Source of the DNA: Thermomonas sp. | GTDB lineage: Bacteria > Pseudomonadota > Gammaproteobacteria > Xanthomonadales > Xanthomonadaceae | DNA length: 64,000 bases | NCBI RefSeq assembly: GCF_029945965.1 | Contig: NZ_JAQSDO010000015.1 | Span: forward strand, 558,001-622,000 | Direction of reading: 5' to 3' | In this document: positions 1-64,000 of the stretch, piece after piece | Numbering within the stretch: position 1 is the first letter of the stretch | Layout of the letters: each line of letters begins with the position of its first letter | Notes under the pieces: model-generated | The model's database searches: none | The model's input: the letters and a program-made list of their open reading frames with translations, nothing else | Told to the model about the DNA's origin: nothing | Position numbers and translations under genes: made by a program

Positions 1-328
1 TTGCAAGGATCGACGGCACTCGCTCGGCGTCCTGGCGTAGCAGCGGATCGTCGCTGCCTTGGCTGATCGAATGCCACAAGGCGCGTTGTGCTGGATCCAG
101 CACGGCTTCGTCGAAGCGGTAATAGGCGGACACACCGGAACGCCGATCGCGGACGATGCCGGCTTCCTTGAGCTTGGCCAGGTGGGTCGATACGCGCGGT
201 TGCGCCAACTGGGTGATCGCGGACAACTCGGCCACGGTGAGCTCTTCGCCCTCCAGCAGCGCCAGCAGGCGCACGCGGGTGGCGTCAGCGAATACCTTCA
301 AACGGGTCGACCAGCCTTCCAGATCCAT
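1..328 (-). CDS. ArsR-family HTH regulator, N-terminal part (gene runs off the window)
   Basis: Reading leftward from an ATG at 326-328, the frame stays open to the window edge and gives about 109 residues. The first ~85 form an ArsR-type winged helix, with the run TRVRLLALL, the recognition segment QPRVSTHLAKLKEAGIV and the wing RRSGVSAYYRF. The usual ArsR/SmtB metal site (a Cys-Val-Cys in helix 3) is absent, since the segment reads ELTVAELSAI. A classical metal sensor is therefore unlikely. In Xanthomonadales such domains are often fused to a SAM-dependent methyltransferase and linked to SAH/methionine control (SahR type), but the part needed to test this lies outside the window. The gene diverges from the acyl-CoA dehydrogenase gene. 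The fold is sure; the ligand is unknown. Confidence 0.8.
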   Translation of the reverse strand, partial: MDLEGWSTRLKVFADATRVRLLALLEGEELTVAELSAITQLAQPRVSTHLAKLKEAGIVRDRRSGVSAYYRFDEAVLDPAQRALWHSISQGSDDPLLRQDAERVPSILA

Positions 329-466
329 ATATATCTTTCCATCGCGATTCAACGATAAGTGTCTGCGGTTGGCGGCTTGAGGTCAAGCTGCAGCAGTCTC
401 CCAGGTGGGGTTCGTGCAGCCGTGGCGCTACAATTGCAACCCACCGCAGACGACCCGGAGCAGCCC

Positions 467-1627
467 GTGGATTTTGGTTTCACTGAAGAGCAGCTGATGA
501 TCCAGGACGTGGCCCGGCGGATCGCGCAGGAGAAAATCGCGCCAAGCGCCGAATACCACGATCGTACCGGCGAATTCCCGCTCGAGAACATCCGCACCCT
601 CGGTGTAAACGGCCTCATGGGGATCGAAGTGCCGGCCGAATACGGCGGTGCCGGAATGGACCCGATCAGCTATGTGCTGGCGATGATCGAAATCGCTGCG
701 GCTGACGCGGCCCACAGCACGATTGTCTCGGTGAATAACTCGCTGTTCTGCAACGGCATCCTGAAATTCGGCACCGAGGCGCAGAAGCAGTTGTACGTAC
801 GCGCGATTGCCGAGGGTCGCGAGATCGGCGCATTCGCGCTGACCGAACCGCAGTCCGGTTCCGATGCCACCGCGATGCGCTGCAAGGCGACCAAACAGGC
901 GGACGGTACCTACGTCATCAACGGCAAGAAGAGCTGGATCACCTCGGGCCCGGTAGCCAAGTATTTCGTGTTGTTCGCGATGACTGATCCGGAAAAGGGC
1001 GCGCGCGGCATCACCGCGTTCATGGTGGATGGCGACCGTGCCGGTTTCCATCGCGGCAAGACCGAACCCAAGCTCGGCATCCGCGCGTCGGCGACCTGCG
1101 AGATCGAATTCAACGACTACATTGCACAAGCTGACGAAGTGCTGGGCAATGAAGGCCACGGCTTCAAGATCGCGATGAGCGTGCTGGACGCGGGCCGCAT
1201 CGGTATCGCCAGCCAGGCGATCGGGCTGTCACGGGCAGCCTACGAGGCAACTCTCTCCTATGTGAAGGAACGCAAGGCCTTCGGTCAGCCGATCGGTTCG
1301 TTCCAGATGACCCAGGCCAAGATAGCCGACATGAAATGCAAGCTGGATGCGTCGTTGGTGCTGACCCTGCGCGCGGCCTGGCAGAAGGGCAAGCATGACA
1401 AGGGTGGCGCACGCTTCAGCACCGAGGCGGCCGTCGCCAAGCTGACTGCGTCGGAGGCGGCGATGTGGATTACCCACCAGGCGCTGCAGATCCATGGCGG
1501 CATGGGCTATTCCAAGGAAATGCCGATCGAGCGTTATTTCCGCGACGCCAAGATCACCGAAATCTACGAGGGCACCAGCGAAATCCAGCGCCTGGTCATC
1601 GCCCGCAACGAGACCGGGCTGCGCTGA
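467..1627 (+). CDS. Acyl-CoA dehydrogenase (short/branched-chain type)
   Basis: FAD enzyme catalysing alpha,beta-dehydrogenation of acyl-CoA thioesters in fatty-acid or branched-chain amino-acid breakdown, passing electrons to ETF. A GTG start at 467 is preferred: GGAG lies at 457-460, the 386-residue product matches the family length, and it begins at the conserved DFGFTEEQ. An upstream ATG at 359 would add 36 residues of unlikely composition overlapping a TACAAT -10-like element near 429. Family hallmarks are AFALTEPQSGSDA, the substrate loop around FGQPIGSFQ, QIHGGMGYSKE, and the C-terminal YEGTSEIQRLVIAR, which carries the catalytic Glu of short-chain members. It diverges from the ArsR-type gene. 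Exact chain length (butyryl, isovaleryl or 2-methylbutyryl) cannot be decided from sequence alone. Confidence 0.93.
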   Translation: MDFGFTEEQLMIQDVARRIAQEKIAPSAEYHDRTGEFPLENIRTLGVNGLMGIEVPAEYGGAGMDPISYVLAMIEIAAADAAHSTIVSVNNSLFCNGILKFGTEAQKQLYVRAIAEGREIGAFALTEPQSGSDATAMRCKATKQADGTYVINGKKSWITSGPVAKYFVLFAMTDPEKGARGITAFMVDGDRAGFHRGKTEPKLGIRASATCEIEFNDYIAQADEVLGNEGHGFKIAMSVLDAGRIGIASQAIGLSRAAYEATLSYVKERKAFGQPIGSFQMTQAKIADMKCKLDASLVLTLRAAWQKGKHDKGGARFSTEAAVAKLTASEAAMWITHQALQIHGGMGYSKEMPIERYFRDAKITEIYEGTSEIQRLVIARNETGLR

Positions 1628-1712
1628 GCCCACGCCAAGACTCTCGTTGGGATGACAAGGCCGGCCGCCGGTGCGCGGCCATCGTCCATTCAATGCATGG
1701 ATACACCAAGCG

Positions 1713-4700
1713 ATGAAAACCAAGACCCAGAATGCAAGCGACTTTGCCCCGAAACCGATCATGGCCGCGTTGGCCAAGCGCGTGCCCAAGACCCGCCTTT
1801 CCGAGGCGCAGGCATTCGCCAATGTGTTCTACCGGCGCATGGATCCGGATGAATATGCACAGCACGGCGCTGCTGGCTGGGCCGCATTGGCTGCGGACAT
1901 GCTGGAGTTCGCCCGCGTGCGCAAGCCGGGCAAGCCCCTGGTGCGCCTGTTCAATGCAAACCTGAAGCAACATGGCTGGGAGTCGCCGCATACCATCGTG
2001 CAGGTGGTGAACGACGACATGCCGTTCCTGGTCGACTCGGTGACGATGGCGTTGGCCGAGCAGGGCATCGGCGTACATGTGCTGGGCCATCCGGTGATCC
2101 CGGTCCAGCGCGACAAGGCCGGCAAGCTGGTCAAGGTCGGCGCTGGCGTGGCGGAATCCTACATTCATCTGGAGATCGACCGCCAGGCGCAGGATGCGAT
2201 GGAGGCCATCAAGGCTCGGCTGGAAGCGGTGCTGGCGGACGTGCGCGCGATGGTCAGCGACTGGGAACCGATGCATGCCAAGATGCTGGAAGTCGCCGAC
2301 GAGATCGTGGACGGGCCGATGCCGGTGTCCGCGCAAGGCCGGCTGGAAGCGCAGGAATTCCTGCGCTGGGCCGCGAACGAACATTTTACCTACCTCGGTT
2401 ATCGCGAATACAAGGTCGCCTCCAGGCCGGCCAAGGGTGGCGGCAAGGAAGAAGTGCTGGTCGCCGACGTCGACACAGGCTTGGGCCTGTTGCGCGACAA
2501 GGATGCGGGCAAGCCGCGCAAGCTGAAGACGCTTGCCGCGCATTTCATGCAGCAATCGGGATCGGTGGATGCACTGATCCTGACCAAGACCAATTCACGC
2601 GCCACCGTGCACCGCCCCGGCTACATGGACTACATCGGCGTACTCAGTTTCGACGCCAATGGCAAACCGGTTGCCGAGCAGCGATTCCTGGGCCTGTACA
2701 CCTCCAGCGCCTACCTGCGCCGGCCGTGGGACATCCCGTTGGTCCGCGAGCGCCATCAGTACGTGATGGATCGCTCGGGCCTGAATCCTGCCAGCCACAG
2801 CGGCAAGGCCTTGCGCCACATCCTGGAAACCCTGCCGCGCGACGAGCTGTTCCAGTCCAGTGAAGAAGAACTGTTCCGCACCGGCATGGGCATCCTTGGC
2901 CTGCAGGAGCGCGTGCGCAGCAAATTATTCCTCCGCCGCGATCGCTATGGCCGTTATTTCTCGGCACTGGTTTACATCCCGCGTGATCGCATGAGTACCC
3001 AGATCCGCCATCGCATCGAGGACATGTTGAAGGCTGCGCTCAACGGCGATCATGTCGATTCGAACGTGCAGATCGGCGAATCGCCGCTGGCGCAGATCCA
3101 CATGATCGTGCGCCCGAAGAACAACGATGCGGTCGAAGTCGACCTGCCAACGCTCGAAGCCAACCTGGCGACCATCGTGCGCGACTGGCGCGATGAAATG
3201 CGCGAGCAATTGATCGCGCGCCATGGCGAGGAAACCGGGCTCAGGCTGGCGGATCTTTACGGTCGCGCATTGCCGGCGGGCTACATCGAGGAAGTCAGCC
3301 CGGCGGTGGCGGCCACCGACGTGGACTGCCTGGCTGCGCTTACCGGCCCCGACGATCTGCGCCTGTCGTTGTATCGTTCGCAACGCAAGGGCGAGACCCT
3401 GCGCTTCAAGTTGTACCGCCAGTTGGACGACATTCCACTGTCGGATGCATTGCCGATGATGGAAAACATGGGCCTGCGGGTGATCTCCGAGCATCCGTAC
3501 AAGGTCGAGACCAGCGAGGGCATCAGTTTTATCCAGGATTTCGAAGTCGAGTCGCTGCAGGGCGAGCTCGATGTCGACTCGCTGGACGAAAATTTCGAGG
3601 AAGCATTCGCGCGGACCTGGCATGGCGATGCCGAGAACGATGGTTTCAACCGGCTGGTGCTGGCGGCGGGGCTGTCGTGGAAGCAGGTGGCGATGCTGCG
3701 CAGTTACTGCAAGTACCTGCTGCAGGTCGGAGTGCCGTTCTCGCAGGCCTACGTCGAAGCCACGCTGGCCCATTATCCGTTGTTGTCGCGCCTGTTGGTG
3801 GAGCTGTTCGAGGCCCGTTTCGACCCGGCGACCGGCAGCGAGAGCAAGGCTGACATCCGCCGTGGCATGGGCGACTTCGAAGCGCAACTGAAGCGCCTTG
3901 CCGGCGATGACGAGACTACGATGGCGACGCTCCGGCAGGCGATCGATGCGCGCAGCGGAAGCCGTGAGCGCCAGGCCGAAGCCACGCGCGCTGCATTGCT
4001 CGGCCTGATGGATCGGGTGCCTAGCCTGGACGAGGACCGCATCCTGCGCAGCTACATCGGCGTGATCGATGCAACCTTGCGTACCAGCTATTACATCAAG
4101 CGCGAAGGCGGCTTGCGCAAGGATGCCGGGCCGGCTGACTATGTCAGCTACAAACTCGATTGCTCGCAGGTGCCGGACCTGCCAAAGCCGCGTCCGTATC
4201 GCGAGATCTGGGTGTGCGGGCCACGGGTGGAAGGCATCCACCTGCGCTTCGGACCGGTCGCACGTGGTGGCCTGCGTTGGTCCGACCGCCGCGAGGATTT
4301 CCGCACTGAAGTGCTGGGCCTGGTCAAGGCGCAGATGGTGAAGAACACCGTGATCGTGCCGGTCGGCAGCAAGGGCGGATTCTTCTGCAAGCAGCTGCCG
4401 GATCCGGCCAGCAACCGTGACGCCTGGTTCAACGAAGGCGTGGCCTGCTACAAGCGATTCATAAACGGCCTGCTGGACATCACCGACAACCTCGCTGATG
4501 GCAAGGTGGTGCCGCCGGGCGGCGTGATACGTCATGACGGCGACGATCCGTACCTGGTGGTCGCCGCCGACAAGGGCACTGCGACGTTCTCCGACATCGC
4601 CAACGGCATTGCTCAGGCGCATGGCTACTGGCTTGACGACGCCTTCGCATCAGGCGGTTCGGTCGGCTACGACCACAAGGGCATGGGGATTACCGCGCGC

Positions 4701-6662
4701 GGCGGCTGGGAGTCGGTCAAGCGTCACTTCCGTGCGATGGGCCGCGATAGCCAGAAGCAGGAGTTCACCTGCGTCGGCATCGGCGACATGTCCGGTGACG
4801 TGTTCGGCAACGGCATGTTGCTGTCAAAGCACATCCACCTGGTGGCGGCATTCGACCATCGTCACATCTTCATCGATCCGAATCCGGATGAGGCGGCCTC
4901 GTTCAAGGAACGTGCGCGCATGTTCAAGCTGCCACGTTCCAGCTGGCAGGACTATGACGCTGCATTGATCAGCGCCGGCGGCGGCATTCATCCGCGAAGT
5001 GCAAAGTCGATTCCGTTGTCGACACAGGCGAAGGCGGCGCTGGGCATCGAAACCGATGCCAATGCGATGAGCCCGATGGAGCTGATAAGCGCTATCCTGC
5101 ATGCACCGGTCGACCTGCTGTGGAACGGCGGCATCGGTACCTACGTCAAGTCCAGTCGCGAGAACAATGTCGATGTCGGCGACCGTGCCAACAATGGCTT
5201 GCGCGTGGATGGCGCTCAACTGCGTTGCAAGGTGGTGGGCGAAGGCGGCAACCTCGGTTTCACCCAGCTCGGTCGCATCGAAGCGGCGCAACATGGCGTG
5301 CTGCTGAATACCGATTTCATCGATAACTCGGCCGGCGTGGACACCTCGGACCATGAGGTCAACATCAAGATCCTGCTCAATGGCGAGGTGCAGCGCAAGA
5401 AACTGACCCTGCCAGCGCGCAACAAGCTGCTGGCATCGATGACCAATGAGGTCGCTGGACTGGTCCTCAACGACAACTACCGGCAGAACCAGGCGATCAG
5501 CCTGATGGAACGGATGAGCGTGCCGCGCATTGGCTCCAAGCAGCATTTCATCCGCACCCTGGAATCGCAGGGCCTGCTTGACCGGCAGATCGAGTTCTTG
5601 CCGTCCGATGCCGAACTTGCCGATCGCAAGAGTCGTGGTTTGGGCCTGACCCGACCGGAACTGGCGGTGCTGCTGTCGTATTCAAAGCTGGTTGCGTTCC
5701 AGCAACTGCTGGACTCGGACATCCCCGAGGATCCCTACCTGTCCAAGGAGCTCGAGCGGTATTTCCCGCAACCGTTGCAGGCCAGTTATGCCAAGGCGAT
5801 GCAGCAGCACCGCCTTAAGCGCGAAATCATCGCCACTGCAGTCACCAACTCCACTATCAACCGGATGGGTGCGACCTTCCTGCTGCGCATGCAGGAGGAC
5901 ACTGGACGAACACCGGGTGAGGTCGCCAAGGCGTTCACGATTACCAGGGAAACCCTGGACGCCCGCGACATGTGGACGCAGATCGATGCGCTGGACGGCA
6001 AGATCGCCGAGTCGGTGCAGATCGATGCCTTGCAGGTGATCTGGCAGTTGCAGCGCACCTTTACCCGCTGGTTGCTGTCGCGCCCGGGTGCGATCCCGGA
6101 CATTACGACCGCCGTTGCCCGCTACCATGATGGTTTCCGCGACATCCGTGCAGGCGAGAACATCTTGCCTGCGGCGCAGCGTCCGGCTTACGAGGCCAGC
6201 ATCCGTGACTGGCGTGCGCATGGCGTACCGGCGGCATTGGCAGGCCAGCTGGCGGCCTTGCCGTACCTGGAACCGTGCGCGGACATCATCGAAGTTGCGC
6301 GCCAACGCAAGCTCAAGCCGGTGGACGTGGCGAAGGTGCATTTCCGCATTGGCGATGCGCTCAACCTGCCGTGGCTGGTCGAACAGATCGACAGCTTGCC
6401 GGTCGAGGGCCGCTGGCATGCGGTTGCGCGTGGCGTGCTGCGCGAGGAACTGGCGACCCAGCAGCGCGCACTGGTGCAGCAGGTGCTGGAGCGCCCGGGC
6501 AGCAATGCAGACGTCATGGTCAGGGGCTGGTTGGAGCGTGACGACCCGGCACTGCGTTTCACCCTGTCGATGCTCAACGAGCTGGCCGCACAGAAGTCGC
6601 TGGACTATCCGACCGCCTCGGTCGCGGTGCAGCGGCTGTCGCAGCTTGCATCGCGAAGCTGA
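1713..6662 (+). CDS. gdhB: NAD-specific glutamate dehydrogenase, large (about 180 kDa) type
   Basis: Oxidative deamination of glutamate to 2-oxoglutarate and ammonia with NAD+. At about 1649 residues it matches the giant GDH class known from Streptomyces, Pseudomonas and Caulobacter. A long N-terminal regulatory region precedes the catalytic core near residues 840-1200, which carries GPVARGGLRWSDRREDF, the lysine-containing KNTVIVPVGSKGGF, and the nucleotide-binding region around GIGDMSGDVFGNGML. The ATG at 1713 (MKTKTQNAS) is chosen over one 14 codons upstream because the extra residues look non-coding, although its ribosome site is weak. The gene stands alone, 85 bp after the dehydrogenase, and is followed by a perfect hairpin. 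Large antisense frames inside it are codon-bias shadows. The class assignment is secure; the symbol is borrowed from related genomes. Confidence 0.95.
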   Translation: MKTKTQNASDFAPKPIMAALAKRVPKTRLSEAQAFANVFYRRMDPDEYAQHGAAGWAALAADMLEFARVRKPGKPLVRLFNANLKQHGWESPHTIVQVVNDDMPFLVDSVTMALAEQGIGVHVLGHPVIPVQRDKAGKLVKVGAGVAESYIHLEIDRQAQDAMEAIKARLEAVLADVRAMVSDWEPMHAKMLEVADEIVDGPMPVSAQGRLEAQEFLRWAANEHFTYLGYREYKVASRPAKGGGKEEVLVADVDTGLGLLRDKDAGKPRKLKTLAAHFMQQSGSVDALILTKTNSRATVHRPGYMDYIGVLSFDANGKPVAEQRFLGLYTSSAYLRRPWDIPLVRERHQYVMDRSGLNPASHSGKALRHILETLPRDELFQSSEEELFRTGMGILGLQERVRSKLFLRRDRYGRYFSALVYIPRDRMSTQIRHRIEDMLKAALNGDHVDSNVQIGESPLAQIHMIVRPKNNDAVEVDLPTLEANLATIVRDWRDEMREQLIARHGEETGLRLADLYGRALPAGYIEEVSPAVAATDVDCLAALTGPDDLRLSLYRSQRKGETLRFKLYRQLDDIPLSDALPMMENMGLRVISEHPYKVETSEGISFIQDFEVESLQGELDVDSLDENFEEAFARTWHGDAENDGFNRLVLAAGLSWKQVAMLRSYCKYLLQVGVPFSQAYVEATLAHYPLLSRLLVELFEARFDPATGSESKADIRRGMGDFEAQLKRLAGDDETTMATLRQAIDARSGSRERQAEATRAALLGLMDRVPSLDEDRILRSYIGVIDATLRTSYYIKREGGLRKDAGPADYVSYKLDCSQVPDLPKPRPYREIWVCGPRVEGIHLRFGPVARGGLRWSDRREDFRTEVLGLVKAQMVKNTVIVPVGSKGGFFCKQLPDPASNRDAWFNEGVACYKRFINGLLDITDNLADGKVVPPGGVIRHDGDDPYLVVAADKGTATFSDIANGIAQAHGYWLDDAFASGGSVGYDHKGMGITARGGWESVKRHFRAMGRDSQKQEFTCVGIGDMSGDVFGNGMLLSKHIHLVAAFDHRHIFIDPNPDEAASFKERARMFKLPRSSWQDYDAALISAGGGIHPRSAKSIPLSTQAKAALGIETDANAMSPMELISAILHAPVDLLWNGGIGTYVKSSRENNVDVGDRANNGLRVDGAQLRCKVVGEGGNLGFTQLGRIEAAQHGVLLNTDFIDNSAGVDTSDHEVNIKILLNGEVQRKKLTLPARNKLLASMTNEVAGLVLNDNYRQNQAISLMERMSVPRIGSKQHFIRTLESQGLLDRQIEFLPSDAELADRKSRGLGLTRPELAVLLSYSKLVAFQQLLDSDIPEDPYLSKELERYFPQPLQASYAKAMQQHRLKREIIATAVTNSTINRMGATFLLRMQEDTGRTPGEVAKAFTITRETLDARDMWTQIDALDGKIAESVQIDALQVIWQLQRTFTRWLLSRPGAIPDITTAVARYHDGFRDIRAGENILPAAQRPAYEASIRDWRAHGVPAALAGQLAALPYLEPCADIIEVARQRKLKPVDVAKVHFRIGDALNLPWLVEQIDSLPVEGRWHAVARGVLREELATQQRALVQQVLERPGSNADVMVRGWLERDDPALRFTLSMLNELAAQKSLDYPTASVAVQRLSQLASRS

Positions 6663-6672
6663 TGTTTCTACT

Positions 6673-6697
6673 CATCCCCCTTCCTTGAAGGGGGATG
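6673..6697 (+). terminator. Perfect 11-bp hairpin after the glutamate dehydrogenase gene
   Basis: An 11-bp perfect inverted repeat (CATCCCCCTTC / GAAGGGGGATG) closes on a 3-nt loop 10 bp after the GDH stop. No T-run follows, so it may be a weak terminator, an mRNA 3'-end protector, or a copy of the small CCCCCTT-AAGGGGG repeats common in GC-rich genomes. Confidence 0.5.
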
Positions 6698-6740
6698 TTG
6701 GGACGGGGTAGCTCCACTTGGTTCACGGTATCCTCAAGCC

Positions 6741-7508
6741 ATGAGCACGCCACGACTCGCACTACTGGCCAGCCACACCGACGATGCCCAGGTCGCACTG
6801 GCCACGCTCGGCAGACTGCATGGCATGCATGCCCCGCAGGACGCCGACGTAGTGGTCGCGCTAGGCGGCGACGGCTTCATGCTGCAGACCCTGCATCGCT
6901 ACGGTGAACTGGGCAAGCCGGTGTTCGGCATGAAGCTGGGTAGCGTCGGTTTCCTGATGAACCACTACCAAGACGGTGACCTGCCGGGGCGTATCGCTGC
7001 GGCGGAGCCTGCTGTCCTGCATCCGCTGGAAATGCTGGCACAGACCGAATCCGGCGCGACCGTGGGTTCGCTGGCCTACAACGAAGTTTCACTGCTGCGC
7101 CAGACCCGGCAGGCAGCGCACATCGGGATCGAACTCAATGGCCAGCTGCGCCTGGACGAGTTGATCTGCGATGGGGTGATGGTCGCCACGCCCGCAGGCA
7201 GCACCGCCTACAACTTCTCCGCGAATGGCCCGATCCTGCCGCTGGGCGCGAACGTGATGGCACTCACCCCGATCGCGCCGTTCCGGCCGCGGCGCTGGCG
7301 TGGCGCGGTGCTGAAGTCTGGCACCGAGGTACGTTTCCGTGTGCTGGATCCGCACAAGCGCCCGGTCAGCGCCACTGCCGACTCGCACGAAGTCCGTGAT
7401 GTCACCGAAGTGCTGGTGCGCGAATCCCGCGACCGCAGCGTGACATTGTTATTCGACCCGGAACGCAACCTGGAGGAAAGGATCCTGATCGAGCAGTTCG
7501 CTGTGTAA
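6741..7508 (+). CDS. nadK: NAD kinase
   Basis: Phosphorylates NAD+ to NADP+ in the cytosol using ATP or polyphosphate. The 255-residue product is the short form lacking an extended N-terminus. It shows the GGDG diacylglycerol-kinase-like motif (ALGGDGFML, residues ~41-49), the substrate-binding [10 protein letters not shown], and the glycine-rich [22 protein letters not shown] segment in split form. The ATG at 6741 has no clear Shine-Dalgarno. A TATCCT element ends 6 nt before it, so a leaderless transcript is possible. The gene follows NAD-GDH, an NAD+-consuming enzyme, but separate transcription is likely because of the intervening hairpin. It is 30 bp from the cyclic-di-GMP gene. Confidence 0.95.
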
Positions 7509-7538
7509 GATCATTTCCTGGATTCAGCGGTAGCGAAG

Positions 7539-10163
7539 ATGGCGTTCAAAACACACAAATTCCCCAGTTCCCTGGCCACCAGCCTGCCTTTGCGGCGGCG
7601 CTTGGATGCGTGGATCTGGCCCTTGTTCGCGTTCTGCCTGGGGATGAGCCTGACCCTGTGGCTGGTGCAAGGCGAAAAGAACCGCATCCAGCGCGAGGAG
7701 CAGCTGGCATTCACCAGCGAGACCATGCGCATCGCGGAATCGATCCACGCCCAGCTCATCCAATGCGGGCAGATACTCCGGGAATTCCAGTCGATCCTGC
7801 TTGCATCTGATCGCATGAGCCCCGACGAATACGCGCTGGCTTACCGCAACCTGCAGGGAAACAACCCGGAGGGGTTCAGCCTGCAGGCGATTGCCTACGC
7901 AGAACGCAGGCCCACGCCCGTTGGCGAGACCTTCCTGACCACGAGGTTTGCCCCCCTCGAGGGCAACGAGACGATCCTTGGCCTCGACGTCGGCACCCAA
8001 CCCGCCAACATGGCGGCGATCCGGCGTTCGCGGGACACCAACCAAGTCGTGATGTCGGCCCCGTTTCACCTGCGCCAGAGCGTGGCCCACCCAGATGCCG
8101 TCGATGGTTTCATCATCCGGTTGCCGGTGTACGCGCATGGCGTGGTGCTCAATTCGGTGGGCGCGCGTCGGGCGTCGATCACCGGTTCGATCGGGGCGTC
8201 GTTCCGGATCCCGGACCTGATAGCAACGACACTGCCGCCTGCACCTGGCGCACTCGCAGAGCTGAGGGTGGATGACATCAGTAGCGGCGCGCCGCAGCAG
8301 CTGTACATCCATCGCTACGATGTGCCCGCGCAGAGTGCCTCGCACGCCGTGACGCTCACATTCGGGGGCCGCACCTGGAGCATCGTTGCCCATCCCCGCG
8401 AGATTCCAGATGCCCGCAGTGGCTGGCTGCTTGTGCTGTGGGTCGGTACTGCCATGAGCGCGTTGCTGGCGGCCTTGGCATGGTCGCTGGCGAGCACGCG
8501 CGAGCGGGCCATCACGCTGGGAAGCTCGATGGCCGAGCGCTTCCGCAAGCTCAATGAACTGCTGCCCTGCCTGGTCCTGGTGATCCGCAAGGATAACGAC
8601 GAGATCGTCTACCGTAATGCCGCTGCGCGTAGCCGGCTCTCCGCGCAGATCGAGTGGGCCGCGCTGGCGACGACCTTGGTTCCGGAGACATCCGACCCCG
8701 CGGGTGATGGAGAGGAAGGTGCCCGGCGAGCGGTGGATGTGCAGCTCCAGGGTGTAGACGGCCAGCCCTTCTGGGCGACTACCTGGACCAGTTCCATCGA
8801 GATCGACGAGATCCCGATGTGGTTGCTGGTCGCCAGCGATACCTCCGAGCAGCGCTTGCTCACCGAGCGCCTGAGCTACCAGGCCAGCCACGATTCGTTG
8901 ACGAAGCAATACAACCGCCGGGAGTTCGAGACGCGGGCGCAAGCGCTCATCGCCCACCCTGACCGACGCCACGGCGCCTTGCTGTTCATAGACCTGGACC
9001 AGTTCAAGGTGATCAACGACACCTCGGGGCATCGCGCCGGCGATGAGCTGCTGGTGCAGCTCGCGGCGATCATGCGCGAGAAACTGCGGCCGGGCGATGT
9101 GCTGGGACGACTGGGCGGCGATGAATTCGGCGTGCTGCTGGTCGGCGTGCCGACGATCGATGCGGCGATGGCTGCAGCGGAGCGCCTGCGGCGCAGCATC
9201 GAGGCATTCATCTTCAGCTGGGAGCAGCGCACGTACACGATCAGCGCAAGCCTGGGCTTGGTCCCGCTAGCCCATGCGTCATCGCTGAAGGAACTATTCG
9301 CGCACGCGGATGCCGCCTGCTACCTGGCCAAGGAGGCCGGACGCAATCGCGTCCATGTGTACGCGGAGGACGATGCGGCCATCTCCGGGAGGATCGGCGA
9401 GATGGAATGGACGAACCGGATCCGCGATGCGCTGCGCGATGGCCGGCTGCTGCTGGATTACCAGGAGCTGCACCCGTTCAATCCGAAGGCCGGCGAGGGT
9501 GCGCACGTCGAGTTGCTCCTGCGCCTGCGCAGCGAAGACGGCAGCGAGGTCCTGCCGGGTGCATTCCTCCCCGCTGCCGAGCGTTACGGCCTGATGCCAC
9601 TGATCGACCAGTGGGTGGTCGAGACTGCGCTGCAGAACATCGACCGATTGCATCCGGACGGCGAACGGCTGGCGACGTGTTCCATCAATCTCTCGGGGGC
9701 GAGCCTGGAGGACAACGGCCTGATCGAGCGGATCGAGCACCTGCTCGCGCAGCACGGGATCGAACCTCAGAGGGTGATGTTCGAGATCACGGAAACCGTG
9801 GCGATGCGGAATTTCGCGGCCTCCAGCGCACTCATCGCGCGCCTGCGCTCGCTGGGTTGCAGGGTCGCCCTCGATGATTTCGGCGCCGGCATGTCCTCGT
9901 TCGGCTACCTGAAGAACCTCGAGCTGGACGTGGTGAAGATCGACGGCAGCTTCGTGCAATCGCTGGCCACCGACCGCATGTCGCAGTCGATCGTCAAGGC
10001 GGTTACCGAGATCGCCCACCAGCAGGGACTAGCGGTGGTCGCGGAGTGGGTTTCATCCAGCGAAATACTCGAGATCCTTGCGAACATGAACGTCGATTAT
10101 GCGCAAGGATTCGCGTTGCATCTCCCGGAACGCGTCGTGTTCCAGCGCGATCCCCGTGCCTGA
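7539..10163 (+). CDS. Membrane-bound CHASE/GGDEF/EAL cyclic-di-GMP protein
   Basis: An 874-residue sensor expected in the inner membrane. TM1 is near residues 24-43 and a periplasmic domain of about 250 residues resembles CHASE (SLQAIAYAERRPTP). TM2 is near 294-314, followed by a PAS-like segment, a GGDEF domain (RLGGDEFGVLL near residue 525) and an EAL domain. The GGDEF site is intact and an allosteric I-site RPGD lies five residues upstream, so cyclase activity with product inhibition is plausible. The EAL signature reads ELL rather than EAL (HVELLLRL), but the metal and catalytic residues in FEITETVAM, ALDDFGAGMSSF and VVKIDGSF remain. Phosphodiesterase activity is therefore possible. The stop codon overlaps the next gene, suggesting co-translation with a nucleotidase. 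Confidence 0.92.
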   Translation: MAFKTHKFPSSLATSLPLRRRLDAWIWPLFAFCLGMSLTLWLVQGEKNRIQREEQLAFTSETMRIAESIHAQLIQCGQILREFQSILLASDRMSPDEYALAYRNLQGNNPEGFSLQAIAYAERRPTPVGETFLTTRFAPLEGNETILGLDVGTQPANMAAIRRSRDTNQVVMSAPFHLRQSVAHPDAVDGFIIRLPVYAHGVVLNSVGARRASITGSIGASFRIPDLIATTLPPAPGALAELRVDDISSGAPQQLYIHRYDVPAQSASHAVTLTFGGRTWSIVAHPREIPDARSGWLLVLWVGTAMSALLAALAWSLASTRERAITLGSSMAERFRKLNELLPCLVLVIRKDNDEIVYRNAAARSRLSAQIEWAALATTLVPETSDPAGDGEEGARRAVDVQLQGVDGQPFWATTWTSSIEIDEIPMWLLVASDTSEQRLLTERLSYQASHDSLTKQYNRREFETRAQALIAHPDRRHGALLFIDLDQFKVINDTSGHRAGDELLVQLAAIMREKLRPGDVLGRLGGDEFGVLLVGVPTIDAAMAAAERLRRSIEAFIFSWEQRTYTISASLGLVPLAHASSLKELFAHADAACYLAKEAGRNRVHVYAEDDAAISGRIGEMEWTNRIRDALRDGRLLLDYQELHPFNPKAGEGAHVELLLRLRSEDGSEVLPGAFLPAAERYGLMPLIDQWVVETALQNIDRLHPDGERLATCSINLSGASLEDNGLIERIEHLLAQHGIEPQRVMFEITETVAMRNFAASSALIARLRSLGCRVALDDFGAGMSSFGYLKNLELDVVKIDGSFVQSLATDRMSQSIVKAVTEIAHQQGLAVVAEWVSSSEILEILANMNVDYAQGFALHLPERVVFQRDPRA

Positions 10164-11100
10164 GCCCGGCACGCCAGCGCACGGCCTGCGACCGCCATTG
10201 GTGGTGGCCATCACCGCGCGCGCGCTGTTCGACCTCGAGGACAGCCATGTCCTGTTCGAGGCCGAGGGCGTGGTTGCGTACGCTGATCACCAGCGCCAAC
10301 ACGAGGACGTCATCCTCGAGCCCGGCATTGCCTTTCCCTTGGTGCGCAAGCTGCTTGCATTGAACGCATCGACCACAGCAGACGCGCCTTCCGTTGCGGC
10401 TCCGAAGGTGGAGGTAATCCTGCTGTCGCGTAATTCGTCCGATACCGGCCTGCGCATCTTCAACTCGATCCAGTACCACGGCTTGGACATCCGCCGCGCC
10501 ACTTTCACGTCCGGTGCGCCGGTGTGGCCCTACATCCGGCCGTTTGGCGCGCAGCTGTTCCTGTCGGCGAACCCGGTCTCGGTACGCGCGGCGCTTGAAG
10601 CCGGCGTCGCCGCGGCGACCATCCTGCCAGCCCGCGCGGCGCTGTCCGGGCACCAACAGTTACGCATTGCCTTCGATGGCGATGCAGTGATCTTCAGCGA
10701 TGAAAGCGAGCGGGTATCGCGCGAACACGGGATCGAGGCATTCGGCCTGCATGAGCGCGAACGTGCGCGCGAACCCTTGTCGGGTGGCCCGTTCCGCGGC
10801 TTCCTGTCGGCGCTACATGACCTGCAGGTTGCGTTTCCGGTAGGCGAGAACGCACCGATCCGCACCGCCTTGGTGACTGCGCGTTCGGCGCCGGCCCACG
10901 AGCGGGTGATCCGTACCTTGCGCGAGTGGGGCGTGCGTCTGGACGAGGCCCTGTTCCTCGGCGGTCGCGAGAAGGGTCCGTTCCTGGAAGCGTTCGGCGC
11001 CGACATCTTCTTCGACGACTCGCCACACAACATCGACTCGGCGCGTCGCCATGTCGCGGCAGGGCATGTGCCGCACGGCGTAGCCAATAGCGGCCAGTAA
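10156..11100 (+). CDS. Cytosolic 5'-nucleotidase I family protein
   Basis: Resembles the 5'-nucleotidase family of vertebrate NT5C1 (Pfam 5-nucleotidase), which dephosphorylates nucleoside monophosphates such as AMP. Hallmarks are the N-terminal VAITARALFDLEDSH and the C-terminal acidic motif DIFFDDSPHNIDSA. A GTG start at 10156 is preferred (314 residues, starting just before the conserved VVAITARAL). It overlaps the upstream stop codon by 8 nt. The first in-frame ATG, at 10099, would overlap the upstream gene by 65 nt and add residues unlike the family. No clear ribosome site is visible, which fits translational coupling to the GGDEF/EAL gene. The gene converges with the DUF2939 gene 19 bp away. 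Family is confident; substrate is not. Confidence 0.85.
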   Translation: MPEPGTPAHGLRPPLVVAITARALFDLEDSHVLFEAEGVVAYADHQRQHEDVILEPGIAFPLVRKLLALNASTTADAPSVAAPKVEVILLSRNSSDTGLRIFNSIQYHGLDIRRATFTSGAPVWPYIRPFGAQLFLSANPVSVRAALEAGVAAATILPARAALSGHQQLRIAFDGDAVIFSDESERVSREHGIEAFGLHERERAREPLSGGPFRGFLSALHDLQVAFPVGENAPIRTALVTARSAPAHERVIRTLREWGVRLDEALFLGGREKGPFLEAFGADIFFDDSPHNIDSARRHVAAGHVPHGVANSGQ

Positions 11101-11119
11101 CCTAGCCGGCTTCCTGACT

Positions 11120-11650
11120 TCAGTCTGGCAAGATCAGTCCAGTCAGCTTCCAGCCGAGGCCATCGCGCTCGAACACGAACACCAGCGGCTTGCCTTCGTC
11201 CGTACTCACAGTGGCGGTGAAGCGCAACATCGACACATAGTGTGTCTTTGCATCCTTGAGCGGATCGATGGCATGGATGCGTCCATCCGGGCCCTTCATG
11301 CCCGTGAGTTTATTGGCCAGGGTGCTGCCAGTGAGTAGAGTGGCCACGCCGAGCGGGGACACGATCGCATCGATCGCGGGTTTCGAAATCAACTTCACCA
11401 CGTCTGTTGCTGCGGTGGCCGTATTACCCCTGCCCAAGCGCTGCTGGATATCGCGGGTGATCCGTTCCTGAATTTGCGGCGTGACGCTTTCACGCAGCTT
11501 GGGAAAATCCACGAAGTACGACAGCTTGCCGTAATCGCCACTGGCCACGACATTGCGGATGCCATTCATCGCCAGGTAGGGCCCTGCAGCGATGTAAGCC
11601 ATGAGCGCCAGCAGCAATATGCACAGTCCCGCGATCAGCCATTTTTTCAT
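11120..11650 (-). CDS. DUF2939 membrane-anchored protein
   Basis: A 176-residue protein with one N-terminal membrane segment (residues ~4-24, WLIAGLCILLLALMAYIAAG) and a soluble region containing YLAMNGIRNVVASGDYGKL, the typical start of DUF2939 proteins. The fold is thought to sit in the periplasm, and no biochemical role is established. It has an in-frame ATG at 11650 and converges with the nucleotidase gene. It is separated by about 97 bp from the DUF2461 gene, so it may be the last gene of that minus-strand group or independent. No catalytic motif was recognised. Confidence 0.8.
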   Translation of the reverse strand: MKKWLIAGLCILLLALMAYIAAGPYLAMNGIRNVVASGDYGKLSYFVDFPKLRESVTPQIQERITRDIQQRLGRGNTATAATDVVKLISKPAIDAIVSPLGVATLLTGSTLANKLTGMKGPDGRIHAIDPLKDAKTHYVSMLRFTATVSTDEGKPLVFVFERDGLGWKLTGLILPD

Positions 11651-11747
11651 GTTAGTCGCAGTCCGGATTCGTTATCGAGCAGGTTAGCGTGGCAATGCTT
11701 GGAATTGAAATTGTTGGATAGGTCCGATTCTTCACGGTCGCTATCAA

Positions 11748-12434
11748 TCAGAACTCCAAGTCGAGCGCTGCGCACAGGTAGTCCATGAAAGGCGCGATCG
11801 CCGCCAGGTCTTTTTCGAGGACAGATACCAAGTCGGCTCCTGTCACGTCAGCATCGCCCAGTGCACGGGTGACCACGAAGTTGCGATGGCGCAGGTCGTC
11901 GGCGCGGGTGAAGTCGGCCGGAAAACCCGCCGGAACGCGGACCAGCATGTCGCTGCTTGCCAGCGTATAGCGCTTGCGGAACGTGGGATCGTGTGCGGCG
12001 CGCTCCCATCCGCCGGGGTTGTCGACGATGAACTGGCGGATCCTGCGCTGGGTCTTGGTCTCGGGATGCCACAGGCCGCCGCCGACGAAGCACTCGCTTG
12101 CCTTGATGTGCAAGTAGAACGAGGGCGCGGCGACCTGGCGCGCACGCTCGTGGTACAGGCGTGCGCCCTGCCATGATTTGTAAGGCGTCTTGTCATTGGA
12201 AAAGCGGGTGTCGCGGTGGATCCGGAACAACGAACCGCCCACGCCTTTCGGGTCGGCGCGGAAATGCGTGCTGACGCCAGCCAGTGCGGGTTGCAGGTCG
12301 GTGATCAGGCGCAGGAACGGTTGGCGCAGATTCGCCTCGTAATCCGTTTTGTGTCCGTGGAACCATTCGCGTTCGTTGTGACGTGCCAGCCCGCGCAGGA
12401 ACTTGAAGGTCTTGTCGCTGAAGTACGCGGTCAT
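11748..12434 (-). CDS. DUF2461 (TIGR02453) family protein
   Basis: A 228-residue protein of the conserved DUF2461 family, with the family segments FLRGLARHNEREWFHGHK, FRIHRDTRFSNDKTPYK and ASSDMLVRVPAGFP. Function is unknown in the literature I can recall. The ATG at 12434 overlaps the stop of exonuclease I in an ATGA arrangement and begins directly at MTAYFSDKTF, so it is better than an ATG 10 codons upstream lying inside sbcB. Coupling to sbcB is an observation of this locus, and a DNA-linked role would be speculation. It ends about 97 bp before the DUF2939 gene. Confidence 0.85.
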   Translation of the reverse strand: MTAYFSDKTFKFLRGLARHNEREWFHGHKTDYEANLRQPFLRLITDLQPALAGVSTHFRADPKGVGGSLFRIHRDTRFSNDKTPYKSWQGARLYHERARQVAAPSFYLHIKASECFVGGGLWHPETKTQRRIRQFIVDNPGGWERAAHDPTFRKRYTLASSDMLVRVPAGFPADFTRADDLRHRNFVVTRALGDADVTGADLVSVLEKDLAAIAPFMDYLCAALDLEF

Positions 12435-13876
12435 GCCAGGCTTGCCTCGAGTTGCTGTCCCCATGCTTCAAGCGCATCCAGCAGTACTTGCTTACTGCCA
12501 TCGCTGGCATGCGCGGCGCGCAACTCGGCGATCTGCCCACTGGATTGCTCGAACGTGAGTTCGGACAGGCCACTGTCCGTTTCCAGGCGTTTGCGTCGAT
12601 AGTCGTTCCAGCGCGCATGTTCGGTGGGTAAAAGCGTTTCGGGCCAATTTCGTGCGCGATAGCGGAGCAGCAGTTCTGGCAAGCGCGGATCGCGAAAGCC
12701 GAACGCCTGCTTGGCCAGCAGATGCGCTGGCGTGCTGCGCACGCTGGCGAACAGGCGCTTGTCGGCATCACCGATGAAGCCGTCGTACAACGCGGCATCC
12801 GGATCCACCGTTTCGCGGGGGCGGTCACGGGCGAAGACCTGGCGCATCTTCTCTGCCAATGCCGGGCCAGCGGAGCGAATGCGTTCGGCGCGTTTCATCA
12901 CGAGGACCGGATCGATCGACAGTCGCGCGAAGTCCGCCTCGCGCAAGTGATCCCACGCGACCAGTGCGGGGCATTTGTTGCAATGCACTTCCTTGAGCGG
13001 AATCCGCGACTCGCCTTCGGGCAGGTCGGCCTGGCGCACGTATAGCCGATCCGCGATTCCATCCGCATCCAAGTCGAGCAGGGCATCTGGCTCGCTGTCG
13101 AGATCGAACACGATCATCCGGCTGTCGATCTGCGGATGTCGTGCCAGCGGGATGACCGGCGCCGCACACATTCGTGATGCGGGAAAGCGCTGGCTGATGT
13201 GCAGCAGCGGCTTCATTGCGATGGGGTCCATCAGTGATGCGGCAAAACGCTTGTCGCGCAGGCGCAGGGCGTAATCCCACATTCGTGGCTGGTGGGTTCG
13301 GAACAGGCGGGCGATGCCGATCAGTGCGCGCACGTCGCTCAGGGCTTCGTGAGCTAAGCCTTCGCGCAGGCCGTTGTCCTCGGCCAGGTGTTCGAGCTTG
13401 AAACTCGTGCCCTTGCCATCTTCACGCTGTCGCCAGGTGATGCCGTCCGGCCGCAGCGCATGCATCAGGCGCAATGCATCCAGCAGATCCCAGCGCGAGT
13501 TGCCAGCCTTCCATTCGCGCTCGTAGGCATCGTGGAAATTGCGGTACAGGCCAAAGCGCACGAACTCGTCATCGAAGCGGATCGAGTTGTAGCCGGCGCT
13601 GCAGGTACCGGGCCGTGCCATCTCGTCATTGATCAAGGCAAATGCCTCTGCTTCAGTAACGCCATCGCGCAACGCATCCTGCGGGGTGATCCCGGTGATC
13701 AGGGTGGCGATGGGCGAGGGCAGCAGGTCGTCGGCTGGCTTGACGAAGAAGCTGATCGGCTCGTCGATCTCGTTCAGCGCGGTGTCGGTGCGAATCGCCG
13801 CGAACTGGGCGATGCGGGTCCGGCGCGGATCGCTGCCGAACGTCTCCAGGTCGTAGAACAGGAAGCTGTTGCTCAT
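12431..13876 (-). CDS. sbcB: Exodeoxyribonuclease I
   Basis: Degrades single-stranded DNA 3' to 5' and acts in mismatch repair and recombination. The 481-residue length fits E. coli ExoI (475). DEDDh nuclease residues are visible: Asp and Glu in YDLETFG (residues ~8-14), the middle Asp region around YNSIRFDDEF, and His/Asp in HEALSDVRALI. The SH3-like and helical C-terminal ExoI parts follow. The start at 13876 (MSNSFLFYDLE) fits the family. The gene overlaps the DUF2461 gene by 4 nt. The 145 bp between it and kmo hold a hairpin repeat described separately. Confidence 0.95.
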   Translation of the reverse strand: MSNSFLFYDLETFGSDPRRTRIAQFAAIRTDTALNEIDEPISFFVKPADDLLPSPIATLITGITPQDALRDGVTEAEAFALINDEMARPGTCSAGYNSIRFDDEFVRFGLYRNFHDAYEREWKAGNSRWDLLDALRLMHALRPDGITWRQREDGKGTSFKLEHLAEDNGLREGLAHEALSDVRALIGIARLFRTHQPRMWDYALRLRDKRFAASLMDPIAMKPLLHISQRFPASRMCAAPVIPLARHPQIDSRMIVFDLDSEPDALLDLDADGIADRLYVRQADLPEGESRIPLKEVHCNKCPALVAWDHLREADFARLSIDPVLVMKRAERIRSAGPALAEKMRQVFARDRPRETVDPDAALYDGFIGDADKRLFASVRSTPAHLLAKQAFGFRDPRLPELLLRYRARNWPETLLPTEHARWNDYRRKRLETDSGLSELTFEQSSGQIAELRAAHASDGSKQVLLDALEAWGQQLEASLA

Positions 13877-13933
13877 ATCCAGATTGTAGTGCCCGATCGA
13901 GTGCAGGCGGCGAGACCGTCCAGCTTCGTCGTA

Positions 13934-14010
13934 CGACGGCGCCTACAGCCGTGTGTTCGCTACGCGGCTCGAAATGCCGCTGCGCGGATCACACGACGGT
14001 CTCGCCGTCG
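13934..14010. repeat. Covarying hairpin repeat, copy A
   Basis: An intergenic element between kmo and sbcB. The outer 8-bp stem CGACGGCG (13934-13941) pairs with CGCCGTCG (14003-14010). The conserved strands CCTAC and GTCT follow inside it, then an inner stem CGTGTG/CACACG and a loop starting TTCGCTACGC. A second copy at 27363-27438 shares the frame but has different, still paired, stem bases. A longer alternative pairing also exists: GGCGAGACCGTC at 13909-13920 with GACGGTCTCGCC at 13995-14006. Confidence 0.7.
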
Positions 14011-14021
14011 GGCCTGATTTT

Positions 14022-15371
14022 CTAGAGCGGTTCTAGCTGTTCAATCACAGCGGCATCCGCCGCAGCCCAGTCCACGCCATCCAGCGAGTCCAGTCCGTGC
14101 GTCGCGTTTTCCAGGATGTGGCGCTGGATCTCGCTGCGTTGCAGGACGAGTGAATAGCGGATGCGCATGAAGCTGACCATCGAATAGTGCGGGATGAAGC
14201 GGTCGGGGTGACGGGCCTGCAATGCCAGTTCCAGCTCGTGCTGGAGCAGGAATTGCGCATCGTCGACCTTGTCGCGCATCTCGATGTAGTTTTCCAGCGC
14301 CATCTGCTGGATTGCTTCCGCATCCGGTTTCCGCAGCGCTTCGAACGCGGCGAAGGCCTCGGTGAGATCGTCGTACGCATCCAGCATGTCGGCCAGTGCC
14401 GCGCAGTCTTCGAATGCGCAATTCATGCCTTGTCCGTGGAACGGTACCATCGCGTGCGCGGCATCGCCGATCAGCAGCGCGCGGTTGTCCAGGTGCCAGC
14501 GGTCCAGGTACAGGGTGCCGAGAATCCCGGTTGGATTGGCCTCGAAATCCTCGCGTAGTTCCGGGATCAGCGGCAGCGCATCGGCGAAATCGCGTTCGAA
14601 CAGGGCCTGTGCATCTTCGCCGGTCTGGACCTGGGTGAAGCTCGGGTAGTCGCCGTCGTGCGGCATGAACAGGGTGACGGTGAAGGTCCGCTCGTCATTG
14701 GGCAAGGCGATGCACATATAGTGGCCACGCGGCCAGATATGCAGGGCGTTGGCTTCGATGCGGAAACCGCCATCGCTGGCAGGCGGGATTTCAAGTTCCT
14801 TGTAGCCGTGATCGAGCCACTCACTACGCTCGTTGAGTGCGACATGCGGCGCCATCTGCCCACGCAGGCTCGAGCCGGCGCCATCGGCACCAATCAGGGT
14901 GTTGAATGGATGGGCATGATCGGCTGCATCGCCCTTGAAGGTGGCGATGCGCGCATCGAAATCCACGTGGTCCAGACGTCGGTCGAAATGCAGGCGTGCG
15001 CCAAGCGATTCGGCCGCATCCAGCAGGCTGATGTTGAGCTCGCCGCGATCGATCGACCAGATCACTTCCGAATCGTCGCGGCCATAGCGTTGCAGGCTGG
15101 GCGTGCCATGCAGCGGGTGCACGAAGCGCCCGCGCATCATCACTGCGCGCTTGAGCACTTCAGCATCGGCACCCGCTTGACGCAACGCATGCAAGCCACG
15201 TTCGGCCAATGCCAGGTTGATCGAGCGGCCCCCCGCGTATCCGTGCATGCGCGGATCGCCGCGGCGCTCGAACACGTCCACCGACCAGCCGCGTTGGGCC
15301 AGCAGGGTCGCCAGCAAGCCGCCGGCAAGGCCAGCACCGACAATGGTGATCTGCTTTGGTTTAGCGGCCAT
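14022..15371 (-). CDS. kmo: Kynurenine 3-monooxygenase
   Basis: FAD- and NADPH-dependent hydroxylation of L-kynurenine to 3-hydroxykynurenine. The 449-residue protein opens with the dinucleotide fold ITIVGAGLAGGLLATLLAQRG in split register, has the KMO-typical YAGGRSINLALAERG, and the second FAD motif RALLIGDAAHAMVPFHGQGMN (shown here in part). C-terminal segments around PHYSMVSFMRIRY fit the membrane-associating end of KMO. The ATG at 15371 (MAAKPKQ) is chosen because it directly precedes the FAD motif. It overlaps the end of kynU by 11 nt. This is the last gene of the kynurenine operon and is followed by the hairpin repeat. Identification is confident. Confidence 0.95.
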   Translation of the reverse strand: MAAKPKQITIVGAGLAGGLLATLLAQRGWSVDVFERRGDPRMHGYAGGRSINLALAERGLHALRQAGADAEVLKRAVMMRGRFVHPLHGTPSLQRYGRDDSEVIWSIDRGELNISLLDAAESLGARLHFDRRLDHVDFDARIATFKGDAADHAHPFNTLIGADGAGSSLRGQMAPHVALNERSEWLDHGYKELEIPPASDGGFRIEANALHIWPRGHYMCIALPNDERTFTVTLFMPHDGDYPSFTQVQTGEDAQALFERDFADALPLIPELREDFEANPTGILGTLYLDRWHLDNRALLIGDAAHAMVPFHGQGMNCAFEDCAALADMLDAYDDLTEAFAAFEALRKPDAEAIQQMALENYIEMRDKVDDAQFLLQHELELALQARHPDRFIPHYSMVSFMRIRYSLVLQRSEIQRHILENATHGLDSLDGVDWAAADAAVIEQLEPL

Positions 15372-16650
15372 TGCGCCAGTCCTGCACGCTGCGGGCGAGG
15401 CGGAGTACATCAGCATGGGTGTTGTAGAGCGGGGTTGGCGAAATGCGGATCACGTCGGGTTCGCGCCAGTCGCCGAGTACGCCTTGCGTTGCCAGATGCT
15501 CGAACAGGGAACGCCCGGGGCTTCTGCCAGACAAGCCGTGTCCTCCGACGACACGGATCGACAACTGGCAGCCGCGCCGGGACGGCTCGGATGGCGTCAC
15601 GATCTGCAACACATCGGAGAGATTCTCGTGAATCAGGGTTTCCAGATAGCCGGTGAGGCGTTCGGATTTCGCCCGCAGTGCCGGCATCGTTGCGCGCCCG
15701 AACTGGTCAAGCGATGCACGCAACGGTGCCAGTCCGAGGATCGGCGGATTGCTGAGCTGCCAGCCCTCTGCACCCGGCGTTGGATTGAACTCGGGCCCCA
15801 TCTTGAAGCGCACCGACGCATCGTTGCCCCACCAGCCAGCGAAACGCGGCCGGGTGGTGTTCGCATGACGTTCGTGGACAAAGCAGCCGGCAACCGCACC
15901 CGGCCCCGAGTTCATGTACTTGTAGTGGCACCACACCGCAAAGTCAGCACCGCTGTCGTGCAGCTGCAACGGCAGGTTTCCGGCAGCATGGGCGAGGTCG
16001 AACCCAACCATCGCACCAGCGGCATGCGCGAGCCGCGCGACTTCCTTGAGGTCGAACGCCTGCCCGGTGCGGTATTGCACGCCCGGCCAAAGAACCAGTG
16101 CGATTCGCGGGCCGTGCTCGGTGATGGCGCGCTCGATCGCCTGCATCGAAATGGTGCCATCGGCTTCATCCGGTGCGACTTCGATCAAGGTCGACTCGGG
16201 CGACAGACCACGGAATTTCAGTTGGGATTCCACCGCGTAACGATCCGATGGAAAGCTGCCGGCTTCGATCAGGATTGCGCTGCGCTCGCTGGTTGGCTGG
16301 TAGAAGCTGACCATCATCAGATGCAGGTTGGCGGTCAGCGAATTCATCGCCACTAATTCATGCGGCTGCGCGCCGACGACCTTCGCAAGTGGTTCACGCA
16401 CCAGCTCGTGATAGGGCATCCACTGCGCGCTGCCGGTGAAGTGGCCTTCGACTGCTTCGTTGGCCCACTTGTCCAGCACTTCCTCGACATGAGCGCGTGC
16501 ACCCTTCGGCTGCAGGCCCAGCGAATTTCCGACGAAGTAAGCCTGGTCGCGACCCTCGTGTTGCGGCAGGTGGAATTCGCTGCGGAAGTGACGCAACGGA
16601 TCAGACGCATCCTGCGCGTTGGCGTAGTCGTCTGTCAGAAACTCGCTCAT
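15361..16650 (-). CDS. kynU: Kynureninase
   Basis: PLP enzyme that cleaves 3-hydroxykynurenine (or kynurenine) to 3-hydroxyanthranilate (or anthranilate) and alanine. The 429-residue chain shows FVGNSLGLQPKGA near the N-terminus, VGFDLAHAAGNLPLQLHD (PLP Asp region), and the Schiff-base lysine in WCHYKYMNSGPGAVAG. The ATG at 16650 overlaps the ACMSD stop in an ATGA arrangement, and an in-frame ATG 10 codons earlier lies inside that gene. With KMO downstream, the local pathway runs via 3-hydroxykynurenine, so this is probably a 3-hydroxykynureninase-capable enzyme. Confidence 0.95.
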   Translation of the reverse strand: MSEFLTDDYANAQDASDPLRHFRSEFHLPQHEGRDQAYFVGNSLGLQPKGARAHVEEVLDKWANEAVEGHFTGSAQWMPYHELVREPLAKVVGAQPHELVAMNSLTANLHLMMVSFYQPTSERSAILIEAGSFPSDRYAVESQLKFRGLSPESTLIEVAPDEADGTISMQAIERAITEHGPRIALVLWPGVQYRTGQAFDLKEVARLAHAAGAMVGFDLAHAAGNLPLQLHDSGADFAVWCHYKYMNSGPGAVAGCFVHERHANTTRPRFAGWWGNDASVRFKMGPEFNPTPGAEGWQLSNPPILGLAPLRASLDQFGRATMPALRAKSERLTGYLETLIHENLSDVLQIVTPSEPSRRGCQLSIRVVGGHGLSGRSPGRSLFEHLATQGVLGDWREPDVIRISPTPLYNTHADVLRLARSVQDWRNGR

Positions 16651-17657
16651 ACAAACCGTGTGGCGGGCAGGCCCAGCCATTCCAGCGCGGTGCCGTGGTA
16701 GAGCCGTGCGCGTTTGACGTCGTCCAGTTGCAGGCGTTCGATGCCTTCGCCTGGCGACTGTTCGCCGAGTGGAAATGGATAGTCGGTCCCCATCATCACC
16801 CGGTCGGTGCCACAGACCTCCAGCAGGTAGCGCAGCGCGGCGTCATCGGCCACCCAGGAATCGAAATACAGCCGCTTCAGATACTCGCGTGGATTACGGA
16901 AATTGTCGGTCGCCACCAGGTCCGGACGCATGTTGAAGCCATGCTCGATGCGGCCAATCGTGTACGGGAAGCTGCCGCCGCCGTGGGCGAGGCAGATGCG
17001 AAGCTTCGGTAGTCGTTCCAGCACGCCACCGAACACCAGGCAGCAGGCCGCACGCGATTGCTCGGCAGGCATCCCGACCAGCCAGGGCAGCCAGTATTTC
17101 GGCATCGAATCGGTGCCCATCATGTCCCACGGGTGCACCAGGATCGCCGCGCCGAGTTCGCTGGCGGCCTCGAAGAATTCGAATAGCGCCGGTTCGTCCA
17201 GGTTCCAGTCGCCCACGTGCGAACCGATCTGCACGCCCTGCAGGCCCAACTCATCCACGCAACGCTCGAGCTCGCGTATCGCCAGTGATGGTGACTGCAG
17301 CGGCACGGTGCCGATCCCGGCGCAATGTCGGGGAAAATCCCGGCAGGCCTGCGCCATGTGGTCGTTGAGTGCGCGGTGCAGCTCCAGTGCCTGGCTGGCC
17401 TTGGCCCAATAGCTGAACATCACCGGCACTGTGCTCAGCACCTGCACCTGCACGCCGAAGGTGGCGAATTCGTCGATGCGAATCTGTGGGTCCCAGGTCT
17501 TGGCCCAGATCTCGCGGAAGAACTTGCCATCCTTGTAGATGCGGCTACGACCGTCGTCGCCGTGGTGGATCACCGGGAAGCGGTTGTCGCCGTATTTGCT
17601 CGCCAGGTCCGGCCAACTCTTGGGCAGGTAGTGCGCATGGGTATCGATCTTGAGCAT
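16647..17657 (-). CDS. 2-amino-3-carboxymuconate-6-semialdehyde decarboxylase (ACMSD)
   Basis: Zn-dependent amidohydrolase-fold decarboxylase that removes CO2 from ACMS to give 2-aminomuconate 6-semialdehyde, steering flux away from quinolinate. The 336-residue protein begins MLKIDTHAHYLP with the metal-binding HxH at residues 7 and 9. Further metal/substrate residues occur in ILVHPWDMMG, LAHGGGSFPY and VMMGTDYPFPLG. The start at 17657 is one base after the upstream HAAO stop, and a longer frame to 17822 is a shadow. The gene sits between HAAO and kynureninase, in the same transcriptional unit. Confidence 0.95.
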   Translation of the reverse strand: MLKIDTHAHYLPKSWPDLASKYGDNRFPVIHHGDDGRSRIYKDGKFFREIWAKTWDPQIRIDEFATFGVQVQVLSTVPVMFSYWAKASQALELHRALNDHMAQACRDFPRHCAGIGTVPLQSPSLAIRELERCVDELGLQGVQIGSHVGDWNLDEPALFEFFEAASELGAAILVHPWDMMGTDSMPKYWLPWLVGMPAEQSRAACCLVFGGVLERLPKLRICLAHGGGSFPYTIGRIEHGFNMRPDLVATDNFRNPREYLKRLYFDSWVADDAALRYLLEVCGTDRVMMGTDYPFPLGEQSPGEGIERLQLDDVKRARLYHGTALEWLGLPATRFV

Positions 17658-17658
17658 G

Positions 17659-18225
17659 TCAGGTGATGTCCGCGCGTGAATCCGCATGCATTTCGTAGTG
17701 GCTTGGGCGCGGGTTGAGCGTGCCGCACTGGCTGCAGGTACGCAGCGCGTCATTGCGGTAGAACGCTTCGAACACGCGGAAGAAATCCTGTTCGATATCA
17801 ACCAGGTGGAAGAATTCTTCATACACCTTGTGATTGCAATTCACGCAGAACCACATCAGCGCGTCGTCCTCATGCGGCAGGCGCTTGCGCTCGATCACCA
17901 GACCGACCGAGCCGGGCATGCGTTGCGGCGAATGCGGCACGTGCGGTGGCAGGTAGAACATTTCGCCGGCGTGGATCGGGATGTCGCGCGGGGCGAGCAT
18001 CCCTGAAGCGTCGTCTTCCTGGATACGCAGGACCATCTCGCCTTCAATCTGGTAGAACCACTCCGGGCCGTCTTCGAAGTGGTAATCGGTGCGCGCATTC
18101 GGGCCGCCGACGATCATCACGATGTAGTCGCCATCGACGATGCACTTGTTGCCGACCGGCGGCTTGAGCAGGTGGCGGTGTTCGTCGACCCAGACCTGCA
18201 GGTTGATCGGGTTGGGCAGTGACAT
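17659..18225 (-). CDS. 3-hydroxyanthranilate 3,4-dioxygenase
   Basis: Fe(II) cupin enzyme opening the ring of 3-hydroxyanthranilate to ACMS. The 188-residue protein has the cupin metal residues in [17 protein letters not shown], and a third His in VPHSPQR. Its C-terminal rubredoxin-like half contains [13 protein letters not shown] and [10 protein letters not shown] (two CxxC pairs), as in the bacterial NbaC type. The ATG at 18225 has a strong ribosome site (GGAGGAAGCC), and the longer upstream frame is a shadow of the RidA gene. One base separates it from the ACMSD gene. Confidence 0.95.
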
Positions 18226-18236
18226 GGCTTCCTCCG

Positions 18237-18677
18237 TTACGCCTTCAGCGCGGCGATGCACTTCAATTCGATTGCTATTGGCGTCGGCAGCGCGGTGATG
18301 CCGACCGTGGTCCGGCATGGCGCCGTGCTGGCATCGGGGAAGAACTCCTTCCATACCTCGTTGTAGGCCTTGAAGTCGCCAGCCATGTCGGTGAGGTAGA
18401 CGGTCACGTCGACCAGGTCTTCCCAGCGCGCGCCGCTTGCTTCCAGCACCGCGCGCACATTGGCGAATACCACACGTGTCTGCGCCTCGATGTCGTACTT
18501 GCGCACGCGACCATCGGCGAAATATTCATTGCCGCTGATGGCGTCCGACGCCGGATCACGCGGTCCAATCCCGGACAGGAACAGCAGGTCGCCGACGCGC
18601 CGTGCATGCGGATAGCTACCCACCGCCCTGGGTGCCTTGTCGGCATGGATCGTATTGCTTTGGAACTGGTGGCCCAT
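18237..18677 (-). CDS. RidA-family 2-aminomuconate deaminase
   Basis: A 146-residue member of the YjgF/YER057c/UK114 (RidA) family. Its place between genes for aminomuconate-semialdehyde dehydrogenase and HAAO/ACMSD identifies it as the probable 2-aminomuconate deaminase (AmnD/NbaF), which releases ammonia to form 4-oxalocrotonate. Visible family features are [20 protein letters not shown], the arginine-containing end [11 protein letters not shown] and the terminal IELKCIAAL. The ATG at 18677 is preceded by GGGAGG and overlaps the carbonic anhydrase stop by one base. RidA proteins can also hydrolyse 2-aminoacrylate-type imines, so the specific role is by context. Confidence 0.87.
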
Positions 18678-19339
18678 CAGCGATCCTCCCGGTCGCGGCT
18701 GATTGCATCCAGCGCCGCTGCGTATTGCGATTCCAGCACCGCCGGTGCGTTCACATCCAGGCCCAGATCGTGTACTAGACCATCGCGCAAGGTGTAAACC
18801 CAGCCATGTACCGAAAGCTGCTGACCATGTGCCCATGCGTCTTGCACGATGGTCGTCTGGCACACATGGGCCACCTGTTCCAGCGCATTGAGTTCGCACA
18901 GGCGATCGTGGCGAAGGTTCGCGCCATCGATGCTTTCAAGCAGGTCGGCATGTTTGACCGCGACATCGCCGACATGCCGGATCCAGTTGTCGGCCAAACC
19001 GACACGCGCATTGGTGAGCGCCGCATGCACGCCACCGCAGCCGTAGTGGCCGACGACCAGGATGTGCTCGACCTTGAGTACGTCGACTGCGAACTGAATC
19101 ACCGACAGGCAGTTGAGGTCGGTATGCACCACGACATTCGCAATATTGCGATGGACGAACACTTCGCCCGGAGTCAGGTCGACCACCTGGTTGGCCGGTA
19201 CCCGCGAATCCGAGCAGCCGATCCACAGGTACTTCGGCGCCTGCTGCGTCGACAGGCGTTCGAAGAAGTCTGGGTCCTCGCGTGAGACGCGCTCGGCCCA
19301 GTCGCGGTTGTTGCGCAGCAGTTGGTCCAGTGCACTCAT
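18677..19339 (-). CDS. can: Beta-class carbonic anhydrase
   Basis: Zn enzyme interconverting CO2 and bicarbonate. The 220-residue protein has all beta-class ligands and the Asp/Arg dyad: LWIGCSDSRVPANQ (Cys, Asp, Arg) and VVGHYGCGGVHAAL (His, Cys). The N-terminus LDQLLRNNRDWAERV is typical of the E. coli Can clade. The ATG at 19339 begins the conserved N-terminus. The gene is embedded in the kynurenine operon, overlapping the deaminase gene by one base and 25 bp after the dehydrogenase gene. Co-expression with ACMSD, a CO2 producer, is suggested but unproven. Confidence 0.93.
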   Translation of the reverse strand: MSALDQLLRNNRDWAERVSREDPDFFERLSTQQAPKYLWIGCSDSRVPANQVVDLTPGEVFVHRNIANVVVHTDLNCLSVIQFAVDVLKVEHILVVGHYGCGGVHAALTNARVGLADNWIRHVGDVAVKHADLLESIDGANLRHDRLCELNALEQVAHVCQTTIVQDAWAHGQQLSVHGWVYTLRDGLVHDLGLDVNAPAVLESQYAAALDAISRDREDR

Positions 19340-19364
19340 GCGAGGTTGCCTGTCACGGTTGGAT

Positions 19365-20789
19365 TCACAGTTGGATGCCCACGTTGCGGGGTTCGGTGAA
19401 AAAGCGCATCGCTTCCATGCCGCCTTCGCGGCCATGCCCGGACTGGCCGTTGCCGCCGAACGGCGTGCGCAGGTCGCGCATCAGCCAGGTGTTGATCCAG
19501 ACCATGCCGACGCGCAGGCCAGCGGCGAGGCGATGCGCGCGGACCAGGTCACGGGTGAATACCGACGCGGACAGGCCGTAGTCGCTGGCATTGGCCAAGG
19601 CGAGCGCTTCAGCATCATCATCGAAGGCTTGCAGGGTCACCACCGGTCCGAAAATTTCCTCGCGGTTTGTTGCGCATTCCGGGCCAAGGCCTTCGATCAC
19701 GGTTGGTTGCACGAACCATCCCGGACGGTCGATCGCGTTGCCACCGCAGAGCACTCGGCCACCTTCGTCTTTTGCCCGCGTTATCGCAGCCAATACCTTG
19801 TCGTATTGTGCCTGCGAGACCAACGGGCCGATCTGGGTGGTTCCATCCATTGGCTCGCCAATGCGTAGTGCCTGCACGCGTTCGACGAAGGCACTACGGA
19901 ATTCGTCGTAGATCGAGCGTTCGACCAACAACCGCGAGCCGCACAGGCAGATTTGGCCGCTGTTCTGGAACGCGCTGCGCGTTAAAACATCGAGGTTCTG
20001 ATGCCAATCGCTGTCGGCGAATACCAGGGTCGCGTTCTTGCCGCCAAGCTCCAATGAGAACTTCTTCAACATCGGTGCGACGATGCCGGCAATCCGGCGG
20101 CCAACTGCGCTACTGCCAGTAAAACTGATCGCCTTGATATCGGGATGCCGGACGATCGCTTCGCCAGCACCCGGGCCGCGCCCATGCACGATGTTGAGCA
20201 CGCCTGGCGGAAAGCCAATCTTGATCAGTAGCTTCGCCAGCAAGGTGGCACTGTGTGGGGTCACTTCTGACGGCTTGGCAACGACTGTATTTCCGGCCGC
20301 GAGCGCAGGCGCGATTTTCCAGGTGAACAGGTATAGCGGCAGGTTCCAAGGGCTGATGCAGCCGACCACGCCCAGCGGCAGGCGCAAGGTATAATTCAGT
20401 CCGGCTTCGCCGTGGTGGGATTCGCTGGAAAACTGGGTTGCGGCGTGCGCGAAGAAGCGCAGGTTGCTGACCGCGCGCGGGATCTCGATGACGCGCGCCA
20501 ATGCGATTGGCTTTCCACTATCGCGGGTTTCGGCTTCAGCGAAAGCGTCCATGCGGGCTTCGAGTGCATCGGCGAGTTTTTCAAGCCAGCGTGCACGTTC
20601 GCTGTTGGGAAGCGACGACCATGCGGGGAATGCAGCTTGCGCCGCGGCGACGGCGGCATCGATGTCGGCAGCATCGCCATCGGCGACCTGCGCGGTGACC
20701 GCGCCGGTGGCGGGGTCGAACACATCCAGCCACTGCCCGTTGGCGGGTTCAATCGCGTGTCCGTTGATCCAGTGCCGGTAGCGTTGCAT
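19365..20789 (-). CDS. 2-aminomuconate 6-semialdehyde dehydrogenase
   Basis: NAD+-dependent aldehyde dehydrogenase of 474 residues. Hallmarks are the NAD-binding SPWNLPLYLFTWKIAPALA, FTGSSAVGRRI, catalytic Glu in SLELGGKNATLVF, catalytic Cys in SGQICLCGSR, and EIFGPVVTLQAF. Operon position next to the RidA deaminase, HAAO and ACMSD points to oxidation of 2-aminomuconate 6-semialdehyde to 2-aminomuconate (AmnC/NbaE, ALDH8A1-like). The start MQRYRHWINGH at 20789 fits the family length. The gene lies 44 bp after the SDR gene and 25 bp before the carbonic anhydrase gene. Confidence 0.92.
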   Translation of the reverse strand: MQRYRHWINGHAIEPANGQWLDVFDPATGAVTAQVADGDAADIDAAVAAAQAAFPAWSSLPNSERARWLEKLADALEARMDAFAEAETRDSGKPIALARVIEIPRAVSNLRFFAHAATQFSSESHHGEAGLNYTLRLPLGVVGCISPWNLPLYLFTWKIAPALAAGNTVVAKPSEVTPHSATLLAKLLIKIGFPPGVLNIVHGRGPGAGEAIVRHPDIKAISFTGSSAVGRRIAGIVAPMLKKFSLELGGKNATLVFADSDWHQNLDVLTRSAFQNSGQICLCGSRLLVERSIYDEFRSAFVERVQALRIGEPMDGTTQIGPLVSQAQYDKVLAAITRAKDEGGRVLCGGNAIDRPGWFVQPTVIEGLGPECATNREEIFGPVVTLQAFDDDAEALALANASDYGLSASVFTRDLVRAHRLAAGLRVGMVWINTWLMRDLRTPFGGNGQSGHGREGGMEAMRFFTEPRNVGIQL

Positions 20790-20833
20790 CTGCCTAGTGT
20801 ACCGACGCCATCAGGACTGGTGAGGCGTGTCGG

Positions 20834-21619
20834 TCAGATCGACTGCATGCGTCCGCCGTCGACCGCAATCGACTGGCCATTGACATAGGCCGCGGCAGGC
20901 GAACACAGGAACGCGATCATCGACGCGGTTTCATGCGCCTCGGCAAAACGCCCGGCCGGCACGGTGGCCAGCATGCCCTTGGCTACTTCGTCTTGTGATT
21001 TGCCCGTAGCTTTGCTGCGATCAGCCAATATCTGGTCCAGCCGCTGGGTGCGGGTATAACCGGGCAGGACATTGTTGACGGTGATGCCATCAATACCGAG
21101 CTCCTTCGACAGCGTCTTGGCCCAACTCGCCACTGCGCCGCGGATGGTATTGGAAACCCCGAGGTTGGCGATCGGCTCGTACACCGAGGTCGAGATCACA
21201 TTGACGATGCGGCCCCATTGCGCTGCGCGCATGCCCGGCAGCACCGCCTGCAGCAGGGTCTGGTTGGCGACCAGATGCTTGTTGAAGGCATCGAGATAGG
21301 CGCCAATTTCAGCTGCATGTGCGGCACCGCCAGGCGGGCCGCCAGTGTTGTTTATCAGGATGTGCACTGGGCGATCCGATGCGAGTGCAGCCACTGACTG
21401 ACCCAGCTCGAAGGTATGCGCGACATCGGCGACCAGAAAGTCATGACGCTGGTCACCGCTGCAGGGCAGGGACGTCGCTACTTCGCGCAAGGCGTCCTCG
21501 CGGCGGGCGAGCAGGGTCACGTCTGCGCCTAATTGGGCGAGTTCCAGCGCGGTTGCGCGGCCGATGCCTTCCGAGCCGCCGCAGACCAGTGCGTGCTTGC
21601 CGGTGAGATCGAGATCCAT
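20834..21619 (-). CDS. SDR-family protein with altered catalytic residues
   Basis: A 261-residue short-chain dehydrogenase/reductase-fold protein. The nucleotide motif is modified (ALVCGGSEGIGRATA instead of TGxxxGIG) and the NNTGG segment is present. Where active SDRs have Tyr-x3-Lys after the catalytic Ser, this protein reads GVSNTIRGAVASW. The Tyr aligns with Ser and the Lys with Arg, while the Ser region (ISTSVYEP) remains. Some BKR-like SDRs share this change. It is either an unusual oxidoreductase or a non-catalytic binding protein. The gene lies in the kynurenine operon, overlapping the upstream small gene (TGATG). A role in 2-aminomuconate or 4-oxalocrotonate metabolism is possible but unproven. 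Confidence 0.85.
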   Translation of the reverse strand: MDLDLTGKHALVCGGSEGIGRATALELAQLGADVTLLARREDALREVATSLPCSGDQRHDFLVADVAHTFELGQSVAALASDRPVHILINNTGGPPGGAAHAAEIGAYLDAFNKHLVANQTLLQAVLPGMRAAQWGRIVNVISTSVYEPIANLGVSNTIRGAVASWAKTLSKELGIDGITVNNVLPGYTRTQRLDQILADRSKATGKSQDEVAKGMLATVPAGRFAEAHETASMIAFLCSPAAAYVNGQSIAVDGGRMQSI

Positions 21620-21927
21620 CAGGCGCGTGCTCCCAACGAGTGAATCATTTGTGGGCGCAGGGCCTCATCGTCCTTCGCCTGCGGCGGCACGAGTTCGCCG
21701 AGCGCGAAGCCACGCTCCAGCGCATCGTTCTCGTCGAGGCCCTCAAACGATACGAATTCCGCATCCATCAATGCCGCGCGCGCGGTGTCCATGCTGTCGT
21801 AGGCCAGCGTGTTGCCATCGCTGTCGAACACTTCGGCAGTACCGGCTTCGCGCTCACGCAGGCGTGCCCAAACGATCGTGCGGCCGAGCGTCGCCAGCCA
21901 CCAGCTCTCATGTGCGTCGTCGTTCAC
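21619..21927 (-). CDS. Small conserved-looking protein, unknown function
   Basis: A 102-residue acidic soluble protein reading NDDAHESWWLATLGRTIVW after the start and ending MIHSLGARA. A GTG start at 21927 overlaps the stop of the upstream membrane-protein gene (GTGA), and its own stop overlaps the SDR start (TGATG). It is therefore clearly inside a translationally coupled operon. A longer frame to 22068 is just the antisense-free extension through the upstream gene. No domain or motif was recognised. The context argues for a real gene; the kynurenine link is positional only. Confidence 0.7.
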   Translation of the reverse strand: MNDDAHESWWLATLGRTIVWARLREREAGTAEVFDSDGNTLAYDSMDTARAALMDAEFVSFEGLDENDALERGFALGELVPPQAKDDEALRPQMIHSLGARA

Positions 21928-22241
21928 TTCACGATCTCGGCCAACAGCCACAGCAGTCCACCTGCCACCAGCCCGAAGATGATGACCAGTAGCGAGATCC
22001 GCGACGGTGTGGTCAGGCCAGTCAAGTTGCGGTCCGGGTTGCCGCGATACTCGGCACGCAACAGCCACAGCAATGCGCGTGGCTTGACGAAAGCGCCTTC
22101 GCCAAGGATCGCCGTGATCTCTGGATGGAGATCACGGATATGCACCAGTGCCAGCGGCCAGAAGATGACGAAGGCGGTGGCGCCTGCAATGGCGGTAGCC
22201 ACTGCCGACAACGCAAGGAACAGGATGAGGTCCGGATCCAT
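21924..22241 (-). CDS. Small two-helix membrane protein, unknown function
   Basis: A 105-residue protein with two hydrophobic segments (residues ~5-32 and ~82-103) flanking a basic cytoplasmic-type loop (AFVKPRALLWLLRAEYRGNPDRNL). The ATG at 22241 follows a GGGAG about 11 nt upstream, making this the first visible gene of the minus-strand kynurenine operon. asnS ends 44 bp further upstream on the same strand, so the operon promoter may lie in that gap or upstream of asnS. It is not recognised as a known transporter and is too small for a kynurenine permease by itself. Confidence 0.7.
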   Translation of the reverse strand: MDPDLILFLALSAVATAIAGATAFVIFWPLALVHIRDLHPEITAILGEGAFVKPRALLWLLRAEYRGNPDRNLTGLTTPSRISLLVIIFGLVAGGLLWLLAEIVK

Positions 22242-22284
22242 CGATCAGTACTCCCTTTAAGTGCTCGTAAGTGCTCGGCCTTAC

Positions 22285-23685
<1,401 letters not shown>

Positions 23686-23763
23686 CTTGAAATCCTGGCA
23701 AGAAAGCGCGATGTAAGCCATGCAGTTTACCGGAGCTACATCGTTTCCTCTTAGAATCGGCAC

Positions 23764-24105
23764 ATGGCCATCTCACTGACTCAAACCGCCCACGACCGCA
23801 TCCGCGGCTATCTTGATGCCGACCCAGCCGCACTGGGCCTGCGTTTTGGCGTATCCCGCACCGGCTGTTCCGGTTGGGGCTACAAGGCGGACATGGCGCG
23901 CGAACAGCGTGCCGACGATCAGGTGTTCGACGCCGATGGCGTACGCATCTACGTCGATGCCGACAGCCTGTCGCTGGTCGACGGTACCGAGATCGACTTC
24001 ATCAAGCAGGGCCTGAACGAGCAGTTCGTGTTCCGCAATCCAAACGTGGCCGGTGAATGCGGCTGTGGGTCAAGCTTCACCACGGACGCCGATAAAGCCG
24101 CCTGA
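23764..24105 (+). CDS. A-type iron-sulfur cluster assembly protein (IscA/SufA/ErpA family)
   Basis: A 113-residue scaffold/carrier that hands Fe-S clusters to apoproteins. The three conserved cysteines are present: [10 protein letters not shown] (Cys near residue 35) and the C-terminal GECGCGSSF pair. No isc or suf genes flank it, so it is a standalone A-type carrier and the paralogue name cannot be fixed. The ATG at 23764 has no Shine-Dalgarno. A TAGAAT element ends 6 nt before it, consistent with a leaderless message, though the -35 is poor. It diverges from asnS. Confidence 0.93.
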
Positions 24106-24128
24106 TCGATCGCACTGCGCTGAAGGAT

Positions 24129-24157
24129 TTGCGCGCAAGTCATTGATTCGCCATAAT
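24129..24157 (+). promoter_or_regulatory. Probable sigma-70 promoter of the rpsF-rpsR(-rplI) operon
   Basis: TTGCGC (24129-24134) and CATAAT (24152-24157) are spaced by exactly 17 bp. Transcription would start near 24164, giving a leader of about 125 nt containing the S6:S18 element. Confidence 0.65.
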
Positions 24158-24238
24158 GGTCGGCTCCCGCCCTTCTTTAGACAAGGCCGGAGACCTTGCC
24201 CGAACGCGCCTGCCAGCAATGCTGTGAGGGTGGCCGAG

Positions 24239-24273
24239 GGCTTTCCAGTCCGGCGTCATGCCGGCCGACAGCC
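24239..24273 (+). promoter_or_regulatory. Probable S6:S18-binding autoregulatory leader of rpsF
   Basis: A lower stem GGCT/AGCC (24239-24242 with 24270-24273) and an upper hairpin CCGGC-GTCAT-GCCGG (24250-24264) are separated by a 3' bulge beginning CCG (24265-24267). It ends 15 nt before the rpsF start. This is the layout described for the bacterial S6:S18 mRNA motif, in which a bulged CCG is recognised to repress translation. The structure is read by eye, not folded. Confidence 0.6.
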
Positions 24274-24287
24274 ACAAGGAAACGACA

Positions 24288-24731
24288 ATGCGTCAATACG
24301 AAATCGTGTTCCTGGTCCATCCGGACCAGAGCGAGCAAGTCCCGGCCATGATCGAGCGCTACAAGAGCGCGATCGAAACCGGCAATGGCAAGATCCACCG
24401 CCTGGAAGATTGGGGCCGCCGCCAACTGGCGTACCCGATCCAGAACCTGGTCAAGGCCCACTACGTGCTGATGAACGTGGAAGTCGAGCAGGCCGTGCTG
24501 GATGAGATTGTCGACGGCTTCCGCTTCAACGACGCCGTGCTTCGCCACCTGGTGATGCGCCGCGACGACGTGGTGACCGAGCAGTCCCTGATCATGAAGA
24601 GCAAGGATGAGAAGGGCGACAAGCCCGAGCGTAGCGAGCGCCGTCGCCGTGACGAAGACAGCGATGTTGGCGGCAACAACAAGAATGACGCCAACACCGA
24701 TGACGCCAACGACACCGCCGAAGCCGCCTGA
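24288..24731 (+). CDS. rpsF: 30S ribosomal protein S6
   Basis: A 147-residue small-subunit protein starting [17 protein letters not shown], with the typical [19 protein letters not shown] and [17 protein letters not shown]. The C-terminal tail after residue ~100 is long, charged and Asn/Asp-rich ([15 protein letters not shown]), as in many proteobacterial S6 proteins that receive glutamate additions in E. coli. The ATG at 24288 follows AAGGAAACGAC, and an ATG 10 codons earlier lies inside the leader element. It is followed by rpsR after 41 bp. Likely autoregulated through the leader hairpin. Confidence 0.97.
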
Positions 24732-24772
24732 GCCCCTCGCTCATCTCTATCCAAGCACGCAGGAACACACCC

Positions 24773-25003
24773 ATGTCCAAGTTCTTCCGCCGCCGCAAGT
24801 TCTGCAAGTTCACCGCCGAAGGCGTGACCGAGATCGATTACAAGGATCTCAACACCCTGCGCCAGTACCTGACCGAGAACGGCAAGATCGTCCCGAGCCG
24901 CATCACCGGCACCAAGTCCAGGTACCAGCGCCAGCTGCAGAATGCAGTGAAGCGCGCGCGCTTCCTGGCACTGATTCCGTACACCGATAACCACAACATC
25001 TAA
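24773..25003 (+). CDS. rpsR: 30S ribosomal protein S18
   Basis: A 76-residue protein with the family signature [19 protein letters not shown] and the C-terminal [22 protein letters not shown]. It binds S6 on the ribosome and shares in repression of the leader. It is co-transcribed with rpsF. priB, which sits between rpsF and rpsR in enterobacteria, is absent here. The 211 bp before rplI contain a nested hairpin. Confidence 0.97.
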
Positions 25004-25042
25004 GCGCTTCGCCTGCTCGGCGTGGCGTTGTCGCTGGTCGGC

Positions 25043-25084
25043 CGCGCGAATCCTCATTGACTAGTGTCAACTGCGGTTCGCGCG
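25043..25084 (+). promoter_or_regulatory. Nested hairpin between rpsR and rplI
   Basis: The outer stem CGCGCGAA/TTCGCGCG (25043-25050 with 25077-25084) encloses an inner stem TTGAC/GTCAA (25057-25061 with 25066-25070) with a TAGT loop. No T-run follows. It may be an RNA-processing or attenuation structure that sets rplI level apart from rpsF-rpsR; that role is inferred. Confidence 0.4.
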
Positions 25085-25214
25085 TCCTCCCGCTCCTAGC
25101 CACGCCTTCGCATGCTGTGCGCTTTAGTCGTTTGGTCAGAAACCCATTCAATCCCGTCCATTCGGACAGCACACGTTGCGGGCTTTGGCCTGCTAACGAA
25201 TACGGAGCAATCCC

Positions 25215-25670
25215 ATGCAACTGATCCTCCTGCAGAAAGTCGTGAACCTCGGCAACCTTGGCGACAAGGTCGACGTGAAGCCAGGCTACGGCCGCAATTT
25301 CCTGGTGCCGCAGGGCAAGGCCGTGCCGGCCACCGCTGCCAACCTGGCCGAGTTCGAAGCCAAGCGTGCTGACTACGAAGCCAAGGCCCAGGCCTCGATG
25401 GATGCCGCCACTGCCCGCCAGGGCAAGCTGGAAGGCGCTAGCGTCACCATCGCCGCGAATTCCTCGACCGAAGGCAAGCTGTACGGTTCGGTCGGTCCGC
25501 GCGAAATTGCCGAAGCCATCACCAAGCAGCTCGGCATCCAAGTCGGCAAGTCGGAAGTGGTGCTGGGCGAAGGCCCGCTGCGCCACACCGGCGAACACGA
25601 AGTCATCGTGCATATGCACGCCGACGTCGAATCGAAGGTCAAGGTCGTCGTGGTGCCGGAAGCGGCTTAA
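25215..25670 (+). CDS. rplI: 50S ribosomal protein L9
   Basis: A 151-residue large-subunit protein with the L9 signature [21 protein letters not shown] in split form, a long connecting helix rich in Ala/Lys/Glu ([19 protein letters not shown]), and the C-terminal domain ([15 protein letters not shown]). The ATG at 25215 starts the canonical MQLILLQKV. It ends the ribosomal operon and is followed 35 bp later by an intrinsic terminator. Confidence 0.97.
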
Positions 25671-25705
25671 GCCACCCATCATTGCGCTTCAAACTGTTAT
25701 TCCGG

Positions 25706-25733
25706 AACGGGCGCCGCAAGGCGCCCGTTTTCG
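25706..25733 (+). terminator. Rho-independent terminator after rplI
   Basis: A 10-bp perfect stem AACGGGCGCC/GGCGCCCGTT with a GCAA tetraloop, followed by TTCGTT. It closes the ribosomal operon. Confidence 0.85.
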
Positions 25734-25809
25734 TTGGGCCAAGTTGCATTGGGTTGAATTGAGTGGAGCCAATCGCAGGATTTGCGATCAACCTGTGCAA
25801 TTGATCGAG

Positions 25810-25818
25810 TTATCCACA
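25810..25818 (+). promoter_or_regulatory. Consensus DnaA box upstream of dnaB
   Basis: TTATCCACA, the strict 9-mer consensus bound by DnaA, lies 105 bp before the dnaB start proposed here and 76 bp after the rplI terminator. A role in DnaA control of dnaB is inferred from position; a 9-mer can occur by chance. Confidence 0.5.
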
Positions 25819-25922
25819 GCTTATGGCGTCGCGAGTCCACAGGGCATGCACCTACGATGACTCCCATCGAACAACAACAAGCGACTCGCGATGACGAGTC
25901 GGATAGGGGAGTCGCGTTTCTG

Positions 25923-27332
25923 ATGAGTGCACGCACGGGTCTGCGTTCGGAAGGTTTCAACCCACGTAGCGACAGCCGGATCGAGGCTTTGCGCGTGCCA
26001 CCTCAGTCGGTAGAGGCCGAACAGGCGGTGCTGGGCGGGTTGATGCTGGATCCCAACGCATTCGACCGTATCGCAGACATGGTGGTCGATACCGATTTCT
26101 ACCGGCGCGATCACCAATTGATCTACCGCGCGATCCGCGAACTGGGCGAGAAGAACCGGCCGTTCGATGCCGTGACCCTGGGAGAATGGTTCGAGTCGCA
26201 GGGCCTCGCCGAACAGATCGCCGGCGGCGCCTATCTGATCGAACTGGCCAGCACCACGCCGAGCGCAGCCAATATCAAGGCGTATGCCGAGATCGTGCGC
26301 GACAAGGCGGTGCTGCGCCAATTGATCGATGTCGGCACCGGCATCGTCAATGATGGCTTCCAGCCCGAGGGCCGGGAAAGCGCCGAACTGCTGGCCAAGG
26401 CGGAGCAACAGGTGTTCGCGATTGCCGAAGCCGGCGCGCGCGGGCGCCAGGACTTCGTCCCGGTTCGCAAGGCGCTGATCGAAGCGTTCGATGTGCTGCA
26501 GACCCGCAACGCCAATGGCGGGGGTATCTCCGGACTGTCCACGGGTTATACCGAATTCGACGAAATGACCGCCGGCCTGCAACCAACCGACCTGATCATC
26601 CTGGCGGCACGTCCGGCGATGGGCAAGACCACGCTGGCGTTGAACATCGCCGAAGCCGCTGCACTCAAGTCCAAAAAAGCGGTGGCGGTGTTCTCGATGG
26701 AAATGTCATCCAGCCAGCTGGCGCTACGCCTGATTTCCTCAGTCGGCCGGGTCAACGCGACCCGCTTGCGTACCGGCCAATTGGAAGACGAGGATTGGAG
26801 CCGTGTGTCCAGCGCGATCCAGATCATGAAGGACGTGAAAATCTTCATCGACGACACCCCGGCACTGTCGCCTGACGTGCTGCGGGCCAAGGCGCGCAGG
26901 CTGAAGCGCGAGAACGACCTGGGCCTGATCGTGATCGACTACCTGCAGCTGATGGCAGTTCCCGGCAACAGCGAGAACCGTGCCACCGAGATCTCAGAGA
27001 TCAGCCGTTCGCTGAAGGGGCTGGCCAAGGAGCTGAACGTGCCGGTGATCGCGTTGTCGCAGCTCAACCGCTCACTGGAAACGCGTACCGACAAGCGCCC
27101 GGTGATGGCCGACCTGCGTGAATCCGGCGCGATCGAGCAGGACGCCGACGTGATCGTGTTCATCTATCGCGACGAGTACTACAACAAGGAAGCCTCGCCC
27201 GACAAAGGCCTGGCCGAGATCATCATCGGCAAGCAGCGCAACGGCCCGACTGGCTCATTCAAGCTGAAGTTCTTCGGCGAATACACCCGCTTCGACAATC
27301 TTAGTCATGACGCAGTGGGCAGCTTCGAGTAA
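25923..27332 (+). CDS. dnaB: Replicative DNA helicase DnaB
   Basis: Hexameric helicase unwinding DNA at the fork. Taking the ATG at 25923 (GGGGAG 10 nt upstream) gives 469 residues, matching E. coli DnaB (471), and starts MSARTGLRSEGF just before the conserved RVPPQSVEAEQAVLGGLML. An ATG at 25857 is possible but lacks a ribosome site. The N-terminal domain is followed by the RecA-like core with Walker A in AARPAMGKTTLALN (near residue 229), Walker B LIVIDYLQLM, and the DnaB-typical LSQLNRSLETR and ADLRESGAIEQDAD. No intein is seen. alr follows, as in many gammaproteobacteria. Confidence 0.97.
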   Translation: MSARTGLRSEGFNPRSDSRIEALRVPPQSVEAEQAVLGGLMLDPNAFDRIADMVVDTDFYRRDHQLIYRAIRELGEKNRPFDAVTLGEWFESQGLAEQIAGGAYLIELASTTPSAANIKAYAEIVRDKAVLRQLIDVGTGIVNDGFQPEGRESAELLAKAEQQVFAIAEAGARGRQDFVPVRKALIEAFDVLQTRNANGGGISGLSTGYTEFDEMTAGLQPTDLIILAARPAMGKTTLALNIAEAAALKSKKAVAVFSMEMSSSQLALRLISSVGRVNATRLRTGQLEDEDWSRVSSAIQIMKDVKIFIDDTPALSPDVLRAKARRLKRENDLGLIVIDYLQLMAVPGNSENRATEISEISRSLKGLAKELNVPVIALSQLNRSLETRTDKRPVMADLRESGAIEQDADVIVFIYRDEYYNKEASPDKGLAEIIIGKQRNGPTGSFKLKFFGEYTRFDNLSHDAVGSFE

Positions 27333-27362
27333 GGCCACGCTCAAAACTTGTTGCGACGGCTT

Positions 27363-27438
27363 TGTCGGCGCCTACTGGCGGGCGTTCGCTACGCCGCTCG
27401 ACATGGGGCTTCGCGAACGCCCGCCAGTCTCGCCGACA
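27363..27438. repeat. Covarying hairpin repeat, copy B
   Basis: Located between dnaB and alr. The outer 8-bp stem TGTCGGCG (27363-27370) pairs with CGCCGACA (27431-27438). Inside come CCTAC and GTCT, then a perfect 13-bp inner stem TGGCGGGCGTTCG/CGAACGCCCGCCA (27376-27388 with 27414-27426). The bases TTCGCTACGC span the top of the inner stem and the start of the loop. Copy A at 13934-14010 has the same plan with different paired bases. Confidence 0.7.
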
Positions 27439-27484
27439 TGGTTGGCCACCGGTGACCGTGGCCTGGATATGGTCGAATAGCGCC

Positions 27485-28609
27485 ATGAGCGACCTCCTTA
27501 GCCAGCGTCCGACCCGGATCAAAGTCGACCTCGATGCGATTACCCACAACCTGCGTGCGATCCGCACGCATGCGGGCGTGCCGGTGATGGCCATCGTCAA
27601 GGCAAATGCTTACGGCCATGGCTTGGTGCCGGTGGGCTTGCACCTGCAGGCATGTGGCGTGGAGCAATTGGGCGTCGCGTTCGTGGAGGAGGGCATCGCG
27701 CTGCGCGAGGCGGGCGTGACCGTGCCGATTCTGGTGCTGGGCGGGATCTTCGGCCCACAGATCGCGCAGTTCATCAGCCATGACCTGGAAATCACCGTGT
27801 CTTCGCTGGACAAGCTGCGCCAGGTCGAGACTGCCGCGCAGGCGCTGGGCCGCAAGGCGGTGATCCACCTGAAGATCGACACCGGCATGGAGCGGATCGG
27901 CGTGCACAGCTATTCGTGCCGACCCTTCATTGAAGCCGCGATGGCTTCGCGCTGGTGCGAATTGAAAGGCATCTATTCGCACCTGGCATGCGCCGATGAT
28001 CCGGCATCGCCGATGACCGGCCAGCAGCTGGAACGCTTCCTTGGTGCCTGTGCGCATATCGAACGCGCCGGCGCGCCGATGCCACTGCGTCACCTTGCGA
28101 ACTCCGGAGGCGTGCTGCATTTTCCGGAGGCCCACCTCGACATGGTGCGTCCCGGCATCCTCATGTACGGCGTGCTGCCGGATCCGGCATCGCAGGCAAC
28201 GATCAACGTGCGGGCGGCGTTGTCGCTGGTTTCGCAGGTGGTCTATTTCAAGGTGGTCAAGGCGGGCCATCCAGTCAGCTACGGCGCGACCTGGGCGCCC
28301 ATGGCCGATACGCGCGTCGTGACCATCCCGATCGGCTATGGCGATGGCTATCCGCGTTCATTGTCGTCATGCGGCCAGGTGCTGATTCGCGGCAAACAGC
28401 ATCCGCTGGTGGGGCGCGTGTGCATGGACCAGTTCATGGTCGACATCGGTGGCGACAGTGCCTGGAACGAGGATGAAGTCATCCTGATCGGCCATCAGGC
28501 CGATGCCACGCTGACGACGGAAGACCTCGCACTAGCGGCGGGCACGATCCCCTACGAAATCCTCACCGGCCTCAACGAACGCATCCCACGCGAATATCGC
28601 GGCGGCTGA
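27485..28609 (+). CDS. alr: Alanine racemase
   Basis: PLP enzyme making D-alanine for peptidoglycan. The 374-residue protein has the PLP lysine in AIVKANAYGHGL (near residue 40), the fold segments LKIDTGMERIGV and VRPGILMYG, and the catalytic tyrosine in VSYGATW. The ATG at 27485 (MSDLLSQRPTRIKVDLDA) is chosen by family alignment; an upstream frame to 27362 runs through the hairpin repeat and is not coding. The ribosome site is weak. It is co-oriented with dnaB. Confidence 0.95.
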   Translation: MSDLLSQRPTRIKVDLDAITHNLRAIRTHAGVPVMAIVKANAYGHGLVPVGLHLQACGVEQLGVAFVEEGIALREAGVTVPILVLGGIFGPQIAQFISHDLEITVSSLDKLRQVETAAQALGRKAVIHLKIDTGMERIGVHSYSCRPFIEAAMASRWCELKGIYSHLACADDPASPMTGQQLERFLGACAHIERAGAPMPLRHLANSGGVLHFPEAHLDMVRPGILMYGVLPDPASQATINVRAALSLVSQVVYFKVVKAGHPVSYGATWAPMADTRVVTIPIGYGDGYPRSLSSCGQVLIRGKQHPLVGRVCMDQFMVDIGGDSAWNEDEVILIGHQADATLTTEDLALAAGTIPYEILTGLNERIPREYRGG

Positions 28610-28675
28610 GCGCCCGTGTGCGTTGACCCTGCGCAGGCGGGCGTGATTCACTCAGCGGCCAATCGGGGAGAAACC

Positions 28676-30175
28676 ATGGCTACGTCCAAACCGCGCACGG
28701 GTTCCAAGCGGCGAGCCGTGCCTCGACCCAGGCGCGAAGCGATGTCGCGGGTGGACACCGCGTGGTTGCGGATGGAACGGCCGACCAACCCGATGATGAT
28801 CACCGGGGTGCTGATGTTCGACGAGCAGATGTCGCTGCTTCGCATCAAGAAGGTCATCCAGCAACGCTTCCTGAGTTATCAGCGCTTCCGGCAGAAGCCC
28901 GTCGAAGGCGCCACCGGTGCCCAATGGGTTACGGACGAAGCCTTCGACCTGGACTGGCATGTGCGGCTGTCCGGCTTGCCGGGCAAGTCCGGGCCAGTTG
29001 CAGAAAAGAAGGCGCTTGAGCGCTTCGCCAGCCAACTGGCCTCAAGCCCGCTGGATCCAACCAAACCGCTCTGGCAGTTCCACCTGGTCGAACGCTATCT
29101 GGGTGGTAGCGCGCTGGTGGCCCGCATCCACCATTGCTATGCCGATGGCATCGCGCTGGTGCAGGTGCTGCTGTCATTGACTGACACCACCCGCGAGCCG
29201 GCCGAGGCCAGGCGCCTGGACAAGGCCTGGTTGAAGCAGGAGGCCGCGCCGGTCGCGCGCCGGGTTGGTGCGGTGGACCGCTACCTGAAGCTTGGCGGCA
29301 AGGTGCTGGAGCAGGGCATGGCGATGTATCGCGATCCCACGCTTGCCGGCGTCATCGCCAGGGAGGGTGGCGAGATCGCCCGCGAGCTGGTCACCGCATT
29401 GGCGCTGCCGGACGATCCGCCGTCCTTGCTGCGTGGCAAGCTTGGCGTCAGCAAACGCGTGGCCTGGGCAGAACCGCTCGACCTTGAAGAGGTCAAAGCC
29501 GTCGGTCGGGCCTGCGACTGCACGGTCAATGACGTGTTGATGGCAGCAGCAGCAGGCGCCTTGCGCGGTTACATGCTCGATCGCGGCGAAGACCTCGAAG
29601 GCGTCACCTTGCGCGCGACCGTGCCGGTCAACTTGCGGCCGCTGGAACATGCCAAGAAGCTCGGCAACCACTTCGGCCTGGTGTTCCTGGAATTACCGGT
29701 CGGCGAAGACAATCCCTTGCGTCGGCTGGAACGTATTGCCGACTGCATGAATCAGTTGAAAAAGTCACGCCAAGCTATTGTTGCATATGGACTTTTAGCT
29801 GCTTTAGGAATCGCACCTCCAGCGATCCAGGAACTGGCGCTTGAGATGTTCAGCCGCAAGGCCAGCGCGGTGGCGACCAATGTGCCGGGTCCACAGCAAC
29901 CGCTGTACATGGCCGGATGCACGTTGCGCGACATGATGTTCTGGGTGCCGCAAACTGGTTCGATCGGGATTGGCCTGTCGATCATGAGTTATCACGGACA
30001 GGTGCATTTCGGATTGATTTCCGATGCACGCCTGATCCCGGATCCGGATGCGGTGATTCGACGTTTTGGCGCTGAATTCGAGAAGCTGCTGTACCTGGCA
30101 CTGATGGGCAACTGGGACGAAACCCTTGATGCGGCAGGTGCTTGCGCAATGCTGGAAGCATCAACCGCAGCTTAA
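28676..30175 (+). CDS. Wax ester synthase / acyl-CoA:diacylglycerol acyltransferase
   Basis: A 499-residue WS/DGAT-family protein, expected to esterify acyl-CoA with fatty alcohols or diacylglycerol for storage lipid. The catalytic HHxxxDG motif is present as IHHCYADGIAL near residue 151. Other family blocks are RPTNPMMITGVLMF near the N-terminus, VNDVLMAAAAGALRGYM, and TNVPGPQQPLYMAGC. The ATG at 28676 has GGGGAG in good position. A short stretch near 29750-29822 uses unusually AT-rich codons compared with the rest of the gene. Substrate preference cannot be judged from the sequence. Confidence 0.93.
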   Translation: MATSKPRTGSKRRAVPRPRREAMSRVDTAWLRMERPTNPMMITGVLMFDEQMSLLRIKKVIQQRFLSYQRFRQKPVEGATGAQWVTDEAFDLDWHVRLSGLPGKSGPVAEKKALERFASQLASSPLDPTKPLWQFHLVERYLGGSALVARIHHCYADGIALVQVLLSLTDTTREPAEARRLDKAWLKQEAAPVARRVGAVDRYLKLGGKVLEQGMAMYRDPTLAGVIAREGGEIARELVTALALPDDPPSLLRGKLGVSKRVAWAEPLDLEEVKAVGRACDCTVNDVLMAAAAGALRGYMLDRGEDLEGVTLRATVPVNLRPLEHAKKLGNHFGLVFLELPVGEDNPLRRLERIADCMNQLKKSRQAIVAYGLLAALGIAPPAIQELALEMFSRKASAVATNVPGPQQPLYMAGCTLRDMMFWVPQTGSIGIGLSIMSYHGQVHFGLISDARLIPDPDAVIRRFGAEFEKLLYLALMGNWDETLDAAGACAMLEASTAA

Positions 30176-30279
30176 CCGCCACATTGTCTGTTCACATTCG
30201 GGCCACATGCGGTCACCTAGCCTGTGCGACGTATTCAGGGTTTGCCTGAAGACATCCACAGCTCAGGAGTCTTTCCCGC

Positions 30280-30954
30280 ATGAACACCCAGCTCAAGCTC
30301 GCCACGCTCGCTGCCACCTTGGCCATCTTCGTTTCGGGCTGCGCCACCTATACCGGCCAGACCAACGATCCGAACGATCCCAACCGTACCGGTCGCGGTG
30401 CCTTGATCGGCGCGGCCATCGGTGCTGCAGCCGGCCTGCTCAGCGGCGGCGATGCGGTCGAACGCCGTCAACGCGCGATGGTTGGTGCAGGCGTTGGCGC
30501 GCTGGCCGGTGGTGCCGTAGGCGCCTACCAGGATCGCCAGGAAGCCGAACTGCGCCGTGAAACCGCCGGTACCGGTATTGACGTGAGCCGCGACGGCGAC
30601 GTCATCAAGCTCAACCTGCCGGATGGCGTGACCTTTGATTTCGCCAAATACGACCTCAAGTCGCAGTTCTATCCCGCGTTGAACACGATCGCCTCTACTC
30701 TGAACAACTACAACCAGACGATTGTCGAGGTGAGCGGCCATACCGACAGCGTTGGTTCCGATGCTGCCAACCAGACCTTGTCGGAACGTCGTGCGAACTC
30801 CGTGGCCAGCTACCTGATTGGCCAGGGCGTGATGCGCGAGCGCTTTGAAATCGTCGGCATGGGTGAGCGCTATCCGGTGGCCAGCAACGACACCGATTCA
30901 GGTCGCGCGCTCAACCGCCGCGTCGAGATCCGTTTGCTACCAGTGCGTTCGTAA
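30280..30954 (+). CDS. OmpA-family outer-membrane lipoprotein (YiaD-like)
   Basis: A 224-residue lipoprotein whose signal peptide ends in the lipobox FVSGC at residue ~21. A glycine-zipper segment (GALIGAAIGAAAGLL and GAGVGALAGGAVGAYQ) follows, then a C-terminal OmpA peptidoglycan-binding domain (VEVSGHTDSVGSDAANQTLS, then RANSVASYL). It probably anchors the outer membrane to peptidoglycan. The single-gene unit is bounded by the WS/DGAT gene and a terminator. Confidence 0.9.
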   Translation: MNTQLKLATLAATLAIFVSGCATYTGQTNDPNDPNRTGRGALIGAAIGAAAGLLSGGDAVERRQRAMVGAGVGALAGGAVGAYQDRQEAELRRETAGTGIDVSRDGDVIKLNLPDGVTFDFAKYDLKSQFYPALNTIASTLNNYNQTIVEVSGHTDSVGSDAANQTLSERRANSVASYLIGQGVMRERFEIVGMGERYPVASNDTDSGRALNRRVEIRLLPVRS

Positions 30955-30988
30955 ACCGCGGCTGCCTCTTCTGGCACAAGCACCATCG

Positions 30989-31017
30989 CACGGGTCGCAT
31001 CGCGGCCCGTGTTGTTT
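30989..31017 (+). terminator. Rho-independent terminator after the OmpA-family gene
   Basis: Stem CACGGGTCGC/GCGGCCCGTG (one T-G wobble) with a 3-nt loop, then TTGTTT. Confidence 0.7.
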
Positions 31018-31033
31018 CTAATGGCGTGACCGC

Positions 31034-31061
31034 TTGTGATCCCGCTATTCGCCCCTATACT
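31034..31061 (+). promoter_or_regulatory. Probable promoter of ssrA
   Basis: TTGTGA (31034-31039) and TATACT (31056-31061) are spaced by 16 bp. The expected start near 31068 is about 20 nt before the mature tmRNA 5' end. Confidence 0.6.
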
Positions 31062-31088
31062 AAGTTGGTCTGCAATATCGACGTTCCC

Positions 31089-31443
31089 GGGGGTGCACTG
31101 GCTTCGACGGGGGTTGCGAAATTGTTTGGCGCATGCCGAGGGGGTAGCTTTCCTCGTAAATCCAGCTGCAAAAACTCAGACGCCAACGACGACGTCTACG
31201 CTCTCGCCGCTTAAGGCGTAAGCCCTGAACCCACTTGTGCCTATGCTCGTGGATGTAGGGTCATCATCATGGGATCGAAGCTGGCGGCGACCCGTCAACC
31301 AGCCTCTAAACTAAAGCGGGTGTGGATGACGGTGTGCCTCGCACGTTGTGTTGCCGTCATTCGAGATCAAACAACGAGCTAAGCATGTAGTGCCGGGCAT
31401 GGAGTACCTTCGGACGGCGGTTCGATTCCGCCCACCTCCACCA
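31089..31443 (+). ncRNA. ssrA: tmRNA (transfer-messenger RNA)
   Basis: Rescues stalled ribosomes by trans-translation. The 5' end GGGGGTG pairs with the 3' CACCTCC preceding ACCA, forming the tRNA-like acceptor stem. The conserved 5' GCACTGGCTTCGACGG and the T-arm GGTTCGATTCC are present. The tag reading frame at 31182-31214 encodes ANDDVYALAA followed by TAA, a variant of the common ANDDNYALAA. CCA is encoded. It has its own promoter and terminator. The accessory-looking region begins directly downstream. Confidence 0.97.
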
Positions 31444-31468
31444 TTTACCGTTCCAAGTACGTCCAAAG

Positions 31469-31512
31469 AAGGCCGGAATCCCCAATAAAATCAAGGGTTC
31501 CGGCCTTTTTTG
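31469..31512 (+). terminator. Rho-independent terminator after ssrA
   Basis: AAGGCCGGAA pairs with TTCCGGCCTT, extended by CCC/GGG, and is followed by a T-run. Confidence 0.85.
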
Positions 31513-31756
31513 TGTCCGATGACTTCCTTATGCCGGAATCCCCGAAGTCCGAGCCGCCTTGCGCGCCTTGCGACTGGCGCCCTTGGTGTTCGTACTAGTG
31601 GGGTAGCCCAGCCTAAGCTTGCTATAACTCGACACAATTGCCTGGCAGTCCTATGAGTGAGTCGTATCCCAAGATGATGGAGGCAGGGGGATGGGGCCAT
31701 GGATCCTCCATTGCCGCCTTGAGATTTTGATGAACTGATCAGGCTTCGGCGGGCAT
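31513..31756. other. Intergenic region between ssrA terminator and sdhD
   Basis: No convincing gene was found. A minus-strand frame near 31525-31640 reads as a basic Ala/Arg/Lys-rich tail (TKGASRKARKAARTSGIPA) ended by a stop, and could be the remnant C-terminus of a lost protein. No integrase gene or duplicate of the tmRNA 3' end was found here. Confidence 0.4.
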
Positions 31757-32146
31757 TTAGGAGGCCTGAAGCACTATGTAAAGAACCGCAGCGATGCCGA
31801 CCACAGTGAATACCAGACAAGCGATGCGCATCGCGATCAACGCCACCGTCTTTTGATGGATGGGATGGACGTAATCCTTGATCACCACCCCCAGGCCCAA
31901 AGCGGTGTGCCAGAACAATATCATCAAGAGCAACGTCATCAATACCGCGTTGAGCGGCGAGTGCAACCACGTGATCAGCGCAGCATGGTTGCTGCCCGTA
32001 TGCGCAATGAGCGAGGCGACAAACCACACGGTCAGTGGAACCAACACAACCGCAGTTGCGCGTTGGAGCAACCAGCTACCGACGCCTTTCCTCAGCGCAC
32101 CGGGATTAACGATATACGTTGGGCGTGGGCGCGGCCTGTTGGTCAC
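31757..32146 (-). CDS. sdhD: Succinate dehydrogenase membrane anchor subunit SdhD
   Basis: A 129-residue protein with three membrane segments that, with SdhC, binds haem b and ubiquinone. The conserved haem His and quinone-site Asp-Tyr are present in FWHTALGLGVVIKDYVHP. The N-terminal VGSWLLQRATAVVLVPLTVWF resembles alphaproteobacterial SdhD. A GTG start at 32146 lies one base after the sdhC stop; no in-frame ATG fits, and a longer frame to 32368 is a shadow. It is last in the order ndh-sdhB-sdhC-sdhD, with no sdhA nearby. Confidence 0.87.
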   Translation of the reverse strand: MTNRPRPRPTYIVNPGALRKGVGSWLLQRATAVVLVPLTVWFVASLIAHTGSNHAALITWLHSPLNAVLMTLLLMILFWHTALGLGVVIKDYVHPIHQKTVALIAMRIACLVFTVVGIAAVLYIVLQAS

Positions 32147-32147
32147 A

Positions 32148-32567
32148 TCATCGTCCAACGAACGCGCTAACGACCCACGCGGTGATGGTGAACACCACGC
32201 TCGCCGCGAACACGATCCATCCCGATAGATAGATCGCACGCAGTGAAAAGCTGTGCACGGTATCCCAGACAAGGTGGCGCAAGCTGCCACACAGGTGCAT
32301 GAAGAATGCAAATGTCGCCAGGAACAGAAGCATCTGGCCAAGGGATGATGCAATGGCCGTATGCACAATCAGGTAAGCATGGGGTCCGGCGGCAGCTGCC
32401 ACCAACCAGATCACCAGCGCGACCGCACACACACTCAACACCACGCCAGTCATCCGGTTGACGATCGACAGCACCGAGGTCAATTGCGGTCGGTAAAACT
32501 GGATATTTGGCGAACGCGGCCGTAACCGGCCCGTCGGTGTGTTCATCATCGTCGGATCCTTGTCCAT
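32148..32567 (-). CDS. sdhC: Succinate dehydrogenase cytochrome b556 subunit SdhC
   Basis: A 139-residue three-helix membrane subunit. Quinone-site Ser and Arg are retained in TSVLSIVNRMTG, although the His usually before that Arg is Asn. The haem-ligand His region HLCGSLRHLVWD is present. RPRSPNIQFYRPQLTSVLS near the N-terminus is the style seen in alphaproteobacterial SdhC. The ATG at 32567 has GGAGG about 8 nt upstream, inside the sdhB stop region. It is 6 bp from sdhB and 1 bp from sdhD. Confidence 0.9.
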   Translation of the reverse strand: MDKDPTMMNTPTGRLRPRSPNIQFYRPQLTSVLSIVNRMTGVVLSVCAVALVIWLVAAAAGPHAYLIVHTAIASSLGQMLLFLATFAFFMHLCGSLRHLVWDTVHSFSLRAIYLSGWIVFAASVVFTITAWVVSAFVGR

Positions 32568-32573
32568 GTGCGG

Positions 32574-33413
32574 TCAGCCTCCACGTTCGAGCATCATCCG
32601 TTTGATCTCTGCGATCGCCTTGCCGGGGTTCAGTCCCTTGGGGCAGGTTCGGGTGCAGTTGAGGATCGTGTGACAACCGTACAAACGGAACGCACTTTGC
32701 ATGTCATCGAGCCTTTCAGCGGTCGCCTCGTCGCGACTATCGGCCATCCACCGCCACGCCTGCAACAACACCGCTGGTCCGAGAAAGCGATCGCCATTCC
32801 ACCAGTGGCTGGGGCATCCCGAGGTACAACAGAAACACAGGATGCATTCGTAATAGCCATCGAGCTGGGCGCGCTGCTCTTTCGACTGTAGACGCTCCTT
32901 CTCTGGTGCCGGATCGCTTGTTTTCAGCCAAGGTTTGATTGACGCATATTGCGCGAACAGGTGGGTCTGGTCGCCCACCAGATCTTTCAGGATCGGCATG
33001 TTGGCCAGTGGATAAATCGTGGCCTGTGGGTCGGTGTCGGCAATGAACCGCGTGCATGCCAGCCAGTTGGTGCCGTCGATATTCATCGAGCAGGAACCGC
33101 AAACGCCTTCGCGGCAGGAGCGGCGGAAGGTGAGCGTGGAATCGACTTTGCTTTTGATCCAGATCAGCGCATCCAGGACCATTGGGCCACAATCATCAAG
33201 ATCGACGGTATAGGTATCGATGCGTGGATTGTCGGGTGAATCCGGATCGTAGCGATACACGTTGAACGTCTTCGCGCGCACCGTGCTGGCGGGCGCCGGC
33301 CATGTTCGCCCTGGTGCGATGCGCGACTCCGGCGACACCCCCATGTTGCGCGGCAGCGGGAATCGCTTCAGCAGCGTGAACTTGGGAACCTGGTCTGGGG
33401 AAGTGATGATCAT
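32574..33413 (-). CDS. sdhB: Succinate dehydrogenase iron-sulfur subunit SdhB
   Basis: A 279-residue electron-transfer subunit carrying three clusters. The 2Fe-2S ligands lie in [13 protein letters not shown] and WLACTRF, the 4Fe-4S ligands in [17 protein letters not shown], and the 3Fe-4S ligands in [19 protein letters not shown]. All are intact, so the protein should fold with clusters. The ATG at 33413 lies 2 nt after the NDH-2 stop; the frame extends to 33458 but overlaps ndh. sdhB normally follows sdhA, yet here it follows a type II NADH dehydrogenase gene and no flavoprotein gene exists in the window. Confidence 0.95.
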
Positions 33414-33415
33414 GA

Positions 33416-34768
33416 TCAAGCTCCGCGCCGCTGATGTTCCAACCCCTCGCGCTCGCAAATGATGTTGTCTACGTGTTCGCGTACTAATCGGCGATCGTAC
33501 TCATGCTGCTGCTTTCGATTGCCGCCGGTGATGAGCCGTGCGCCGTACTCGGTTGTGAGGTAAGACCACAGCCAGGACAGCATTACCATCACGCGGCTGC
33601 GAAATCCGATCAGGAAAAAAATGTGCGCCGCGCCCCAGGTGAGCCAGCCCAGTAGACCGCTGAGGCGCATCCATCCGAAGTCCACGATTGCCGATTTGCG
33701 TCCGATGGTGGCGAGATTGCCGTAGTTGCGATAGCGGAAGTCGCGAGGCGGTGACCTCCCGTCGAGTCGACGTATCAGGAGTTCGCCGACGTAAGCACCT
33801 TCCTGTTTGGTCGCCGGAGCAATGCCAGGCACCATTTGGCCGTTGGGATTGATCACGTGCGCGGTGTCGCCGATCACGAAGATGTTCTCATCGCCGGGCA
33901 AAGACAGATCTGTCTCGACGCGTACGCGGCCGCCTGCGTCCGCCTCGGCATCCAGCCATTTCGCCGCAAGTGAGGCGGCAACACCCGCTGCCCAGATCAA
34001 CGTGCGCGCTTCGATGCGGTTTCCGGCGGCAACGATGCCATCCGCGTCGCAGAGTTCGACCGGTGCGTCGAGCAGCACCTCAACCCCCAAATGCTCAAGA
34101 GAATGGCGAGCCTTTTCCACGAGTGCTTCAGGAAAGGCAGTGAGCAATCGCGGACCAGCTCCGACCAAGGTGACCTGTACGCGCTGACCATGAAGTTTTC
34201 GGTGCGGAATGGCCAATTCGGCCCTGGCCAGTTCTGCGATCGCACCGGCCATTTCCACGCCGGTGGGACCACCGCCGATGACCACGAAGCTCAACAATCG
34301 GCGGCGCTCATTCGCATCAGCAATCACTTCGGCTTTTTCAAACGCCGCCAGCACGCGATGACGGATGGCGATGGCATCCTCTGCAGTTTTCAGGACAGGC
34401 GCAAAGGGCTGCCAGTCGTCGTGGCCGAAATAGGTAGGGCATGCGCCAGTGGCTACCACCAGGTAATCGTAGGGAATGGGCTCGTCAACCTGGCTCACGT
34501 GAATGCTGCGTGTGTGACGGTCGATGGATTCGACATGGCCGAGCAGAACTTGCGTATTACCTTGATGGCGCACGATCTGGCGGATCGGCATGGCGATGTC
34601 GGCCAACGAAAGCGCTGCCGTCGCCACTTGATAAAGCAGCGGTTGGAACAGGTGAAAGTTGCGCTGGTCTATCACCGTGACCCTTGCGCGCGCCCGGCGC
34701 AAGGCTTTGGCGCAACTTAGACCGCCGAAACCGGCGCCAAGGATGACGGTGTGAGGTGTGGTCTGCAC
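33416..34768 (-). CDS. ndh: Type II NADH:quinone oxidoreductase (NDH-2 family)
   Basis: A 450-residue FAD protein oxidising NADH and reducing quinone without proton pumping. The FAD motif [16 protein letters not shown] is at the N-terminus, and [18 protein letters not shown] is the NDH-2 signature. The NAD motif [19 protein letters not shown] is near the middle, and [11 protein letters not shown] binds FAD near the C-terminal third. A C-terminal hydrophobic segment ([17 protein letters not shown]) fits membrane anchoring. It is first in a minus-strand unit with sdhB, sdhC and sdhD (2-nt spacing to sdhB), so the products are almost certainly co-made. Confidence 0.93.
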
Positions 34769-34794
34769 GTCGCTCTGGTTCAGGGTGATGTTCT

Positions 34795-35028
34795 CTATTT
34801 TTCGGTGCGGGTAAGTGCCTTGCCGGAATGATGAACAACGGCTGGTTCGCCGGGATGATGATCATGTTGCTTGACGGAGTACATCGTATTGGCTGCAGTG
34901 GTGCCGTGCTTGTGGACGCCGGTCACGGTGCCGTGACCGATGGCGCTGCGATAGTGCCAGGTTACGTCGGTGCCGTTGGCTATCGTCTCGAATGATGCTG
35001 GTTTCTGGGGTGCGGTCTTGGTAGGCAT
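34795..35028 (-). CDS. DUF2945 / HVA1 TUDOR-like small protein
   Basis: A 77-residue protein starting MPTKTAPQKPASFETIANGTD, with VTWHYRSAIGHGTVTGVHKHG and the tail SVKQHDHHPGEPAVVHHSGKA. This fits the small hypervirulence-associated TUDOR-domain family (DUF2945), often near stress genes. The ATG at 35028 has a strong GAGGAGACC ribosome site, and a longer frame to 35259 is non-coding. It lies 26 bp upstream of ndh on the same strand and may be the first gene of that operon. The biochemical role is unknown. Confidence 0.75.
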   Translation of the reverse strand: MPTKTAPQKPASFETIANGTDVTWHYRSAIGHGTVTGVHKHGTTAANTMYSVKQHDHHPGEPAVVHHSGKALTRTEK

Positions 35029-35269
35029 GAAGGTCTCCTCATCTTTGAGCAACTGGCGTCCGCTAAAGCAGTTGTCGAAACCGGCGATTACAGGCGCGGC
35101 ACAGTTCAATCTGCCGAATGAGCACGGCAAAAAACTCCGTGAACATGTCGGTTCAATCATTAGGCGCCCACATTTGTTATCTGTGTGTAAGCGAGCGGTC
35201 CCGAGCGTCCCGGTAACACGCCTATTGGCAGAACCAGAGGAAATGCATGATGACAACATCCATGGATCA
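35029..35269. other. Non-coding stretch between DUF2945 gene and aconitase remnant
   Basis: No supported gene. Expected to hold the promoter of the minus-strand DUF2945-ndh-sdhBCD unit. Only short random frames are present. Confidence 0.4.
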
Positions 35270-35690
35270 AGGCACTGAAGCCAGACCTGGAGCGCCAGGC
35301 CCAGGTTGAATCTGAGATGGCCGCGATCTCAGAGCAACACCAACACGAAACGTATCGCCGCAACGCACGCATCCACGCCGAGATCCAGATGAACTTGCTG
35401 GCGTCGCCACCATTGGTCGTCGCCTATGCCTCGCCGGCACCATGAACACCAATTTGCTGAAGGATTCCCTGGGCACAGCACGCGATGGCAAACCGGTATA
35501 TCTGGAAGACATCTGGCCCTCGAGCCATTAAATCGCCGCGGACGTCGGCAGCGCCGTGAAGAGTGAAATGTTCGCGGACGGCTACGCCAACGTGTTTGAC
35601 GGTGACGACAACTGGAAGGGACTGGAGGTGTCGTAGGCCGGCATGTTCACTTGGGCCGACACCTCCATTAGCGGTCCGGCTTCACGGCAC
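35270..35690 (+). pseudogene. acnA: Decayed fragment of aconitase A (acnA)
   Basis: Three-frame reading gives RIHAEIQMNLLASPPLVVAYA, then after a one-base loss LAGTMN and TNLLKDSLGTARDGKPVYLE in the next frame. DIWPSSH, a stop (TAA where Glu is expected), and IAADVGSAVKSEMFADGYANVF follow, then another stop and MFTWADTSI. This matches the conserved C-terminal third of the AcnA catalytic core (ASPPLVVAYALAGT, DIWPSS). Upstream, a coiled-coil-like reading (LERQAQVESEMAAISEQHQH) has no clear aconitase match. At least one frameshift and two stops make it non-functional. The style resembles the alphaproteobacterial enzyme. Confidence 0.8.
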
Positions 35691-35752
35691 CCATTCGATC
35701 GGCGCAGTAGGCTTTAGAAATTACACATCAATGCCATCCAGGGAGAGTACGA

Positions 35753-36304
35753 ATGCACTTACGGATACCTCACCTGGTCGGCGTGACCATCTGCTTTCTC
35801 GGCGTGTTGTTGGCACTGTCAGGATGCAAGGTCCAATCGCCGCCGGAGACTGCAAACCACACGGCGCACCGGGCTGCTCCTATGCCCGCAGCGACGGCAA
35901 GCGCTGAGAAGCAGCCTGTCAATATCAACGTCGGTGCACAGCTACCGCCGAAGGTCCGGGGGCTGCTCATACAGGAGATGCAGGCGATCCTCGGAGCCAC
36001 TCAAGCGATCCAGGCCGCAATTGTGCAAGGTGACCACGAAACCGTGGCCAGTAAGGCGCAGGCGATCCACGATAGCTTCATCATGGATCAGCAAATGACC
36101 GCCGCGGACAAGCAGGCCCTGCTAGCGGCCGTGCCAGACGCATTTCTTGAGCGTGACAAGGCGTTTCACGAGATCAGTGCCCAGCTCGCGCAAGCCGGGC
36201 GCGACCGGGACACGAAGCATGAGTTGCGGCAGTTCTCGGAGATGGTTGATGGATGTGTCGCTTGCCACACTCAATACGCCACAGCGCGTTTCCCTGGACT
36301 GTAA
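35753..36304 (+). CDS. Periplasmic lipoprotein with one CxxCH haem motif
   Basis: A 183-residue protein. The signal peptide ends in a lipobox (LALSGC near residue 25), followed by a Pro/Ala-rich linker and a helical domain with the single haem motif CVACHTQY near residue 170. A C-terminal haem motif after a helical bundle is reminiscent of cytochrome c' or related cytochromes, but the length and linker differ and no distal ligand can be assigned. It lies upstream of the Rieske/FAD reductase gene (125 bp apart, same strand), so an electron-transfer partnership is possible but unproven. Confidence 0.75.
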   Translation: MHLRIPHLVGVTICFLGVLLALSGCKVQSPPETANHTAHRAAPMPAATASAEKQPVNINVGAQLPPKVRGLLIQEMQAILGATQAIQAAIVQGDHETVASKAQAIHDSFIMDQQMTAADKQALLAAVPDAFLERDKAFHEISAQLAQAGRDRDTKHELRQFSEMVDGCVACHTQYATARFPGL

Positions 36305-36428
36305 ACACCCAGTCCCTAACTGACTCGGCGTGGGTTGGCGGTCGGTTGCTGCACGTCTAAAGGTTAGGGGTCGAAGGTCGCGAATAGCCGCGATAGCCTC
36401 GCGCGCTAAGAACTTTCAGGAGCACAAC

Positions 36429-38015
36429 ATGAGCGAAGACAAACCCAACCTGAGCGGCCCGGACTTCACCCAAGGCGTCGATGTCGCAACGATCCCTGAC
36501 AGCGACATGTTGCTCGGTCATGCACTGGGCGAACCAGTCTTGCTGATCCGGCGGGGGGAGGAATTCTTCGCGATCGGCGCCACCTGCGCGCACTACGGCG
36601 CTCCGCTGGTGGACGGATTGCTGGTCGACAACTCGATTCGTTGTCCGTGGCACCACGCCTGCTTCTCCCTCGACACCGGCGAAGTTGAACGCGCGCCCGC
36701 GCTGTGTGCGGTACCCGTGTGGCGTGTTGAGCACGTGCGCGATGCAGCGCGCCAGTTTACCCCCGTCGAACAAAAGACCGGTGTCATCTACGTACATGAA
36801 AAACTGGAGACCGCACTGGGCAGCGACACCATGGATACTGATGCTGCCGACGCGCCAGAGTCGATCGTGATCGTCGGCAGCGGCGGCGCGGGTAATGCGG
36901 CCGCACTGATGTTGCGCGAGCAAGGTTACGCCGGAACGATCACGATGCTGAGCGCAGACACCTCACCGCCCTATGATCGGCCCAACCTTTCCAAGGGAAC
37001 GCTCGCTGGAACCGGCGATGCGGTAGTCACGCCGCCGCCCACGCTGTCGTTCTATCGAAAACACAAAATCGACCTGCGCTTGAATGCGCGCGTGACACGA
37101 ATTGACAGCGCGCATAAACGGATCGAACTCGAGGACGGGAGTGCGTGTGCCTACGACGCGTTGCTGCTCGCCACCGGTGCTGATTCTGTACCTCTCGATT
37201 TACCCGGCGCCGATCTTCCGCACGTGCATTATTTACGCACCCTGGCCGATTGCGATGCCCTGATCGCCAGTACCGGGAAGGCGAAGCGCGTCGTCGTGAT
37301 TGGCGCGAGCTTCATCGGTTTGGAGGTCGCCGCATCCTTGCGGGCACGTGAACTCAGCGTTGACGTGGTCGGGCGCGAAGCAATACCGATGGAAAAGATA
37401 CTCGGCGCGGAAGTCGGTGGTTTCATCCGTCGCCTGCACGAGCAGCATGGCGTGACGTTTCATCTGAGTGCGTCTCCCGCTTCGATCGATTCGACCGGCG
37501 TGACCCTGGACAACGGCAAGTGGCTCGATGCTGATTTGGTGGTGATCGGCGTGGGCGTCAAACCCAGCATTGACTTGGCCGAGCAGGCTGGCCTTGCGAC
37601 AGATCGCGGTATCAGCGTGGATGAATTCCTGCAAACCAGCATTCCCGGCATTTATGCTGCCGGCGATATCGCGCGCTGGCCGGATCGGCTGACTGGCGAA
37701 AATATCCGGGTCGAACACTGGGTAGTAGCCGAGCGGCAAGGTCAGACCGCGGCGCGAAACATGCTTGGAATGCGGGAGCGCTTCGACGCGGTGCCGTTCT
37801 TCTGGACCGAACAATACGATTTCGGCCTGGCCTACGTTGGCCACGCCGCGCCCTTCGACGATGTGCAGATCGAAGGTGATCTGGAAAAACGCAATTGCAA
37901 GATCCGCTACTCACGCGACGGCAGGCAACTGGCCGTGGCTGTGATCCATCGCGATCTTGCAGGACTGCACGCGGAGGTTGCGTTCGAGCGAACCATTACC
38001 AATACCATTAAATAA
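36429..38015 (+). CDS. Rieske [2Fe-2S] / FAD-dependent oxidoreductase (AIFM3-like fusion)
   Basis: A 528-residue fusion. Residues ~10-105 are a Rieske domain with cluster ligands in TCAHYGAPL and RCPWHHACF. Residues ~130-510 are a pyridine-nucleotide/FAD reductase with IVIVGSGGAGNAAALML, the NAD motif VVVIGASFIGLEVAASL, and PGIYAAGDIARWPD. The architecture matches apoptosis-inducing-factor-like reductases that pass electrons from NAD(P)H to an iron-sulfur centre. The ATG at 36429 has AGGAG six bases upstream, and the upstream extension to 36330 is unlikely. The partner may be a separate ferredoxin or oxygenase not in the window. Confidence 0.92.
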   Translation: MSEDKPNLSGPDFTQGVDVATIPDSDMLLGHALGEPVLLIRRGEEFFAIGATCAHYGAPLVDGLLVDNSIRCPWHHACFSLDTGEVERAPALCAVPVWRVEHVRDAARQFTPVEQKTGVIYVHEKLETALGSDTMDTDAADAPESIVIVGSGGAGNAAALMLREQGYAGTITMLSADTSPPYDRPNLSKGTLAGTGDAVVTPPPTLSFYRKHKIDLRLNARVTRIDSAHKRIELEDGSACAYDALLLATGADSVPLDLPGADLPHVHYLRTLADCDALIASTGKAKRVVVIGASFIGLEVAASLRARELSVDVVGREAIPMEKILGAEVGGFIRRLHEQHGVTFHLSASPASIDSTGVTLDNGKWLDADLVVIGVGVKPSIDLAEQAGLATDRGISVDEFLQTSIPGIYAAGDIARWPDRLTGENIRVEHWVVAERQGQTAARNMLGMRERFDAVPFFWTEQYDFGLAYVGHAAPFDDVQIEGDLEKRNCKIRYSRDGRQLAVAVIHRDLAGLHAEVAFERTITNTIK

Positions 38016-38280
38016 ACCCCTACCTCGCGTAATTGGGATCGCGTTGCCGCAAGGCATCTGAGGGATATTCGTGATCTGCCCGGCAACTAGTTCCCGGCGA
38101 TCAAAGGCTGCAAGTCATTCTCGAAAGAGCAGGGCCGGCGCTGAGCGCCTAAAGCCCTTAGAGATGGCTACACATCACCCGCCCGACTTACCGATATCCC
38201 GTGCCCGTGGCAGCACTCGATCGTTCGGTCTCACCCTGCTGCACGAGATAGACGCTCAAGCGGCTTTTTCCGGGCATGGT

Positions 38281-39312
38281 TCAAGTTCGCTCCATTGCTT
38301 CGCTATATTTACCCTGGAGTGCGGCATGGTTGCTGTGGGCGCGATGGCGCAGCGCGTCCTGCGCCGCCGCAACGTGATCTTGCTTGCCCTGCCAGATCTC
38401 CAAGGCCGGCTGCTGGATCGCACGGGCAAACGAGAACACCAGTGGCCAGGGCAGATGCGATGCCGGCGACCTCGCCAGCACATTCATTGCGTTGAGACGG
38501 GCAGAGGCCAGTTCCGCCGATTGACCGCCGGACAGGAACGCAATCCCCGCGACCGCTGCGGGGACAGTCCTGAGAAGGAGCTCCACCGTAGCGGCGGCGA
38601 CCTCGTCCACGCTTTCCTGCTTCGGGCTGCTCAATCCAGGAAGCACCATATTGGGCTTCAGGATCACGCCTTCCAGTATGACGCCCTGGATGAAAAGGTG
38701 GTTGAAGACGCTGTGCAGCGTCTCCTCGGTGACCTCATGGCTTCGCTCCAGCGTATGCCCGCCAGCCATCAGTACTTCCGGCTCGACGATCGGTACGAGT
38801 CCGGCTTCCTGGCACAGGGCCGCATAGCGAGCCAGCGCCTGCGCATTGGCCTCGATACAACCTCGACTGGGCATACCATCGCCGGGCGTTATCACCGCGC
38901 GCCACTTGGCAAAGCGCGCGCCCATGCCGGCATATTCCTTGAGGCGATCGCGCAAACCATCGAGACCTTCCGTGATCTTCTCTCCGGGTCGGCCCGCCAG
39001 ATCCTTCGCGCCAGTGTCGACCTTGATGCCGGGAACGATACCCACTTCGGTCAGGATCTTGACAAAGGACGTGCCGTCTTTGGTTTGCTGGCGGATCGTC
39101 TCATCGTAGAGAATCGCGCCGCTGATGCTGCCGGCCAGCCCCGGGGTCGTGACGATGATCTCGCGCCACGTTCGCCGCGCTTCCTCGGTCTGCGCAATGC
39201 CGTGCGCAGCGAAGCGCTTGTTGCAGGTCGGGTTGCTTTCGTCCATCGCCAACAGACCCTTACCGGCTCCCACCAGCTGGCGCGCGGTTTCGATAAGTTC
39301 CGGCGTGGTCAT
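38281..39312 (-). CDS. Class I fructose-bisphosphate aldolase
   Basis: Schiff-base aldolase of 343 residues, of the type shared with plants and animals. The N-terminal LVGAGKGLLAMDESNPTCNKR, the substrate-binding FAKWRAVITPGDG, and the catalytic lysine in GVILKPNMVLPG are visible. It cleaves fructose-1,6-bisphosphate in glycolysis or forms it in gluconeogenesis. The ATG at 39312 has no good ribosome site but overlaps the stop of a 13-codon ORF that has one, suggesting translational coupling. The HPF/RaiA gene lies just upstream on the same strand. About 265 bp with no recognised gene separate its end from the Rieske reductase gene. Confidence 0.95.
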   Translation of the reverse strand: MTTPELIETARQLVGAGKGLLAMDESNPTCNKRFAAHGIAQTEEARRTWREIIVTTPGLAGSISGAILYDETIRQQTKDGTSFVKILTEVGIVPGIKVDTGAKDLAGRPGEKITEGLDGLRDRLKEYAGMGARFAKWRAVITPGDGMPSRGCIEANAQALARYAALCQEAGLVPIVEPEVLMAGGHTLERSHEVTEETLHSVFNHLFIQGVILEGVILKPNMVLPGLSSPKQESVDEVAAATVELLLRTVPAAVAGIAFLSGGQSAELASARLNAMNVLARSPASHLPWPLVFSFARAIQQPALEIWQGKQDHVAAAQDALRHRAHSNHAALQGKYSEAMERT

Positions 39313-39350
39313 GAGGACGTGAATTTCAGTTCTTTCAAACTTTCAAGCAT
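39309..39350 (-). CDS. Tiny leader ORF coupled to the aldolase gene
   Basis: A 13-codon frame, MLESLKELKFTSS, with AAGGA about 10 nt before its ATG. Its TGA overlaps the aldolase ATG (ATGA). The aldolase start itself lacks a ribosome site, so reinitiation from this ORF is a likely mechanism. Confidence 0.45.
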   Translation of the reverse strand: MLESLKELKFTSS

Positions 39351-39417
39351 GGCGATTTTCCTTTTCAAATCCGCGAATCGCCCTCGACGCCGAAGCGCTT
39401 GGCGACTCACGCTTCAA

Positions 39418-39738
39418 CTACGACTGATGCCCTAGTAGCTGCTCCAGCGTGTCATCAAGGGATCTTTTCAACTTGTTCGTCGCGCTGGCGACAGCTTGAT
39501 CCAGGGTCGCTGCGTGGGACGTGACTGCAATGGGTTGCCGCCCCTCGAGACGGGCTTCCATCATGCAGCGCTTGTCGTTCTCGCCGCTCTTGTCGCCGTT
39601 CTCTTCGCTGAGGTGCATCTCGACCCGCGTGATGTGCGTGCTGAAACGGTCGAGAGAACTCGCCACTGCAACTTCAACGCGAGCCACGAGAGCCTCGTGT
39701 CCTTCAATGTGGTCATCTGTATTGACTTGGATTTGCAT
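39418..39738 (-). CDS. HPF/RaiA-type ribosome-associated protein (short)
   Basis: A 106-residue protein, MQIQVNTDDHIEGHEALVAR, with the beta-alpha-beta pattern of ribosome hibernation factors (SLDRFSTHITRVEMHLSEEN and ARLEGRQPIAVTSHAATLDQA in split form). Such proteins bind the 30S A/P sites in stationary phase or stress. The ATG at 39738 is preceded by a good GAGGAA. It lies 67 bp before the leader ORF of the aldolase gene on the same strand. It could instead be a diverged paralogue of a separate core HPF. Confidence 0.8.
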   Translation of the reverse strand: MQIQVNTDDHIEGHEALVARVEVAVASSLDRFSTHITRVEMHLSEENGDKSGENDKRCMMEARLEGRQPIAVTSHAATLDQAVASATNKLKRSLDDTLEQLLGHQS

Positions 39739-40175
39739 CAGATTCCTCTTTCCTCTTTATGGGTCAGGTTCGTTCATTGCTGATCGAATGCCGCCAAGCC
39801 AGTACGCTCAGGCATCCCCCATGCGGGGGTCACTAGATCCGCTTGCGATGGCGTCGAATACCTAGATGCACTCGAAGATCTCAAGTCTACTGGCGGCGTT
39901 CATGGCATTCCGTTCGGCGTCGCACATAGGCGGCTCTGCATACGGCGTACTTCGTCGCTCGGTGCTGGTTGGACTCAACGATCTACAGCAAACACGCGCC
40001 TGAGGCGCATCCTCAGCGTTCGGCCAATGGCGAGATCTCACCAATTGAGAGCGACCCGATGCGAACGATCTGTGCAGACCGGACGTATTGCGTGGCCTGG
40101 CGCACAGACCGTAGCTACAGTCATGGCTCATTCTGCGATGGAGCGCGTGCTTCCCATCACCCAAGGAGACTTCTC
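39739..40175. other. 437-bp region without a supported gene
   Basis: Holds the divergent upstream region of the HPF/RaiA and PRC-barrel genes. A small GC hairpin CCCCC-ATGC-GGGGG is visible near 39815-39830. Frames through it are interrupted or of non-coding composition. Confidence 0.4.
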
Positions 40176-40946
40176 ATGCTACGCAAGCTCGACGATCTGC
40201 ACGAGTTCGCCATCCATGCCAGCGACGGCACGATTGGCCATATCAAGGATTTCTACTTCGATGACCACGCTTGGGTCGTACGATATTTCGTTGTCGAAAC
40301 AGGTAGTTGGTTATCCAGTCGAAAGGTGCTGATCTCGCCAATTGGAACGGGTCGTCCGGACTGGCAAGAGAAAACTCTCCCCGCGGCGATCAAAATGGAT
40401 CAGGTCAGGAACAGTCCCGACATCGATACCGACCAGCCAGTTTCGCGGCAGCACGAAGGCGAGTTCCTCGACTACTACGTTTATCCGTTTTACTGGGCCG
40501 GTCCTGGACTTTGGGGAGCAGGAAATTATCCGAATCCGCATCTGATGGCGATGCCGGAATTCGTGTCGACACCCGCTGTCATATTGCCTGTGTTCGATGA
40601 AGTTCAACCCCCTGTGGATGCGACTGGAGTCCACGACTCCGGCACGCAACACCTCGATCCACACTTGCGTAGCGCCAAGATCGTTGAGGGCTATCGCATA
40701 CACGCAACCGATGGAGAGATCGGTCATGTGCAGGGCCTTCTGTTCGACGATGAGACTTGGGAGATCCGATACCTCATCGTGAACACCAGTAGCTGGTGGC
40801 TGGGGCATCAGGTATTAATCGCGCCGCAATCGATCAAGGGCGTGAGTTGGTTCGACGGCACGGTCTCGATCGACCTGACCCGCGAACAAATGAAGAACGC
40901 ACCGCACTACGATCCTGCGATGCCTTTGGACGATCCCGTTACTTGA
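40176..40946 (+). CDS. PRC-barrel domain protein (two repeats)
   Basis: A 256-residue soluble protein with two PRC-barrel units: DGTIGHIKDFYFDDHAWVVR (residues ~16-35) and DGEIGHVQGLLFDDETWEIR (~180-200), each followed by a TxSWxxxxxVLI strand. A Pro/Gly/Tyr-rich linker joins them. PRC barrels are found in RNA-maturation factors, photosynthetic reaction centres and many stress proteins; no catalysis is implied. The ATG at 40176 has AAGGAGAC. The 3' end overlaps the acetate-kinase stub (opposite strand) by 8 bp. Confidence 0.85.
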   Translation: MLRKLDDLHEFAIHASDGTIGHIKDFYFDDHAWVVRYFVVETGSWLSSRKVLISPIGTGRPDWQEKTLPAAIKMDQVRNSPDIDTDQPVSRQHEGEFLDYYVYPFYWAGPGLWGAGNYPNPHLMAMPEFVSTPAVILPVFDEVQPPVDATGVHDSGTQHLDPHLRSAKIVEGYRIHATDGEIGHVQGLLFDDETWEIRYLIVNTSSWWLGHQVLIAPQSIKGVSWFDGTVSIDLTREQMKNAPHYDPAMPLDDPVT

Positions 40947-41217
40947 AATAACGCTGGAGGAGTTCGATCAGGGCGGCTGCTTCGTGGGCGCGCTTGCTCG
41001 GGTCCGTTTCACCCACAACGTGTTCCGATAGGTGGCCCGTCATGACTTTGATTATGAGGCCATGCATTGCACCGTCTCCGGTCGACACGGTTATCTCGAA
41101 ACGATCATCACGTTGGATCAGTACACCGGGATCCCTGTCCTGCCGCCATACGTAAGCCGCCGCCTTGAGCGTCGCTGAGCCGAGGTTGAGCGCGAGTACT
41201 TGCTGCTGAGGCTTCAT
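40939..41217 (-). CDS. Acetate-kinase-like N-terminal stub (truncated)
   Basis: A 92-residue protein opening [21 protein letters not shown]. This matches the first beta strand and phosphate-binding Asn-x-Gly-Ser of acetate/propionate kinases (~400 residues). It ends before the catalytic Arg, His and Asp regions, at a stop overlapping the PRC-barrel gene. The start overlaps the phosphoketolase stop (ATGA), exactly where ackA follows xfp in other bacteria. It is therefore best viewed as a remnant of a phosphoketolase-acetate kinase operon, or a small regulatory domain; catalytic activity is not expected. Confidence 0.65.
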
Positions 41218-43598
41218 GGGTGTCCAGCCAGACTCCATTTCCAGTTGCGGATTTCCGGCATGTCCTGCCCATGCTCGTTGATGTACTGTCGGTGCTCGAC
41301 CAGCTTGCCCTTGAGCTTCTGCTTGAGGTAGATACCATGCTCGCCCGCCTGCGGCACCCGGTCGATCACGTCCATCGCCAGGTGGAAGCGATCCATGTCG
41401 TTCAGTACCGTCATGTCGAACGGCGTGGTGACGGTGCCTTCTTCCTTGTATCCGCGCACGTGGATGTTGCCGTGGTTGGTGCGGCGATAGGTCAGGCGGT
41501 GGATCAGCCACGGATAGCCGTGGAAGGCAAAGATGACCGGCTTGTCGGGTGTGAACAGTCCGTCGAAATCAGCATCGCTCATCCCGTGTGGATGCTCGCT
41601 CTGCGGCTGCAGCCGCATCAGGTCGATGACATTCACGACCCGGATCTTCAGCTCGGGCAGATGTTCGCGCAACAGCGCAACTGCGGCGAGAGTTTCCAGC
41701 GTGGGCACGTCGCCGGCGCACGCCATCACGACATCGGGCGCAGCTTCCTGATCGTTGCTCGCCCAAGGCCAGATGCCGGCCCCCTGTGTGCAGTGTTTCA
41801 CCGCCTGATCCATCGTCAGCCACTGTGGCGCTGGGTGCTTGCCCGCGATCACGACATTGACGTAATGGCGGCTGCGCAGGCAGTGATCCATCACCGAGAG
41901 CAGGCAGTTCGCATCCGGCGGCAGGTAGACACGCACGACCTCGGCCTTCTTGGTCATGACGTGGTCGATGAAACCGGGATCCTGGTGTGTGAATCCGTTG
42001 TGGTCCTGGCGCCAGACGTGCGAGGCCAGCAGATAGTTCAGCGAGGCGATTTTGCGTCGCCACGGCAGGTGCGCCGTGACTTCCAGCCATTTGGCATGCT
42101 GGTTGAACATCGAATCGATGATGTGGATGAAGGCTTCGTAGCAGTTGAACAACCCGTGCCGTCCGGTCAGCAGATAGCCTTCCAGCCAGCCTTCACACTG
42201 GTGCTCGCTGAGCATTGAGTCCACCACGCGTCCGCTGGGCGCGAGAAATTCGTCATTGGGCGCGGTGGCAGCATCCCATTGGCGATCGGTCGCTTCAAAC
42301 AGCGCGCCCAGTTTGTTGGAGAGCGTCTCGTCCGGTCCAAACACCCGGAAATTGCGTGCTTCCTGGTTCAACGTCGCAACATCGCGCAGAAAGGGTCCGA
42401 GTACGCTGGTGTCGCCGATGCCGAGGATCCCCGGCGCGGGCACTTCCACGGCATAGTCGCGGAAATCCGGCATTCTCAGATCGCGCAGCAGAATGCCGCC
42501 ATTGGCGTGCGGATTGGCGCCCATCCGCCGCTCACCGGTGGGAGCGAGTTCGGCCAGCTCGGGCTTGAGGCGTCCGTTTCCGTCGAACAATTCGTCGGGC
42601 CGGTAGCTGCGCATCCAGTCTTCCAGCAGTGCGAGATGCTCGGGATGCGTGGCGGGATCTGACAGCGGCACCTGATGGGAGCGGAAGGTACCTTCAATCT
42701 GCAGGCCGTCGACGATCTTCGGCCCCGTCCAGCCCTTCGGGGACTTGAGCACGATCATCGGCCAGCGCGGGCGAGTGAGGTCGCCGTCGACCCTGGCCCG
42801 TTGCTGGATCGCCTTGATCTCCGCCACGACAGTGTCGAGCGTCGCGGCCATCGCCTGGTGCATCAATGCAGGATCATCTCCCTCGACGAAGTAGGGCGTC
42901 CAGCCGTAGCCGCGCAGCAGCTGTTCCAGCTCCTCATGGGTGATGCGAGCCAGAATTGTCGGGTTGGAGATCTTGTAGCCGTTCAGGTGCAGGATCGGCA
43001 ACACCACGCCGTCCGTCACGGGATTTAGGAACTTGTTGGAATGCCAAGCGGTCGCCAGTGGCCCGGTTTCGGCTTCGCCATCGCCGACCACACAGGCGAC
43101 GACAAGATCGGGATTGTCGAACACCGCACCGAACGCGTGACTGAGCGAGTAGCCGAGTTCGCCGCCCTCATGGATCGACCCTGGCGTCTCTGGCGAGGCG
43201 TGGCTCGGGATACCACCGGGAAACGAAAACTGCTTGAAGAGCTTCTGCAGCCCGGTCTCGTCCTGGCTGATCTCTGGATAGATCTCGCTGTAGGTGCCTT
43301 CGAGATAGGTATTGCCGACCACTGCCGGGCCGCCATGACCAGGGCCGGAAATATAGATCATGTCCAAGTCGTATTGCTTGATGATCCGGTTCAAATGCAC
43401 GTAGATGAAGTTTTGTCCCGGCGTCGTGCCCCAATGGCCGAGCAGCATCGCTTTCACATCTGACAACTCGAGCGGACGTTTCAGAAGAGGATTGTCGCGA
43501 AGGTAGATCTGTCCGACCGAAACATAGTTGGTTGCACGCCAATAAGCGTTCATCCGCTCCAGCAGTTCCGGCGTCAGCGCCGTCAGTGGGCTATTCAC
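41214..43598 (-). CDS. xfp: Phosphoketolase (xylulose-5-P / fructose-6-P type)
   Basis: TPP enzyme of 794 residues that splits xylulose-5-phosphate or fructose-6-phosphate to acetyl phosphate and a sugar phosphate. Family blocks include [37 protein letters not shown]-like residues, [20 protein letters not shown] and the C-terminal [17 protein letters not shown]. The ATG at 43598 has GAGGAAG upstream. Acetyl phosphate would normally go to acetate kinase, but the adjacent ackA is only a stub, so phosphotransacetylase or a distant kinase must act. Typical of anaerobic/stress carbon handling in proteobacteria. Confidence 0.96.
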
Positions 43599-43655
43599 GG
43601 TCGGACTTCCTCACTATTCGTATGGGTGGATCTGTGGGGATGGCACGTGGGAATC

Positions 43656-44987
43656 TCACAGCCATCCATTGGTAAAGCCTGCTCGCCGCAGTCCGGTCTT
43701 GATGTGAGGACAAGCGCGCATCAGTCGCCACGGCAGCCCGGAGCGAAAGTTTTCGCACATCACCACCACTGGCCCCAGATTGATGCCGAAGTGGTATTCG
43801 GAGCACCAGTGAAGACTGGTGTCCGACTCGATGGAATAGGTCGGATTGATGCTGCAGCGAAAACAGTGTTCTCCGCTCGCTTGGGGATAGGCGTCCTGCA
43901 GATGCCGGATCGCCGGCAGCACGATTTCTGGCGCGAATGGCAGCGACGCCGCGACGGCCCAGGGAGCGATGGTGCCGTCGTCGGGACCATACGGTGCGCC
44001 GCGGGCGATGTAGTCGAAAAAGGTCCGATCGATGCCATCGATCCGCCGCGTGGTCCAGCCTGGACCATCGCTCGCCGTCAGTCCCCAGAAATTGGCGCCA
44101 TAGCCCACGAACTCCAGCGGATTACGAATTGCGTAGGCCCGTTGGGCGTACGTCGCGCGGCGGCTGTTTTCGAAGTAGTCGATGCCTTTTCCGCGCGCGA
44201 ATGCATCCTGGATGCCACGCAGGTCGAGCCAGCAGTGCGAGAACTGATGAAGGAATAGAGGACCTCCATAAAGGTACTCGTACCCATCGACCGCCTTCCA
44301 TTGATAAGTCGATGCCCACGCCGTGTAGCTCTCCGCCGGTAACGGATGCGTCGGCGAGCCTAGCCCCAGCACGTACAGCAGCAGCGCCTCGTCATAGCCT
44401 TGCCAGCGGTAGGGGAGGAAGCCACTTTCTGGCTTCCAGCCGTGAGTCAGGGTCGCGCCGCCATTGCAGGCCCACTGCCAGTCGACCCGTTGGTACAGCA
44501 GCTCCGCGAGATTCCGGATTTCTTGTTCCTGCTCGTCGTCCTGATCGAAGTAACTCGCGGCGGTCAGCATGCCGGCCAGCAGGAAGCCGGAATCGACGGT
44601 CGACAACTCGCAACGCCCGGCGCGGCGACCCGTCGTCATGTCCAGGAAGTGGTAATAAAAGCCCTTGTACCCCGTTGCATCGGGTGTCGCATCGTGGGGG
44701 CTGTTTCGAAAGAAGCGCAGCACCGTGAGTGTGCGATCGACGGCATCGGCACGCGAGATCCAGCCACGCGCGATGCCAACTGGATAACAGGCCAGCGAGA
44801 AGCCCACGGCCGCGATGCTGGCGTCGGAGCCGCGCTGCGACTTATCGGCAACCAGACCGTTGAGCGAACTGGTCTGCTGCAGGAAGTACTGGAAGGAGCG
44901 GCGCTGCATCGCATCCAGCCTTGTTTCGCCGAAGTCTGTCAGAGCAGAATCGGTATTGCCGGGTGGCGTTGATGTCACATCGTTCAT
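43656..44987 (-). CDS. Glucoamylase-like family protein (COG5368; GH144-related)
   Basis: A 443-residue soluble protein resembling the COG5368/glycoamylase family that includes GH144 endo-beta-1,2-glucanases. Features are the alpha/alpha barrel segments DMTTGRRAGRCELSTVDSGF in split form, AGMLTAASYFDQDD, HGWKPESGFLPYRWQGYDEA, and YGGPLFLHQFSHCWLDLRG. No signal peptide is evident, so action may be cytoplasmic or need another export route. The start at 44987 lacks a clear ribosome site, and a Met at about residue 27 is an alternative. It lies 57 bp upstream of phosphoketolase on the same strand. Confidence 0.82.
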   Translation of the reverse strand: MNDVTSTPPGNTDSALTDFGETRLDAMQRRSFQYFLQQTSSLNGLVADKSQRGSDASIAAVGFSLACYPVGIARGWISRADAVDRTLTVLRFFRNSPHDATPDATGYKGFYYHFLDMTTGRRAGRCELSTVDSGFLLAGMLTAASYFDQDDEQEQEIRNLAELLYQRVDWQWACNGGATLTHGWKPESGFLPYRWQGYDEALLLYVLGLGSPTHPLPAESYTAWASTYQWKAVDGYEYLYGGPLFLHQFSHCWLDLRGIQDAFARGKGIDYFENSRRATYAQRAYAIRNPLEFVGYGANFWGLTASDGPGWTTRRIDGIDRTFFDYIARGAPYGPDDGTIAPWAVAASLPFAPEIVLPAIRHLQDAYPQASGEHCFRCSINPTYSIESDTSLHWCSEYHFGINLGPVVVMCENFRSGLPWRLMRACPHIKTGLRRAGFTNGWL

Positions 44988-45233
44988 GGCAGGTCCGGCA
45001 CCTCTGTTCGATCCGATGGACCCGGCGATTTACTCCGCCCAAGCAGGTGATAACGATCAAGGCAATGGCAATGCCTGACGGGAACAGTGATGCGGGGACA
45101 AGGCATCCTGTTTGACGGAGTGACAGCGCAATGCGTACTTACGATGGTTTCCGCCTGTCAGTTGAGGTATCAGTCGATCACCGTGAATGGACCGCGATGA
45201 GCAAGTGACCATGATGCCGCCAGAAGCGAAATA

Positions 45234-45482
45234 TTAAGGTTGATGCGCGTTGGTTTCGGATTCCAATTTTCGCGCTGTGTTGTCCAAGCAGGTTGACCAC
45301 GCCTGCCTCACATCCGTGCTTGCCTCGTCCCAATCCATGACATGAGCGCTCCACAGCCAGACTTTCGCCAAGATCGGATCCAGCTCGTCCCATGTCTTGT
45401 CGAAAAGCGATTCAACTGCCTGTCGGGCCAGCTCGAATCCAAACAATTTATCGGCTTCTCGAGTTGCACTGATGTGTTTCAT
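45234..45482 (-). CDS. Small Trp-rich protein, unknown function
   Basis: An 82-residue acidic frame with a run of tryptophans (VWLWSAHVMDWDEASTDVRQ), start MKHISATREADK at 45482. No Shine-Dalgarno is obvious. The composition is compatible with a real small protein but no family was recognised. It lies between the permease and the glucoamylase-like gene on the same strand, and a non-coding gap of about 246 bp follows it. Confidence 0.45.
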   Translation of the reverse strand: MKHISATREADKLFGFELARQAVESLFDKTWDELDPILAKVWLWSAHVMDWDEASTDVRQAWSTCLDNTARKLESETNAHQP

Positions 45483-45621
45483 TTACGGTGTTCCGATGCG
45501 TGCTGAGATGCGCAGAGAAGCAGCATCCTGTTTTGATGGCGGGATGTCTGTTCGCTACCGCACGCACTGGATCTTGGCTTGAAGGAGGAACGGCTTCGAT
45601 AGTCCAGATAGAACCGTGGGC

Positions 45622-46932
45622 TCAGGAAGCCTCAGCCTGTTGCTGGCGACGCTTACGCAGGTATAGGCGCTCGAATGCGAAGACCGACGCAATGGACAAA
45701 ACCGCGATCACCACGACCCACGGGTCTGATCGAAGCTTCAGAGCTGCGAATACCAGAACCACGAGTACATCGAGACCGATCGCCAGCAGCAACACCCCGC
45801 CGCGGGCGTCGATTTCGCGGCGAAGATGACGATAAACGCCCCACTGGATCACGATGTCCATGAAAAGATAGAAGAAAGCACCGAGTGACGCGATACGGCT
45901 GAGGTCGAAGAATAGTGTCAGGAGTGCTGCGATCACCGCGGTGTATACGAGCGTATGGTCGCGAACACCTCCTGGCATCCCGAAATGGCTGTGCGGGATC
46001 AGCTTCATGTCAGTGAGCATGGCGAGCATGCGCGAGCATGCGAACATGCTTGCCAGCAAACCCGAGGCGGTCGCCGTTATCGCGAGCGCGACCGTGAAAT
46101 AGAAGCCGTAACTGCCGAGCGAAGGGCGTGCAGCCTCGGCCAATGCATAATCCTTGGCCTGAATAATCTCGGGTAGCGAAAGGCTCGAACCAACGGCGAA
46201 CGCGACCAACAGATAAACGACGACGCAGATCGTGATCGAGATGATGATGGTGCGCCCAACGTTGCGATGGGGATCAACGATCTCTGCACCGCTATTTGTG
46301 ATCGTCGTGAATCCCTTGTAGGCCAGGATGGACAGCGCAATGGAAGCGACAAAGCCGGTTAGTGTGGTTGCGCCCGTATCATTTGCTGCAGGCGCGAACG
46401 TAAAACCGCTTGCCCACAGCACCGCGATCCCGAACAGCATGATCCCGCCTATCTTCAGTGCCGCCATGATCAGCGACAGCACTCCTACCGAACGGTTCCC
46501 AGACGCGTTGACAAGGTAGGCAACCGCGATCAGTCCGATGCTGAGCGCAGGCAGCAGCAACGAGTCATAACCGAGACCCAGCAATTGCATCGAATAGGTG
46601 CCGAATGTTCGCGCTACCAGGCTCTCGTTGATCACCATCGAAAGCGTCATGAGAAGTGCTGCCGCCGCTGCAATCGTGCCGGCACCGTAGGCCTTCTGCA
46701 GAATCATGGCGACTCCGCCCGCGGACGGATAGGCATTGGACATCTTGATGTAGGCGTACGCGCTGACGGACGTGATGACAGCGCCAGCGACGAAGGACAT
46801 CGGGAATAGCGGTCCGGCCAGCTGGGCAATCTGGCCGGTCAGCGCGAAGATGCCGGCGCCAATCATTACGCCAGTTCCCATCGAGATCGCGCTGGCAAGC
46901 GTGATGCTGTCCTTCTTGTACGCTGACTTCAT
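45622..46932 (-). CDS. APC-superfamily amino-acid permease
   Basis: A 436-residue inner-membrane transporter with about 12 hydrophobic segments. The substrate-site loop in TM1 is present (SAISMGTGVMIGAGIFALTG), followed by IKMSNAYPSAGGVAMIL and in TM6 SILAYKGFTTITNSGAEIVDP, typical of APC/YjeH-like carriers. Specificity (amino acid or polyamine) is not deducible. The start at 46932 has a poor ribosome site. No partner enzyme is adjacent. Confidence 0.9.
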   Translation of the reverse strand: MKSAYKKDSITLASAISMGTGVMIGAGIFALTGQIAQLAGPLFPMSFVAGAVITSVSAYAYIKMSNAYPSAGGVAMILQKAYGAGTIAAAAALLMTLSMVINESLVARTFGTYSMQLLGLGYDSLLLPALSIGLIAVAYLVNASGNRSVGVLSLIMAALKIGGIMLFGIAVLWASGFTFAPAANDTGATTLTGFVASIALSILAYKGFTTITNSGAEIVDPHRNVGRTIIISITICVVVYLLVAFAVGSSLSLPEIIQAKDYALAEAARPSLGSYGFYFTVALAITATASGLLASMFACSRMLAMLTDMKLIPHSHFGMPGGVRDHTLVYTAVIAALLTLFFDLSRIASLGAFFYLFMDIVIQWGVYRHLRREIDARGGVLLLAIGLDVLVVLVFAALKLRSDPWVVVIAVLSIASVFAFERLYLRKRRQQQAEAS

Positions 46933-47016
46933 GTGCGTGGAGTTCTGAAATTATTAGGATATTGATCGCGAAATGATCTTGGCGCGGATGTGCCGAGTGG
47001 AGAAATTTTCGGCTAT

Positions 47017-48572
47017 CTACAGCTGCCATTCGATCGGGAGCCAGTCGAGCACTTGAACGATACCGCGTTGCCAGACAGTGGTATCCGGCTCCTGTCGGAA
47101 TATCGCCGGTGGTGTCCGGCTCCGGTCGAGCCACCGCAAGTCACCCTTGGGATTGCGGTACACCCAGTAGCTGATGGTGGGATCGGCCAGGCGCAAGTAC
47201 TGGTTGCGCACATCAATGGCGATAGCAGGATCTTCGAACAGCACGCCCATCTCGGTGTTGAGGGCGATTGAACGTGGGTCGAGGTTGAACGAGCCCACGA
47301 AACCGCGCGCATCATCCACCGTGAACGCCTTGGTATGCAGGCTTGCGCTGCTGCTGCCGAATGCGCCCACTGATGCGGTGTTGCCCCGGGCCTTGAGTTC
47401 GTACAGGTGCACGCCTTGCTCCAGCAGGGTTTTGCGGTAGTTCGCATAGCCTGCGTGCATCACCGGGACATCCGTGGCGGCCAGCGAATTGGTGATGACG
47501 CCGGTTTCGACTCCTTTGCCGGCCAGCGCCGCCAGCGCGGCAGTGCCGCCCTCGCCGGGGACGAAGTAGGGCGAAACCACGAGTGCCTTGTAGCGCGCTG
47601 TGCCAAGCATTTCCGCCAGCCGATGGATCAGCCAGCCGCTGTGATCCCGGTCGCGTCCTTTAAGCGGAGGATCGGCGATCACCTGCACCCCGGTGCTCCA
47701 ATGGGGAACCAGGGCACGCTGATAGTAGTCACGCACGGCAAGGGTCTGGGCGACACGATCAAGATAGCGTTTCGCGGCTGGCTGCAGCGCGTCCATGTCA
47801 GCGCTGGCCAGCATCCGACGCAGTGTTTCGGGTTTCTTCCGGCTCAACGCAGCCATCGGGACCACTGCTGCGCTGTTCCAATAGGCGTCGAAGATGGTAC
47901 TGGCCTGCTGTACGGCCGGTCCGAAGAGCAAAAGATCGAGGTCGCGGAAGTTCACCTCGGCATCGGCGCTGAAATACGTCTCGCCGATATTGCGTCCGCC
48001 TACTATGGCGACGCGACCGTCGGCGATCCAGGCTTTGTTGTGCATCCGGTAGTTGAGGCTGAATATGCGATGCACCATCTCCAGTACGCGTGCCGGCCCT
48101 TGGCGATTGCGGAATGGGTTGTAGAAGCACAACTCGATGTTCGGATGGGCGTCCAGCCCATCAGTTGGGGGTCAACGCCTTTGGCATTCAGGTCGTCGAG
48201 CAGGATGCGCACGCGCACACCCCGCTGCGCGGCGGCGTGCACTTCACGAGCCAGCAGGCGGCCGGTCATGTCGTCGTGCCAGAGGTAGTACTGCAGGTCG
48301 AGACTGCGTCCGGCCTTGCGCGCGGCCAGCGCGCGCATCGCAAAGGCATCCAGTCCGTCTGTTACAAGCACAACGCCGGTCTTGCCCGGGTGGGTGGCCA
48401 GCAGCGGCGCCAACTCCCGATCGATTTGAGTCTGCCCCGGTTGCAGCGCCAGCGCATGGCTGGGAGCACCGGTGGCCGGTGGCGTCAGGTGGTCGAAGAG
48501 CAGCAGGCCGACGAAGACGATAACGACCAATGACAGCAATCCCAGAACCATCCAGAGAAACATGCGTCGCAT
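47017..48572 (-). pseudogene. Phospholipase D / cardiolipin synthase-like protein, frameshifted
   Basis: Two overlapping frames together encode one ~515-residue PLD-family protein. The first (48572 to about 48157) gives an N-terminal membrane helix and DLQYYLWHDDMTGRLLAREV up to DDLNAKGVDPQLMG. The sequence then needs one extra base to continue as LDAHPNIELCFYNPFRNRQ in the second frame. Both HKD motifs are in the second part: MHNKAWIADGRVAIVGGRNIG and LHTKAFTVDDARGFVGSFN in split form, as in ClsC/YmdC-type cardiolipin synthases. The shift near 48156-48159 is either a genuine mutation, a programmed shift (no slippery run seen), or a sequencing error. Confidence 0.85.
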
Positions 48573-48627
48573 CGTCAGCGTTGGTCAATCCACTCGAATG
48601 AGCCGAGATTCCTGGAACCCATGATTT

Positions 48628-49350
48628 TTACGTCGCTATTGCGGCGGGAAGCAAACGGTCGTATTCCTTCTTGACCACGGCATAGCATTCGCAGGAGCGT
48701 TTTTCGATTCCGGCTCGATCCAGCACCGTGATGTGGCCGCGTTGATACCGAATCAGCCCTGCCTGCTGCAAATGTCCAGCTGCTTCCGTGACGCCCTCGC
48801 GACGCACGCCCAGCATGTTGGCGATGAGCTCCTGGGTCATGACGAGTTCGTTACCTTGCAGTCGATCCAGGCTCAACAGCAGCCATCTACACAACTGCTG
48901 GTCCAGCGAGTGATGGCGGTTGCAGGCCGCTGTCTGCGCCTTCTGGGTGATGAGAGCCTGGGTATAGCGCAAAAGGAGATGCATCATGGGTCCAGCCCGA
49001 TTGAATTCCTGCCTCATCACGTCCGCCTTGAGTCGAAATCCCTGCCCCGCACTTTGGACGACTGCGCGGCTCGGCGTGGAGATGCCGCCCATGAACAATG
49101 CAATTCCGACGATGCCTTCGTATCCAACCACTGCTATTTCGGCCGAGGCACCGTCTTCCATCACGTGTAGCAGTGACACGATCGATGTCGTAGGAAAATA
49201 AACGTGGGTGATAAGGCTGCCGGACTCGTAGAGCACCTTGCCGAGCGGCATTTCCACGGATTCAAGCAGCGGTAGCACATGCCCAGCCTCGCTATCGGGT
49301 AAGGCCGCGAGCAACTGATTCTCAAGGGGGTTGAAAGGCGGGGTAGGCAT
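48628..49350 (-). CDS. Crp/Fnr-family transcription regulator
   Basis: A 240-residue regulator with an N-terminal cyclic-nucleotide-binding-like barrel (residues ~15-135; FPTTSIVSLLHVMEDGASAE) and a C-terminal winged helix (ELIANMLGVRREGVTEAAGH near residues 180-200). It lacks the Cys cluster of Fnr and a convincing cAMP arginine site, so the ligand is unknown. The ATG at 49350 (MPTPPFNPLENQLL) begins the domain, and an extended frame to 49446 is doubtful. Position inside a block of stress and energy genes suggests a local regulator, but no binding sites were identified. Confidence 0.88.
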   Translation of the reverse strand: MPTPPFNPLENQLLAALPDSEAGHVLPLLESVEMPLGKVLYESGSLITHVYFPTTSIVSLLHVMEDGASAEIAVVGYEGIVGIALFMGGISTPSRAVVQSAGQGFRLKADVMRQEFNRAGPMMHLLLRYTQALITQKAQTAACNRHHSLDQQLCRWLLLSLDRLQGNELVMTQELIANMLGVRREGVTEAAGHLQQAGLIRYQRGHITVLDRAGIEKRSCECYAVVKKEYDRLLPAAIAT

Positions 49351-49557
49351 CGAAGATCCGGGGGAGGGGGCGATGCACGCGGCCCATCTGAAGCTGCACG
49401 CCAGAAATATGAGCCAGTATGGCCCCCAGTTGAATTTGGCTCTCACAAGCCCTTCACAAATACCTGAAGTTTCAGCGCGCTACGTGGGACAGCGTACAGA
49501 CGCGCGTACGTCTCATATTCAATGCTGTGCTCCTGCAACCGCACACCGGAGAACGTC
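49351..49557. other. Intergenic region upstream of the Crp/Fnr gene
   Basis: No gene seen. It contains AGACG-CGCGTA-CGTCT near 49498-49513, an inverted repeat that could be an operator. Confidence 0.35.
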
Positions 49558-49680
49558 ATGGCGCATTTCTACGATGGCCATCACTTAGTCGGTATACATC
49601 TGATGTGGTGGGTGTTCTGAGGTTTGCTCTTGCTGATCTTGTTCGTCCTTATGAGCCGGTTCGCAGGAATCGACGAATGA
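49558..49680 (+). pseudogene. SHOCT-type small membrane protein remnant
   Basis: The frame reads MAHFYDGHHLVGIHLMWWVF, then TGA where these proteins have Trp, then GLLLLILFVLMSRFAGIDE and stop. A GGAG precedes the start. The His-rich leader and single membrane helix fit the N-terminus of small SHOCT-domain proteins, which normally continue into an EALxxLKxRYAxGEI helix that is missing here. One internal stop plus loss of the C-terminus suggest decay. Confidence 0.5.
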
Positions 49681-49728
49681 AGAACGAAGACATGATCTCG
49701 AAGCCGTAAAGTTGCAGGAGGTACTGAC

Positions 49729-49929
49729 ATGGCGATTTATTTGCTTCCAACGCCAAAGAACGGGTACGTCGAGCGCCCTTCGAGGGTGATCGCAGCATCT
49801 GGCATTTCAACAGAAGACCTCGCCATGCCCGAGCCGAATACAGCAAACGACGTTGGAAAGGCCGAGCGTTTCACCCGGTGGAAAGCCTTACAAGTGGAAA
49901 GCATTAAAGGTGTTATGCGATGGGTGTGA
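49729..49929 (+). CDS. Possible small protein, unknown
   Basis: A 66-codon frame starting MAIYLLPTPKNGYVER with a very good ribosome site (AGGAGG, 7 nt). No family was recognised, and composition is not decisive because other frames in the same stretch are also open. Treat as tentative. Confidence 0.3.
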   Translation: MAIYLLPTPKNGYVERPSRVIAASGISTEDLAMPEPNTANDVGKAERFTRWKALQVESIKGVMRWV

Positions 49930-50061
49930 GGACTGCGGAAATGGTGGCCATGACGGTCATGGCTGCGGAAAAGCCGACGAAGGCGGCGATCCGCACCATT
50001 CGTTGCGCAAGGATGAAGAAAGCAGCCTGTCGCAAGTCCACCAACACAAGGAAGGCCGGTC
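49930..50061. other. Ambiguous stretch before the DUF5676-like gene
   Basis: One plus-strand frame gives a Cys/His/Gly-rich run (CDGCEDCGNGGHDGHGCGK). Another gives a basic 49-residue reading that ends overlapping the next ATG (from ATG near 49919). Neither could be confirmed as a gene. Confidence 0.3.
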
Positions 50062-50322
50062 ATGCTTAGCATCAAGATCGTTGCTTGGGCGCTCGGATTG
50101 TCGGGTGCCGTAAGTTTTGTCATATGCGTGTTATTCGGACTGATCACACCGCAAAGCCTGCATATGCATGTGTTCCTGGAACAGGTACTGCCGGGATTCA
50201 GGTGGCTAACCTGGCCGGAATTCCTATTGGGCCTGGTCGAAAGCTTTCTGTACGGCGTTTATGCGGCGCTCGTGTATGTGCCGATCTACAACTGGCTGAC
50301 AATACGCTTCGGCGATGCGTGA
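50062..50322 (+). CDS. Small membrane protein (DUF5676-like)
   Basis: An 86-residue protein with two hydrophobic helices: IVAWALGLSGAVSFVICVLF near the N-terminus, and FLLGLVESFLYGVYAALVYV near the C-terminus ending in PIYNWLTIRF. This layout matches DUF5676-type membrane proteins, often found near metal-resistance genes. The ATG at 50062 has AAGGAAGG. Function unknown. Confidence 0.75.
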   Translation: MLSIKIVAWALGLSGAVSFVICVLFGLITPQSLHMHVFLEQVLPGFRWLTWPEFLLGLVESFLYGVYAALVYVPIYNWLTIRFGDA

Positions 50323-50445
50323 TGACACCCATGGTGGGAACAATGGACAAGTGTTGTCACTAGAAATCCCGTCGCGAGCATTTTTTAGTTAGGCAAAGAG
50401 CAGTAATTACTTCAGCGGATATCCCTGTTAACCAAGGAATAAATC

Positions 50446-50844
50446 ATGAAACACACAATATTGAGAAAGGCAGGATTGGCACTTTTGATTACCGGAATCA
50501 CTTTTGCGCTTCCCGCCTGTGCTCAGACGCATGGTGGGACGCGTGCGATGGGTATGAGCGAGAACAGTGCAACTGACGCGCAGCAGATGTCGGAAATGAT
50601 GCACAGCATGTCAGGTGAAATGATGAACATGTCCGGCATGATGGACAAGGGTGACATGAGCCCCGATGCCATGAAGAAAATGGCGAATCAGATGAAGCAA
50701 ATGAGCAGCATGATGGAAAACATGTCGGGCATGATGGGTAAGGGCGGGATGATGGGCTCCGGGCACCACATGCAGATGGATCAGATGCACAAGCAGATGG
50801 ATCAGATGCACAAGGACATGCCTGTGACACCCACGAAGAAATAG
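50446..50844 (+). CDS. Methionine-rich exported protein
   Basis: A 132-residue protein. The N-terminal signal peptide ends around ALPACAQT, where either signal peptidase I cleavage after ACA or lipid attachment at Cys is possible. The mature part is extremely Met-rich (about a quarter of residues), with repeated MSEMM, MMNMSGMM, MENMSGMMGKGGMMG and the tail MQMDQMHKQMDQMHKDM. Met/His runs bind Cu(I)/Ag(I), and the gene lies in a metal-related region, so periplasmic copper sequestration is a fair inference. The ATG at 50446 has AAGGAATAAATC. Antisense frames here are artefacts. Confidence 0.82.
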   Translation: MKHTILRKAGLALLITGITFALPACAQTHGGTRAMGMSENSATDAQQMSEMMHSMSGEMMNMSGMMDKGDMSPDAMKKMANQMKQMSSMMENMSGMMGKGGMMGSGHHMQMDQMHKQMDQMHKDMPVTPTKK

Positions 50845-50854
50845 GCCTGTGAAA

Positions 50855-50878
50855 CCCCGTCGGCATAAGCCGCCGGGG
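50855..50878 (+). terminator. Hairpin after the Met-rich gene
   Basis: CCCCGTCGGC/GCCGCCGGGG pair with one mismatch and an ATAA loop. There is no clear T-run, so terminator strength is doubtful. Confidence 0.45.
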
Positions 50879-50928
50879 CACTTGCGGTAAGGGTGCGACA
50901 AAAACTCAAAGGACATAAAAAAATCCGC

Positions 50929-51015
50929 ATGCTGCAGAAAAGCATGCTGAAACTACTTCCGATATTGGATGCGAAGTATCCGCAGCAACTGGAGCGGCTC
51001 ACGCGAACGCAATGA
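50929..51015 (+). CDS. Possible short ORF coupled to the giant fusion gene
   Basis: A 28-codon frame, MLQKSMLKLLPILDAKYPQQ then LERLTRTQ, whose TGA overlaps the ATG of the next gene (ATGA). The frame is open back to a GTG at 50893. Composition looks protein-like, but the ribosome site is weak. It may set translation of the downstream gene, whose own ribosome site is poor. Confidence 0.4.
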   Translation: MLQKSMLKLLPILDAKYPQQLERLTRTQ

Positions 51016-54000
51016 CAAGAATTGCGTCAGCATTAGGAGATCCAGACTTGGAGTCAGAAAAAAAGATCGTCTTGGTCACCGGGTCAAATGGACGCATTGG
51101 CACCGCGGTGATGGAGCGCCTGGCGGGCCGCTTCAGTGATGTCGTGGGTTTTGACCGCGAGGCGCCAAGTCCCGCGCCGCCGGGTTGCACGCAAATCCCT
51201 GTCGACATCACGTCCGATGAGAGCCTGCAGGAAGGGCTGCGCATCCTGCGCGAGCATCACGGAACCCATATCGCATCTGTCGTGCATTTGGCTGCCTACT
51301 ACGATTTCCTCGGCAAGCCGAGTCCCAAGTACGACGAGGTCACGGTCGAGGGCACGCGGCGCCTGTTGCGCGCATTGCGCAACGGGTTCAAGGTCGAACA
51401 GTTCATTTTCGCCAGTACGATGCTGGTGCACCGGCCGGGCGAGCCGGGCCAGTTCATCGACGAGGACTGGCCCTTGGGTCCGACCTGGGCTTACCCGGAG
51501 TCGAAGGTCCGCACCGAAGAGGTCATCCACTTCGAGCGCGGCGAGATACCCGCAACGATCCTGCGCATGGCCGGCGTCTACGACGACTCGTGTCATTCGC
51601 CGCCGTTGGCGCATCAGATCCAGCGCATCTATGAGGGTCAGTTCGCCGCTCACCTGTATTCCGGCGAAGTCTCGCATGGTCAGGCATACGTCCATTTGGA
51701 CGATGTCGTGGATGCCATCGAGCACGCCGTGGACCACCGCGCGCAGCTGCCGCCGGAGACGCCGATCCTGATCGGCGAGCCGGTGACGTTGAGCTACGAC
51801 GAATTGCAGCACACGTTCATGCGGCTGATCCACGGGGACTCGCACGAGACACGCAGCGTGCCCGCGCCAGTAGCCAAGCTCGGTGCCTGGCTGCAGGACC
51901 AGATCCCGGGCCAGGACACTTTCATCAAACCGTGGATGATCGACAGGGCCAACGACCACTACGCCCTGGACATCACCCGCGCACGCAATCTGCTTGACTG
52001 GGTGCCCGTGCGTGCGCTACGGGAGACATTGCCCAAGATGGTGTCGGCGCTGAAGGCCGACCCGGTTGGCTGGTATCGGGAGCAGGGCCTCGAGCCGACC
52101 AAGGCGATGCTGAAAGGCCGTTACCCCGACCACGAAGATGCAGAAGCCGCCCTGACTGGCGACAGTCCGCCGGCGGCAGCCATCGGCACGCATGCGCACC
52201 ACGCCGGCGCTGATGCAAAAGCGGAGCAACCCGCGCCCGACGGCGCGCACCTCACCCACAGTTGTCCGATGCACAGCGAAGTTTGCCAGTCTTCGCCGGG
52301 TAATTGCCCGCGATGCGGCACGACGCTGGAGCCGACCGCACAGCCGGCGGATGCTGAGTACACCTGTCCGATGCATCCGGAAGTGATGGCCAGTGAACCG
52401 GGACCCTGCCCGAAATGCGGCATGCCGCTGGAGGTGCGTCAGCCGCCACCCAGCAACCATGACAGCAGTGGCGGCCACGCCGCTCAGACCGCTCACGAAG
52501 GTCACGGTGGTCACGAGGTTCATGACAGTCAGGAGGCCCACGACGGGCACGATGGCCACGGAAGTCACCAAGGCCACCAAGGCCACGGCATGCCCGGTGC
52601 TCAAGCTGGTGAAGTCGACATGATGGTCACAGGCCATCGAAAAATGCTGTGGCCGCACTATCTCGCCATGATGCTTGGCTTCTGGCTGCTGACCAGTCCG
52701 TTCACGCTGGGCTACATGAGTGATTTCGCGCCCGACGCCAACCAGTTGCGGGTCATGGCCGAGCGCGGGCTGTCGTCGTTCGAACTGCGCAACCTGCTGA
52801 TGAGCTGGAGTGACGTACTCAGCGGTGTTCTGGTGATCGCTTTCAGCATGTTGTCGGCCAACGCATGGCGTCGCCATCCCTGGGCGCAGTGGGCCAATGC
52901 CTTCGTCGGCGTCTGGCTGCTGTTCGCACCATTGGTGTTCTGGACGCCATTGCCCGAGGCCTATGCCAACGGAACACTGGTCGGTGCTTTCGTGATTGCG
53001 CTGTCGGTGCTGATCCCGATGATGCCTGGCATGAGCATGGCCAGCATGATGGGCGGCCCGGATGTCCCGCCCGGCTGGGCATACACACCATCGAGTTGGA
53101 TGCAGCGCATGCCGATCGGCTTGCTTGCGATGATTGGATTCCTCACTTCGCGTGTCCTCGGGGCCTATCAACTCGGCCACCTCGACGCGGTGTGGGAACC
53201 GTTTTTCGCCGGTAGCGGCGCCATGAAGGGCATGATGAACGGCACCGAGACCATTATCACTTCGGACGCATCCAAGGCCTGGCCGATTGCCGATGGCGCC
53301 CTTGGCGGGATTGTCTACATGGCCGAGCTGGTGATGATCTGGATGGGTGGAAAAACCCGCTGGCGCACCATGCCGTGGATGGTGCTGGCGCTGGCGATCC
53401 TGGTCCTGCCTCTGGGCGTTGTGAGCGTCTACTTTGTCATCATCCAACCGATCGTGATCGGTACCTGGTGCACGTTGTGCCTGATTGCCGCGCTCGCCAT
53501 GTTGGTGATGATTCCGTATTCGTTGAACGAATTCGTGGCGATGGGCCAATTCATGACCGATGCGCACCGCAACGGTAAACCCTTCTGGCGCACGTTCTGG
53601 ACCGGTGATGCGATGGAAGGCGGCAGTGCGGACACAGCCAAAGGGTTGGTCGCGACGACCGGCGAAAAGATCGCCCAGGCCACCCGCGGCGTCACCTATC
53701 CGTGGACGCTGCTGCTCAGCATCGCCATTGGCGTGTGGCTTACCTTCACGCGGCTGAGCTTCGACAGCTCAGGCGCGATGGCCAACAGCGATCACCTGAT
53801 TGGCGCATTGGTGGTGACCTTCTCGATCATGGCCTTCGCCGAGGTCGGACGCGCCATTCGATTCATCAACATCCCGTTGGGCGCGTGGTTGATCGCTGCG
53901 CCGTGGCTGCTCGACGGCATCGCCTCGCCGCTTGCAGCCTGGAATGGCGTGATCAGCGGCGTTGTGGTCATCGCACTGGCGCTTCCGCGCGGTCGGATCA

Positions 54001-54038
54001 AGGATTCGTATGCGGGCTGGGACCGGTACATCGTTTAA
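51012..54038 (+). CDS. SDR–metal-binding–SPW–VKOR-like four-part fusion protein
   Basis: A 1008-residue multidomain protein. Residues ~15-340 form an extended SDR/epimerase domain with the NAD motif VTGSNGRIG, a Ser in FASTML and the catalytic YPESK (161-165). Residues 416-441 and 449-474 are two heavy-metal-binding modules (SCPMHSEV...CPRC and TCPMHPEV...CPKC). Residues 483-526 are a His/Gly-rich linker. From ~545 on it is membranous: a first SPW-repeat unit (~545-660), a region resembling vitamin K epoxide reductase with WCTLC at 819-823 (the only cysteines there), and a second SPW-like unit (~896-995). The whole suggests a membrane quinone/thiol redox device with a cytosolic or periplasmic NAD-dependent partner and metal sensing. 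The start (ATG 51012) overlaps a short ORF. Confidence 0.88.
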   Translation: MTRIASALGDPDLESEKKIVLVTGSNGRIGTAVMERLAGRFSDVVGFDREAPSPAPPGCTQIPVDITSDESLQEGLRILREHHGTHIASVVHLAAYYDFLGKPSPKYDEVTVEGTRRLLRALRNGFKVEQFIFASTMLVHRPGEPGQFIDEDWPLGPTWAYPESKVRTEEVIHFERGEIPATILRMAGVYDDSCHSPPLAHQIQRIYEGQFAAHLYSGEVSHGQAYVHLDDVVDAIEHAVDHRAQLPPETPILIGEPVTLSYDELQHTFMRLIHGDSHETRSVPAPVAKLGAWLQDQIPGQDTFIKPWMIDRANDHYALDITRARNLLDWVPVRALRETLPKMVSALKADPVGWYREQGLEPTKAMLKGRYPDHEDAEAALTGDSPPAAAIGTHAHHAGADAKAEQPAPDGAHLTHSCPMHSEVCQSSPGNCPRCGTTLEPTAQPADAEYTCPMHPEVMASEPGPCPKCGMPLEVRQPPPSNHDSSGGHAAQTAHEGHGGHEVHDSQEAHDGHDGHGSHQGHQGHGMPGAQAGEVDMMVTGHRKMLWPHYLAMMLGFWLLTSPFTLGYMSDFAPDANQLRVMAERGLSSFELRNLLMSWSDVLSGVLVIAFSMLSANAWRRHPWAQWANAFVGVWLLFAPLVFWTPLPEAYANGTLVGAFVIALSVLIPMMPGMSMASMMGGPDVPPGWAYTPSSWMQRMPIGLLAMIGFLTSRVLGAYQLGHLDAVWEPFFAGSGAMKGMMNGTETIITSDASKAWPIADGALGGIVYMAELVMIWMGGKTRWRTMPWMVLALAILVLPLGVVSVYFVIIQPIVIGTWCTLCLIAALAMLVMIPYSLNEFVAMGQFMTDAHRNGKPFWRTFWTGDAMEGGSADTAKGLVATTGEKIAQATRGVTYPWTLLLSIAIGVWLTFTRLSFDSSGAMANSDHLIGALVVTFSIMAFAEVGRAIRFINIPLGAWLIAAPWLLDGIASPLAAWNGVISGVVVIALALPRGRIKDSYAGWDRYIV

Positions 54039-54098
54039 GGGCAGCGCGTCGGTCAACCGGTAACCGAAATCCTGAAATTCACTAAATCTGGAGATCCA

Positions 54099-54134
54099 AT
54101 GCAACCTAGCCGAATGGAGTTTGCTCCATCATGA
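54099..54134 (+). CDS. Tiny leader ORF coupled to the methyltransferase gene
   Basis: An 11-codon frame, MQPSRMEFAPS, with GGAG 6 nt before its ATG. Its TGA overlaps the ATG of the next gene. The next gene has no ribosome site of its own. Confidence 0.45.
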   Translation: MQPSRMEFAPS

Positions 54135-54796
54135 AAGAACATTTTGCGCACTCCGGAGCTTGGGGCCTGGCCGTGATCATGATCGTGGTGGCGTCCTGGC
54201 TGTTCTATCGCTACTTCGCCCCGAAAAACTGGCGCGAGTGGGTAGGTGCGGGAGTGGTCCAGGCATTTATCATCGCGCTATACGCGGAGATGTACGGCTT
54301 TCCCCTCACAATCTACCTGCTGGCGAGGTTTTTCGGGCTCGACCGCACCGGTCTCAATGCCAACCTCTGGTCGTCACTTGTCGGCTTCGGCGAGGCGGGC
54401 ATGCTGATCTCGATGCTGCTCGGTTACGCATTGCTGTTCGTCGGCATCGGCATCTTCATCCAGGGCTGGCGCGAGCTCTATCGCGCGCGGCAGCAAAACC
54501 TGCTGGTGACGAATGGCCTGTACGGGTTGGTGCGGCATCCCCAGTACACGGGATTGTTCATCGGGCTGTTCGGCGAAGGCGTGGTTCACTGGCCAACGGT
54601 GTTCTCGGTCGGACTGTTTCCGGTGATCGTGCTGGTCTACTTTCTGCTCGCGCGTAGCGAAGAAAAAAAGATGGTCGAGCAGTTCGGCGAGCAATACCTG
54701 GCATATCGACGGCAGGTGCCTATGTTCATTCCCCGATCCGGCGGCTGGCGGCTACTGGTGCAGCGTTCCAGCGGAAGGCAAGGCAGCAGCGAATGA
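54131..54796 (+). CDS. Isoprenylcysteine / phospholipid methyltransferase-family membrane protein
   Basis: A 221-residue membrane protein with about five hydrophobic segments and the SAM-binding C-terminal signature of the PEMT/ICMT family: TNGLYGLVRHPQYTGLFIG and later EEKKMVEQFGEQYLAYRRQV. These enzymes methylate lipids or prenylated thiols; the bacterial substrate is usually unknown. The ATG at 54131 is coupled to the 11-codon leader ORF. It lies 92 bp after the fusion gene on the same strand and probably belongs to the same unit. Confidence 0.88.
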   Translation: MKEHFAHSGAWGLAVIMIVVASWLFYRYFAPKNWREWVGAGVVQAFIIALYAEMYGFPLTIYLLARFFGLDRTGLNANLWSSLVGFGEAGMLISMLLGYALLFVGIGIFIQGWRELYRARQQNLLVTNGLYGLVRHPQYTGLFIGLFGEGVVHWPTVFSVGLFPVIVLVYFLLARSEEKKMVEQFGEQYLAYRRQVPMFIPRSGGWRLLVQRSSGRQGSSE

Positions 54797-54963
54797 CCCA
54801 CGTGATCGGCGATCTAGCCCCAGGCCGGCGCGTCAGTTACGTGAGAAATCCTTTGCCTTAAGAGGCGTGATCAAGCTCCGTAGTCGTTTGTCTTTCGCTG
54901 TGGACAAGCACAGTGCCATTGCGTATCCAGCGCACCAGTCCACGTCAGCACGGAGAAAAAGAC

Positions 54964-55407
54964 ATGTTTGTCGAACAGATCCTGCCGCAAGCGCGCGAGC
55001 GGCTAGCAACGATTGGCGCAGCCGCTTCGGTGACGGATGCAGCCGAGGTCACGTCCAGGCTGCACGCCGATCTCGTTGTCGTCTGCAACGAGACCGGCAG
55101 CATGGTTGGCGTGATTACCAAGACCGACATCGTGTCGCAGATCGGTCGCTGCGGCGCGGACGGATGTTCGGCCAGGGTGGATACGATCATGACGCGTGAG
55201 GTTCTGTCCAGCCACGCCAATGAAGCGCTGCAGGATGTCTGGATGGCGATGAAAGCGCGCGGCCTGCAGCGCATGCCGGTCGTCGGACATGATGGCAAGC
55301 CCCTGGGAATCCTGTATTCGCGCGACGTCCTGCAGAGCTTACTGGGCGAAGTGAAGAACGAGGAAGCGCTGCTTCGAGACTACGTGATGAATGTCGGCTA
55401 TCGATAA
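54964..55407 (+). CDS. Two-CBS-domain protein
   Basis: A 147-residue protein made of a CBS pair (VVCNETGSMVGVITKTDIVSQ and MPVVGHDGKPLGILYSRDVLQ). CBS pairs bind adenine nucleotides and act as energy sensors. Standalone pairs like this are common in stress loci. The ATG at 54964 has GGAG; an upstream frame adds an unsupported 17 residues. Followed 44 bp later by a small unknown gene. Confidence 0.92.
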   Translation: MFVEQILPQARERLATIGAAASVTDAAEVTSRLHADLVVVCNETGSMVGVITKTDIVSQIGRCGADGCSARVDTIMTREVLSSHANEALQDVWMAMKARGLQRMPVVGHDGKPLGILYSRDVLQSLLGEVKNEEALLRDYVMNVGYR

Positions 55408-55451
55408 AGCTGTTCAAACGGATTGTTCTATCTTTTGAAAGGAGAAACCGC

Positions 55452-55829
55452 ATGGCACGCGAAAGCCGAGAGCCTGATGATGCTGCGCTTCAGCGCCAAC
55501 GCTCGTTGGCCAGGTGGGACAACGAAGGCGGGGCAATGGCCAGCGGCTCCCAGGTGGAGCCGGAATTAGCCGACCAGGCCATATCGATGCCCGCGGTGAC
55601 CGACTTCGAATTTATGGTGCTGCACAGCCGCGTTATCGCGTTGGAGAACCTGGTGACCTCACTGCTAGCCACCGCAACCAAGCAGCAACTCGAACTGGCA
55701 CGCGACATGGCTGCCTTCATCACACCGCGTGCTGGCTTCACGCAGCACCCACTCACGATCCGCGCGGCGGAGCACATGGTCAACCTCGTAGAGCGCGCCG
55801 AACTTTTGCGTAGCTGCAAGACGTTTTGA
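55452..55829 (+). CDS. Hypothetical soluble protein
   Basis: A 125-residue, largely helical protein with a mildly charged N-terminus and a hydrophobic-heptad stretch (FMVLHSRVIALENLVTSLLA). A strong AAAGGAG precedes the ATG at 55452. No family recognised. The good ribosome site and position 44 bp after the CBS gene support reality and co-transcription. Confidence 0.65.
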   Translation: MARESREPDDAALQRQRSLARWDNEGGAMASGSQVEPELADQAISMPAVTDFEFMVLHSRVIALENLVTSLLATATKQQLELARDMAAFITPRAGFTQHPLTIRAAEHMVNLVERAELLRSCKTF

Positions 55830-56006
55830 TCTAACCATGTGTCATGCCGACAAACCCTGCCTGGTGCGCTTTAGCAGCAGTTCGCTGATCGCCACGATGA
55901 GGTGTTGCCGGACATCGGCAGCGCTGCGACCTTCGGATCCAATACGAATGGGTACACGCCCGATGTTTCAGCCATCATTGAAGTACGACGTTCTGGGAGA
56001 GCGATC

Positions 56007-56852
56007 ATGCTAGAAGGCATCATGCTGCTCTGGTTCCTGCTCACTGCGTTGTCGGTGCTGTATGTGGCCATCGACATTTGGTCGACACCGGCATCAGTGG
56101 TGCTCAAGTGGGGATTCATTCTGCTTACGGCGTACACAGGTCCGTTGGGCGCCTTTCTTTACGTGCTGGGCTGTCGCGAGCCTTTGCCGGGACTGCATGA
56201 GCGCTATACCGCGGTACGTTGGCGGCAGGTATTAGGCTCGACCATGCACTGCGTGGCGGGCGATGGTGTCGGCATCCTTGCGGGAGCTGCCATTGCGAGC
56301 GTGATGCATTTGGGGGGGCTGTTGGATATCGCCTTGGAGTACGTTCTTGGTTTCGGTTTTGGCTGGACGATCTTCCAGGCGTTGTTCATGCGCGGCGAGG
56401 TCGGGGGCTCATACAAGGCCGCGCTGCGCAAAACATTCTTCCCAGAGCTGCTTTCGATGAACGTGCTCATGGCCGGGATGGTGCCAACCATGGTGCTGGC
56501 GATGAAATACGTCCATGGCGCGCACGATCCAACAGGACCGGCTTTCTGGTTTGTGATGTCGATGTCGTTGCTGGTGGGATTCGTAGCCGCCTATCCGATG
56601 AATTGGTGGCTGGTCTCCCGGCATTTGAAGCACGGCATGATGACCGTGCGTCCATCCACCAGCCACGAAAACCACGAAGCGCACGAAGGCGTGGATGCCA
56701 TGAGAGGTGCCGCATCAGATGCGGTTGCTCAAGCCGTACACGCTGAGACTGGACAAGTGTCGCGCCGCACGCTTGCGGGCATGACGCTGCTGTCTCTCTT
56801 GCTGTTTGGAACAGGTCTTGGTGTTGTGGCATACCTTGGCGGTTTTTCATGA
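56007..56852 (+). CDS. DUF4396 membrane protein
   Basis: A 281-residue integral membrane protein with about six helices. It contains the DUF4396-type segments TAYTGPLGAFLYVLGCREP, MHCVAGDGVGILAGAAI, and the Met/Trp-rich MNWWLVSRHLKHGMM, then a His-rich cytosolic or periplasmic stretch (ENHEAHEGVDAM) before the last helix. These proteins often accompany copper or cadmium genes, but function is unknown. The ATG at 56007 has GGGAG; a frame extension to 55902 is not needed. Confidence 0.82.
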   Translation: MLEGIMLLWFLLTALSVLYVAIDIWSTPASVVLKWGFILLTAYTGPLGAFLYVLGCREPLPGLHERYTAVRWRQVLGSTMHCVAGDGVGILAGAAIASVMHLGGLLDIALEYVLGFGFGWTIFQALFMRGEVGGSYKAALRKTFFPELLSMNVLMAGMVPTMVLAMKYVHGAHDPTGPAFWFVMSMSLLVGFVAAYPMNWWLVSRHLKHGMMTVRPSTSHENHEAHEGVDAMRGAASDAVAQAVHAETGQVSRRTLAGMTLLSLLLFGTGLGVVAYLGGFS

Positions 56853-56956
56853 ATTCCTTAGTCAACGCCATCAGCCGGACTGCGTGTCAGTTAGTTGGAT
56901 GGCGTAGGCCGCCAAGAGCGATGCAGTAGGAACAACTGTCTTCGCTAAGCGGCACG

Positions 56957-58303
56957 TCATTCCATTCCGCTCGGTTCGGCTGTCGTCGGCCCGTTGTTCG
57001 GGGCGTCTTCTGACTGGACATACACCGGTGCGAAGCCACCGCCCAGTGTTCGGAAATTGGTGGTCTGGCCCTGATAAAGCCGTGCAGCGAGCCACTGAAC
57101 TGAGCCTTCGTAGACGTAGTTGCGCACATCGAACTTCAGCGTCTGCAACTGCGACTGGTTGGAGATGACGCGTTCACCCGGCGCCACAATCGTCTGGGCC
57201 ACATAGTCGCCCGCCAGAATCTCCTGCCAGACCCGTCGGGTGAGCTTGTCGCCGCGATAAGCGGCTCGGCTGCCGAAGCCTGTAGCCGGCTTGAAGAACA
57301 GGTGGCGCCGCTCGGACCATAACCGCTCCGCGTGGGTCGGGTCGACGCGCTCAGTGGCAGGAATCCCGGCCAACAAAATGTCGCGACTGGCTGCTGGCAC
57401 ACCCAGTGCTTGCAGTTGCTGGTCGTCGCTCAGCAGCGCCAGATTGCGTTTGTTGGCGTAGAGCGCATGCGCCTGAGGATGCGGTGTCATTACTACAGCG
57501 TGCTGGAGATAGGCTTCGCGCAGGACGGCGTTGGCGGGCTCCTCCAGCGAAAAATCCGTCAACCGGTTGTAGATCAAATCAACGATCGTTTGACCGTGCC
57601 GAAGAACGCCATCGTGCAGTGACAACTCTGAAGGATCGGCGATGATGGCGTTGAAGCCATGGCGTAGGAAAAGATCCTGGAACAACAGGACGTCTGGGTA
57701 CAGATATTGCTGCTGAGGCGCTTCGTCGACGATGGCGATACAACGCAGGGGAGCGCTGCGATTGCTTAACTGCCATTCCCGAAGAAACATGTCGACGATG
57801 GCGTCTTCCATCGTTGCCGCCGCAGGGATCATGTCTTGCAGCGGGTTGCAACAAGCGCGTTGCGCACGTGCCAGCGCGATGCTGAGCATCGCGCCACCGG
57901 CATTGGTATTGATCTCGATCAGGCCGAGTCTGCCTTCGGTGACATGGAAATCGTAACCAAAGAAAACGCCGATGGCGCCACCGGGATCATGACGGGCGAT
58001 GTCGGGTGCCGAGGCCAATACGGCTTGCCGATATGCCGGTAGCGCCACAACTGAAGTGACTGTGCGAACGATTTCTGCCATGCGTTCGCGATGCGTCGCG
58101 GTAATGAACACCGGGTTGCTGGCAAACAGGTGCGGACAACGTGCCTCAATCAATTCGAAAAGATCCGGCTTTTGCAGTTGCGAGTGCAAAGCGTTGCGCA
58201 GTGCGGTCTTGTCGAGCGTGATGCAGAAACATTCGCTGTTCAACGATTCGATCGCGCAGCCGGCTAGCTGTTTCGAACAGTCTTCGGAAGACACGCGATT
58301 CAT
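56957..58303 (-). CDS. ATP-grasp-like protein, unknown substrate
   Basis: A 448-residue soluble protein. The segment IGVFFGYDFHVTEGRLGLIEINTNAGG (split here) and the later RHLFFKPATGFGSRAAYRG, with conserved Lys/Gly, resemble the ATP-binding and metal-binding parts of ATP-grasp ligases such as glutathione synthetase. Other segments (DLIYNRLTDFSLEEP, VMTPHPQAHALYANKRNLAL) fit relatives of unknown substrate. The start at 58303 has a weak ribosome site. It stands alone between a DUF4396 gene and the copper ATPase, on the minus strand. A peptide-ligase or thiol-synthesis role is only a guess. Confidence 0.6.
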   Translation of the reverse strand: MNRVSSEDCSKQLAGCAIESLNSECFCITLDKTALRNALHSQLQKPDLFELIEARCPHLFASNPVFITATHRERMAEIVRTVTSVVALPAYRQAVLASAPDIARHDPGGAIGVFFGYDFHVTEGRLGLIEINTNAGGAMLSIALARAQRACCNPLQDMIPAAATMEDAIVDMFLREWQLSNRSAPLRCIAIVDEAPQQQYLYPDVLLFQDLFLRHGFNAIIADPSELSLHDGVLRHGQTIVDLIYNRLTDFSLEEPANAVLREAYLQHAVVMTPHPQAHALYANKRNLALLSDDQQLQALGVPAASRDILLAGIPATERVDPTHAERLWSERRHLFFKPATGFGSRAAYRGDKLTRRVWQEILAGDYVAQTIVAPGERVISNQSQLQTLKFDVRNYVYEGSVQWLAARLYQGQTTNFRTLGGGFAPVYVQSEDAPNNGPTTAEPSGME

Positions 58304-58421
58304 GCTCTAAGCCTCAGGTAGATGTCTGAGTACAACCGACATATGCGGGAGGCTCCTGGAGTCTGACCCATATGACGGCCATTGCAGTTCGAACCTGAAA
58401 TGTTAGCCAATCTCGTGCCTA

Positions 58422-60812
58422 TCAGGCTTTTTCCGATACTGGTTCTTGGTGAGGCAGTGGAACGATGCGCAGCCGTAGGGCATTCGAGATCACCGATACC
58501 GAACTCAGGCTCATCGCAAGTGCTGCTACTACTGGGCTCAACAACCAGCCAGTCCATGGATAGAGCAGACCGGCAGCCAATGGAATGCCTAGAGTGTTGT
58601 AGACGAAGGCGAAAAACAGGTTCTGACGGATATTCCGGACCGTCGCCCGCGATAGCGCGCGTGCCTGGACGATCTTCCTTAGGTCACCTTTGACCAGGGT
58701 CAGCTTGGCGCTTTCCATCGCGATGTCGGTACCTTGACCCATGGCAATTCCAACGTCAGCTGCAGCAAGTGCAGGCGCATCGTTAACGCCGTCACCCGCC
58801 ATCGCAACGCGCCGACCACTGGCTTTGAGTTCTTCGACGATGCGTGCCTTGTCGGCAGGCTGTACATCAGCCTCGACGCGTTCGATGCCAAGTTTCTTGG
58901 CCACGGCATTGGCCGTCGTCGCGTTGTCACCTGTCAACATGATGACTTCCACGTCTTCGGCACGCAGCGCTTTCAACGCCTCTGCGGTCGTGTCCTTGAT
59001 GGGATCTGCTACCGCGAGCAACCCCGCTAGCGCATCGTTGATGGCCAGGAACATCACTGTCTTGCCGTCGCGCCTTAGTGCGTCGGCCTGAGCAGCGGCA
59101 CTATCATTGATACTGATATTCCGGGCGTCCATCAGGGCCCGGTTTCCCAGCGCGGCGGTCGTTCCTTCCAGCTCAGCGCTTACGCCTTGGCCAGTATGCG
59201 ACTGGAAATTCGCAGTCTCGGGAAGTGACAGTTCGCGATCCTTGGCACCTGCCAGGATTGCTGCTGCGAGCGGATGTTCGCTCCCACGCTCAAGCGCAGC
59301 AGCCATGCTGACGATCTTGTTGTCGTCTTCATCCCCAAGCGCCACGACATCGGTCAGCTTCGGCTTGCCAAGGGTGAGCGTGCCGGTTTTGTCGACAACC
59401 AGTACGTCGATTTTTTCCAGAGTTTCGATTGCTTCAGCGTCGCGGAACAATACGCCCATCTGCGCGCCACGGCCGGTCGCAACCATGACTGAAATTGGAG
59501 TCGCCAGACCCAGCGCACAAGGACAGGCGATGATCAACACGGCCACCGCATTGATCAGGGCAAAAGCCAGCCGAGGATCTGGCCCCAACCATGCCCAAAG
59601 TGCAAATGTAAGCACTGCGGCCAGTACCACTGCCGGCACGAACCAGTTTGCGACTCGATCAGCCAGCCGCTGCAGCGGCGCTCGCGTGCGTTGGGCATTT
59701 GCCACCAGCTGGACAATTTGTGCCAACAGCGTTTCGCTGCCCACTTTTTCCGCCTGCATGACCAGCGAGCCAGTCTGGTTGAGGGTGCCGCCAGTAAGCG
59801 GATCATCGGCAGTCTTTTCGACGGGCATGGGTTCTCCCGTCAACATTGACTCATCGACGCTGCTGCGTCCTTCGATGACGACACCATCAACCGGAATCTT
59901 CTCGCCGGGGCGCACACGCAATCGGTCGCCCTTTTCGACGCTCTCCAGCGGCACATCGTGCTCGTCGCCGTCCTTCCCGATGCGGCGTGCGGTCTTAGGG
60001 GCCAGGCCGAGCAGGGCGCGTACCGCATCACTGGTGCGGTGCCGGGCACGAAGCTCCAGCCACTCACCCAACAAGACCAGCGCGACGATCACGGCAGCGG
60101 GTTCGAAGTACAAGCCAATGCGTCCGTCCATGCCACGGAAGGCAGGCGGGAAGAGGCCCGGCATCAGCAGTGCCACGACGCTATAGCCATAAGCGACACC
60201 GACGCCAAGGCCGATCAACGTATACATGTTCGGTGATCGGTTGCGCAGCGATGTCCAGAAGCGACTGAAGAACGCAGAGCCGCCCCACAACACCACGACC
60301 GATGCCAGCACCAGTTCCGCCCACGGGCTCCAGGCCGGCGCCTGCCAAAGTCCCAGGTGCGGGGCCATGGCAAGGATGACGACGGGAAGCGCCAGCAATG
60401 ATGCGGTCCAGAACTTGCGGCCTACGGATGTGATTTCGTTCTTCGCCTCGCTGTCGTCCTCGCTGGGCAGCTCAGGCTCCAGTGCCATGCCGCAAATCGG
60501 GCACGCGCCAGGACCTTCCTGCCGGATTTGCGGATGCATCGGGCAGGTGTAGATCGTGCCCTGCGGTACAGGCACTTCTTCCTTGCCTTTGGAGGACAGC
60601 TTGGGTGACAGATATTTGTCGGGATCAGCCTGAAAGCGCTCGAGGCAGCGTGCCGAGCAGAAATGAAATGCGTCCCCACCGTGTTGTGCGTGGTGCGGTG
60701 TTTTGTCGGGATCCACCGACATGCCACAGACTGGATCAATGACCTTGTGCCTCTCACTCGGTGCAACCTGTCCACTGTGGTCAGGCGGGTTGCTGTTGTC
60801 TTTGGTGGTCAT
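58422..60812 (-). CDS. copA: Copper-translocating P1B-type ATPase (CopA-like) with YHS and metal-binding N-terminus
   Basis: A 796-residue Cu(I) export ATPase. The N-terminus lacks the usual HMA CxxC domain. Instead it has a YHS domain ([18 protein letters not shown]) and a module [20 protein letters not shown] like those in the fusion protein. Core motifs are TGEPMPVEK, the Cys-Pro-Cys in [22 protein letters not shown] (phosphorylated Asp), [17 protein letters not shown], and the C-terminal [15 protein letters not shown] typical of class 1B-1. The ATG at 60812 overlaps the MerR stop (ATGA). Cu(I) is the best guess; Ag(I) is plausible. Confidence 0.95.
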
Positions 60813-61207
60813 GATTTATCGCTCGACAGGGCATTGAGAATGGGACATGCCGCAAGAGCGCCATGCCCTGGGCACACCTGGATTAGCTGATGCAGGCCAT
60901 CGCGGATTCGGGACATTTCCGCGAGACGGATATCGACGTCGACAAGTTTCGCCTCGGCGACTGCCTTGAGCTCGCCCATGTCTTCCTCGCGGTGATCCGA
61001 GAGTGCCAATAGCTCCCTGATTTCATCCAACGTGAATCCGAGCGTCTTGGCACGCCGCACGAATTGCAGGCGCGCGATATCGGGTATCTGGTAGCGCCGA
61101 TAGCCAGACGCTTGGCGATCAGGCTCCGGCAGCAAGCCTTGCCGCTCGTAGTAGCGGATCGTGTCGATATTGACGTCGCACCGCCTGGCGAGTTCACCGA
61201 TTTTCAT
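60809..61207 (-). CDS. MerR-family metal-responsive regulator (CueR-like)
   Basis: A 132-residue MerR protein: [22 protein letters not shown] helix-turn-helix (split here), dimer helix, and a C-terminal [13 protein letters not shown] with two Cys that could bind metal. The Cys spacing differs from canonical CueR, so metal identity (Cu, Ag, Zn, Cd) is uncertain; the downstream Cu ATPase favours copper. It overlaps the ATPase gene by 4 nt. The promoter at 61240-61271 with 19-bp spacing is the expected target. Confidence 0.92.
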
Positions 61208-61239
61208 GCTGGATGAGCCGTTGATGAGTGATCCCGGCT

Positions 61240-61271
61240 ATTTTTAACCTTGAACTAAAGTCCAGAGTCAA
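61240..61271 (-). promoter_or_regulatory. MerR-type promoter/operator with 19-bp spacer
   Basis: Read leftward, TTGACT (61266-61271) and TAAAAA (61241-61246) are separated by 19 bp, holding an imperfect dyad CTGGACT-TT-AGTTCAAG. Extended spacing with a central dyad is diagnostic of MerR-controlled promoters. It sits directly upstream of the merR-copA unit and touches the end of the DUF305 gene. Confidence 0.7.
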
Positions 61272-61275
61272 GTGT

Positions 61276-61770
61276 TTATTTCGTTGGAACCGACTTAAGG
61301 TCAGGTGCCCCCAGTGGGGTCGGATTGGCCTCCAGATCAGCAATCAGTCCCTTCATTTCACCAATCTCGCGTACCTGCGCTTTGATGATGCCGTCCGCCA
61401 GTTCACGCACGCGAGGGTCGCGGATATGGGCGCGACTGCTGGTGAGAATGGCAATGGAGTGATGCGGGATCATTGCGCGCATGTAGGAGATATCGTCGAC
61501 GGTCTGCTGGCTTCTAACCAGCCAGAGCGATAACGCGAATACAGCAAAACTGCTTGCAAGGATCGCGATGTTCATCGACTTGTTCTCGTACATCTTGAGC
61601 ATGAACAACAGCATCACTGCCGCCATCGATGCGCCCATCACGAACGCCATATAGAGGCGGGTTTCGCTGAAAAACACGTGGTCGCTGGTGAAGGTGTTGA
61701 GATACATCAGAACGAACATCACTAGCGTAGAGGTCGCTATCATCGCGCCGAACTTCATGTATTTGGTCAT
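61276..61770 (-). CDS. DUF305-family membrane protein
   Basis: A 164-residue protein with about three N-terminal hydrophobic segments (GAMIATSTLVMFVLMYLNT and AFVMGASMAAVMLLFMLK among them). A soluble C-terminal part carries the DUF305-like YMRAMIPHHSIAILTSSRAH and helical EIGEMKGLIADLE. DUF305 proteins are often found with copper genes and contain Met/His metal sites. The ATG at 61770 is 52 bp after the cytochrome c gene on the same strand; it is probably the last gene of the copA-copB unit, ending at the merR promoter. Confidence 0.85.
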   Translation of the reverse strand: MTKYMKFGAMIATSTLVMFVLMYLNTFTSDHVFFSETRLYMAFVMGASMAAVMLLFMLKMYENKSMNIAILASSFAVFALSLWLVRSQQTVDDISYMRAMIPHHSIAILTSSRAHIRDPRVRELADGIIKAQVREIGEMKGLIADLEANPTPLGAPDLKSVPTK

Positions 61771-61822
61771 TGCATGGTCCTCTATTGATCAGGCCGAATC
61801 CTCAGAGCCTGGCTTTGCCGGC

Positions 61823-62545
61823 TCAATGCGGATGGCCGTCATCCTTGTGTGCATCTACAGTCCCCGAAACCGGATGAGATTCGCGCGTGCCATCCGCATG
61901 GGTATGCATTCTCCCTTGCTCGGCATCCATGCCATGTGAGTTTGCAGCCGCCCCTGCCTCATCACTCGCACCGTGACCAGTCATGCCTTTCATGCCATCC
62001 ATGCCTTCATGCATGTGATCCTCATCCTGTGCCGGCGGCTTTCCGCCCAGCTGTGCGTATTGAGCTGGCGTCATGCCACGGAACTTTTGCAGGAAGGCCA
62101 CCATGTTCCAGATCTGTTCGTCGGTGTGCGTCTTGCCCCAAGCCGGCATCGCGGTCAGCTTGATGCCATGCTTGATGATCCAGAAATCGTGTTTCGGATC
62201 CAGCGCGACCTCTTTGCTGAGGTCTGGAGGCATCGGATACAGGCCGGGGCGGATTTCGGTGTCGTCTGCGCCGGGTGATAGGTGGCAGCCGGTGCACATT
62301 GCGCTGTAGTTCACCGCACCCAGGCGGATGCGACTGGCGTCTTCCAGGTCGGGGACCTGAATATCGTGCGCGCGACTTTCAATCGATCGATGGCGAAGCA
62401 TCTCAATTGCGGCACGGGTGGGGGCCCAATGTGGATCGTCGGCGCCGATGTTGTAGAGACCGGACCAGGCGAATATGGCCGCGCCAGCAGCCAGTACGGC
62501 CAATACGATGAAGGTCATGACGACATGGTAAGTATGCGATTTCAT
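61823..62545 (-). CDS. Membrane-anchored cytochrome c with Met/His-rich tail
   Basis: A 240-residue protein with an N-terminal hydrophobic segment (VVMTFIVLAVLAAGAAIFA) and a class I cytochrome c domain: haem motif MCTGCH and axial Met in TAMPAWG. After residue ~175 comes a low-complexity tail of Met, His, Gly and Glu (HMHEGMDGMKGMTGHG), a metal-binding style also seen in CopB here. It is 11 bp downstream of copB, with good ribosome site GGAGAAACCC. Likely an electron carrier of the copper-oxidising envelope system. Confidence 0.88.
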   Translation of the reverse strand: MKSHTYHVVMTFIVLAVLAAGAAIFAWSGLYNIGADDPHWAPTRAAIEMLRHRSIESRAHDIQVPDLEDASRIRLGAVNYSAMCTGCHLSPGADDTEIRPGLYPMPPDLSKEVALDPKHDFWIIKHGIKLTAMPAWGKTHTDEQIWNMVAFLQKFRGMTPAQYAQLGGKPPAQDEDHMHEGMDGMKGMTGHGASDEAGAAANSHGMDAEQGRMHTHADGTRESHPVSGTVDAHKDDGHPH

Positions 62546-62556
62546 GGGTTTCTCCG

Positions 62557-63813
62557 TCAGAACCAGATGCGGATGCCAGCGACGAGCTGGGTGTCTTGAG
62601 CGCCTTCACCAGCGGCGCGGGTGAAGTTGGCGGTATTTCCGAACTTGCGTGACCAGACGACGCCGATGTAAGGCGCGAACTTGCGGGTAATCTCGTAGCG
62701 CAGCCGGATGCCAATATCCAGATCGGACAGGCCCGAGCCGATGCCACGGGCAGGATCGTCCTTGCCGTAGAAGCTGGCTTCGGCATTTGGCTGCAGGATC
62801 AATCGCTGCGTGAACAGCAACTCGTAATCCGCCTCCACGCGCAGTGCGCTACGCCCGGACTGCCCCAGATATGCCGTGGCTTGGAGATCGAACCAGTAAG
62901 GCGCAAGGCCCTGCACGCCCACGGCCAGCCAATCCCGTGTGGGGCCATCAGCCATGTCATGGCGCACGCCGACTTGTGCACCCCAGTACGTCGCGATCGC
63001 ATGGTTCCATAGGGCTTCGGCACGCGTTGCACCCAGGCGGCCACCGCTGCGTTCACCGTCGAGTTTGAGCCACAGCTTGTGACGATCCGCTCCATACCAA
63101 GCTTGCGCATTGATCGCTTGGGCAGTACCTGCATCATTGTCGCGAAGTTCCAAATTGTCGAACAGGACATACAGGCGCTTTGCGTTGTCGGACATGTCCA
63201 TGCCGTGCATCGGTCCGTAGTCGACACCATCGGAGTAGTCCGGGTCGCGGGCATCTGGCGGGGGAGCGCCTCCTTGCATGTTCATCGCTCCCATGTCCAT
63301 CGTGGAGTGATCCATCCCTTCCATTTTGGAGTGATCCATTCCCTCCAACTTCAAATGGTCCATTCCTTCCATTTTGGAGTGATCCATCCCTTCCATCGTT
63401 GAATGGTCCATTCCTTCCATCTTCGAATGATCCATTCCCTCCATTTTTGAGTGGTCCATCCCCTGCATTTTTGAGTGATCCATGGGTGCCATGGGAGGAG
63501 CTAGTTTTTTCTTTCCGTCTTTGTTTGGTTGCCCGAGACATTGAGCTGCGTATTGCTTGCTTGAGGGCTTGCCCTTGGCCAAAAGTTGCTGACAGGTTGG
63601 GTTTCGTGCGTCTGGGGTGGCTGCCCGCTTCTGCTTCGCGGCTGCCTTTTTCGCCGGCGGATTCATCGGCATTTGCATGCCCGGCATCGATTGTGTGTGC
63701 TGCGTGTGGTCGGTCGCCTGTGCAAATGCCAATGTGGGCACGGCCATCACCAAGCAGCATGCAAGATTCGCCGTCAGAGCTGGCGCCGAGAGTCTTCGCG
63801 CGAACGCACTCAT
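62557..63813 (-). CDS. copB: Copper resistance protein CopB
   Basis: A 418-residue outer-membrane protein. A signal peptide at ~1-40 is followed by MPGMQMPM and a Lys/Ala linker, then eight near-perfect octapeptide repeats (MDHSKMEG) from about residue 111 to 172. The C-terminal domain ends in beta-strand-rich SRKFGNTANFTRAAGEG and the terminal QLVAGIRIWF typical of CopB. The ATG at 63813 overlaps the multicopper oxidase stop (ATGA). The repeats are far more uniform than usual Met/His linkers and likely bind copper. Confidence 0.93.
   Translation of the reverse strand: MSAFARRLSAPALTANLACCLVMAVPTLAFAQATDHTQHTQSMPGMQMPMNPPAKKAAAKQKRAATPDARNPTCQQLLAKGKPSSKQYAAQCLGQPNKDGKKKLAPPMAPMDHSKMQGMDHSKMEGMDHSKMEGMDHSTMEGMDHSKMEGMDHLKLEGMDHSKMEGMDHSTMDMGAMNMQGGAPPPDARDPDYSDGVDYGPMHGMDMSDNAKRLYVLFDNLELRDNDAGTAQAINAQAWYGADRHKLWLKLDGERSGGRLGATRAEALWNHAIATYWGAQVGVRHDMADGPTRDWLAVGVQGLAPYWFDLQATAYLGQSGRSALRVEADYELLFTQRLILQPNAEASFYGKDDPARGIGSGLSDLDIGIRLRYEITRKFAPYIGVVWSRKFGNTANFTRAAGEGAQDTQLVAGIRIWF
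63298..63483 (-). repeat. 24-bp tandem repeats encoding MDHSKMEG
   Basis: Eight units inside copB, each 24 bp, reading MDHSKMQG, MDHSKMEG twice, MDHSTMEG, MDHSKMEG, MDHLKLEG, MDHSKMEG, MDHSTM. In-frame, so copy number can change without a frameshift. Confidence 0.9.
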
Positions 63814-64000
63814 GACACCACCACTTCGCGGAACATGCCTGCTTCCATGTGATAGAGCAGGTGACAGTGGTAAGCCCAGCGCCCCAACGCATCGGCATTG
63901 ACCAGGTAGCTGATGCGCTGCGCTGGCTGCACCATGATGGTGTGCTTGCGCACCTGGAATTCGCCCGAAGGGCTTTCCAGCTCGCTCCACAGACCATGCA
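63810..64000 (-). CDS. copA: Multicopper oxidase CopA, C-terminal end (gene runs off the window)
   Basis: The frame open from the right window edge ends at 63810 and reads as the last ~63 residues of a CopA-type multicopper oxidase. It shows the type 1 and trinuclear copper ligands in YHCHLLYHMEAGMF and the ending REVVVS. The 4-nt overlap with copB is typical of copAB operons. The start and the N-terminal domains lie outside the window. Name conflict: this is the oxidase CopA, distinct from the CopA ATPase at 58.4-60.8 kb. Confidence 0.92.
   Translation of the reverse strand, partial: HGLWSELESPSGEFQVRKHTIMVQPAQRISYLVNADALGRWAYHCHLLYHMEAGMFREVVVS

Follow-up and report, generated by a model that had tools for sequence, protein, structure and literature searches.

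An SDR/SPW-VKOR-SPW fusion protein of Thermomonas sp. belongs to a conserved, transferable family without the VKOR loop cysteines

The window analysed here, a stretch of 64,000 nucleotides from a Thermomonas sp. genome, carries one open frame at 51012-54038 (+), with ATG at 51012 and a stop at 54038, that encodes 1008 residues (Table 1). Pfam and structure modelling order its parts as an extended SDR, two HMBD modules, a His-rich linker and an SPW-VKOR-SPW membrane part. Four Pfam families score above their curated cut-offs: Epimerase (PF01370, residues 20-254, E 7.9e-20), HMBD (PF19335, two stretches, E 3.9e-13, 49.5 bits vs. a cut-off of 23.6), SPW (PF03779, three stretches, E 1.4e-22, 80.4 bits vs. 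31.5) and VKOR (PF07884, residues 701-837, E 2.5e-19, 70.2 bits vs. 27.5). A sequence-only reading had described such a single frame, with SDR motifs, two CPMH..CPxC metal modules, a His-rich linker, SPW helices and a VKOR-like region, and had proposed an HMM search for each domain; that search recovers all of them, and the motifs, modules, linker and coordinates are correct as first described. As relatives from many phyla repeat the same domain order, this order is not a product of chance.

Table 1. Positions of the fused gene, its parts and neighbouring genes in the window, with the starts of CxxCH genes at six other loci.
Feature	Position	Strand	Basis or detail
Fused gene, 1008 aa	51012..54038	+	open frame, Pfam
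Extended SDR unit, ~residues 19-358	51066..52085	+	Pfam Epimerase 20-254, column counts, PDB profile match 4id9
First heavy-metal-binding module (CPMH..CPxC), ~residues 416-440	52257..52331	+	Pfam HMBD; Cys 418, 425, 432, 435
Second heavy-metal-binding module, residues 450-474	52359..52433	+	Pfam HMBD best stretch
His-rich linker, probably disordered, residues 479-534	52446..52613	+	sequence; pLDDT <50 for 479-538
N-terminal SPW bundle, four helices, residues 547-667	52650..53012	+	Pfam SPW, model
VKOR-like unit, residues 701-837; helices 696-720, 761-777, 788-815, 821-853	53112..53522	+	Pfam VKOR, model
Predicted periplasmic loop, residues 721-760, without VKOR loop cysteines; T745 at Cys51, S751 at Ser57	53172..53291	+	
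CxxC, C820-C823	53469..53480	+	sequence, column counts
C-terminal SPW bundle, residues 898-991	53703..53984	+	Pfam SPW best stretch, model
ICMT/PEMT-type membrane methyltransferase, next gene	54131..54796	+	Pfam
YHS/HMBD copper-type P-type ATPase	58422..60812	-	Pfam, NCBIfam
MerR-family regulator, metal not settled	60809..61207	-	
DUF305, CopM-like match below cut-off	61276..61770	-	
c-type cytochrome	61823..62545	-	
Copper resistance protein CopB	62557..63990	-	Pfam CopB, E 8.6e-87
CxxCH gene starts at other loci	L009 11061, L021 10668, L022 6146, L023 10994, L030 10680, L031 8764		

The company of SPW (PF03779) with VKOR or epimerase domains is noted in a passage of PMC8078820, where the SDR/SPW-VKOR-SPW architecture is already catalogued; the SPW passage of that source gives no function, cysteine state, fusion history or copper context. 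Among the titles and abstract openings searched in the open-access literature none concerns this type of protein, nor did a function for it turn up there; in databases its plasmid members are named 'vitamin K epoxide reductase family protein' or 'NAD-dependent epimerase/dehydratase family protein'. A hypothetical VKOR, of this or another family, and a cardiolipin-synthase-like gene are mentioned on Sulfobacillus metal-resistance plasmid DNA in another source (PMC6803676).

The SDR unit contains T23GxxGxxG, D48, S135, Y161xxxK165 and a conserved FIKPWMID stretch at 304-311. Column counts over 80 SDR sequences find the catalytic S135, Y161 and K165 kept in every one, Asp at position 48 in 78 and Glu in 2, and the glycines of TGxxGxxG nearly as constant (G24 80/80, G27 80/80, G30 77/80). 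An acidic residue at this position suggests NAD rather than NADP, and the earlier call of an intact, NAD-dependent SDR is upheld by these counts, NAD use being read from sequence. The nearest profile match in the PDB is 4id9 (E 4.7e-18). The unit resembles solved extended SDRs and NAD-dependent epimerases (PF01370) in its Rossmann motif, catalytic S-Y-K and acidic D48, but is only 16-23% identical to the solved structures among the matches listed, and differs from them in its own conserved FIKPWMID motif and its membrane partner.

Relatives were collected by scanning one genome per species; the best 80 of 241 were kept and, with the window, make up 81 loci. Both separate and fused homologues, a survey of which had been suggested from the sequence, occur within this set: a single fused gene in 26/81 loci and separate SDR and membrane genes no more than 2 kb apart in 40/81, or 66/81 for the two arrangements together. 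The other 15/81 are truncated where a contig stops, spread the membrane part over several frames (e.g. L031, L057, L059, L070, L075, L078) or show an SDR alone. Of the 40 two-gene loci all but four (L049, L051, L063 and L065) have the SDR upstream on the same strand at a distance of -304 to +112 bases, the overlaps being partly an effect of first-start calls. All four genomes with a solitary SDR at the locus (L043, L073, L081, L083) have a match to the membrane profile at another place: for L043 and L073 it belongs to a further, complete module (L037 and L066), for L083 it is a membrane part, and for L081 it is a partial match only.

SDR and membrane distances co-vary, with a Mantel r of 0.679 over 65 loci (0/2000 permutations above 0.161) and 0.686 over the 40 two-gene loci. 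On the membrane tree the fused and split states require 10 changes, at least 8 of them forced by supported branches, and fusion or fission has therefore happened repeatedly. Pairing is frequent, not strict: 138 plasmid records contain the membrane part vs. 115 with the SDR (E up to 1e-50). On Natrinema and Candidatus Manganitrophus plasmids (L112 5833-8348 and L113 7911-12229), the membrane part is accompanied by a GH15 glycoside hydrolase and a classical SDR, and the extended SDR was not found within either stretch. L076 (9117-11613) contains two copies in a row, first a full SPW-VKOR-SPW gene and then one whose VKOR and SPW parts are separate genes, and on Paraburkholderia fungorum pBIL (L121, 3855-6482) the membrane part occupies two frames, so this copy may be broken.

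The membrane profile was matched in 17/398 genomes of the phylum; 6 of these, counting that of the window, match it from end to end. A survey of 59 relatives of the window genome (0/24 in the same genus) gave no further full copy, and the matches there were to HMBD, to general SDRs or, in one genome (G031), to the SPW part; the nearest relatives of the window's module come from Thiogranum and betaproteobacterial MAGs. Among 72,556 plasmid records the 138 with the membrane part, 130 of them matching over at least 80% of its length, include 73 from Sinorhizobium and also archaeal Natrinema. Phages gave no match at E 1e-5, and E. coli genomes no DNA match. In S. meliloti 1021 the SDR lies on pSymB at 17968-19047 (NC_003078.1), and S. 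meliloti strain R14 has the gene in fused form; no tie was found between SMb20013, a putative oxidoreductase of S. meliloti, and the module gene. Horizontal transfer is the simplest reading of this distribution, and the module is a real, conserved, transferable family present across bacteria and in some archaea.

Residues 536-1008 were modelled as twelve long helices (pLDDT 88.1, pTM 0.83), which we read as a predicted 4-4-4 arrangement of SPW, VKOR and SPW. Among the Foldseek matches to the PDB that were listed (50 of 142), only VKORs exceeded a probability of 0.2, at 0.38-0.63 (best 4nv5_B, 0.63), with E-values of 0.9-3.7 and none below 0.8, so the fold match alone is not significant. Whether structure prediction would make residues 700-850 VKOR-like had been left as a decisive point: four predicted helices at 696-853 fall in the VKOR stretch, the Foldseek E-values do not secure the fold, and the homology is supported by profile, at the Pfam score given above. 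Searched with the membrane-part profile, PDB sequences gave no hit at E up to 1. An hhalign comparison to two canonical VKORs, with E 8e-4 but a probability of 24%, aligns their CxxC with that of the family, Ser57 with S751 and Cys51 with T745. In 68/68 sequences K/R density is higher in the predicted cytoplasmic loops (0.129 vs. 0.044), a bias that places the SDR and HMBD parts inside and the CxxC outside. Modelled at full length, the protein scores poorly (pTM 0.44), with no trusted SDR-membrane interface; conservation is spread over both membrane faces and does not single out a functional one.

VKOR enzymes are defined by two cysteine pairs. In these proteins electrons pass through loop cysteines, and quinone is bound near the outer face (in part from PMC4555120). 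The present family is like the VKOR family (PF07884; Synechococcus VKOR, 3kp9/4nv5) in profile, four predicted helices, CxxC and a serine at the Ser57 position; in contrast to 3kp9/4nv5, its VKOR unit sits between SPW bundles and is tied to an SDR, it has no thioredoxin domain (Pfam finds no thioredoxin-fold domain in the window protein), some members carry SxxA in place of CxxC, and the loop pair is missing. The WCTLC cysteines, C820 and C823, are indeed the only ones in residues 536-1008, and the loop pair that had seemed absent from the window protein is absent outright, with no Cys at 721-760 in 68/68 sequences (window included) or in 85/85 of a wider set. This wider set comprises 67 sequences plus 18 plasmid and other sequences, without L047 and the two-frame L121.

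CxxC is kept in 65/68 of the unselected sequences, with SxxA in L044, L046 and L047, and in 76/85 of the wider set, with SxxA in the other 9/85; the latter is not a population rate, because the added sequences were partly picked as sphingomonad-looking (3/68 in the unselected set). All nine SxxA sequences come from Sphingomonadales. Four of them (L046, L114, L116, L117) are 99-100% identical, whereas one (L123) shares just 43-45% identity with the remaining eight. CxxC and SxxA are exchanged twice on the tree, which counts changes and not their direction, and a single SxxA clade is rejected (AU p 0.002) in a test that involves the long branch of L123 and quick trees; one loss followed by recombination, or misplacement, would also fit the same SxxA in both groups. 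L046 (Qipengyuania citrea) and L047 (a 'Rhodospirillaceae' MAG) have identical loop and SxxA segments and the same neighbour pattern, and the MAG may be misnamed.

The SxxA forms are under strong purifying selection, with dN/dS of 0.063-0.095 for pairs with dS >0.3, as against 0.052-0.159 for nine CxxC pairs (simple Nei-Gojobori estimates, excluding the near-identical pair L120/L089, whose dS of 0.003 gave a meaningless 1.35). In their whole length L118 and L119 contain one cysteine each, L115 and L123 two each. Invariant in 85/85 sequences, SxxA forms included, are S751, S754, P758, D761, R783-W784-R785, Q812, P813 and G817. Proteins with SxxA cannot run a CxxC cycle, and since they remain under such selection thiol chemistry is not the whole function. 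The 'thiol device' of the sequence-only reading is not supported as a general mechanism, given 9/85 sequences without CxxC and purifying selection wherever divergence permits a test; retention in 76/85 of those sampled argues that thiol chemistry matters in most members.

The window's own metal genes occupy 58.4-64.0 kb, no more than 10 kb from the fused gene, and encode a copper-type ATPase, a MerR regulator, DUF305, a c-type cytochrome and CopB. Nine metal queries found matches in 22/79 module loci (28%) vs. 2/40 control stretches (Fisher p 0.002), or 23.7 vs. 3.1 metal-positive loci per Mb, and in 19/79 vs. 1/40 without the MerR query. The test favours module loci because its queries came from the window, module plasmids and L037, itself a module locus; the controls were taken at round coordinates in 9 Pseudomonadota genomes, with phyla not matched to the module loci, and L047 was dropped as a copy of L046. 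Copper or heavy-metal genes adjoin the module gene in 11/13 hand-picked annotated plasmid stretches, e.g. CopC, CopD, four-helix copper proteins, CueR, multicopper oxidase and heavy-metal ATPases; the exceptions are an S. meliloti stretch with sugar-transport genes and a ZIP metal transporter, and an S. paucimobilis stretch with cardiolipin synthase, Hsp20 and a Crp/Fnr regulator.

Within about six genes of the module the recurrent families are an ICMT-like methyltransferase (10 loci, window included), copper-type ATPase (8), classical SDR (8) and DUF302 (7). No fixed operon partner besides the SDR emerged from 262 neighbouring frames (131 + 131; up to two per side, 110-900 aa, L047 left out), which belong to diverse families, the commonest reaching 6/131 and 5/131 among the families listed (25 per set). 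Just upstream of the window's gene, 50446-50844 encodes a small, very Met/His-rich protein that looks exported by eye, its sole Pfam match falling below cut-off and NCBIfam giving none at 1e-5; the 448-residue frame at 56957-58303 matches nothing in Pfam at E 0.1 or NCBIfam at 1e-5. A PRC-barrel protein, a phosphoketolase and a putative glucoamylase are encoded at 39969-44987, and glucoamylase-like and phosphoketolase-like families recur, by eye, beside some other module loci. In six alphaproteobacterial loci the membrane gene ends at, or shortly before, the start of a gene with a CxxCH motif, by eye a cytochrome c.

Only 32/68 loci carry HMBD motifs and 36/68 lack them, so metal sensing through HMBD is not a core feature of the family, and metal sensing as the core role was ruled out on this count. 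Of the earlier suggestion of a possible response to metal, a link to metal genes is supported.

We tentatively favour, while holding it somewhat less probable than its negation, an NAD(H)-linked SDR system that is tethered to the membrane, has a quinone-like pocket derived from VKOR and uses thiol chemistry as an optional step. The extended SDR would act at the cytoplasmic face and be linked, within one protein or through adjacent genes, to the 12-helix SPW-VKOR-SPW unit. The VKOR bundle of this unit may retain a binding pocket for an isoprenoid or quinone-like ligand and may offer the SDR this ligand or its redox state. Where present, CxxC would add direct periplasmic thiol/disulfide-quinone exchange without a loop-cysteine relay, a step that appears optional because some lineages have dropped CxxC; the HMBD and His-rich parts would be an accessory metal buffer or sensor, and horizontally moving copper/stress islands would carry the module. 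NAD specificity, ligand, electron direction and SDR-membrane coupling are what we infer. Direct hydride transfer between SDR and CxxC is hard to picture, as the latter is periplasmic and the former cytoplasmic. A bolder form of this proposal, to which we give roughly one chance in three or slightly less, moves the VKOR fold outside thiol chemistry altogether: a transmembrane quinone-like sensor or ligand holder would steer, across the membrane, a cytoplasmic NAD(H) dehydrogenase, and CxxC, which this tree would have discarded two times, would be a remnant or an extra that the protein can do without.

Rather unlikely, to a similar degree, is a DsbB/VKOR-type thiol:quinone oxidoreductase, in which CxxC directly oxidises a periplasmic thiol, electrons pass to quinone and the SDR provides a link to NAD(H). 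The CxxC of 65/68 sequences, aligned with the canonical one, S751 at the Ser57 position and the CxxCH genes adjoining the six alphaproteobacterial membrane genes would all suit it; a loop pair missing in 85/85, the nine sequences without CxxC, with their purifying selection, and the absence of a thioredoxin-fold domain do not, the canonical VKORs L107/L108 running, by eye, into a DsbA-like part. Still less probable is a role of the SDR in envelope modification, as an enzyme acting on sugar nucleotides or polyprenyl sugars, with the membrane part mainly an anchor and holder of a lipid substrate. Among the profile and fold matches listed, most solved relatives are nucleotide-sugar epimerases and dehydratases, and GH15 genes recur nearby, but this fold is common to extended SDRs, so the match says little about substrate, and the invariant residues of the VKOR stretch are not expected of a mere anchor. 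A membrane part that transports or senses metal, with the SDR as redox gate, is very improbable: the HMBD motifs of 32/68 loci and the metal-gene neighbourhood speak for it, against the 36/68 loci without the motif, no Pfam match to a transporter family and Foldseek probabilities of at most 0.09 for transporters among the matches listed (50 of 142).

The window's protein belongs to a large mobile family in which one VKOR cysteine pair is gone from every sequence examined and the other from some lineages, with selection strong. Since the pairs have been lost under such selection, the role of a VKOR bundle without thiols becomes directly testable. With this family, an unstudied oxidoreductase also joins the contents of copper and stress islands.
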